DNA from: Elusimicrobiaceae bacterium | Lineage (GTDB): Bacteria; Elusimicrobiota; Elusimicrobia; Elusimicrobiales; Elusimicrobiaceae | Assembly (NCBI GenBank): GCA_017417005.1 | Contig: JAFQAA010000040.1 | Span: 1-32,880 of the forward strand | Length of the DNA stretch: 32,880 bases | Direction: 5' to 3' | Shown here: positions 1 through 32,880 of the stretch, in pieces | Layout: each line of letters opens with the position of its first letter | Position numbering within the stretch: position 1 is the stretch's first letter | Notes under the pieces: generated by a model | Seen by the model: the letters and a program-made list of their open reading frames with translations, nothing else | Database searches by the model: none | What the model was told of the DNA's origin: nothing | Position numbers and translations under genes: made by a program

Positions 1-1391
1 AAGGGTTTTTTTGGGCAAGAAATAACCCCTCCATAGATAATAAACTGGCCGGTGGTATGGCTGTTTTAAAAAACTTATTATCAAAACAAGAAAACCCTTA
101 TTTACTTTTTGACAGCGGAAATACCTTTGCCACAACACCTGAAGGCCAACTAGGTAAAATGCAAAGTGCTGTTTACATGATGAATATGCTTGGCTACACC
201 GCCGCCACTTTAAGCCCTAAAGATTTAACTTTGGGTATTGAGGCAATTATGCCGGCCCTTGCTGCAGCAAAATTTCCGATAGTAGTTTCCAATTTAAAAG
301 CCTCCAACGGGGCCGATTTAAAATATATAAAGCCTTATGAAATTATTAACTTTGAGGGCGTTAAAATAGGTATTGTTGGCCTTATGCCAAGTTCGCTCTT
401 AAAAAGTACCCAAAGAAACGCAAATATTAAAATAGAAAACGAAATAACCACTCTGCAAAAAGTTTTGCCTATCTTGCAAGAAAAAGGGGTGGATATAATA
501 ATTTTGCTAAGCAGTATAGGCTTTGATTTAGGCGGAGATAAGACAGCTATTGACGAAAAAACCTTAGCGGAAGACTTTGCACAAATTAATTTGATTTTAG
601 GTGGAAATAGCGAGATTTCCCCTTTAGATTTACAGGAGGTTTCCGGCGTATATATAACAAGAAGTAAAGAAAACTTAGAAACCATACAAGAAACAATTTT
701 AACTTTAGATAAAAGCAAAAAAATAAAAAGTTTAACCTCTAAATCTATTTTGCTAGATGAAGAAATTTACGGCCAGGATACTCAACTTTTAGATATTATT
801 AATCCTTTAAGGCAAACTATTTTAAAAAGTCAATCAAACAAAATAACAACCTTGGAAAGTCCTTTACAAACAAATTTAAAAAAACCAAGCCCTTTGGGCT
901 ATTATAGCGCAAAATGTATTAAAACTTGGGGCAAAACGGAAATTGGGCTACTGAACTCTGATGTTTTTATAACAGGGTTAAACAAAGGAACCATATCCCA
1001 AGCAGATTTACAAAACGCTATCCCCTATGACGACAGGGTTATGTTTATAAAAATGCGCGGAGATGATTTTAAAAATGCCCTAGAAACAACTTTAGATAAT
1101 ATTAATAACTGGCCGCAAACAGCCGGCCTTGAAGTTAGTTATGATATAAATGCTGCCCACGGCAAAAAAATAAAAAGTATCAAAATTAACGGCACCCCTT
1201 TAAAAAATACTCAAATTTATTCTATTACAACAACCGATCATATTATGGCAGGCGGGTTTGGCCACGACGAGTTTTTAAATATGTTTGAATTTAAAAATAC
1301 CGATAGAACTTTGCGCGATATTTTGCGTTGGTGTTTATACAAAGAAAAAACAATAAACCCTGCTGAACCAAAAGGTTGGAAAGCCCTTTAA
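1..1391 (+). CDS. 5'-nucleotidase family protein, 5'-truncated by the window edge, probably catalytically inactive
   Basis: The frame is open from the first complete codon (position 3) to the stop at 1391. The residues before the internal ATG at 57 (GFFWARNNPS...KLAGG) look like the family's conserved N-terminal segment, so the true start is upstream of the window. The order is a metallophosphatase-like domain, then a 5'-nucleotidase C-terminal-like domain (roughly residues 280-440 counted from the ATG), recognisable by 'GTISQADLQNAIPYDDRV' and 'ITTTDHIMAGGFGHDEF'. Enzymes of this family (UshA type) hydrolyse nucleotides with two metals. Here the expected metal motifs are altered: GD reads GN ('DSGNTF'), GNHE reads SPKD, the histidine of LSHLG reads S ('LSSIG'), and GHSH reads GNSE. 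The nucleotide-site GGIR reads DVFI. I infer a pseudoenzyme or binding protein. The first metal motif and any signal peptide lie outside the window. The dus gene starts 1 nt after its stop. Confidence 0.75.
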   Translation, partial: GFFWARNNPSIDNKLAGGMAVLKNLLSKQENPYLLFDSGNTFATTPEGQLGKMQSAVYMMNMLGYTAATLSPKDLTLGIEAIMPALAAAKFPIVVSNLKASNGADLKYIKPYEIINFEGVKIGIVGLMPSSLLKSTQRNANIKIENEITTLQKVLPILQEKGVDIIILLSSIGFDLGGDKTAIDEKTLAEDFAQINLILGGNSEISPLDLQEVSGVYITRSKENLETIQETILTLDKSKKIKSLTSKSILLDEEIYGQDTQLLDIINPLRQTILKSQSNKITTLESPLQTNLKKPSPLGYYSAKCIKTWGKTEIGLLNSDVFITGLNKGTISQADLQNAIPYDDRVMFIKMRGDDFKNALETTLDNINNWPQTAGLEVSYDINAAHGKKIKSIKINGTPLKNTQIYSITTTDHIMAGGFGHDEFLNMFEFKNTDRTLRDILRWCLYKEKTINPAEPKGWKAL

Positions 1392-1392
1392 A

Positions 1393-2343
1393 ATGAACTA
1401 TATAAAAGAAATAAAAATTGGCAAAGTGCTTTGTAAAACGAATTTGTTTTTAGCCCCTATGGCAGGTATTACCGACAGCCCTTTTAGAATTATGTGTTTA
1501 AAAGGCGGGGCAGGGCTAGTCTCAGCAGAAATGGTAAGCGCAAATGCCCTTGCTTTTGATAATAAAAAAAGCCAAAAAATGTTGGCAATTTCAAAAGAAG
1601 AACACCCTGTTAGTATGCAGGTTTTCGGCTCTGAAGAAGAAACTATTGCTAATGCCTGCCGTTTAGCCCAGGCACAAGGGGCTGATATTATTGATATTAA
1701 TGCAGGCTGCCCGGTAAAAAAAGTTAATAAGGCAGGCGCGGGTGCTGTTTTAATGAAAGATTTGCCAAAACTTGCGCGCATTGTTAAAGCCGCCGTAAAA
1801 AGTGTTAGGGTGCCTATAACTTTAAAAACAAGAATCGGTTTAACTAAAGATAATTTGCTTGCCTGTGATTTAGTTAAACTAGCCCAAGATAACGGCGCTA
1901 GTGCCATAACCTTGCACGCGCGCTATGCAAGCCAAATGCATAGTGGCGAGCCAGATTTAAAAGCCCTTGAAAAAGCGCGCAGGGTTTGCAAAATACCTTT
2001 AATTGCTAACGGCGGCGCGGTAGACGAGAAAAGCGTTAAGGCCCTTTTTGAAACCGGCGCCGACGCTGTTATGATAGGGCGCGGGGCAATAGGCAACCCT
2101 TTTTTATTTACGGAACTGGCAACGGGAAAACCCGCTTTGACTTTTAAAGAAAAAATAGCCCTCTTTGAAAACTTGGTAGAGCAAAATGTACTTTATTACG
2201 GGGAAAAAACAGGCGTTTCGCGCACAAAAAAAGTTGTAGGTTTTTGGATAAAAGGCATAAGCCAAGCTGCAACTTTAAGGCAAAAACTTGTTTTAGCTAA
2301 TACTTTAAAAGAAGTTAAAGAGATATTAAGCTTAGTAAAATAG
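1393..2343 (+). CDS. dus: tRNA-dihydrouridine synthase (DusB-like)
   Basis: This flavoenzyme family reduces uridines in the tRNA D-loop to dihydrouridine, using FMN and NAD(P)H in the cytoplasm. The 316-aa product has the full TIM-barrel pattern: 'LAPMAGITDSPFR' at the start (FMN phosphate side), 'MQVFGS', the catalytic cysteine C106 in 'INAGCPVKKV', the conserved lysine near 145 ('ITLKTRIG'), histidine near 175 ('TLHAR'), 'IANGGA', and the phosphate-binding 'MIGRGAIGNPFLF'. Length and motifs fit the DusB group better than DusA or DusC, but the exact uridine target cannot be read from sequence. It follows the nucleotidase-like gene by 1 nt, so the two are probably cotranscribed, and mutS begins 27 nt downstream. 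Confidence 0.93.
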   Translation: MNYIKEIKIGKVLCKTNLFLAPMAGITDSPFRIMCLKGGAGLVSAEMVSANALAFDNKKSQKMLAISKEEHPVSMQVFGSEEETIANACRLAQAQGADIIDINAGCPVKKVNKAGAGAVLMKDLPKLARIVKAAVKSVRVPITLKTRIGLTKDNLLACDLVKLAQDNGASAITLHARYASQMHSGEPDLKALEKARRVCKIPLIANGGAVDEKSVKALFETGADAVMIGRGAIGNPFLFTELATGKPALTFKEKIALFENLVEQNVLYYGEKTGVSRTKKVVGFWIKGISQAATLRQKLVLANTLKEVKEILSLVK

Positions 2344-2355
2344 TAAAATAAATTT

Positions 2356-2370
2356 ATGGCTACACCGTGA
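2356..2370 (+). other. five-codon in-frame leader (M-A-T-P-stop) abutting the mutS start
   Basis: ATG at 2356 opens four sense codons (Met-Ala-Thr-Pro) followed by TGA at 2368-2370. The next codon is the mutS ATG at 2371 in the same frame. Canonical MutS proteins begin with a short lead followed by Thr-Pro-Met-x-Gln-Tyr, so Ala-Thr-Pro-(TGA)-Met-Glu-Gln-Tyr looks like the normal MutS N-terminus with a stop codon where a methionine is expected. No Shine-Dalgarno sequence is visible before either ATG. It may be a nonsense change with re-initiation, a translated leader, or a sequence error. Confidence 0.5.
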
Positions 2371-4896
2371 ATGGAACAATACCAAGAAATAAAAAAACAA
2401 AACCCGGGAGTTATTTTATTCTTCCGCCTTGGTGATTTTTATGAAATGTTTGATGAGGAAGCAAAAAAAGTTTCCGCTTTGCTTGGCTTGACGCTTACTT
2501 CAAGAAACGGGCAAGCAATGTGCGGAGTGCCTTATCACAGCGCAAGCCAATATATTGCAAAACTTTTAAAACAAGGCCTAAAAGTAGCCATTTGCGAGCA
2601 AACAACAACTATACCTGACCCTAAAACCAAACTTTGCCCGCGCAAAATTGTGCGCATTATTACGCCCGGCACAATTTTGGAAGAAACTATGCTTGAGGCA
2701 AATAACTCAAGTTATCTTGTAAGCATTTTGCTAAACAAAGATAGTTGGGCTCTTGCCTGCCTGGAGGCTTCCACCGGAGATTTCTGGATAACCCAAAAAG
2801 AACAAGACCCCGCTTTAACTTTGCTGGCCCAAGCCTTAGGCAATATTAACCCAAGCGAAATTATCTGTTTAAAAGAAGATTACGCAAAAATAAAAACAAA
2901 AATAATCTTGCCGGAAAGTTTAAGTGTTTCTTTTATTTCTCTAAATCAAAGTTATCAGATTCCGCCTTCTTGGCCAAGCGCGCTTGAAAAATACCCTTTA
3001 GCCTTAAAAAGCGCCGAGCATTGTTTAGATTATATTGTTAAAACAAACACCAATTTTAAAGAATATTTTACCCCCTACTACAAGGAATTAACCGATTATA
3101 TGCAGCTTGATAGCGCAGCTCTTGAAACTTTGGAGCTAACTTCAAGCGCGCTTGGCGGCAGAAAAAATACTTTATGGGGCATTTTAGACTGGACCAAAAC
3201 CCCTATGGGTTCGCGCGAACTTAAAGAGTGGATAACTAGACCCCTTTTAAATAAAGACGAGATTTTAGAAAGGCAAAATATTGTAGGTGCTTTCTTACAA
3301 AACGGGGAAGCACAAAACGACCTTAATTTAATTTTATCAGAAGTAAGCGATATTAAGCGCATACTTGCGCGTATTGCTTCCGGCACGGCTACCCCAAGAG
3401 ATTTGGCCGGACTTAGAAAATCGCTTTTACTCATAAAACCCATTGAAAATTGGCTAGCCAAACATAAAGAAATTTTACCCGAACTTTACACCCTTTTTAG
3501 CCAAAATAAAAATAAACTTGAGGAAATTTCCGCCTTTTTATTTAGGGCTTTAAACGAAGAACAACCGCTAAAACTTGGCGATGGCGGCATTATAAAACAG
3601 GGCTTTAATAAGGAGCTTGATGAGTTAAACGAGTTAAAAAATAATGCTTCCGCCGCTTTAGAAAAAATTTGCCAAACGGAAAGGGAAAAAACCAATATCC
3701 CTAATTTAAAAGTGGGGTATAACTCAGTCTTTGGCTATTATATAGAAATTTCAAAAAGCCATATTTCAAAAGTGCCTTATAATTATGTTAGAAAACAAAC
3801 TTTAACTAATGCCGAGCGTTTTATTACAGAAGAGTTAAAAGAACTTGAAAAGAAAATTTTAAATGCGCAAGACCGCTCGCTTAGAATAGAACTTGCTTTG
3901 TTTGAGGAAATTAAAAAATATATTTATGATAATTTAGCCTTGCTTAAAGATTTTGCTTCGCTAATTGCAAAAAGCGATAGTTTAAGCGCCCTTGCTACTG
4001 CTGCACGCAACTATAATTTTGTGCGCCCCGAAATTTGCGAAAATACTAAAGCCCTTTTAATTGAAAAAGGCCGCCACCCGATTGTGGAAAATAATATACC
4101 GCCGGGCAGTTTTGTTGCAAATAATCTTTTTATTGGCGGAGAGGGCTCGCAAATTATTATAATTACAGGCCCGAATATGGGGGGCAAAAGTGTATTTTTA
4201 AAACAAACGGCAATTTTAACTATTATGGCACAAATCGGCAGTTTTGTGCCCGCAAGAAAAGCGCAAATACCCATAACAGATAAGATTTTAACGCGTATCG
4301 GCGCGCAAGATGCTCTTTCTAAAGGGCAAAGTACCTTTATGGTGGAAATGCAGGAAACAGCCAATATTCTAGCCCAAGCAACACCTTCAACCCTAGTCTT
4401 GCTTGATGAGGTAGGAAGAGGAACTTCCACTTATGACGGAATTTCTATTGCCTGGGCAATAACGGAATATCTTTATAAAACCCAAGGCGTAGGCCCAAAA
4501 GTTTTGTTTGCTACCCACTATTTTGAGTTAACTGAACTAGCACAAAAATACCCCAAAATTGCCAATTTCCATGTTGAGGCAAGCGAATATAAAGATGCCT
4601 CCGGCCAAACTAAACTTAACTTTTTATTTGAAGTTAAAGCAGGCGCGGCCGATAAATCTTACGGAGTTCATGTGGCCCAGCTTGCGGGCCTTCCCAAAAG
4701 TTGCATTTTAAGAGCGCAAAAAATCTTAAAAGATCTTGGCGAAAAAGAGCAAACAGGTATCATTAAAAAAGAGGCCGCGCCCGTTGATTTATTTTCTAGC
4801 CCGATTTTAGAAGAACTTAAACTCTTAGATACCAATAAAATTACCCCGCTAGAAGCAATACAAATTTTAACGGAGTGGAAAAAAAGAGTCCAATGA
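2371..4896 (+). CDS. mutS: DNA mismatch repair protein MutS
   Basis: MutS binds base mismatches and small loops and, on ATP binding, recruits MutL. The 841-aa product has the N-terminal mismatch-binding domain with the Phe-x-Glu type motif ('RLGDFYEMF', normally 'FYELF/FYEMF'), the connector, lever and clamp regions, and a C-terminal ABC ATPase with Walker A 'GPNMGGKS' (about residues 600-608), signature/Q-loop region 'GAQDALSKGQSTFMVEM', Walker B 'LVLLDEVGRGTST' and H-loop 'FATHYFELTEL'. The final 'TPLEAIQILTEWKKRV' matches the usual C-terminal segment. The start is placed at the first ATG after an in-frame TGA, so the protein lacks the few residues including Thr-Pro that normally precede Met-x-Gln-Tyr. 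Its TGA stop overlaps the mutL ATG (ATGA), implying translational coupling. Confidence 0.95.
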   Translation: MEQYQEIKKQNPGVILFFRLGDFYEMFDEEAKKVSALLGLTLTSRNGQAMCGVPYHSASQYIAKLLKQGLKVAICEQTTTIPDPKTKLCPRKIVRIITPGTILEETMLEANNSSYLVSILLNKDSWALACLEASTGDFWITQKEQDPALTLLAQALGNINPSEIICLKEDYAKIKTKIILPESLSVSFISLNQSYQIPPSWPSALEKYPLALKSAEHCLDYIVKTNTNFKEYFTPYYKELTDYMQLDSAALETLELTSSALGGRKNTLWGILDWTKTPMGSRELKEWITRPLLNKDEILERQNIVGAFLQNGEAQNDLNLILSEVSDIKRILARIASGTATPRDLAGLRKSLLLIKPIENWLAKHKEILPELYTLFSQNKNKLEEISAFLFRALNEEQPLKLGDGGIIKQGFNKELDELNELKNNASAALEKICQTEREKTNIPNLKVGYNSVFGYYIEISKSHISKVPYNYVRKQTLTNAERFITEELKELEKKILNAQDRSLRIELALFEEIKKYIYDNLALLKDFASLIAKSDSLSALATAARNYNFVRPEICENTKALLIEKGRHPIVENNIPPGSFVANNLFIGGEGSQIIIITGPNMGGKSVFLKQTAILTIMAQIGSFVPARKAQIPITDKILTRIGAQDALSKGQSTFMVEMQETANILAQATPSTLVLLDEVGRGTSTYDGISIAWAITEYLYKTQGVGPKVLFATHYFELTELAQKYPKIANFHVEASEYKDASGQTKLNFLFEVKAGAADKSYGVHVAQLAGLPKSCILRAQKILKDLGEKEQTGIIKKEAAPVDLFSSPILEELKLLDTNKITPLEAIQILTEWKKRVQ

Positions 4897-6722
4897 GTAT
4901 AAAACTTTTAGACCCCCAAACAGCAAGCAAAATTGCCGCAGGTGAAGTTATTGAAAGACCTGCCGGCGTGCTTAAAGAATTAATTGAAAACAGCCTTGAC
5001 GCCGGAGCAAAAAACATAAATATTGATATTTCAAAAGCAGGCAAGGCTTTAATTAGAGTTAACGATGATGGCTGCGGTATTAAAAAAGAGGAACTTACCC
5101 TTGCCATAAAACGCCACACAACAAGCAAAATTACGAATTTTGACGACCTTAATAAACTAAATACTTTTGGCTTTAGGGGCGAAGCACTTTACTCTCTTGC
5201 CGCGGTCAGCAAATTAAAAATATCTTCCTGCCAAAGCGAAGAAGCAGGCGGTGCTATGATAGAAGCTGCCGGCGGGCAAATCAGCGCCCAGGCCGCCGCC
5301 CCGGCAATAAAAGGCACAACTATTGAAGTTAAAGATTTGTTTTTTAACACACCTGCGCGCCTTAAATTTTTGAAATCTGATAATGTTGAAAGAGGACACT
5401 TGCTTAGAACTATTGAAGAAGCCGCTTTAGCAAATATAAACACCGCTTTTAATGTTAATACCGACGGCGTTAGCGTTTACCGCTTAAACGCGCAGGAAGA
5501 TAGCGAGCAAGGCCTAAGAACCCGCCTAAATAAAATATTGGGCCAGGAACTTGCCAAAAATTTGCTCTTTTGCCAAGATGAAAGTTTTGGTTTTAAAGCG
5601 TTTATTTCCCCTTTAAATAATTTGTGTGCAAGCAGGGATAATCAGTTTTTCTTTATCAATAAACGCCCTGTTTTAAGCAAAGTTTTGCAACAGGCCTTAT
5701 ATAAAGCCTATCAGCCGTATAGGGCAAAAGAAAAGCACCCTTGCGCCATTATATTTTTAACACTTAACCCGGCGGAATTTGATGTTAATATCCACCCGCA
5801 AAAAAAGGATATTAAATTTGCCTTTGAAAGTGATATTTTTAATTTTATTTATAATAAAATAACTAAAACTCTTTTACAAGAACAGCAGGTTAGCCAGCCT
5901 GTTTTAGCGGAAAATTTTGCTACGCAACAAGAACAATTTATACCGGAACAAAAGGAAAAAGAAACAGATACCCAGGAAAATATACCTTTAGATTTAAGCG
6001 AAATTATAAATAAACACCTTGGGGAGCAAAAACAAGACCTTTTTATTAATGATTTTGAAGAAAGAAAAGAATATTTTACCGCTCCGCATCAACAAGAAGT
6101 GGAGCCAGAACCCGAGTTAAAACAAAAAACTTCCAATTACCCTAAATGGTGGCAGGGGCCTTATAATTATCTTGGGCAAATACACCAAAGTTTTTTGGTA
6201 TTTGAAAATCCGCAAGGCCTTGTTTTAGTGGACCAGCACGCCGCCCAGGAAAGAGTTTTGTTTGAAAAATATTTTAAAGAAATTCAAATTGGCAATGTTG
6301 CAAGCCAGCCTTTGATGTTTCCTATTTCAGTCCAGATGCCTTCAAGCACGCTTGAGCAAGTTTTAAATTATAAAGATTTCCTTTTAAAAATAGGTTTTGA
6401 AATTTCGCGTTTTTCCGCCACTTGTTTAATGGTTAATAGTGTGCCTAATATTTTAAAATTTAAAGAAGAAGATTTAAAAGATTTTATTGTTGCCTTGCCG
6501 CAAGATTTAAAAGCAGATGAGGCAAATTTAAAATATAAACTTGTTGCTATGCGCGCTTGTAAACGCGCCATTAAGGCTGGTGAAAAATTAAACAAAGAAC
6601 AAGTTGAAGCCTTAATGGAAAACCTTAAAAAGTGTGAAGATGCCTTGCATTGCCCGCACGGCAGACCAACGATTTTAACTTTTACCACTAGTGAAATAGC
6701 CAAAAGATTTGAAAGAACTTAA
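4893..6722 (+). CDS. mutL: DNA mismatch repair protein MutL (endonuclease type)
   Basis: MutL is the GHKL ATPase that links mismatch recognition to strand incision. The start is the ATG overlapping the mutS stop. A GTG 18 nt upstream is in frame, but the protein normally begins at 'IKLLDPQTASKIAAGEVIE', so the ATG is preferred (609 aa). The N-terminal ATPase has 'ENSLDAGA', 'DDGCGI', 'HTTSKI' and 'GFRGEALYSL'. A charged, Gln/Glu-rich linker spans about residues 325-420. The C-terminal domain carries the latent nickase motif DQHA-x2-E-x4-E ('DQHAAQERVLFE', near residue 445), 'ACKRAIKAG' and the zinc-site 'CPHGRP'. These mark it as the nicking MutL of organisms without MutH. It ends 3 nt from the convergent coaD stop; no terminator hairpin is obvious between them. 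Confidence 0.96.
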   Translation: MSIKLLDPQTASKIAAGEVIERPAGVLKELIENSLDAGAKNINIDISKAGKALIRVNDDGCGIKKEELTLAIKRHTTSKITNFDDLNKLNTFGFRGEALYSLAAVSKLKISSCQSEEAGGAMIEAAGGQISAQAAAPAIKGTTIEVKDLFFNTPARLKFLKSDNVERGHLLRTIEEAALANINTAFNVNTDGVSVYRLNAQEDSEQGLRTRLNKILGQELAKNLLFCQDESFGFKAFISPLNNLCASRDNQFFFINKRPVLSKVLQQALYKAYQPYRAKEKHPCAIIFLTLNPAEFDVNIHPQKKDIKFAFESDIFNFIYNKITKTLLQEQQVSQPVLAENFATQQEQFIPEQKEKETDTQENIPLDLSEIINKHLGEQKQDLFINDFEERKEYFTAPHQQEVEPEPELKQKTSNYPKWWQGPYNYLGQIHQSFLVFENPQGLVLVDQHAAQERVLFEKYFKEIQIGNVASQPLMFPISVQMPSSTLEQVLNYKDFLLKIGFEISRFSATCLMVNSVPNILKFKEEDLKDFIVALPQDLKADEANLKYKLVAMRACKRAIKAGEKLNKEQVEALMENLKKCEDALHCPHGRPTILTFTTSEIAKRFERT

Positions 6723-6725
6723 AAA

Positions 6726-7211
6726 CTATTTATTATACTTTTTGATTAGGGCTTTTTCTACAATTTCAGGTACATAATCTTGCAGGCGCCCGCCGAGAGA
6801 ATAAACCTCCCTAACCATAGAAGAACTAAGATAAGTATATTTTGCGCGCGGCATTAGGAAAATTGTATCCATTTCCTTGTTTAAAGAACGATTAGTGTTT
6901 GCCATCTGAAATTCATATTCCAAATCGCTTACAGCGCGAAGTCCACGCACTGCAATGTGAGAGCCTTTCTTTTTCATATATTCAGCCAAAAGACCTTCAA
7001 AAGAATCTACTTCAACATTTGGAATATCTTTAGTAATTTCCTTTAAATGTTTAAGGCGTTCCTTAACACTGAAAATCGTTTTTTTGTTTTGGTTTACTAA
7101 AACAGCAACGATAACTTTATCAAACAAACAAGACGCTCTTTTAATAATATCCAGATGGCCGTTTGTAGCGGCATCAAAAGTTCCGGGGTAAACTGCTATG
7201 TTTTTCTTCAT
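6726..7211 (-). CDS. coaD: phosphopantetheine adenylyltransferase
   Basis: CoaD transfers AMP from ATP to 4'-phosphopantetheine to make dephospho-CoA, the penultimate step of coenzyme A synthesis. The 161-aa length is typical. The nucleotidyltransferase signature T-x-G-H is at residues 16-19 ('TFDAATNGHLDII'). The family motifs 'VRGLRAVSDLEYEFQMA' and 'LSSSMVREV' are intact. The ATG at 7211 follows a TATAAT box by only 6 nt and has no clear ribosome-binding site, so its message may be leaderless. It diverges from dgt across 24 bp and converges with mutL. Confidence 0.96.
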   Translation of the reverse strand: MKKNIAVYPGTFDAATNGHLDIIKRASCLFDKVIVAVLVNQNKKTIFSVKERLKHLKEITKDIPNVEVDSFEGLLAEYMKKKGSHIAVRGLRAVSDLEYEFQMANTNRSLNKEMDTIFLMPRAKYTYLSSSMVREVYSLGGRLQDYVPEIVEKALIKKYNK

Positions 7212-7217
7212 ACTTTA

Positions 7218-7229
7218 ATTATATATAAT
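7218..7229. promoter_or_regulatory. palindromic back-to-back -10 boxes of coaD and dgt
   Basis: The 24-bp gap between the two divergent start codons is centred on the perfect palindrome ATTATATATAAT. Read on either strand it supplies TATAAT, and on each strand the last T is followed by exactly 6 nt and then ATG (dgt at 7236, coaD at 7211). With usual -10 to start-site spacing, transcription would begin at the A of each ATG, giving two leaderless mRNAs. No strong -35 box is visible on either side. Confidence 0.55.
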
Positions 7230-7235
7230 ATTTTT

Positions 7236-8345
7236 ATGAACAAAAATCCTTTTCCAAAAGAAGTTTACACAAAAAGAACCCACCCAAGCATAAGCGATAT
7301 GCGCGGGGAATATTTTAGAGATCAGACAAAAATAGTGCACTCGCAACCTTTTAGAAGGTTAAAAAGCAAAACCCAAGTTTTTGCCGACCCTGATAATGAC
7401 CATATTTGCACCAGAATTGAACATGTTTTGCATGTGGCAACTATTGCAAAAACTATTTGCAAAGGTTTAAATTTATCGGGTAATTGGCAACTTGATGAAG
7501 AACTTGCCTACGCAATAGGCCTTGCCCACGACCTTGGGCACGCCCCTTTTGGCCACGAGGGCGAAAGAGCTATAAGCGAAAAAATTGCACCGCAAACTTT
7601 TATGCACGAAATTAACGGCTACCGCGTTGTAGAGCATATAACAAATTATGGAAAAGGGTTAAACTTAACTTATGCAGTTAAAGACGGCATAATGTGCCAT
7701 TGTGGCGAAGATTTTAGAAATAATGCCTTAAAACCAAGTGCCACTTTAAATGACCTTGAAAAAATTAAAAACCGCAAGCATTTGCCCACAACTTATGAGG
7801 GCTGTATTGTGCGCCTTTCCGATAAAATTGCTTATTTTGGCCGCGATATTGAAGACGCTGTTAGGGAAAAACTTATAACTTTTGAAGATGTCCCTTTGAT
7901 TATCAGAAAAGAACTTGGCGAAAATAACGGCGAAATTATAAATACCTTAATTAATGATTTAACCGAAAATTCAAAAGATAAAGATTATATCGGTTTTTCG
8001 CAAGAGAAATTTGAAATTATGGGTGAACTAAAAGAGTTTAACTATAAACACATTTACGGCCACCCCTCTATCCAAGAAGGCAGGGAAAAATTGCAAAAAG
8101 CCCTGCAAGAATTGTTTGATTATTATAAAAGCCTTTTTGAAAAACACGGCTGGACTTTGCTTGACGGCATAGAACACAAACAAACCGCAAAAATGTTTAC
8201 CCATTATTTAAAAGCAATGGAAGAAGTTTATAAAAAAGAAAATGCCGACGCAAACCAAATTGTAAGCGATTATATTGCCGGTATGACGGATAATTACGCC
8301 TTAGAAGCAATTAAAGGCGCTTTAAATTATTCTATTAAACTTTAA
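7236..8345 (+). CDS. dgt: deoxyguanosinetriphosphate triphosphohydrolase-like HD protein
   Basis: Proteins of this HD-domain family cleave dNTPs to the nucleoside and triphosphate and help set dNTP pools. The start is placed at the ATG of 'MNKNPFPKEVYTK' (369 aa). An in-frame upstream GTG/ATG extension would read into coaD and the promoter gap and is rejected. Metal-site residues are visible: His in 'RIEHVLHV', the HD pair in 'AHDLGHAPFGHEGE', His in 'DGIMCHCGE' and the distal Asp in 'VRLSDKIAYFGRDIED'. 'HSQPFRRLKSKTQVF' is the family's N-terminal motif. Substrate preference cannot be read from sequence, so it may be a general dNTPase. Its 3' end overlaps the convergent CofE-like gene by 11 nt, and a terminator for it appears to lie inside that gene. 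Confidence 0.9.
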   Translation: MNKNPFPKEVYTKRTHPSISDMRGEYFRDQTKIVHSQPFRRLKSKTQVFADPDNDHICTRIEHVLHVATIAKTICKGLNLSGNWQLDEELAYAIGLAHDLGHAPFGHEGERAISEKIAPQTFMHEINGYRVVEHITNYGKGLNLTYAVKDGIMCHCGEDFRNNALKPSATLNDLEKIKNRKHLPTTYEGCIVRLSDKIAYFGRDIEDAVREKLITFEDVPLIIRKELGENNGEIINTLINDLTENSKDKDYIGFSQEKFEIMGELKEFNYKHIYGHPSIQEGREKLQKALQELFDYYKSLFEKHGWTLLDGIEHKQTAKMFTHYLKAMEEVYKKENADANQIVSDYIAGMTDNYALEAIKGALNYSIKL

Positions 8346-9030
8346 AGAAATTTTTAAAAAACGGATAATATAAATCTTGTTTTAGGGGATACTTCATTTC
8401 CCCTTTGCAAGATTTTTCCGTCCAAGAAACAGGGGCGTTTTTAATTAAAGCAAGGGGTGTTTTTTGGGCGGCTTCGCCCATTAAAAAACCGGCAGCAGTG
8501 GCAAGGCTATCGGCCGCGTTTACAAGAGTTGTTTTTAATTTTCGGCCATAAATATCTTTTTTGCCGATATTATTTTGAACCCCTTTAAAACCGCTATAAC
8601 TAACCGCTGCATTTACTACCCCTGAACGAAGGGGCAAAATCATACTATCAGTTATAATTAAACCGAGATTTTTAACTTTGTATTTCTTTTTTAATTCTTT
8701 TCTTAAATCTTCAGCACATTTATATAAATCAGGCGGAAATAAAAGAAGTTTGCCTTTCACATTACTTTCGTCTATACCGGCATTTGTCATAACCATATTG
8801 TTTTTTATTGTGAAATAACAAAGAGCAGTTTTTAGATAGTGCGTGCTTTCTTGTTTGATAAGTTTTTCTTTATCTTTTAGCGGGGCAAGGGTTCCGCGCC
8901 AAAGCGCAACTAATTTGCTTGAAACAACAATAATACTTTTGTTTGGCACGCTTTTTATATAAAAAGAAATAAAGGAAGGCAAGTCTTCTTTTTCTTTAAA
9001 AATTCTTGTTTTAAAAGTTGTTATTTGCAT
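8335..9030 (-). CDS. F420-0:gamma-glutamyl ligase-like (CofE family) protein
   Basis: CofE adds glutamates to coenzyme F420-0 with GTP. This 231-aa protein has the family's pattern: 'VSSKLVAL', 'MTNAGIDESNV', 'LLFPPDLYKCAEDLRKEL', 'LIITDSMILPLRSGVVNAAVSYSGF', 'GKKDIYGRKLKTTLVNAADSLATAAGFLMGEA' and 'PLALI'. The EGR that usually follows SK-x-V-S is changed (here 'LWRGT'), and no other F420 gene is present in the window. I therefore call the fold but not the substrate: many bacteria without F420 carry such a homologue, whose function is not settled. Its ATG overlaps the hemW stop by 1 nt (TAATG), making it the last gene of the nifU-to-cofE unit. Confidence 0.75.
   Translation of the reverse strand: MQITTFKTRIFKEKEDLPSFISFYIKSVPNKSIIVVSSKLVALWRGTLAPLKDKEKLIKQESTHYLKTALCYFTIKNNMVMTNAGIDESNVKGKLLLFPPDLYKCAEDLRKELKKKYKVKNLGLIITDSMILPLRSGVVNAAVSYSGFKGVQNNIGKKDIYGRKLKTTLVNAADSLATAAGFLMGEAAQKTPLALIKNAPVSWTEKSCKGEMKYPLKQDLYYPFFKNFFKV
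8372..8415 (+). terminator. probable dgt terminator embedded in the CofE-like gene
   Basis: AAATCTTG (8372-8379) pairs with CAAGATTT (8408-8415), and inside it AGGGGA (8384-8389) pairs with TCCCCT (8399-8404) across a small internal loop. A T-run continues to 8417. It lies 27 nt after the dgt stop, in the orientation expected to end the dgt transcript, and within the coding region of the opposing gene. The T-tract partly overlaps the stem, so strength is uncertain. Confidence 0.5.
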
Positions 9031-10109
9031 TAAAAAGGCTCCACGAAATGACGGAAAACTTGATTTGCCAAATATTTACCTTGCTCGCTTAGGGCAAGTT
9101 TATCTTTTTTAGAAATCAGTAAATTTTCTTTTTGTAAAATAGTAAAATCTTTCTTAAATAATTGAAGCATTTTTTTTGTAGGTTTAAAACCCTCAAGTTT
9201 GCGAAGAGCCAAAATTATACGCTCGCCTTCTTTTGCTTTGCCTGTTAATTTTTCGCTAAAGGCTGTTTTGTTTTTTTGTGTTAAATAAGTTTTTAAATCA
9301 GCCGTATTTGTAGAGCGAACCCCTTTTAAATAAGAAGAGGCCGCAACACCAAGGCCAAGATAACTGCCGCTTTGCCAATAGTTTATATTGTGCAAACTTT
9401 GCGCACCTTTTTGTGCGAAATTGGAAATTTCATATTGTTTAAAACCGGCTTTTTCAAGCAAAGTAGCTGCCTGTTTTAACATTTTTAAACATAAATCATC
9501 ATCGGTAGAAAACCCTTTTTTATAAAGGGTGCAGCCTTCCTCAATTTCAAGCGCATATAAAGATATATGTTTTGGCTTTAAAGAAATTACTTTTTTTACC
9601 CCTGATAAAAAATCACTTAAAGTTTGTGTGGGCAAATTGGCAATTAAATCAATATTAATATTGTCAAAATATCTTTTGGCAAGAGTGTAAACTTTTAAAA
9701 AACGCTCAAAAGTGTGGGCGCGGCCAATAATTTTTAGATATTTATTATTTGGGCTTTGAAGACCAAGACTAAGGCGGTTTAGCCCATATTTTTTAAATAA
9801 TTTTATTTTGGCCGGGGTAAGACTTTCAACATTTGCTTCAATAGTGCTTTCTTTAAATTTTTTGATAGGGCCAAAGTTTTTTTCTATTGCTTCAAAAAGT
9901 TCCGTTAATAATTTGACGGATAAAAAACTTGGCGTGCCACCACCGATATATAAAGTTTTTGGCTTTATTAGATTTTTTTTATTTTTAATTTCCAAGCAAA
10001 GTTCTTTAACATATTTTGCCTGCATTTTTGAAGAGGTTTTAAAAGAAACAAAATTGCAATAAAAACATTTTGACACGCAAAAAGGAATATGAATATAAAG
10101 CCCGTTCAT
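9030..10109 (-). CDS. hemW: radical SAM heme chaperone HemW
   Basis: HemW-type proteins are radical-SAM relatives of HemN that bind heme and deliver it to cytochromes; they were long annotated as coproporphyrinogen oxidase. The 359-aa product has the [4Fe-4S] motif C-x3-C-x2-C at C11, C15 and C18 ('IPFCVSKCFYCNF'). HemN itself has one further nearby cysteine (CxxxCxxCxC); here phenylalanine occupies that region. Other motifs are the SAM motif 'LYIGGGTPSFL', 'SLGLQS', and the HemW-like 'HNINYWQSGSYLGLG'. It starts on the last base of the prfB stop (TAATG) and its stop overlaps the next ATG the same way, so translation is coupled through prfB, hemW and the CofE-like gene. No other heme gene is in the window. 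Confidence 0.88.
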   Translation of the reverse strand: MNGLYIHIPFCVSKCFYCNFVSFKTSSKMQAKYVKELCLEIKNKKNLIKPKTLYIGGGTPSFLSVKLLTELFEAIEKNFGPIKKFKESTIEANVESLTPAKIKLFKKYGLNRLSLGLQSPNNKYLKIIGRAHTFERFLKVYTLAKRYFDNINIDLIANLPTQTLSDFLSGVKKVISLKPKHISLYALEIEEGCTLYKKGFSTDDDLCLKMLKQAATLLEKAGFKQYEISNFAQKGAQSLHNINYWQSGSYLGLGVAASSYLKGVRSTNTADLKTYLTQKNKTAFSEKLTGKAKEGERIILALRKLEGFKPTKKMLQLFKKDFTILQKENLLISKKDKLALSEQGKYLANQVFRHFVEPF

Positions 10110-11215
10110 TATTTACCTGCTGTGTATTCTAGGTAGGCTTGCATAAAGGGGTCAAGGTCGCCATCCATAACCCCTTGGATATTAGAAGTTTCGTATCCGG
10201 TCCTTAGATCTTTTACCATTTGATAAGGCATAAAAACATAAGAGCGGATTTGATGCCCCCAGGCAATATCACCTTTTTGGCCGTAATGGCGTTCCATTTC
10301 ACTGCGCTTTTTATCAAGCTCCATTTCATAAAGTTTTGCTTTTAGCATTTTTAAAGCGCGGGTTTTATTCTGAAGTTGGCTCCTTTCCACCTGGCAGGCA
10401 ACAACTATACCTGTTGGTTTATGTAAAATGCGCACGGCTGTTTCCACTTTATTTACATTTTGGCCGCCCGCACCACCGGAGCGGCAAGTGGTAATTTCCA
10501 AATCTTTATCTAAAAGTTCTATGTTGATATCATCTTCAATATCGGGCAAAACATCAAGGGAAGCAAAGGAAGTGTGGCGGCGGCTATTGGCATCAAAAGG
10601 CGAAATTCTGACAAGGCGGTGAACGCCGTTTTCGCTCTTTAAAAAACCATAAGCAAAAGGGCCTTCCACAAAAAAAGTTATATTTTTTATACCGGCTTCT
10701 TCACCGGGTAAAACATCGGTTATATGTATTTTATAATTGTGCGCCTCGGCCCAGCGGGTATACATTCTAAGCAGCATATCAGCCCAATCGCAAGATTCCG
10801 TGCCACCAGCGCCGGCGTGAATAGAAACAATCGCATTTAATTTATCATTAGGATGGCAAAGTTTTGTTTTAAATTCTAGGGCTTTTAATTTTGCACCGAA
10901 AACTTGCAAATTTTGGGCAAGGTTTTGCAGTTCTTTTTCTTCTTGCATATCTAGGGCAAGTTCAAAAAGAGTTTTATTATCTTCAAGTTCTTTTGCTAAT
11001 TCCTGATAAGAAGCTATTGTCGTTTTTAAAGTGTCTATTTTTTTAGAAATTTCTTTTGCTTTTGTAGCGTCATTCCAGAAGTCAGGCGCGGCGGAAAGGG
11101 CCTCCTGCTCTTTTAATTCTGCTTGCTTTTGGGCTATATTTTGCACTTTATTTATAGTTTGCAGGCGGGAAGAAAAATCTTCCAATTGATTTTGTATATC
11201 TTTATTTTCAATCAT
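10109..11215 (-). CDS. prfB: peptide chain release factor 2
   Basis: RF2 releases the peptide at UAA and UGA stop codons. The 368-aa product is full length in one continuous frame. The stop-codon reading tripeptide is SPF ('[13 protein letters not shown]') and the catalytic loop is GGQ ('[19 protein letters not shown]'). Many bacteria interrupt prfB near codon 25 with an in-frame TGA and a programmed +1 frameshift; no such stop is present here, so that autoregulation is absent. SPF supports UGA being a true stop in this genome. The ATG overlaps the end of lnt by 8 nt and the stop overlaps the hemW start by 1 nt. Confidence 0.96.
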
Positions 11216-13115
11216 TCTCTTGTGTAATATCTAAACAATTATAAGAAAAAACTAAAGTTAAAAATAGACATAAAAAGCCAAAAATATCGCCGTAAATAGT
11301 ATAGAAAGTTTGCGTTTGATTTAAAGGCAAGGGCAGTTCTACAATTTCAATATCCTGCTCGTTTAAATTGCTGTGATATTCTATTTTGCCAAAATTATTT
11401 ATATAGGCTGAAATACCACTATTGGCACTGCGCAAAATAGGGCGGTTATTTTCAACTGCTCTAAAAACATTTATCCTTAAATGTTGATACGGCGCTGCTG
11501 TGTTTAAAAACCAGCCGTCATTAGAAAGGTTTACAAAAAACTCAGCCCCGCCAATAACTTCTAAGCGCCATAAAATAGGAAAAATACTTTCAAAACAAAT
11601 TTGTGTGCCAAAAGAAATTTTTTCTTCCCCAGGTAAAATAAGAACCTGGGCCGGCCCGCTGCCTTCAACAAAGGAGCCTGTTAAAGAGGAAATAGCATTT
11701 TTTTCATAAAAATCTTTTAATTGCTTTTGGAAGGGCAAAAATTCCCCAAAAGGCACAAGTTTGCGTTTATGATGTTGGGCAACTAAATTGCCTTGCTGAT
11801 ATAAACCTGCTCCAACAAATTCTTTTAACGATTCTTCCTGAGTAGCACTAAGTTTATTATTTTTTACCTGATTACCTAAGGCCGTAGCACCGGCAATTTG
11901 GGAGGCTTTTGTTTCTTTTGAAACTTTAGCCATAAAATCTTTTAAAGAACCTTCTTCTAAATAGCCGGGCAAGGTGCTCTCCGGCCAAATAATAAGATCT
12001 AGACCGGTATAACTTTGCAAATAGTTTGCAATATCATTAAGAGTATTGCTTACTTGTTGCATATTACCGGAAATCATATCCTGATGCGTATTTGGTTGAA
12101 TAATAGCTGCTTTTAAAATTCTGCTATTTTCCGGGGCTTTATTAGCCTCTAATTGAGCCTTACCATAACAAGCAAAAACAAAATAAATTACCAAAATAAA
12201 CAGAAAATTTAAAAATCTGTCTTTAAATTTAATATCTTTCCCCAAAACAAGAGAGGCGCTAAACGAGCAAAAAACTATAAAGAAACTAACCCCATAAGCC
12301 CCTATAAGAGAACTGATTTGGATAAGTTCTAAATTGGCATATTGGCTATAACCTAAAACAAACCACGGAAAGCCAAACCCTTTATAAGATATTAATTGAA
12401 CAACCAATTCCAGCGCAACCCAGGCACAAGCACTGGCAAAAGGATATAAAGCAAGTTTATGTTTATACTGCCAAGCAAATAAAGTAAATAGCATATAAGG
12501 CAAAGCCAGTAATAAGGAAAGCCCTAGCAAAGAACCTGTTGCCAAAAGATAATTTGCCGTGCCAAATAAAACCGTATCAAAAATCCAGTCAAAAATAAAA
12601 ATATTGGCAAAAAAGCCCATTAACAGACCATAGCACAAACTACCTTGAGATTTCTTTATATACCTAATGGTAAGGCCTACCAAAAAAAGCGATAGAAAAG
12701 CATAATAAGGTTTGGAAGTTGTATTAAAACTTAGCCCCAAAAACCAGGCGGAAACAAAGGCTGAGCCTAAAAATAAAACTTTGATAGTAAAAACACTAAA
12801 ACAAAATCCGGGAGCAAAAGTTATTCCTTTAAACTTGGAAAAAAGAGCTTTTTTTGTTGAAACTTTTTGACCGCTTAAAGACATCGGCTTTATGGTAAAA
12901 GTAGAAGAACTAGGTTTTAATTCCTTATCTTTATCCTCATAAATTTTAAGGTTTTCCCTTTTGGTTTTGGCTTCTTTAGCCCTTTGGCGACGCTCTTTAA
13001 AATCCGCAAAAAATTCTTGTGCCTTCTTTCTTATCTCAGAAGCCACTTTAAGAGAGGACGCTTTACTTTTCTTTGCAAAATCTTCCAATTGTTTTTTTAG
13101 TTCGTCTTTATTCAT
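11208..13115 (-). CDS. lnt: apolipoprotein N-acyltransferase with a charged N-terminal extension
   Basis: Lnt adds the third acyl chain to lipoproteins at the outer face of the inner membrane. The start is the ATG overlapping the secA stop (ATGA); a TTG/GTG start 12 nt earlier is less likely. The product is 635 aa, against roughly 500 for typical Lnt. The first ~95 residues are very rich in Lys, Glu and Arg and look like a cytosolic helical or coiled segment. Then come about six to seven membrane helices (from about residue 105), followed by the nitrilase-like domain with a Glu-Lys-Cys triad: E379 ('[10 protein letters not shown]'), K450 ('[13 protein letters not shown]') and C507 ('[10 protein letters not shown]'). 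A last membrane helix is near the C-terminus. The extension is the unusual part; I know of no function for it. Confidence 0.92.
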
Positions 13116-15688
13116 TTTCCACAACACTTTTTATATTTTTTCCCACTTCCGCAAGGGCATAAATCGTTTCTGCCGATTTTATGTATCTCTTGGTTGTTCC
13201 CATCGGTATTTTGCGTTTGCTGTACCTGTTGCACGGGTCTTCTTTGCGGCGGTAGCTGCAAACGGAAGATGTATTCAACAAAAAGATCTCTTATTCTGTT
13301 CATCATAGCTAAATAAAGAGAGTAAGATTCTTTTTGATATTCTATTAAAGGATCTTTTTGGCCGTAGGCACGCAAGTTAATACTCTTTTGCATTTGGTCA
13401 AGTTCGTAAAGGTGTTGCTTCCAGGCTTGGTCCAAAAGTTGTAAAAGGAGCATCCTTTCAATTTCGGCAAAATCAATGCCTTGTTCTTTAAAGTAGTTTG
13501 CTCTTTGCTTACAGGCTTCAATTGCTTTTTCTGTTAATTCTTGCAAAAGGGCTTCGGGCTTTTTGCCTTTAATATTTGCACTATCCAAATTAACATCTAT
13601 GGTAAATACCCTTTTAAAAAGAGTATTTATAGAATTAAAATCTGATCTTGCGGGATGTTTTTCATTATAAAACTTATAGAACAAATCAGCGGCTGTTTCT
13701 TCTATCATTTCGTGAGTTCTATCACTAAAATTAACACCATCTAAAATAGCATTTCTTAGATTGTAAACTGCCGTTCTTTGCTGATTCATAACTTTATCAT
13801 AATCAAGCAAATGTTTACGGATATCAAAATTATGGCCTTCCACTCTTCTTTGAGCGCGGGCTATTTGGGAAGATAAAAGGGAAGATTCTAAGGCTTCACC
13901 TTTCTTCATACCTAAATGGCCCATAATAACGGAAATTTTCTCACTACCGAACAAGCGCATAAGCTCATCGTTTAAAGCGACATAAAAACGGCTTGAGCCT
14001 TTATCGCCTTGTCTGGCACAACGCCCGCGGAGTTGGTTATCAATACGGCGACTTTCGTGGCGTTCCGTACCGATAACATTTAATCCGCCGTTTTCTTCAA
14101 TAAATTTTTGTTCCTCTTCATTTACGGGATTGCCCCCCAAAACGATATCTGTTCCGCGACCGGCCATATTTGTTGCTATGGTTACAGCACCTTTTCTGCC
14201 GGCTTGGCTGATTATTTGGGCTTCCATTTCGTGATATTTAGCATTTAAAACTTTGTGAGGAATTGCTCTTTTTCTAAGCATTTCGGAAAGATGTTCTGAT
14301 TTTTCAATAGAGCGCGTGCCAACTAGTACCGGCAAGCCCTTTTTCCAAAGCCTTTCAATTTCGGCTACAACAGCGTCAAATTTTTCATCTTCCGTGCGGT
14401 AAATAATATCCGGATAATCTATTCTTTGGCAAGGTTTGTTGGAAGGTATTTCAACAACATCAAGATTATAAATAGTCCAAAACTCATTTGCCTCAGTCAT
14501 GGCAGTTCCGGTCATACCGGAAAGTTTTTTATAGAGTTTAAAGAAGTTTTGAAAAGTAATTGTGGCTAAAGTTTGGTTTTCTTCTTTAATTGCAATATGT
14601 TCTTTTGCTTCTATGGCTTGGTGTAAGCCATCAGACCAACGACGGCCCGGCATAAGACGGCCGGTAAACTCGTCAACGATAATAACTTCGCCATCTTTAA
14701 CGATATAGTGATCTTCCCTTTTATAAAGATGATGGGCGCGCAAAGCCTGGTTAATATGGTGCACCCATTCGGCAGAAACATCGTTATATAAATTAGGCAC
14801 GCCAAGCATTTTTTCCGCTGCGGCAACACCTTGGTCTGTCAAGGTAACGGTTTGGTTTTTTTCGTCAATTAAAGCATCATAGCCCTTTGCAAGATCTTCG
14901 CCTGCATATTTGGCGTTTACTTCATCTCTTTCGGTAATCTTACGGACTTTAAATTGCGGAACAAGGCGGTTTACAATATAATATTTATCTGTTTTATCAT
15001 CTGTAGGGCCGGAGATAATTAAAGGGGTTCTGGCTTCGTCAATTAAAATAGAGTCCACTTCGTCAACAATACAAAAGTTTAAAGGGCGTTGCACTCTATC
15101 TTGTGCGCGGACGACCATATTATCCCTTAAATAATCAAAGCCAAGTTCATTATTGGTAACATAGGTAATATCTTTTTTATACATCTCTTGCCTTTCAAGG
15201 TTATCCATATCGTGATTAATATAACCAACACTAAGACCTAAAAACTCATGCACGGGGCCCATCCATTCTCTATCGCGTTTTGCAAGATAATCGTTAACGG
15301 TTACAACATGAACGCCTTTGCCTGTTAAAGCATTTAAGTAAGAAGGTAAAGTAGCCACAAGGGTTTTACCTTCGCCGGTGCGCATTTCGGCAATTTTGCC
15401 TTGGTGCAAGACCATGCCACCAAGTAATTGGACATCATAATGACGAAGGCCAAGAACTCTTTTGGCGGCTTCTCTGACAACGGCAAAAGCCTCCGGCAAG
15501 ATATCGTCAAGTGTTTCGCCTTTTGCAAGCCTATCTTTAAATTCCTGAGTTTTATTTCTTAATTCTTCATCTGTTAAGGGAGTTATTGTTTTTTCTAAAT
15601 CGTTTATTTTTTGGACAATAGGATAGAGCTTTTTTAATTGTCTTTCACTTTTTGTCCCGATAACTTTTTCTATTAAATTTGTAATCAT
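13112..15688 (-). CDS. secA: preprotein translocase ATPase SecA
   Basis: SecA is the ATP-driven motor that pushes preproteins through SecYEG. The 858-aa product has Walker A 'MRTGEGKTLVATLP' near residue 100, 'VVTVNDYLAKRD', the Walker B/DEAD-like 'IVDEVDSILIDEARTPLIISG', the second nucleotide-binding domain motifs 'TIATNMAGRGTDI' and 'QLRGRCARQGD', and the C-terminal zinc-binding SEC-C tail 'CPCGSGKKYKKCC' that binds SecB or ribosomes. An AGAGG ribosome-binding site precedes the ATG. It starts 9 nt after the nifS stop and its TGA overlaps the lnt ATG, so it sits in the middle of the nifU-to-cofE operon rather than in its own unit. Confidence 0.98.
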   Translation of the reverse strand: MITNLIEKVIGTKSERQLKKLYPIVQKINDLEKTITPLTDEELRNKTQEFKDRLAKGETLDDILPEAFAVVREAAKRVLGLRHYDVQLLGGMVLHQGKIAEMRTGEGKTLVATLPSYLNALTGKGVHVVTVNDYLAKRDREWMGPVHEFLGLSVGYINHDMDNLERQEMYKKDITYVTNNELGFDYLRDNMVVRAQDRVQRPLNFCIVDEVDSILIDEARTPLIISGPTDDKTDKYYIVNRLVPQFKVRKITERDEVNAKYAGEDLAKGYDALIDEKNQTVTLTDQGVAAAEKMLGVPNLYNDVSAEWVHHINQALRAHHLYKREDHYIVKDGEVIIVDEFTGRLMPGRRWSDGLHQAIEAKEHIAIKEENQTLATITFQNFFKLYKKLSGMTGTAMTEANEFWTIYNLDVVEIPSNKPCQRIDYPDIIYRTEDEKFDAVVAEIERLWKKGLPVLVGTRSIEKSEHLSEMLRKRAIPHKVLNAKYHEMEAQIISQAGRKGAVTIATNMAGRGTDIVLGGNPVNEEEQKFIEENGGLNVIGTERHESRRIDNQLRGRCARQGDKGSSRFYVALNDELMRLFGSEKISVIMGHLGMKKGEALESSLLSSQIARAQRRVEGHNFDIRKHLLDYDKVMNQQRTAVYNLRNAILDGVNFSDRTHEMIEETAADLFYKFYNEKHPARSDFNSINTLFKRVFTIDVNLDSANIKGKKPEALLQELTEKAIEACKQRANYFKEQGIDFAEIERMLLLQLLDQAWKQHLYELDQMQKSINLRAYGQKDPLIEYQKESYSLYLAMMNRIRDLFVEYIFRLQLPPQRRPVQQVQQTQNTDGNNQEIHKIGRNDLCPCGSGKKYKKCCGK

Positions 15689-15697
15689 AAAACCTCT

Positions 15698-16870
15698 TTA
15701 TTTTACTGCACTAAAAGTGCTGGGATTAAAAGGAGATAGCGCCCTAAGCCTGCTGACTATTTTGGGCATAATCTCCAAAACTTTATTTACTTCTTCAATG
15801 GTATTATAACGGCTTAAAGAAAATCTTATTGAGCCGTGCGCAAATTGAAAAGGCACTTGCATTGCCCTTAACACATGGGAAGGTTCAAGCGAACCTGAAG
15901 TGCAAGCAGAACCCGAAGAAGCGCAAATGCCATATTCATCAAGCATCATTAAAATTGATTCACCTTCAATATAACCAAAACTTATATTTGCTGTATTAGG
16001 CAAGCGGTTTTGCGGATCGCCGTTAACTTTTGTATTTTCAATAGAACTTGTTAGACCTTGTTCTAAAATATCTCTTAGTTTGGCAATTTTTTCGGTATCT
16101 TTTAAATGCTCTTTTGCCAAAAGTGCCGCTTTACCAAAACCAACAATACTTGGCACATTTTCTGTGCCGGCGCGGCGCAATCTTTCCTGATGACCGCCAA
16201 CCATAAAAGGTAAAAATCTTGTGCCTTTTTTAATATAAAGCCCCCCCATACCTTTAGGTCCGTGTATCTTGTGAGAAGAAAAAGACATTAAATCAATATC
16301 TGTTTCTTTTACATCTGTTATTATTTTGCCAAGAGCTTGCACGCCATCAGTATGAAAAAGAGCGCCGTGCTCGTGGGTAATTTTGGCAATTTCTTTAATG
16401 GGAAAAATTGTGCCTGTTTCGCTATTAGCCCACATAACAGAAACTAAAGCAGTGTTATCGTCAATAAGTTTTTTTAAACTTTCTATATCAAAACGGCCGT
16501 TTGTATCAACGCCAATAAAATCTACTCTATATCCTTGAGAAGCAAGTTTTTTAAAAACTTCCATTACTGCAGGGTGTTCCACCGCAGAAGTTATAATATG
16601 CTTTTTGCTTGGATAACTATTGATAGAAGAATATATTGCCGTGCTATCAGATTCTGTGCCGCCAGAAGTAAAAATAATTTCCTGAGGATCAGCATTAATT
16701 AAAGAAGCAACCGCGGCTCTTGCTTTTTCAATAGCTCTTTTATTTGAACCGCCAAAAGTATGCATACTTGAAGCATTGCCGTATTTTTCGCAAAAATAAG
16801 GCAACATTTCTTCAAGAACTTCCGGCGCAGTGCGAGTTGTGGCATTATTATCAAAATAAATTACGCTCAT
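15698..16870 (-). CDS. nifS: cysteine desulfurase, NifS/IscS type
   Basis: This PLP enzyme removes sulfur from cysteine as a persulfide and passes it to the Fe-S scaffold. In the 390-aa product the N-terminus 'YFDNNATTRTAPEV' is typical of the group. The PLP lysine is K201 in 'SFSSHKIHGPKG', and the catalytic cysteine is C323 in 'CASSGSACTSGS', on the loop characteristic of NifS/IscS (group I) rather than SufS. The ATG overlaps the nifU TGA by 4 nt, so NifU and NifS are translationally coupled and almost certainly partners. No nif structural genes are near, so the pair probably serves general Fe-S assembly. Confidence 0.95.
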   Translation of the reverse strand: MSVIYFDNNATTRTAPEVLEEMLPYFCEKYGNASSMHTFGGSNKRAIEKARAAVASLINADPQEIIFTSGGTESDSTAIYSSINSYPSKKHIITSAVEHPAVMEVFKKLASQGYRVDFIGVDTNGRFDIESLKKLIDDNTALVSVMWANSETGTIFPIKEIAKITHEHGALFHTDGVQALGKIITDVKETDIDLMSFSSHKIHGPKGMGGLYIKKGTRFLPFMVGGHQERLRRAGTENVPSIVGFGKAALLAKEHLKDTEKIAKLRDILEQGLTSSIENTKVNGDPQNRLPNTANISFGYIEGESILMMLDEYGICASSGSACTSGSLEPSHVLRAMQVPFQFAHGSIRFSLSRYNTIEEVNKVLEIMPKIVSRLRALSPFNPSTFSAVK

Positions 16871-17718
16871 GCCTGACGAACCTCTAAAGAAGAATCCTTA
16901 AGTTTTTCCTTCAATTCTTTTTCCACAAAAGATTTAATTGTGTTTTTGGCATTAACGCATCCGCCGCACATACCAAGCATACGAACGGATATTATATTGC
17001 CTTGAATATCAACAAGTTCTATACTGCCGCCGTCCAAATTAAGACGGGGTTTAACTTCCTCGTTTAAAACTTTTTCTACTTCTTTTATTTTTTCAACAAT
17101 AGTTAAATCTTTAAATTGTTTTTTAGCAGGCAAGGGGTTTTCGCATGCTAAAACCTTGTTTAAGATATTTTGAATTTCCGCTTTACATTTACCACAGGCA
17201 CCGCCGGCTTTTGTAAAATGGGTAATATCTTCTACTGAAGTAAGTTTATTTGTGTGAATAGCTTTGATAATGGTTTCTTCGCTTACATTAAAGCATTTAC
17301 AAATGATTTTTGAAGAACTTTCCTGCTCGTAAACAACAGGTTTGCCGCCTTGTTTATAACTTTGAATAGCAGCCTCAAGAGCTTCCATACCCATAACAGA
17401 GCAGTGCATTTTTTCTTCCGGTAAGGAACCAAGTTCGTTAGCAATATCTTGGTTAGTAATTTTAGAGGCTTCCTCCAAAGTTTTGCCAATAATCATTTCC
17501 GTTAAAACAGAGGAAGAGGCTATTGCGCTAGCACAGCCAAAAGTTAAAAATTTAGCATCTTGAATAACTTGGGTTTCTTTATCAATTTTTAAAGTTAATT
17601 TTAAGGCATCCCCACAGACAAGACTGCCAACCTGGCCGGTTGCATCGGCATTTTTAATTTCACCGGCATTTTTTGGATTTTTAAAGTGTTCCATCACTTT
17701 ATCAGTATATTCCCACAT
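16867..17718 (-). CDS. nifU: three-domain NifU Fe-S cluster scaffold
   Basis: NifU assembles Fe-S clusters from sulfur supplied by NifS. All three classical domains are present in 283 aa: an IscU-like scaffold with cysteines C35, C62 and C106; a central BFD-like [2Fe-2S] domain with C140, C142, C175 and C178 ('IICKCFNVS', 'GGACGKC'); and a C-terminal Nfu domain with CxxC at C251/C254 ('GMCGGCVNA'). This full architecture is best known from nitrogen-fixing organisms but also serves general Fe-S biogenesis in others. It is the first gene of a seven-gene minus-strand unit that includes the Fe-S protein HemW. An AGGGAG ribosome-binding site precedes the ATG. Confidence 0.95.
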   Translation of the reverse strand: MWEYTDKVMEHFKNPKNAGEIKNADATGQVGSLVCGDALKLTLKIDKETQVIQDAKFLTFGCASAIASSSVLTEMIIGKTLEEASKITNQDIANELGSLPEEKMHCSVMGMEALEAAIQSYKQGGKPVVYEQESSSKIICKCFNVSEETIIKAIHTNKLTSVEDITHFTKAGGACGKCKAEIQNILNKVLACENPLPAKKQFKDLTIVEKIKEVEKVLNEEVKPRLNLDGGSIELVDIQGNIISVRMLGMCGGCVNAKNTIKSFVEKELKEKLKDSSLEVRQA

Positions 17719-17738
17719 AGTAAACTCCCTATATGTAT

Positions 17739-17744
17739 ATTATA
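17739..17744 (-). promoter_or_regulatory. candidate -10 box of the nifU operon
   Basis: TATAAT on the minus strand lies 20 nt before the nifU ATG, followed by a short leader with AGGGAG. No convincing -35 box sits at the usual distance, and the whole stretch is A/T-rich, so neighbouring TATA-like sequences are alternatives. No operator for an Fe-S regulator is recognisable. Confidence 0.4.
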
Positions 17745-17783
17745 TATTATTTATATGTTAAGAGAAAAGAGCAGTCCAAATAA

Positions 17784-17830
17784 AAAACCCTACTTCTAAT
17801 TTCATAGAAAAAATTAAAAAGCAGGGTTTT
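17784..17830 (-). terminator. intrinsic terminator of the SH3b/CcmI-like gene pair
   Basis: AAAACCCT (17784-17791) pairs with AGGGTTTT (17823-17830), and A/T pairing extends the stem inward on both sides. On the minus strand the stem is followed by a T-run, 11 nt after the stop at 17841. It separates the two-gene minus-strand unit from the nifU promoter just beyond. Confidence 0.75.
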
Positions 17831-17840
17831 ATAAAAAATT

Positions 17841-18311
17841 TCAGCGAGCAGCCGTTCTAAAGAAATTCCCTCTATTATTGCCGGCTAAAGTGGGTTTACC
17901 CATCATTTTATCTGCCACAAGAACAATATCTTTTTGCCCGGAAACATAGGTTTTGTTTTCTTCGCTAAAAATATCGCCACTTTGCAAAACGCCCAGTTTG
18001 CCGTGGGAGTTAATTTGAACTTCCACTTTTAAATTGCCTTGATAGCCCTCAATTAATAAATCGCTATTATCCATAGAAAATTCCTGCGGGAATTGAGGAT
18101 TAATTATTCTTTTTATAGCTACTGGAACATCAGCTTCGTTCTTAACAATAATAGAACAAGAAACATTATTTGCTTGAGCAGATTTCAAAAGACGCGGTGC
18201 CACTTCCACTTTACCTGCGAGATTAAAACCTTGCTTTACAGGTTCTTTATTTAAAGTCCAAGTACCCCAAGCGGCAACTGCTAAAGTAAAAATTATAAGA
18301 AAAATTCTCAT
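17841..18311 (-). CDS. membrane-anchored protein resembling the C-terminal domain of CcmI/CycH
   Basis: The 156-aa product has one N-terminal hydrophobic segment (about residues 2-18), with no lipobox, so it is either a signal peptide or an anchor. The remainder resembles the periplasmic C-terminal domain of the cytochrome c biogenesis protein CcmI: 'LAGKVEVAP', a strand block, 'VPVAIKRI', 'FPQEFSMDNSDL', 'KVEVQINSHGKL', 'SGDIF' and 'KDIVLVADKM'. The TPR part of CcmI is missing and no other cytochrome maturation gene is nearby, so a heme-related role is not supported beyond fold resemblance. It starts 7 nt after the SH3b gene and shares its transcript. Confidence 0.55.
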   Translation of the reverse strand: MRIFLIIFTLAVAAWGTWTLNKEPVKQGFNLAGKVEVAPRLLKSAQANNVSCSIIVKNEADVPVAIKRIINPQFPQEFSMDNSDLLIEGYQGNLKVEVQINSHGKLGVLQSGDIFSEENKTYVSGQKDIVLVADKMMGKPTLAGNNRGNFFRTAAR

Positions 18312-18318
18312 ATAAAAC

Positions 18319-18783
18319 CTATTTCTTATATTCTAAAAAGCCCCAAGTTAAAGAAGCACTGATCCAACCTGTTAGGCCTTGACCATCGGTTACTTTAAGC
18401 CAAGAACCTTGTTTTTTTAAAAATTTAAGAGGATAGCCCTTTTCAACCACCCAAACGACATCGGCAGAACCACTTGGGCTTTGGCGGATATTAGCATCAA
18501 CTTTGGCGCTAAGACCTGGAGTTTCGGTTAATAAATCTTTATGAATCCAACCGGTGTAGCCTTCAAAATCTTTTACTTCAACCCATTGTTTATCTTTACT
18601 TACGGATAACATTTCAAGCGGAGTATATTGCCAAACTTTAAATTTTACACCGCATTTAGTGCTTGCGCATTTGCGAACATTACCTTCTTTTACGCCGACA
18701 CTTGCAAATTTTGCTGCGGCAAAAGAGTTTACTGCTAAAAACATTGCAACAAAGGCAAAAACAGCTTTATTCATATTTCTCAT
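18319..18783 (-). CDS. secreted protein with two bacterial SH3 (SH3b) domains
   Basis: The 154-aa product begins with a signal peptide, probably cleaved near 'NSFAAA-KFAS'. Two SH3b-like repeats follow, roughly residues 28-85 and 90-150. Each has an N-R or N-I-R start ('GNVRKCAST', 'ANIRQSPSG'), a central 'W-V-E-V' or 'W-L-K-V' and a closing 'G-x-T-G-W-I'. The first repeat contains a close cysteine pair (K-C-A-S-T-K-C) that could form a disulfide. SH3b domains often bind cell-wall peptides, but no catalytic domain is attached. The first ATG sits 10 nt after AAGGAG; a second ATG three codons later would also leave a signal peptide. Confidence 0.8.
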   Translation of the reverse strand: MRNMNKAVFAFVAMFLAVNSFAAAKFASVGVKEGNVRKCASTKCGVKFKVWQYTPLEMLSVSKDKQWVEVKDFEGYTGWIHKDLLTETPGLSAKVDANIRQSPSGSADVVWVVEKGYPLKFLKKQGSWLKVTDGQGLTGWISASLTWGFLEYKK

Positions 18784-18818
18784 ATTATAGACACTCCTTA
18801 AGTTTATGGTCTAAAAAA

Positions 18819-18848
18819 AGTATAGCATATTTGCAAGGATTTTAACAA
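18819..18848 (-). promoter_or_regulatory. promoter of the SH3b gene
   Basis: On the minus strand, TTGTTA (18848-18843) and TATACT (18824-18819) are separated by 18 nt. A TG one base before the -10 box makes it an extended -10. Its -35 box overlaps the -35 box of the divergent nfu promoter almost exactly, so the two may compete for polymerase. Confidence 0.55.
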
Positions 18849-18869
18849 TGGCTCATAAAATGTTATTAT
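18842..18869 (+). promoter_or_regulatory. promoter of the nfu-PHP-GDPD unit
   Basis: TTAACA (18842-18847) and TATTAT (18864-18869) are 16 nt apart, with TG at 18861-18862 forming an extended -10. AAGGAG and the nfu ATG at 18889 follow. It overlaps the divergent SH3b promoter in the -35 region. Confidence 0.5.
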
Positions 18870-18888
18870 ATATAAAAGGAGAAATTTT

Positions 18889-19113
18889 ATGGAACAGAAA
18901 ATTGTTGAACTTTTACAAAAAGTGCGCCCGATGTTGCAAGCCGACGGCGGAGATGTTGAATTTATTTCTTTTGATGAAAAAACCGGCGTGGTTAAAGTGC
19001 GTTTACAAGGCGCTTGCGGCTCTTGCCCTATGGCAACTTTAACTTTAAAAAACGGAATTGAAAAATATTTAAAAGAAGCCCTGCCCCAAATTACTGCTGT
19101 TGAAAAAATCTAA
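18889..19113 (+). CDS. stand-alone Nfu-domain Fe-S carrier
   Basis: This 74-aa protein is a single NifU C-terminal domain, with 'VRPMLQADGGDVEFI' and the cluster-binding CxxC at C43/C46 ('GACGSCPMAT'). Such proteins hold and transfer [4Fe-4S] clusters to target enzymes. It complements the larger NifU encoded about 1.2 kb away on the other strand, which carries its own Nfu domain. AAGGAG lies at a good distance before the ATG. The PHP gene starts 3 nt after its stop. Confidence 0.92.
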   Translation: MEQKIVELLQKVRPMLQADGGDVEFISFDEKTGVVKVRLQGACGSCPMATLTLKNGIEKYLKEALPQITAVEKI

Positions 19114-19116
19114 AAT

Positions 19117-19929
19117 ATGCCAATTGTTGATTTGCATGCACACACCACTTTTTCCGATGGGACCTCTTCCCCAAGTGAAGTTGTGCATGCATATTTAACA
19201 GCCGGGGTGCAAATCATGGCTATTACAGACCATGATACTTTAGAGGCTATACCCCAGGCACAAAAACTTGCTAAAAAAGCGGGTGTTTTATTTGTACCGG
19301 GTGTTGAAATAAGCTCCAGCGAACACGACCATTTGCATATCCTAGGCTACAATGTTGACCCGCAAAACAAACCCTTGCAAGAAGCCCTGGCACAAAATAG
19401 AGAAAACAGAAATATCCGCGCTAAAAAAATAATTAAACAATTACAAGAAGCAGGTGTAAATATAACAGAAGAAGAGGTCTTTAAACTTGTCAGAAATGTC
19501 GCTTCCCGGGCGCATATTGCAGACGCTATAAGAAATAAAAAAATAACTTCTTCTAGACAAGAAGCTTTTAGAAAATTTTTAATTCCCGGTAAGCCGGGCT
19601 ATGTGCCAAGTGAAGGATTAAAAGTTTGCGAAGTTATTTCTTTAATCAAACAAGCAGGCGGAAAAGCCTTTATGGCCCATCTAGGAATAGTGCAAGAATA
19701 TTGGAACTTTCCTGCTTGGGTAAATAGCGGCCTTGACGGGATAGAAGTTTTCTACCCAAGCCATAAACAAGCTATGCGTGAAACCCTTTTAAACCTTGCA
19801 AAAAAATATAATTTGCTTATTAGTGCCGGTTCAGATCACCACGGCAAAAAAAGCGGCAGAGATAATGCCCCCGGTATGCAAGTGCCGCAAGATGTTTTTG
19901 ATTCAATAAAACAAAATTTATGCAAATAA
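19117..19929 (+). CDS. PHP-domain phosphoesterase (TrpH/YciV, RNase AM-like)
   Basis: PHP enzymes of this group hydrolyse phosphates from nucleoside 3',5'-bisphosphates or the 5' ends of short RNAs with a metal cluster. In 270 aa the metal-binding motifs are intact: 'VDLHAHTTFSDG' at the N-terminus, 'AITDHDT', 'PGVEIS', 'LHILGY', 'MAHLG' and 'GSDHHGKK'. 'RAHIADAI' is the group's substrate-side motif. The family assignment is firm, the exact substrate is not. It lies between nfu and a GDPD gene that overlaps its end by 10 nt. Confidence 0.85.
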   Translation: MPIVDLHAHTTFSDGTSSPSEVVHAYLTAGVQIMAITDHDTLEAIPQAQKLAKKAGVLFVPGVEISSSEHDHLHILGYNVDPQNKPLQEALAQNRENRNIRAKKIIKQLQEAGVNITEEEVFKLVRNVASRAHIADAIRNKKITSSRQEAFRKFLIPGKPGYVPSEGLKVCEVISLIKQAGGKAFMAHLGIVQEYWNFPAWVNSGLDGIEVFYPSHKQAMRETLLNLAKKYNLLISAGSDHHGKKSGRDNAPGMQVPQDVFDSIKQNLCK

Positions 19930-20594
19930 TTGCCCACAGAGGCGCTAGTGCCTTTTTTAAAGAAAATACCTTAAAAGCCTTTCAAGCTTCCCAGGCTTTT
20001 GGCATTAATGCTTTTGAAACAGATATACAACTTTCTAAAGACGGCCATTTAGTTTTAAATCACAACTATTCATTAAACAAAAAGGCTATTAAAAACTATT
20101 CTTTAAGAGAATTAAAAAAATTTGATATTTGCACTTTAAAAGAACTTTTACAAATCTTAGACAAAAGAAGTTTTTTAAATATTGAAATAAAAAATGATGA
20201 TAATATTTACCCTGGTATTGAAGAAAAACTGGCTTTATGTTTAGAAAAAAACGGGCAAACTAAAAATCCAAATATTTTGATTTCTTCGTTTTATTTGCCC
20301 TCTTTATACAAAATAAAGAAACTTTTGCCTAAGATAAAAATAGGCCGCCTTACAAAAGAATTTGACAAAAAAGAAATTGAAACTTTAGCCCCTTATAGTT
20401 TAAATATGAGTTATAAAAGAATAACTAAAGAAATTATTGCTTTTTGCCACAAAAGAAAGAGCAAAGTTTTTGTTTATACGATAAATGACCTAACCCTTTT
20501 TAAAAAATTAAAAAAAGACGGGGTTGATGCTGTTTTTAGCGATAACCCCGTCTTAAATCAAACTAATTTCTTTGATATAGGTTTAAGCCTATAA
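19920..20594 (+). CDS. glycerophosphodiester phosphodiesterase family protein
   Basis: GDPD enzymes split glycerophosphodiesters from phospholipid turnover into glycerol-3-phosphate and an alcohol. The 224-aa product starts directly with the catalytic 'IIAHRGASAFFKENT' and the metal ligands E-x-D in 'AFETDIQLSKDGHLVL'. The usual His-Asp that follows reads His-Asn ('LNHNYSL'). 'LNIEIKND', 'ISSFYLPSL', 'VYTIND' and 'DGVDAVFSDNP' complete the barrel. There is no signal peptide, so it is probably cytoplasmic. The 3' coding part carries a hairpin that serves as a terminator on the opposite strand. Confidence 0.88.
   Translation: MQIIAHRGASAFFKENTLKAFQASQAFGINAFETDIQLSKDGHLVLNHNYSLNKKAIKNYSLRELKKFDICTLKELLQILDKRSFLNIEIKNDDNIYPGIEEKLALCLEKNGQTKNPNILISSFYLPSLYKIKKLLPKIKIGRLTKEFDKKEIETLAPYSLNMSYKRITKEIIAFCHKRKSKVFVYTINDLTLFKKLKKDGVDAVFSDNPVLNQTNFFDIGLSL
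20517..20552 (-). terminator. terminator of the folD-lipoprotein-ankyrin unit, inside the GDPD gene
   Basis: GACGGGGTT (20517-20525) and AACCCCGTC (20544-20552) form a perfect 9-bp stem. On the minus strand it is followed by seven T, two A and six T. It lies 50 nt past the minus-strand stop at 20602. In the other direction there is no T-tract, so it acts only on the minus strand. The same bases encode the conserved 'DGVDAVFSDNP' of the GDPD protein. Confidence 0.8.
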
Positions 20595-20601
20595 CACACT
20601 A

Positions 20602-21261
20602 CTAAAGGCCTTGCAAATTTCTGTTTCTGCGATAGCCCTTATAATATATTGAACGACCGCTATTATTATTTACATTGTTTTCAATAGAAGGATAGTAGGA
20701 GCCAACAACTTTAGATCCGGGACCTTGCATAATTTTTTCTTGTCTGGCTTGTTCGTCAAGGGCTTCTTGATTGGCATATAAAATCCTAACCACTTCAAGC
20801 GGAGCACCGCGTTCAATGGCAACTTTTAAAGCATTTTCCCCTTTTCTATTAGTTTGGGCCACGCTTGCCCCAATATTTAGCATAAGTTCATAGACTTCGG
20901 CATTATTATTATAGCGCGCCATATAAACAATGGGCGGTTCGCCGGCTAAATTTGGTTTTGTCGGTTTAAAGCCTTTTAAAACCATATCGGAAAGAACTTC
21001 CGGTGTGGCAGTTTTTAACTGCTCAAAAAATTTTGTAATTTTAGGATCTTCTTGGGGAACTTCGGGCTTTTTTTCCTCGCCAATACCGGTAAAATCCGTA
21101 AGAGCATCTTTGCCTTGATTTACAAGATTTCCCAAACTGCCGGAAAGTTCCTGCCCTTTTTTGCCGATATCCTCACCAAGAAAACCACTTGTGCTTAAAA
21201 GCAAAAAAGCCACAACGGCAAGTATTACAAAAACTATTAAAGTAAGAAATGTCTTTTTCAT
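20602..21261 (-). CDS. membrane-anchored ankyrin-repeat protein
   Basis: The 219-aa product has an N-terminal membrane helix (about residues 4-24) and so probably faces the periplasm. A low-complexity segment follows. Next is an ankyrin region of about two to three repeats in residues ~85-160 ('GEPPIVYMARYNNNAEVYELMLNIGA' is split here as 'PPIVYMARYNNNAEVYEL' and 'MLNIGASV', then 'GENALKVAIERGAPLEVVRIL'). The C-terminus is rich in Asn, Arg and Tyr. Ankyrin repeats bind proteins; the partner is unknown. It starts 3 nt after the lipoprotein gene and ends the unit that begins with folD. Confidence 0.75.
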   Translation of the reverse strand: MKKTFLTLIVFVILAVVAFLLLSTSGFLGEDIGKKGQELSGSLGNLVNQGKDALTDFTGIGEEKKPEVPQEDPKITKFFEQLKTATPEVLSDMVLKGFKPTKPNLAGEPPIVYMARYNNNAEVYELMLNIGASVAQTNRKGENALKVAIERGAPLEVVRILYANQEALDEQARQEKIMQGPGSKVVGSYYPSIENNVNNNSGRSIYYKGYRRNRNLQGL

Positions 21262-21264
21262 AGA

Positions 21265-21732
21265 TTAATCCTCGCTATAACTATATTCTTCTGAAGAGCT
21301 GCTTTCTCCATAATATGTAGTGGCAGCATATTTTTTGGGCTTTTCCCAAAGTCTTTTTGTTTCTTTATATTCTCTTGCGGTGCGTTCGTCTTTCCAAACT
21401 TGATTATGTTGGTCATAACTATAAACACCTTTATTTTGTTTTACTTTGAAAATATAATTTGATTCTAATAAAGGAGCTTCTCCCCTTCTTTCAGCTTGGG
21501 CCTGAGCGGCAACATCTGCTGCTCTTTCATCTGCTGTTTGCAAATTGTTAGGCAGAGCTTCCATTTGTGCTCTAGTGGGAACGGGTTGTTGCTCTAATTC
21601 TTCATAGTGTTCAGCAAAAGTTTTGCTTTCACCTTTTGAAGGAGCAGAGGCTTGGCCCGCCGTTGTAGTGCGACCACCCAAACATCCAGTGAAAAGAACC
21701 AAAGATAAAACTAATACTAAGGTTTGTTTCAT
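21265..21732 (-). CDS. lipoprotein of unknown function
   Basis: The start is the ATG of 'MKQTLVLVL', preceded by AGAGG; an ATG 36 nt upstream would bury the signal in a charged lead and overlap folD. The 155-aa product has a type II signal peptide with lipobox L-F-T-G-C (Cys near residue 17). The mature part is hydrophilic, rich in Ala, Glu and Gln, with a Tyr/Ser/Glu tail (YYGESSSSEEYSYSED). I recognise no domain. 'YIFKVKQNKGVYSYDQHNQVW' is shortened here to its core 'VKQNKGVYSYDQHNQVW', the most structured-looking stretch. It begins 1 nt after the folD stop and precedes the ankyrin protein, so the two exported proteins may work together. Confidence 0.7.
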   Translation of the reverse strand: MKQTLVLVLSLVLFTGCLGGRTTTAGQASAPSKGESKTFAEHYEELEQQPVPTRAQMEALPNNLQTADERAADVAAQAQAERRGEAPLLESNYIFKVKQNKGVYSYDQHNQVWKDERTAREYKETKRLWEKPKKYAATTYYGESSSSEEYSYSED

Positions 21733-21733
21733 T

Positions 21734-22597
21734 TTATTTTCCTCTCTGCTGATAATACAATATTTCAAGCAAATTTGCTAGTGTCAAAGGACCTACACCG
21801 CCGGGAACAGGGGAAATAGAATTGTTTTGACTGATTGCTTCAAAATCACAATCGCCGCAAAGTTTGCCGTTTTCATCCAAATTTGTGCCAACATCAATCA
21901 CTATAGCATTTTTGGCAATCATAGCCGCTTTAATAAAACGGGCATTACCGGTTGCACTAATAATAATATCTTGGCTAAGTAAAATATCCTTTAAATCTTT
22001 TGTTTTGGTGTGGCATAAAGTTATTGTAGCATTTGCACAAGTAAGCATTTTGGCTAAAGGACCACCAACGGTATTGCTCCGCCCGATAACAGCAATATTT
22101 TTGCCTTCCAAATCAATTTTGTGATATTCCAAAAGACGCATAACCGCTAAAGGACAGCAGGGAACAAAAGTTTTTAAATTTTTAATTTGCTGCCAAGTTT
22201 TACACATAAACAAACGCCCCATTGAAACTAGAGAAGCGCCGTCAATATCTTGCGCAGGATTTATTAAAGGAGCGATATCCAAATCATTTAAAGCCGGCGG
22301 TAAGGGGCGCGGTATTAACAAAGCATCAATATTTTCATCCCCATAAACCTTGCCAAGAAGCATAATAAAATCTTTAGGGGTAGTGTTTTCGTCAAGTTCA
22401 ACAATATCTGCCCGCATACCTAAAGCGCGCGCGGCTTTAACTTCCTTTGTTAAATAAAGATAGCCCGCATAATCGCCTTGCCAACTGATACCGATAAGGC
22501 GCGCAGGTCTGTTTAAAGCTTGCCTTACCCTTTGAACGCGGGGGCTTAAACTTTCTCTAATTTTTGCGGCTAAAGTTTTGCCTTCAAGAATAACCAT
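21734..22597 (-). CDS. folD: bifunctional methylenetetrahydrofolate dehydrogenase/cyclohydrolase
   Basis: FolD interconverts 5,10-methylene-THF, methenyl-THF and 10-formyl-THF, feeding purine and formyl-methionine synthesis. The 287-aa product has the substrate-site Tyr and Lys ('YLYLTKEVKAA'), 'PAQDIDGAS' in place of the usual KDVDG, 'PCCPLAVMRLL' in place of PCTP, the NADP-binding loop 'IAVIGRSNTVGGPLAKML' and the C-terminal 'SPVPGGVGPLT'. The catalytic surface is largely conserved despite small changes. A TAGAAT box 7 nt before the ATG and no visible ribosome-binding site suggest a leaderless or near-leaderless message. Confidence 0.94.
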   Translation of the reverse strand: MVILEGKTLAAKIRESLSPRVQRVRQALNRPARLIGISWQGDYAGYLYLTKEVKAARALGMRADIVELDENTTPKDFIMLLGKVYGDENIDALLIPRPLPPALNDLDIAPLINPAQDIDGASLVSMGRLFMCKTWQQIKNLKTFVPCCPLAVMRLLEYHKIDLEGKNIAVIGRSNTVGGPLAKMLTCANATITLCHTKTKDLKDILLSQDIIISATGNARFIKAAMIAKNAIVIDVGTNLDENGKLCGDCDFEAISQNNSISPVPGGVGPLTLANLLEILYYQQRGK

Positions 22598-22604
22598 ATA
22601 TAGA

Positions 22605-22610
22605 ATTCTA
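22605..22610 (-). promoter_or_regulatory. candidate -10 box of folD
   Basis: TAGAAT on the minus strand ends 7 nt before the folD ATG, placing the start site at or next to the start codon. The bases 22601-22610 (TAGAATTCTA) are palindromic. Confidence 0.4.
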
Positions 22611-22617
22611 TAAAATT

Positions 22618-22645
22618 TTTACAATATTTACATTTTTAGTAAAAT
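22618..22645 (+). promoter_or_regulatory. promoter of pth, probably leaderless
   Basis: TTTACA (22618-22623), 16 nt, then TAAAAT (22640-22645), followed by exactly ATTTTT and the ATG at 22652. The same arrangement, TATAAT-ATTTTT-ATG, precedes dgt. No ribosome-binding site is possible in the 6 nt, so transcription probably starts at the initiator A. Confidence 0.55.
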
Positions 22646-22651
22646 ATTTTT

Positions 22652-23224
22652 ATGGAAACATTTTTGATTGTAGGGCTTGGCAACCCCGGCCCGGAGTATG
22701 AGTTAACCCGACATAATGCCGGTTTTATGGCTCTTGATATTTTGGCCGAACACTTGCAAACCTCTTGGCAAAAATGGCAGGGAGCAAAAGCCTTATATGC
22801 CAAAACATCCTGGCAAAATAAAACAATTTTTCTTTTAAAACCTTTAACTTATATGAATCTTTCGGGATCGGCTGTTTCCAGTATTGCAAATTTCTATAAG
22901 ATTAAAGGGCAAAATATTATTGTTATTTTTGATGAAATGAGTTTGCCGCTAGGCTCTATTCGTTTAAAATTAAACGGCTCTGCCGGCGGACATAACGGCA
23001 TGCAAAATATTATTGACCAACTTGGCACACAAAATATTGTGCGCCTTAGAATTGGTATTGGCCCCAAACCAGCTTTATTTGAGGGCAAAGATTTTGTGCT
23101 TTCTAAATTTCAAAAACAGGAATTGCCCCCTTTAAAACAAGCGCTAGAAAAAACTTTAACTGCCTTGGAAAAATATTTTACTGCCGGCAGCGGCCCAGCT
23201 ATGACTATTGCCAATGCCAAATAA
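22652..23224 (+). CDS. pth: peptidyl-tRNA hydrolase
   Basis: Pth cleaves peptidyl-tRNA released by stalled ribosomes and recycles the tRNA. The 190-aa product has the standard motifs: 'VGLGNPGPEYELTRHNAGF' contains the active-site Asn and catalytic His; 'PLTYMNLSG' holds the substrate Asn; 'FDEMSLPLG' keeps the Asp of the usual HDELDLP; and 'GSAGGHNGMQNI' and 'VRLRIGIG' follow. The start is fixed by the promoter geometry and by the family's N-terminus. A hairpin begins within its stop codon. Confidence 0.95.
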   Translation: METFLIVGLGNPGPEYELTRHNAGFMALDILAEHLQTSWQKWQGAKALYAKTSWQNKTIFLLKPLTYMNLSGSAVSSIANFYKIKGQNIIVIFDEMSLPLGSIRLKLNGSAGGHNGMQNIIDQLGTQNIVRLRIGIGPKPALFEGKDFVLSKFQKQELPPLKQALEKTLTALEKYFTAGSGPAMTIANAK

Positions 23225-23249
23225 GGGCCTAGATAAAATATAGGCCCTT
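23223..23249 (+). terminator. weak terminator-like hairpin after pth
   Basis: AAGGGCCTA (23223-23231) and TAGGCCCTT (23241-23249) form a perfect 9-bp stem with a 9-nt A/T loop, starting in the pth stop codon. Only a short T-run follows (TTG), so it may pause or stabilise the mRNA 3' end rather than terminate fully. Confidence 0.5.
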
Positions 23250-23255
23250 TGACCC

Positions 23256-23284
23256 TTGAATACTTAGCATATAAGTTATATACT
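23256..23284 (+). promoter_or_regulatory. promoter of the first secreted paralogue
   Basis: TTGAAT (23256-23261) and TATACT (23279-23284) are separated by 17 nt. The leader contains TAGGAGG before the ATG at 23315. It is one of the best consensus promoters in the window. Confidence 0.65.
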
Positions 23285-23314
23285 TTGAGTAGGCAGTAGA
23301 TAGGAGGAATTTTT

Positions 23315-23956
23315 ATGAAAAAAATGTTATATGTAGTTTTACCGGCAATATTTTTATCTTTGTGCGCCGGCAATGTTTTTGCACAAGTAAAAGAAATTAA
23401 AATGTTAACACTAGAACAAAAAGACTATCTTTCTAAAAGTTTAGAAAAAACAAAAACAGAACAAGAAAGAACTAGTGGCGAATATATGGAAGTTTCAAAA
23501 GCTATTTTTGATTTAAACTCAATGGTAAATGCCCAAGAAATTACTGCCGGGGAAAAAATTAACTTACAAAATATTCTTTTTAAAGATAATGCAGAAACAC
23601 CGGAAACAAAATATTATAAATTAAAACTTGCTAAAGGTGGAAAATATACTTTGCTTGACCAAAAAACTAAACAACCCGCTAAAGAAGAAAGAGTTTCTTG
23701 GGTATGGAATGATTTTTTGGGTAAATATGAATATGCTTTTGACTTTCGTATATTAGAATCTCAAACAGAGAAGCATAATTCTTATTTGCTTATAGCAATC
23801 ACACCTGTTTTAAGCAAAGATAAAGAACCTACTTTACCTATCATACATATCGCTTTTAACTTTAATGAAAAAGGCGATATAACTTATGGCGGGCATGTAA
23901 GAGCAATAGACGGGCATCATGGTTTTGATAGCAAACTTGCCATAAGAACAAAATAA
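23315..23956 (+). CDS. secreted protein of unknown function, first of a tandem pair
   Basis: The 213-aa product has a clear signal peptide, probably cleaved after 'GNVFA'. I recognise no domain. The middle region shares a pattern with the next gene: 'YYKLKLAKGGKYTLLD', then 'VSWVWNDFLGKYEYAF', then 'LLIAITPVL', which look like strands of one beta-rich fold. It ends with a His/Gly-rich stretch ('GGHVRAIDGHHGF'). It has its own promoter, a strong TAGGAGG ribosome-binding site and a terminator, so it is probably transcribed alone. Confidence 0.75.
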   Translation: MKKMLYVVLPAIFLSLCAGNVFAQVKEIKMLTLEQKDYLSKSLEKTKTEQERTSGEYMEVSKAIFDLNSMVNAQEITAGEKINLQNILFKDNAETPETKYYKLKLAKGGKYTLLDQKTKQPAKEERVSWVWNDFLGKYEYAFDFRILESQTEKHNSYLLIAITPVLSKDKEPTLPIIHIAFNFNEKGDITYGGHVRAIDGHHGFDSKLAIRTK

Positions 23957-23971
23957 AAAGATTTGCATACT

Positions 23972-24006
23972 AAAGCCCCGCTTCTAAAAATTAGAAACGG
24001 GGCTTT
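23972..24006 (+). terminator. intrinsic terminator, copy 1
   Basis: AAAGCCCCG pairs with CGGGGCTTT; an inner TCTAA/TTAGA stem and an AAA loop complete the hairpin, followed by a T-rich run. All 35 bases are identical to those at 24667-24701. Confidence 0.9.
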
Positions 24007-24021
24007 TTATTAAAAACAATT

Positions 24022-24051
24022 TTGCTATTTAACTTAACTAAGTGTTATATT
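24022..24051 (+). promoter_or_regulatory. promoter of the second secreted paralogue
   Basis: TTGCTA (24022-24027), an 18-nt spacer ending in TGT, and TATATT (24046-24051) give an extended -10 promoter just past the first terminator. GAGAGG lies before the ATG at 24072. Confidence 0.5.
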
Positions 24052-24071
24052 TATAAAAGAGAGGTCCTTTT

Positions 24072-24647
24072 ATGAAAAAACTAATATTTCTTATTATACC
24101 GGCTTTGTTCTTATTTCTAGGGGCAAAGCAAATAAAACAAACCATAAACAAAAATAACACGCAAAACAAACAAATGCTAAGCAATTTAAAAACAGGCTTA
24201 GAAAAATCTAAAGAAATCTCCGTTAAAAAACCTGAAACCTCAGAAGGTAAATATCCTTCTGTTAAAGAAATATCTTTAGGACAAGAAATAGTTTTGCAAG
24301 GGGAAACAGACTCCAAAATAGAACAAAAAACTTTTAAATTAAATTTGCCAAAAAGCAAATATACCCTTTTATACAATCAGGAAACTTTTATTACAACTCA
24401 CAATAAAAATGTTATTTGGAATTGGACAGAACTTGCTGGTAAATATTTTTATAAAATATCCGTTAAATTAGACAAAGAACAAAACTGCCTTTTTATAACT
24501 ACAACACCTACCCTAAGAGCAACCATAGTAGAAACTTCCTACACCACTTTTAGCCTCAGTAAAGATAAAAATTCTATCTTTTTTGACGGCGTTGCCCTAG
24601 GGATGAATACGCACACCTTTCACAGACCTATTTTATATATAGAATAA
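24072..24647 (+). CDS. exported protein of unknown function, second of a tandem pair
   Basis: The 191-aa product has an N-terminal hydrophobic helix after two lysines (signal peptide or anchor) and then a Lys/Gln/Asn-rich hydrophilic stretch. The following beta-rich part parallels the previous gene: 'FKLNLPKSKYTLLYN', 'VIWNWTELAGKYFYKI', 'LFITTTPTL'. Identity is low outside these blocks, so the pair is old or fast-evolving, although the terminators behind both are identical. No domain is recognised and no cysteine or histidine cluster suggests catalysis. Confidence 0.72.
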   Translation: MKKLIFLIIPALFLFLGAKQIKQTINKNNTQNKQMLSNLKTGLEKSKEISVKKPETSEGKYPSVKEISLGQEIVLQGETDSKIEQKTFKLNLPKSKYTLLYNQETFITTHNKNVIWNWTELAGKYFYKISVKLDKEQNCLFITTTPTLRATIVETSYTTFSLSKDKNSIFFDGVALGMNTHTFHRPILYIE

Positions 24648-24666
24648 GATTTTATTAAAGCACAAA

Positions 24667-24701
24667 AAAGCCCCGCTTCTAAAAATTAGAAACGGGGCTT
24701 T
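24667..24701. terminator. bidirectional intrinsic terminator, copy 2
   Basis: Same 35 bases as at 23972-24006. On the plus strand it is followed by TTTAAATTTTTTT and ends the second paralogue. On the minus strand it is followed by a T-run and ends the small basic protein gene at 24721. Confidence 0.88.
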
Positions 24702-24720
24702 AAATTTTTTTATATAACGC

Positions 24721-24945
24721 TTATTTTGCGTTTACCATTTTGGCTCTAGAGACATCACCTTTCTTATCTAAGAAATAGAGATAGCCTTTTTCTTTTTTAA
24801 TACCGGCTTTTGCGACTTTTTTTGCTTTGCCGCCTTTTTTGCCGCCGCGAGCCATTGGGACTCTGGATACATCGCCGTCTTTATCGATGTAATATAAAAA
24901 ACCTTCTTCTCTTTCAACACCAAGTTTGGTAACTTTTTCTGCCAT
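24721..24945 (-). CDS. small basic protein with two ~30-residue repeats
   Basis: The 74-aa product consists of two copies of one unit, about residues 4-32 and 43-72, joined by a Gly/Lys linker (ARGGKKGGKAKK). Each copy runs 'GVEREEGFLYYIDKDGDVSR' or 'GIKKEKGYLYFLDKKGDVSR': aromatic residues, then Asp-Lys, then Gly-Asp-Val-Ser-Arg. The protein is strongly basic, with no signal peptide and no cysteine. Charge suggests nucleic-acid or ribosome contact, but that is inference. It has its own promoter, AAGGAG ribosome-binding site and terminator, as expected of a well-expressed monocistronic gene. Confidence 0.85.
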   Translation of the reverse strand: MAEKVTKLGVEREEGFLYYIDKDGDVSRVPMARGGKKGGKAKKVAKAGIKKEKGYLYFLDKKGDVSRAKMVNAK

Positions 24946-24990
24946 GGTATTTCTCCTTACTTAAATTGGGGCTAGTTGCCCTATGAAAAA

Positions 24991-25019
24991 AGTGTAATAA
25001 ATATTTTTAACTAATGCAA
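24991..25019 (-). promoter_or_regulatory. promoter of the small basic protein gene
   Basis: On the minus strand TTGCAT (25019-25014), 17 nt, then TACACT (24996-24991). The roughly 40-nt leader contains a small GGGC/GCCC hairpin and then AAGGAG before the ATG. Confidence 0.55.
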
Positions 25020-25069
25020 GTGTTTTTTTAGTCGGATTTAAAAAACAGGTTCAGAAGAGAGGGCAAAAA

Positions 25070-28000
25070 CTACTCAAAATCCCAGGAGTTGGGGGGCAAA
25101 TTCTCGTCTAAGAAGTCTATTAAAGCTTTATGCAACATTATGCGGCTTGGCGTGGTGATGAAAGTTTCCTTTTCCCCCTCTTTAAATATAAAGGCAACTT
25201 CGCAAAAACCTTTAGCCGCACCAAGAAGGGCTTTTAACTCAAAAAGTTTTTCTTGCCCTAAATCAGCGGGCAAACGAATAATTATTTTTTTTGCTTTTGA
25301 AGCAATTAAATTTAAAAGACTTTGCACGGAAGAAACCACAATTTCTGCCTTGGCGGAAAGTTCATCGCCCCTAATATCCCCGCTGACAATTACAATATCA
25401 TTAACATTTATTTTGCCGTTTAAAGAGGCCCAAGCACGACTGAAAATATTACAATTTATACTTTGTTCTTCATCTTCTATAACAATTTGCGCCCAGTTAT
25501 CTTTATTTTTTGTTTGGCGTTTTTTTAGACGGGAGATAATACCCGCCACTTCCACATGGCCGCGGATATTATTTTTTTCTATATCCGAAATTTTCATTTT
25601 TACAAGTTTATCTAAATGACGAGAGTATTTTGCCAAAGGATGACCGGATAAATACATACCCAACACTTCTTTTTCAAAGTTTAGTAAAGTTGCTTTTGCT
25701 AAAGGAGCGGCAGGTTTTAATGTCTCTTCTTTAGTGCTAACGACATTAACAATTTCATCGCCAAACAAACTAAGAGTTGCTTCCTTCTTTTCTTTATTAA
25801 TGGCGCTAGCTTTATCAACAAGGGCTTCAAAATTGGCAAGCAAATTTGCGCGTGATTCTTGGGCGGGAATATTTGGGTAAAGACTATCAAACACCCCTGC
25901 TTTAATAAGGCACTCAAAACAGCGTTTATTGGCAGTTTCTAAATCTATTCTTAAACAAACATCAAGGAAATCTTTAAAAGGCCCGCCCGTGTTTCTTGCT
26001 TTAACAATGCTGCGGCAGGCTTCATCGCCAATATTTTTAATTGCCATTAACCCTATTCTAATGGCTTCTTTGTCTTCTTTAGTTTTTTCTACACTAAAGG
26101 CTTCTTCGGAATGTTGGATATCCGGGGGTAAAATTTCAAAACCCATTTTGCGGGCTTCTTCAAGATAGGTAACAATTTTATTTTCTTTATCGGAAGAACC
26201 AATAGCATTGTGACCAATTTCGTTTGTAAGCGCGCTACACATAAATTCAATCGGATAATTGGCCTTTAAATAAGCCGTCTGATAAGCAACCAAAGCATAA
26301 GCAACGGAGTGTGATTTATTAAAGCCATATTCGGCAAATTTTGCCATTTGGTCAAAGATTTTAGTGGAAAGTTTTTCCGGGCAATTATGCGCTTTTGCGC
26401 CTTCAATAAATTGGGCGCGGAATTTTTCCATAATATCAATTTTCTTTTTACCCATAGCTTTACGCAAAGTATCGGCTTGGCCGGGAGTAAAACCGCTTAA
26501 GCGTTTGGCGGTTTCCATAATTTGTTCTTGGTAAATCATAGTGCCATAAGTTTCGCTTAAAACAGGTTCAAGGAGTTTATGTTCAAAAGTAATTTTTTCC
26601 TGTCCGTTTTTGCGTTTAACAAAACTATCAAGCATACCGCTTTGCATCGGTCCCGGGCGGTAAAGTGCAACTAAAGCTGAAATATCACTGAAAACAGAAG
26701 GATGCAAACGCTTAACAAGGTCTTTCATACCGCCACTTTCTAGCTGAAAAACACAAGTGGTTTCGGCTTTATCTAAAAGTTCAAAAGTTTTTTTATCATC
26801 CGTTGGGATATTGGCAATATCAATATCTATCCCGCGGAGTTTTTTTACAAGTTTAACAGCATTATCAATAACCGTTAAAGTGCGAAGTCCGAGAAAGTCA
26901 ATTTTTAAAAGCCCCATATCAGAAACGGTGTTGCCTTCGTATTGGGTGGTAATAATATCTTTAGACCCTTTGGCAAGAGGAGTGTATTTTGTAACTTCTT
27001 CTTTTGTTACCAAAACGCCCGAAGCGTGCACGCCGGTGTGCCTTTTAAGGCCCTCAATTTTTGTTGCATAATTAAAAAGTTGTTTGATTTTTGGGTTTTT
27101 AGCCATTTCACTTTTGACTTCGGGGTTGGTTTCCATAGCACCGGAAATGGTTGCTTTAAGGTCATCTGGAATAAGTTTTGAAAGGCGGTTTGCCTCACTA
27201 GGTTCAAAACCCATAACTCTTGCGTTATCTTTTAAGGCAAGTTTTGCTTTCATTGTTCCAAAAGTGATAATGCTTGCTACATTTTTTACGCCGTATTTGC
27301 GGCGCATATAGTTTATAACTTCTTCTCTGCCGGCATCGGAAATATCAATATCCAAATCAGGCATACTTATACGATCCGGGTTTAAAAAGCGTTCAAAAAG
27401 AAGTTTATTTTTTAAAGGGTCAACCCGCGTAATATCAATACTATAAGCAACCAAAGAACCTGCCCCGCTGCCGCGCCCAGGACCAATAGGAATATCCTGG
27501 CTTCTTGCATAACCGATAAAATCGGCAACAATTAAAAAATATACGGCAAAGCCCATATCGGTAATGACTTTTAACTCATAATCAAGGCGTTGCATATATT
27601 CTTCGGGGATAGTATCACTTTTTAATTTCTTTTTTAAGCCGTTTATACAAGAATAGCGCAAAAATTCGGCGTGGTTTTTAAACTCAGGCGGGATAGGAAA
27701 ATCGGGCATAACAAAGCCGTCTTCCTTAAACTCCAAATTACATTTTTCGGCCACTTCAAGCGTGTTTTTTAAAGCTTCGGGCGCAAAACTGAAAAGTTTT
27801 TCCATCTCGGCGGGAGATTTAAAAAATAACTCGTGGGTATTCATTTTAAAACGCTTTTCATCATCAAGCGTGCTGCCGGTGGAAATACAAATATGAATAT
27901 CGTGGGCTTGCCAATCATCGCGTTTTTCGTAGTGGCAGTCATTAGTAGCAACTAAAGGTATGCCGGTTTTTTTGGAAACTTCCAAAAGAACTTTTAAGGC

Positions 28001-28564
28001 GGCCTGCTCTTCGGGGATGCCGTGGTCCATAATTTCTATATAATAATTTTCCGCGCCAAAAGTATCGCGGTATTTTAAGGCAAGTTTTATGGCCTCTTCT
28101 TCGCCTTTATTTAAAGCGGTTTGCGCCAATATTCCTTGTAAGCAACCTGATAAAATTATAAGACCTTCTTTATGCTTTGTAAGCAAATCAAAATCTATAC
28201 GGGGTTTATAATAGAATCCGTCCACCCAGGCAGTAGAATTTAAAGCCATTAAATTGTGGTAGCCAACCAAATCTTTAGCTAAAATTGTTATGTGATTATT
28301 ACGGATATCTTTGTTTATTTCGGTATATTTTAGAGGAGTTATATAAAATTCGCACCCGATTATGGGTTTTATACCAACTGCTTTGGTGTTTTTGTAAAAT
28401 TCACGCGCACCATACATATTGCCGTGGTCCGTCATAGCCATAGCGGGCACTTTTTGCTCCGCCAAGGTTTGCAAAAAAGAACCGGGTTTTATGCTGGATA
28501 TGCGAAGCATACCATCAAGCAAAGAATATTCCGTATGATTATGAAGATGGACAAATTCTGCCAT
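25070..28564 (-). CDS. dnaE: DNA polymerase III alpha subunit
   Basis: DnaE is the replicative polymerase. The 1164-aa product begins with a PHP domain whose metal-site residues are largely intact ('LHNHTEYSLLDG', 'AMTDHGNMYGA', 'GCEFYI', 'SGCLQG', 'TNDCHY'). The catalytic aspartates follow in 'MPDLDIDISD' and 'KIDFLGLRTL'. The family motifs 'GPGRGSGAGSLVAY', 'YRPGPMQSGM', 'YQEQIM' and 'AEYGFNKSHSVAYA' are present. An OB-fold region ('HVEVAGIISRLKKRQTK') and a degenerate C-terminal tau-binding end complete it. This is the DnaE1 architecture rather than PolC. The PHP may retain metal-dependent activity. The mRNA start region lacks a strong ribosome-binding site. Confidence 0.98.
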   Translation of the reverse strand: MAEFVHLHNHTEYSLLDGMLRISSIKPGSFLQTLAEQKVPAMAMTDHGNMYGAREFYKNTKAVGIKPIIGCEFYITPLKYTEINKDIRNNHITILAKDLVGYHNLMALNSTAWVDGFYYKPRIDFDLLTKHKEGLIILSGCLQGILAQTALNKGEEEAIKLALKYRDTFGAENYYIEIMDHGIPEEQAALKVLLEVSKKTGIPLVATNDCHYEKRDDWQAHDIHICISTGSTLDDEKRFKMNTHELFFKSPAEMEKLFSFAPEALKNTLEVAEKCNLEFKEDGFVMPDFPIPPEFKNHAEFLRYSCINGLKKKLKSDTIPEEYMQRLDYELKVITDMGFAVYFLIVADFIGYARSQDIPIGPGRGSGAGSLVAYSIDITRVDPLKNKLLFERFLNPDRISMPDLDIDISDAGREEVINYMRRKYGVKNVASIITFGTMKAKLALKDNARVMGFEPSEANRLSKLIPDDLKATISGAMETNPEVKSEMAKNPKIKQLFNYATKIEGLKRHTGVHASGVLVTKEEVTKYTPLAKGSKDIITTQYEGNTVSDMGLLKIDFLGLRTLTVIDNAVKLVKKLRGIDIDIANIPTDDKKTFELLDKAETTCVFQLESGGMKDLVKRLHPSVFSDISALVALYRPGPMQSGMLDSFVKRKNGQEKITFEHKLLEPVLSETYGTMIYQEQIMETAKRLSGFTPGQADTLRKAMGKKKIDIMEKFRAQFIEGAKAHNCPEKLSTKIFDQMAKFAEYGFNKSHSVAYALVAYQTAYLKANYPIEFMCSALTNEIGHNAIGSSDKENKIVTYLEEARKMGFEILPPDIQHSEEAFSVEKTKEDKEAIRIGLMAIKNIGDEACRSIVKARNTGGPFKDFLDVCLRIDLETANKRCFECLIKAGVFDSLYPNIPAQESRANLLANFEALVDKASAINKEKKEATLSLFGDEIVNVVSTKEETLKPAAPLAKATLLNFEKEVLGMYLSGHPLAKYSRHLDKLVKMKISDIEKNNIRGHVEVAGIISRLKKRQTKNKDNWAQIVIEDEEQSINCNIFSRAWASLNGKINVNDIVIVSGDIRGDELSAKAEIVVSSVQSLLNLIASKAKKIIIRLPADLGQEKLFELKALLGAAKGFCEVAFIFKEGEKETFITTPSRIMLHKALIDFLDENLPPNSWDFE

Positions 28565-28617
28565 ATTTACACCAAAAAAGATAAAATATATTTAATCTAC
28601 TAGGAGTTTTAAAACCT

Positions 28618-29160
28618 ATGCCTAAATATTATAGTAAATTAACAGAAAGAAAAGTCCGACAAAAGAAAATTTATGACGGCATTATAAGTTTTTATGAAGA
28701 CCAGGTTGAACTGATAAACGGCCAAAAAGCAAGCCGCGTTTATACAAAACACCCGGGGGCAAGCGCGGTTGTGCCTATAACCAAAGAAGGTAAAATAATT
28801 TTTGTGGAACAATACCGCTATCCCGTGGGCAAAATTACACTTGAAATACCTGCCGGTAAATTAAAGCCAAAACAAACCCCGCTTGCCTGCGCCAAAGCCG
28901 AACTTGCCGAGGAAACAGGATACTGCGCCGCGAAATTTACAAAAATGCTGGCTTTTTATCCCTCAACGGCTTTTTCAACGGAAGTTTTGCATATTTATCT
29001 AGCCAAAGATTTAAAAAAAGGTAAACAACATTTAGACGAAGATGAATTTGTAAACACAAAAGAACTTACCTTAAAACAAAGTTTAGATTATATTAAAAAA
29101 GGGAAAATAAAAGATTCAAAAACAATTATCGCCCTTTTATATTTAAAAACCTTTTTATAA
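28618..29160 (+). CDS. NUDIX hydrolase, ADP-ribose pyrophosphatase-like
   Basis: NUDIX enzymes cut nucleoside diphosphates linked to another group; this type usually cleaves ADP-ribose to AMP and ribose-5-phosphate. The 180-aa product shows the ADPRase layout: 'VVPITKEGKIIFVEQYRYP', 'EIPAGKL' and the NUDIX box around residues 80-103. The box reads G-x5-Q-x7-A-E-L-A-E-E-T-G-Y, so the usual first Glu is Gln and the Arg of REUxEE is Ala, while the metal-binding E-L-A-E-E is kept. AGGAG lies 12 nt before the ATG, with a TAAAAT box upstream. It diverges from dnaE. Confidence 0.85.
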   Translation: MPKYYSKLTERKVRQKKIYDGIISFYEDQVELINGQKASRVYTKHPGASAVVPITKEGKIIFVEQYRYPVGKITLEIPAGKLKPKQTPLACAKAELAEETGYCAAKFTKMLAFYPSTAFSTEVLHIYLAKDLKKGKQHLDEDEFVNTKELTLKQSLDYIKKGKIKDSKTIIALLYLKTFL

Positions 29161-29171
29161 AAGTTTTAATA

Positions 29172-29180
29172 TGGTAGAAT
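29172..29180 (+). promoter_or_regulatory. extended -10 promoter of the tRNA-Val locus
   Basis: TGG followed by TAGAAT at 29175-29180, just past the NUDIX gene. The start near 29187 would place both the tRNA-like copy and tRNA-Val in one transcript. The -35 region is weak, as tolerated by extended -10 promoters. Confidence 0.45.
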
Positions 29181-29201
29181 ATATAAAGTAGAGATATTTT
29201 T

Positions 29202-29270
29202 GGGCAGTTGGCGCAGTGCTTACTAAATAAAATCGTCCGCCAAACGCGGACGCGCTGGCCACGAAGCCCA
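29202..29270 (+). pseudogene. scrambled tRNA-Val-like copy
   Basis: The first 17 nt (GGGCAGTTGGCGCAGTG) equal the 5' end of the tRNA-Val gene 98 nt downstream, and two flanking Ts match as well. It then diverges: the D-arm is replaced by an A/T-rich insert, but CGTCCGCC, CGCGGA and TGGCCAC recur in the same order as in the tRNA. A perfect 7-bp hairpin (CGTCCGC, CAAAC loop, GCGGACG, 29234-29252) replaces the anticodon arm, and GCCCA at the end can pair with the initial GGGC. There is no T-arm with TTCGA, so it is not a working tRNA. Confidence 0.65.
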
Positions 29271-29297
29271 TAAGAAATGAAAATTAGAGATTAAGCA

Positions 29298-29316
29298 TTG
29301 GGCAGTTGGCGCAGTG
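29298..29316 (+). repeat. 19-nt direct repeat with 29200-29218 (tRNA 5' end)
   Basis: TT plus the first 17 nt of tRNA-Val occur identically at 29200-29218, marking duplication of the tRNA 5' half. Confidence 0.85.
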
Positions 29317-29371
29317 GTAGCGCGTCCGCCTCACACGCGGAAGGCCACAGGTTCGAACCCTGTACTGCCCA
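29300..29371 (+). tRNA. tRNA-Val (anticodon CAC)
   Basis: A 72-nt cloverleaf: acceptor GGGCAGT/ACTGCCC with discriminator A, D-arm GCGC-AGTGGTA-GCGC, anticodon stem TCCGC/GCGGA with loop CTCACAC (anticodon CAC, reading GUG), a short variable loop, and T-arm ACAGG-TTCGAAC-CCTGT. The 3' CCA is not encoded, so it must be added after transcription. Confidence 0.93.
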
Positions 29372-29413
29372 TTTTTAATAAAGCAGTTAGAAAGAATATT
29401 GGGGCGGGGAAAT

Positions 29414-29428
29414 CTGCCCATTTTTAAT
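29414..29428 (+). repeat. 15-nt repeat of the tRNA-Val 3' end
   Basis: CTGCCCATTTTTAAT here is identical to 29365-29379, the last bases of tRNA-Val plus its 3' flank. It lies in the leader of the MarC gene. Confidence 0.8.
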
Positions 29429-29434
29429 GAATAT

Positions 29435-30118
29435 ATGCATTTAGATTTACATTTAGTTTTAAACTTTTTTATAGCAATGCTTGCTATTTTAAACCCTATT
29501 GGCAATGTGCCGATATTTTTGCAACATGTTAGTGAAGAAACTTTAGAAGTGCAAAAAAATCTTGCGCGGTTAATGTCAGCAACTATTTTTGTTATTGCAA
29601 CTTTCTTTTATTTTGTAGGCCAGCCTTTTTTGGGAATATTTGGCATAACAATACCTGCATTCAGAATAGCCGGTGCAATTTTACTTATGATGATTGGTAT
29701 AAGAATGCTCCACGGCAAACCTAAATTTGATGATTCCACCTTGCAAACCCAAGCCCCCAATTTAAGCCCTTTTGTGCAGGCAAAACAAAAACTCGGCAGT
29801 ATTATTGTGCCGGTAGCTATACCTATATTTGTAGGCCCAGGCGCAATAACAACGGTTATTTTGTATTCGCAAAGATGCGAAAGCGGGCTAACCACTTTCT
29901 TTATGATTGTGGCCCTTGGTGCGGCTTGTTATATTATTGGAATAGTTTTATCTTTATCACGCTGGGTAAGCAAAATTTTGGGACATAACGGCATGCAGAT
30001 TGTATCAAGAACGATGGGTCTTATTTTGTGCGCAATTGCCGCCCAATTTGCTATTGAGGGCATAGCGCAACTTATACCAAACCTCTTTGACCCGCAATTT
30101 GTGCATACTTTAAAATAA
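29435..30118 (+). CDS. MarC family integral membrane protein
   Basis: MarC (UPF0056) proteins are six-helix inner-membrane proteins whose transport role is unproven. The start is taken as the ATG of 'MHLDLHLVLNFF'; an upstream in-frame TTG would run through the tRNA 3'-end repeat. The 227-aa product shows the family motifs 'LAILNPIGNVPIFL' in helix 1, 'FRIAGAILLMMIGIRML', 'VPVAIPIFVGPGAITTVIL' and 'GLILCAIAAQFAIEGI', with about six hydrophobic segments. No good ribosome-binding site is visible. A strong shared terminator follows. Confidence 0.85.
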   Translation: MHLDLHLVLNFFIAMLAILNPIGNVPIFLQHVSEETLEVQKNLARLMSATIFVIATFFYFVGQPFLGIFGITIPAFRIAGAILLMMIGIRMLHGKPKFDDSTLQTQAPNLSPFVQAKQKLGSIIVPVAIPIFVGPGAITTVILYSQRCESGLTTFFMIVALGAACYIIGIVLSLSRWVSKILGHNGMQIVSRTMGLILCAIAAQFAIEGIAQLIPNLFDPQFVHTLK

Positions 30119-30132
30119 TTTTTTACCCATTT

Positions 30133-30164
30133 AAAAAGGCCTCTCTAAAAGAGAGGCCTTTTTT
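30133..30164. terminator. bidirectional terminator between marC-like gene and rplT
   Basis: AAAAAGGCCTCTC and GAGAGGCCTTTTT form a 13-bp stem around a short T-AAAA loop, with T-runs on both strands. It ends the plus-strand MarC gene and the minus-strand infC-rpmI-rplT operon. Confidence 0.93.
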
Positions 30165-30185
30165 ATTCATCAATTTCAAATAAAA

Positions 30186-30542
30186 CTATTTAGAAACTGA
30201 AGTCTTTGCTATATCAATGAGCTGTTTAAAAGATACAGGGTCTTTAATAGCCATTTCAGATAACATTTTTCTGTTTAAGGTAATGTTAGCTTTGGTAAGG
30301 CCATTAATGAAATTTGAATAATTTAAACCATGTTCGCGCACTGCGGCATTGATTCTGGTTATCCAAAGGGAACGATAAGTTCCTTTTTTATCTTTTCTGT
30401 CATTGTAAGCATGGACTAAAGATTTATCCACCTGTTGGGTGGCCATTCTTAAGCGGCGGGATTTATCACCATAATAACCGCTTGCTCTGTTAAGAACTTT
30501 TTTCTTTCTTGCATGTCTTGCGACGCTAAATTTTATTCTCAT
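30186..30542 (-). CDS. rplT: 50S ribosomal protein L20
   Basis: L20 binds 23S rRNA early in 50S assembly and in some bacteria represses its own operon. The 118-aa product is of standard length and shows the basic N-terminal tail 'VARHARKKKVLNRASGYYG', 'LWITRINAAVREHGLNYS' and 'LNRKMLSEMA'. It is last in the canonical infC-rpmI-rplT order, 17 nt after rpmI. Confidence 0.98.
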   Translation of the reverse strand: MRIKFSVARHARKKKVLNRASGYYGDKSRRLRMATQQVDKSLVHAYNDRKDKKGTYRSLWITRINAAVREHGLNYSNFINGLTKANITLNRKMLSEMAIKDPVSFKQLIDIAKTSVSK

Positions 30543-30559
30543 TTTTCAACCACTCCAAC

Positions 30560-30763
30560 TTATTTCATAGGAAGGTATTTTCTTAAAGTTTTACCTTCCG
30601 CAGAGTTAGGGGCAATAATTCTGGATTGCCTTCTTTCTCTTTTAATGCTGGCCTTTTCAGGGGCGAGTAAGTGCCTTCTGCCGGCCTTTCTGTTTTTATA
30701 TTTACCGGCGGCATTAACTCTAAATCTTTTTTTTGCACCGGTATGATTTTTCAATTTTGGCAT
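30560..30763 (-). CDS. rpmI: 50S ribosomal protein L35
   Basis: This 67-aa, very basic protein of the large subunit has the family start 'MPKLKNHTGAKKRFRV' and 'GRRHLLAPEKASIKRERR'. It lies between infC and rplT in the canonical order. Confidence 0.97.
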   Translation of the reverse strand: MPKLKNHTGAKKRFRVNAAGKYKNRKAGRRHLLAPEKASIKRERRQSRIIAPNSAEGKTLRKYLPMK

Positions 30764-30783
30764 ATTAACTATATTCCTCTACT

Positions 30784-31317
30784 TTAAACTTTGGGGACAA
30801 AGGTTATTGATATCCTGTTGCCCTGTGATTGTATTGTGCCATCAACATCGCCTACAGGTGCTAAACGCGTTTTCATATCGTTTAACATCGTTAGGCCGAT
30901 GTCTTTATGCTGGTTTTCGCGTCCATAGAACACAATAGACACGCGGACCATATCTTTCTTTTTAAGAAAACCTTCTATTTGCTTAACCTTAACTTCAAGA
31001 TCGTGGGGCGCAATACGAGATTTCATTCTAATCTCTTTTAATGAAACTGCTTTTTGCTTCTTTTTTGCGTCCTTTTCTTTTTTACCCTGTTCGTAAATAT
31101 ATTTGGAGTAATCTAATATCTTACAGACAGGAGGCTGCGCCGTTGGCGAAATTTCCACCAAGTCAAGCTCTTTTTGCCGCGCGTGATAGAGAGCTTCTTG
31201 CAAACTTACTATCCCTATCATCTTTCCATCGGTGTCAACAAGTCTAACTTGCTGTGCGCGGATGTGTTCGTTCTTTCTTAAAAGATCCTTACTACTTCTG
31301 TTATTGTTTATTTTCAT
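30784..31317 (-). CDS. infC: translation initiation factor IF-3
   Basis: IF-3 keeps 30S subunits free and checks initiator codon pairing. The 177-aa product has the N-domain ('NEHIRAQQVRLVDTDGKMIG', 'ALYHARQKELDLVEI', 'PPVCKILDYSKYIYEQ') and C-domain ('LKEIRMKSRIAPHDLEVK', 'VRVSIVFYGRE', 'GNRISITFVPK'). It uses ATG rather than the rare AUU start known from enterobacteria, so AUU-based autocontrol is not expected. An extended -10 promoter lies 26 nt upstream. Confidence 0.98.
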   Translation of the reverse strand: MKINNNRSSKDLLRKNEHIRAQQVRLVDTDGKMIGIVSLQEALYHARQKELDLVEISPTAQPPVCKILDYSKYIYEQGKKEKDAKKKQKAVSLKEIRMKSRIAPHDLEVKVKQIEGFLKKKDMVRVSIVFYGRENQHKDIGLTMLNDMKTRLAPVGDVDGTIQSQGNRISITFVPKV

Positions 31318-31342
31318 AACTGCCCCATTAAGGGACTATTAT

Positions 31343-31351
31343 ATTATACCA
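31343..31351 (-). promoter_or_regulatory. extended -10 promoter of infC-rpmI-rplT
   Basis: On the minus strand TGG precedes TATAAT (31348-31343), just after the murD stop. The short leader has a GGGG stretch before the infC ATG. No strong -35 is at 17 nt. No terminator separates it from murD, so some read-through is likely. Confidence 0.6.
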
Positions 31352-31355
31352 AAAT

Positions 31356-32678
31356 TTATTTGAGTTTGCTTACAAGTTCTTTAAAAACTTTGCCGCGTTC
31401 TTCAAAACTTTTAAATTGGTCAAAAGAGGCACACGCTGGGGAAAGCAGGCAAATATCCCCTTTTTTTGCGTTTTTGTAAATAAAACTAACCGCTTTATCA
31501 AGCGTTTTGCAATCTGTTATAGGGCAAAGGTTTTTTAGTTCGCCGGCTATTTTGGGCGAGGCAGAACCAATTAAAACTATATGCTTGCAGTTTTTTTGTA
31601 TTTCTTTTGCAAGCGGAGTATAGGGCGCGCCTTTATCAAGACCACCTAAGATAAGCCAAAGTTTTTTATCTGTTTGAAGAGCTTTAAGGGCAATTAAAGT
31701 TGAATCAACATTTGTTGCCTTTGAGTCATTATAATATTTAACGCCTTTTTTGGTGGCAAAATATTCTATGCGGTGTTCTATATTTTTAAATTTATCCATA
31801 GCCCGCTGAACACTGCTTGGGTGAACGCCACACGCAAAGGCAACTAGACTAGCCGCCATAACATTTTCAATATTATGTATGCCAATTAAATCTTTTGGCG
31901 GGCGAACGCGCGAACCGGAAGCAAAAATAATTTCATCCCCGTCGTAAAAAACATCACTTTTAAGGATCTTTTTTGGCGTGCTTGAAAAACTAAAAATACG
32001 GCATTTTGCTTTTTTAGCAAAGGAAGAGCAAACCTCATCAGAGCCGTTTATAACCAAAACTTGCTGGGCTTTTTGATGTTTAAAAATTTTTGCTTTTGCT
32101 TCAATATATTTTTTATAGGAGCCGTGATGATCCAAGTGATCGGGCGTAATATTTAAAATAGCCGAGGCGTGCGGGTTAAAATAAGTGCTATCTTCAAGCT
32201 GATAACTGGAAACTTCAACAACAACTAAGCTATTTTCTTTTATTTTGCCTATTTTGCTTGCTATCGGCGTGCCAATATTGCCAAGAACATAAACTTGGCG
32301 GTGTTTACCTTCTTCTTTAGCATATTCTTTTAAAATTGCGCCAAGCATTGTGGTTGTGGTGGTTTTGCCATTTGTGCCGGTAATTGCAAAAATTTTGCAA
32401 CCTTTGGGAAGATAAGAAATTGCTACTTCAAGCTCGCTAAAAACGGGTTTTTTGGCTTTTTTTATTTGTTTTAAAACTTTGTTTTGCCAAGAAATACCGG
32501 GGCTTTTAATAAAAAAATCATAACTTAAAATATCTTGCTTGGGGAAAAGTTTTTTGTTTTCATCCCAGTAGCAAAATTTTATGCCTTTCTTTTTAAGTAG
32601 CGAGCCACAGGCTAGCCCGCTTTTGCCCGCGCCTAAAATTACGGCTGTTTTATTTTTGTAAAGTGTGTGCTTGAACAT
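31356..32678 (-). CDS. murD: UDP-N-acetylmuramoylalanine-D-glutamate ligase
   Basis: MurD adds D-glutamate to UDP-MurNAc-L-alanine in the cytoplasm. The 440-aa product has an N-terminal Rossmann-like UDP-binding part ('[17 protein letters not shown]'), the P-loop '[15 protein letters not shown]', '[25 protein letters not shown]' split as '[20 protein letters not shown]', and '[20 protein letters not shown]' with 'DSKATN' and 'GGLDKG', all Mur-ligase motifs specific to MurD. The ATG lies inside the end of murE, overlapping by 29 nt in another frame. Confidence 0.97.
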
Positions 32679-32880
32679 TTTTTATTGCCTCTATTGCTTC
32701 TTCCGTATCGGAAAAATGTATTTTGCCCGTTGGCAAAATTTGGTAATCTTCGTGGCCTTTGCCGGCTATTATTATTATATCGTTTGCCCTGGCAGAAGAT
32801 ATTGCCTTTTGTATAGCCACGCGGCGCGAGGGTTCTAAAATAACTTTTGATTTATCTGAAATACCTTTTAAAATATCGTC
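32650..32880 (-). CDS. murE: UDP-N-acetylmuramyl tripeptide synthase (MurE), C-terminal 76 residues
   Basis: The frame is open from the window edge (first codon at 32880) to TAA at 32650-32652. The fragment contains the MurE C-terminal signature '[18 protein letters not shown]' followed by '[10 protein letters not shown]', and then '[12 protein letters not shown]'. MurE adds the third stem-peptide residue to UDP-MurNAc-Ala-Glu. The amino-acid-selecting motif lies outside the window, so diaminopimelate or lysine cannot be decided. The order murE-murD, with a 29-nt overlap and no murF or mraY between them, differs from the usual dcw cluster order. Confidence 0.88.

Follow-up and report, generated by a model that had tools for sequence, protein, structure and literature searches.

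Repeats linked to tRNA genes (TLRs) were first described in E. coli in 1978, and their function was unknown until three rRNA-linked members were shown to be sRNAs, according to a 2021 report (PMC8144298). There, E. coli TLRs such as the tyrTV repeats with RttR are described as lying downstream of the tRNA and as carrying an 18–19 bp copy of its 3′ end. In the E. coli K-12 sequence, tyrV was found to be followed by three 178-nt units, and each of them contains a 19-nt copy as well as a 10-nt antisense of the tRNA 3′ end. The RrA, RrB and RrF RNAs of the E. coli rRNA operons arise when transcription reads through a terminator, and both Hfq and CsrA interact with them (PMC8144298).

The window analyzed here is a complete stretch of 32,880 nucleotides from an Elusimicrobiaceae bacterium (contig JAFQAA010000040.1, forward strand). 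A tRNA-Val(CAC) was called in it by ARAGORN at 29299-29372 and matched by the Rfam family RF00005 at 29300-29371 with 72.8 bits. The tRNA looks intact; its neighbors are an ORF with a NUDIX domain on one side and an ORF of the MarC family on the other. Between a promoter-like box and the tRNA, an element was found at 29200-29269, and a repeat of the tRNA 3′ end follows the tRNA. The features of the locus are as follows.

29175-29180, plus strand: possible −10 box TAGAAT upstream of the element, read from the letters; no exact TATAAT is present here
29200-29218, plus strand: sense copy of two leader nucleotides and tRNA nucleotides 1-17, identical to 29298-29316 in 19 of 19 positions at a spacing of 98
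29219-29233, plus strand: insert, 15 nt here, with the consensus CTTGTAACATAAAGTT over 40 aligned units; within the stretch that is conserved beyond the spacer
29234-29252, plus strand: apical hairpin P3 (from fold and repeats), whose 5′ arm equals the 5′ strand of the tRNA anticodon stem and whose 3′ arm is the complement
29246-29256, plus strand: antisense strand, an inverted repeat complementary to tRNA positions 29319-29329 in 11 of 11 positions
29253-29269, plus strand: 3′ closing strand of the predicted fold, with a GCCC end predicted to pair with GGGC at 29202-29205
29207-29261, plus strand: match of the covariance model of the leader element with 55.7 bits (next best in the window 13.4), the sequence of the window being one of the 40 units from which the model was built
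29270-29299, plus strand: spacer between element and tRNA; such spacers are poorly conserved between loci
29300-29371, plus strand: tRNA-Val(CAC), from ARAGORN and Rfam
29365-29382, plus strand: tRNA 3′ end with flank, first copy, from repeat comparison
29383-29413, plus strand: remainder between the 3′-end copies, resembling the post-tRNA flank of the sister genome G074 (locus L154, compared by eye), with the repeat core absent
29414-29431, plus strand: second copy of the tRNA 3′ end with flank, probable relic of a tRNA-linked repeat, 17 of 18 positions identical to 29365-29382

A preliminary description of this locus had reported a 19-nt copy of the tRNA 5′ end followed by ordered fragments, a perfect 7-bp hairpin and a GGGC/GCCC closure, all of which could be reproduced. 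The fragment at 29234-29248 matches 29323-29337 with 80% identity over 15 nt, the hairpin is formed by 29234-29240 and 29246-29252 (7/7 pairs), and the predicted fold joins 29202-29205 with 29266-29269. This fold has an energy of −31.8 kcal/mol (z = −3.79), and none of 200 shuffled sequences was as good. The term "scrambled" used for the copy does not apply, since its parts follow one another as they do in the tRNA, an insert and a snap-back strand being added. The exact 11-nt antisense at 29246-29256, which had gone unmentioned, covers the 3′ strand of the tRNA D stem and the 5′ strand of the anticodon stem. The tRNA was the sole Rfam family matched in the window; between 29180 and 29300, and likewise at six related loci, no other family, RtT RNA included, reached its gathering score. 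A known Rfam RNA was ruled out on this ground.

The element resembles the E. coli TLRs in that these lie in tRNA operons, occur as one to several tandem units and contain a short exact copy of the adjacent tRNA end; moreover, the tyrV units carry an antisense of the copied end, as do the Elusimicrobiaceae elements. In contrast to the TLRs, which are located downstream and copy the 3′ end, the upstream element copies the 5′ end, precedes the tRNA and was found only at tRNA-Val(CAC/GAC). The 18–19 bp of the 3′ end of an upstream tRNA, by which TLRs are defined, are therefore absent from it, the copy being that of the 5′ end of the downstream tRNA. In its sequence plan the upstream element is a mirrored TLR, with the order copy, antisense, tRNA instead of tRNA, antisense, copy; it follows the same plan outside the TLR definition. 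With RrA, RrB and RrF it shares the character of a conserved structured RNA, here predicted, that is cotranscribed with a stable RNA and copies its end, but those RNAs are located downstream with a terminator on either side, carry a copy of the 5S rRNA 3′ end and have known protein partners (PMC8144298). 3′ETS-leuZ is comparable as a functional RNA cut from a pre-tRNA transcript; it derives from the 3′ side and pairs with two other sRNAs, and no tRNA copy is mentioned in the description consulted (PMC8144298). The tRNA-Other RNA of Bacillus cereus is likewise a tRNA-like element inside a longer regulatory RNA, but is a predicted whole pseudo-tRNA at an island border, whereas the Elusimicrobiaceae leader mimics a 5′ half and stands before a tRNA (PMC3399842). 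A 5′ version of tRNA-linked repeats was not met in a limited literature search; absence from print is not claimed.

For 30 of the 36 loci with an element, an exact TATAAT was found within 45 nt upstream of the first unit, whereas only one of the 36 has it in the spacer between element and tRNA. The window locus belongs to the six without an exact TATAAT. Among tRNA-Val genes without an element and with enough upstream sequence, TATAAT was present within 60 nt in 103 of 127. These positions support the view that the element is a leader, probably transcribed from the tRNA-Val promoter within the pre-tRNA. By its place between a −10-like box and tRNA-Val, it would thus belong to a tRNA operon, as TLRs do.

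The preliminary description had considered that the locus could be unique to its assembly, but the same arrangement is present in other genomes. In an exact 17-mer search of GTDB genomes, the matches listed included Elusimicrobium-type contigs in which the tRNA start occurs in one to three exact copies. In the source genome itself, tRNA-Val(GAC) is also preceded by an element, in which the start of the GAC tRNA (one change in the first 17 nt) and its anticodon-stem strand are repeated. When 149 genomes of the order were searched at the DNA level, 37 had matches, several of them to the tRNA itself only. For a survey of the family, a 17-nt probe reaching from the base before the tRNA to nucleotide 16 was used, and at least 12 of 17 positions had to match. 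Among the matches listed, and with genera g1 and g6 covered in part, the element was found at 36 of 164 tRNA-Val(CAC/GAC) genes in 28 of 88 Elusimicrobiaceae genomes. Broken down by genus, again among the matches listed, it precedes 2 of 16 CAC and 1 of 11 GAC genes in g1, 10 of 63 CAC and 20 of 69 GAC genes in g2, 3 of 3 GAC genes in g3 and 0 of 2 GAC genes in other genera; eight genomes have it at both genes. Of the 36 genes, 30 are preceded by a single unit, four by two units and two by three. Chance similarities far upstream in G033 and G025 were left out of the element counts and scored as genes without an element, as was the degenerate copy of G035 (14/17), which enters only the per-unit scoring of arms and antisense.

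The units of genus g3 (G067-G069) are included in the survey counts and stand outside the alignment, the model and the conservation test. Located before tRNA-Val(GAC) at L404, L405 and L406, they have the same copy and a different middle, in G068 with a 10-nt antisense to the tRNA D arm, and are missed by the covariance model. They are perhaps an independent version of the same plan. At another locus (L217, genome G005), a tRNA-Val(GAC) has a CAC-like upstream flank and acceptor copy before a GAC-type hairpin, a probable case of recombination between CAC and GAC leaders.

The covariance model, built from 40 units, gave 49 matches in 28 of 340 genomes of the phylum. All 47 strong matches, most of which are the units used for building it, lie in 26 Elusimicrobiaceae genomes, and for 42 of them a tRNA-Val gene or a stranded tRNA 5′ half begins at most 291 nt downstream of the match end. 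The other five were not placed beside a tRNA: two lie in G033 near a contig start and three on contig C22 of G029. In the latter genome, contig C34 has two further matches in an array near the contig end, and the elements of the two contigs may come from a single array that was broken. At the loci of the two weak matches, G332 and G081, no tRNA is present. A dispersed mobile element was rejected as an explanation of the upstream type, since no strong match was obtained outside the family in the 340 genomes. A pattern for the insert matched 16 of the 340 genomes, 14 of them within the family; the two outside were G254 and G315, and the reversed pattern used as control also matched a few genomes, once each. 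An initial strict pattern had found only 2 of 90 genomes because it was limited to the insert type of the window, and one strict pattern gave no match in viral contigs. When 32, 26, 23 and 24 distinct tRNAs, a part of the tRNAs of each of four genomes, were scanned for upstream copies of at least 10 nt, these were found only at tRNA-Val(CAC/GAC) and at one tandem tRNA-Thr pair. The GAC copy of the source genome fell below this threshold (8 nt exact) because of its one change.

Conservation was analyzed on the last unit per locus, with the 17-nt copy removed from the core, one unit with Ns excluded and CAC pairs with very short spacers skipped. For GAC loci, the median pairwise identity of the core was 0.793, compared to 0.446 for the spacer and 0.414 for shuffled sequences (21 sequences), and the core exceeded the spacer in 205 of 210 pairs, which are not independent. 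The same limit applies to the CAC loci, where the values were 0.755, 0.528 and 0.486 and the core was higher in 36 of 36 pairs (11 sequences). Decay as a pseudogene was ruled out by this result: the core is far above the spacer in identity and does not show relaxed constraint. In the 40 units, 87.5% of the cells of a three-helix structure were paired, compared to 33–52% when the structure was slid along the alignment. Covariation amounted to 0.140, compared to 0.093 in shuffled alignments (reached by 0 of 500 shuffles), whereas two coarser measures do not stand out, being reached by 98 and 75 of the 500.

Two of the six P3 base pairs show changes on both sides. The best-placed P3 arm was paired in 6–7 of 7 positions in 41 of the 42 units for which it is defined, with a loop of 2 to 7 nt. 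The element also follows its own tRNA: the variant stem GTTCGC of the CAC tRNA in G057 is mirrored in both hairpin arms, and the tRNA variants GCAGGG (G038) and GGACAG (G029 and G036) are copied in the respective elements. An exact antisense run of at least 10 nt was present in 29 of 45 units; perfect antisense is thus not strictly kept. Taken together, conservation and covariation indicate that the upstream element is very probably a selected structured leader and not a decaying pseudogene. The earlier idea of a structured RNA cotranscribed with the tRNA gains comparative support from the conserved core, the covariation and the −10-like box that precedes the element.

On the other side of the tRNA, the copy of its 3′ end and flank noted in the preliminary description was confirmed 49 nt further on (29365-29382 and 29414-29431), the first 15 positions being exact. 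Its reading as an attachment-site duplication left by an integrase was not sustained. In the sister genome G074 (L154), a second tRNA 3′ end with flank closes the unit after the tRNA, at a distance of 194 nt from the first that leaves no room for an integrase gene; at L047 two such copies are 201 nt apart around a TLR-like core as in G074. These TLR-like units rule out the attachment-site reading, and no mobile element lies between the 3′-end copies in either G074 or L047, the relatives compared at this locus. By comparison by eye, the short repeat of the window is best read as a relic of a TLR-like unit that appears to have lost its core.

A search with the downstream repeat matched 35 of 40 relatives, in part through the included tRNA alone. 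Of 20 regions fetched from repeat hits, 17 have a same-strand tRNA upstream, within 200 nt of the core in 15; these regions were hand-picked from rows matching the repeat part, and for one (G074, contig C20) the nearby tRNA had been noticed beforehand. In 109 loci, 84 of which were centered on tRNAs so that the sample is not neutral, 46 core hits were obtained. Of these, 31 are distinct units with a same-strand tRNA of one of 18 anticodons at most 200 nt upstream; the remaining 15 include second tandem units. Before the core, the 31 units have an antisense of their own tRNA 3′ end with a median exact run of 11 nt, compared to 5.9 nt for tRNAs of other amino acids (higher in 30/31), and after the core a copy of their own 3′ end with a median run of 10 compared to 5.3 nt (higher in 27/31). 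The copy reaches at least 18 nt in only a few. Units are single, or in tandem at L264, L268, L270 and L466, within the one to five described for TLRs, and in the main the downstream family fits the TLR description. TLR-like units after tRNAs were seen at L150, L241, L257, L264, L268, L270, L447-L466 and others; they have an own-tRNA antisense, a related core and a terminator in duplicate, and often also a hairpin whose loop resembles AACTGCTT. After tRNA-Glu(TTC) at L245 (G009), a second repeat type was noticed by eye, with a different core, the same antisense-then-copy layout and a 19-nt copy.

Altered tRNAs were found at 11 of the 164 tRNA-Val genes among the matches listed, and ten of these are GAC 5′ halves ending in or just past the anticodon loop. 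The eleventh is a tRNA-Val(CAC) of G004 (L298) that seemingly lacks the T arm through a deletion between the anticodon arm and the 3′ strand of the acceptor stem, and is either a pseudogene or an assembly error. Seven genomes have a stranded half together with an intact GAC gene on the same strand, at a distance of 6.9 to 17.8 kb. For five of these pairs, 4–8 leader nucleotides and the first 37–40 tRNA nucleotides are identical; the remaining two pairs differ in the base directly before the tRNA, where the comparison ended. The intervals (L468-L474 in G026, G024, G064, G007, G066, G075 and G020) are integrative elements of about 7 to 18 kb in tRNA-Val(GAC); what their two ends share is the tRNA 5′ half, and at the far end the intact tRNA follows a different leader. 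Among ten proteins scanned across the examined elements, phage-type integrases are encoded by L468 and L469 and restriction-modification genes are present in L468 and L471; L469 has a weak restriction-endonuclease match. An integrated element in sister genomes, as had been anticipated, does therefore exist, at tRNA-Val(GAC) and with the 5′ half of the tRNA as shared sequence, but none lies between the 3′-end copies in G074 or L047. In G024, G026 and G066 the leader element remains with the stranded half. This points to an exchange of promoter and leader at the working tRNA-Val(GAC) upon integration, which could partly explain the patchy presence of the element. Restoring a tRNA from its 5′ side, promoter included, seems unusual.

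Next, the influence of the leader on the fold of the tRNA was predicted; equilibrium folding is a crude guide that ignores tRNA tertiary structure, modification and co-transcriptional order. Over 35 loci, including the truncated GAC tRNAs of G024, G026 and G066, the median cloverleaf pair probability was 0.82 for the tRNA alone and 0.35 with its leader. In 31 loci without these three, the mean was 0.369 for native leaders compared to 0.571 for leaders shuffled with base composition alone preserved, and the native value was lower in 28 of 31. The expected number of pairs is 5.96 between leader nucleotides 1-7 and the tRNA, and likewise 5.96 between the tRNA 3′ acceptor strand and the leader. 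In the minimum free energy structure of the window, the copy and the tRNA 3′ end form an acceptor stem while the antisense pairs with the D and anticodon 5′ strands of the tRNA, and the mean pairing over 31 loci agrees in direction. The cloverleaf did not return when the copy was masked (median 0.26 compared to 0.35 unmasked over the 35 loci; values below 0.5 in 26 and 32 of 35, with three truncated tRNAs in each count), so copy and antisense cannot be separated by role in silico. With the spacer or the insert masked in place of the copy, the values were 0.38 and 0.32.

RNase P recognizes the stack of acceptor and T stems. In the proposed model, the leader would act in cis and switch the precursor between two folds. 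In state A, copy and antisense would pair in the leader hairpin and the tRNA would fold normally. In state B the first 7 nt of the copy would replace the acceptor 5′ strand on the tRNA 3′ end, with the antisense keeping hold of the displaced D/anticodon 5′ half. Since RNase P reads the acceptor-T stack, such a precursor would be cut at the copy and yield a tRNA still bearing leader sequence, and the element would thereby tune the amount of mature tRNA-Val. The first nucleotides of the copy, which are unpaired in many leader folds, would match the tRNA because they replace the acceptor strand. Against a switch, 128 of the 164 genes among the matches listed have no element, which is consequently dispensable, and recombination between repeats can also keep the 17-nt copy identical. 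A switch in cis is somewhat less likely than not. The conserved leader together with the cis fold switch is the best explanation of the whole, to which we give slightly less than even confidence.

The main rival is a trans-acting sRNA: RNase P would free a stable leader hairpin of 70-100 nt that binds proteins or RNAs, and the level of the leader would report tRNA transcription, as proposed for E. coli RrA, RrB and RrF. A precedent is given by these read-through products with their Hfq and CsrA contacts (PMC8144298), and the conserved core and structure fit this explanation. In G024, G026 and G066 the only tRNA sequence behind the element is a stranded 5′ half, followed by terminator-like hairpins (by eye), while an intact GAC gene is present elsewhere; a unit can therefore outlive its tRNA. 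However, the stranded units may be recent leftovers of integration, and a trans-acting RNA has no need for an exact match to the neighboring tRNA, down to isoacceptor and strain variants. We consider this rival unlikely.

Still less probable is a mutational by-product, in which copies and snap-back strands arise at tRNA ends through repeated tandem duplication and template switching, while unequal crossing-over at short repeats alters the unit number and keeps the 17-nt copy identical. The varying unit number (one to three per gene) and the patchy presence across genomes are in line with it, and the CAC-type flank and acceptor copy at the GAC gene of G005 point to recombination between loci. 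Yet the insert and the hairpin, which are absent from the tRNA in that form, are conserved and P3 is kept in 41 of 42 units, whereas the spacer is near shuffled identity. Very improbable is a site acting at the DNA level, where the hairpin would mimic the anticodon-stem inverted repeat as a decoy or secondary attachment site for tyrosine integrases of tRNA-Val(GAC). The hairpin 5′ arms do equal anticodon-stem strands, and the elements in tRNA-Val(GAC), two of which encode phage-type integrases, share sequence ending in or just past the anticodon loop. However, a crossover overlap should be fixed while the loop varies between 2 and 7 nt, and insert and closing stem stay unexplained. A plain decaying duplicate of the tRNA gene with an att-type 3′ duplication, which the window alone resembles, is scarcely credible, being largely refuted by core versus spacer identity, with covariation between genomes also against it and the downstream repeat accounted for by the TLR-like unit in G074 and L047.

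Upstream and downstream units alike may follow one rule, with an antisense between the tRNA and a second copy of the facing tRNA end acting as a general fold switch of pre-tRNAs. The spare copy would take one strand of the acceptor stem, and the antisense would hold the displaced half. This sense-antisense-sense arrangement was seen in the Elusimicrobiaceae and at one E. coli locus, and the generalization is rather unlikely. If true, it would give orphan TLRs a common function, of which the Elusimicrobiaceae leader would be the 5′ version.

The conserved and covarying 5′ mirror that matches its own tRNA shows that copying a tRNA end beside the tRNA can be selected, and the shared antisense strand suggests a common and testable mechanism in tRNA biogenesis. 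Judged from these comparisons, the tRNA-Val leader of the Elusimicrobiaceae, once seen as a scrambled leftover, is probably a working part of making that tRNA.
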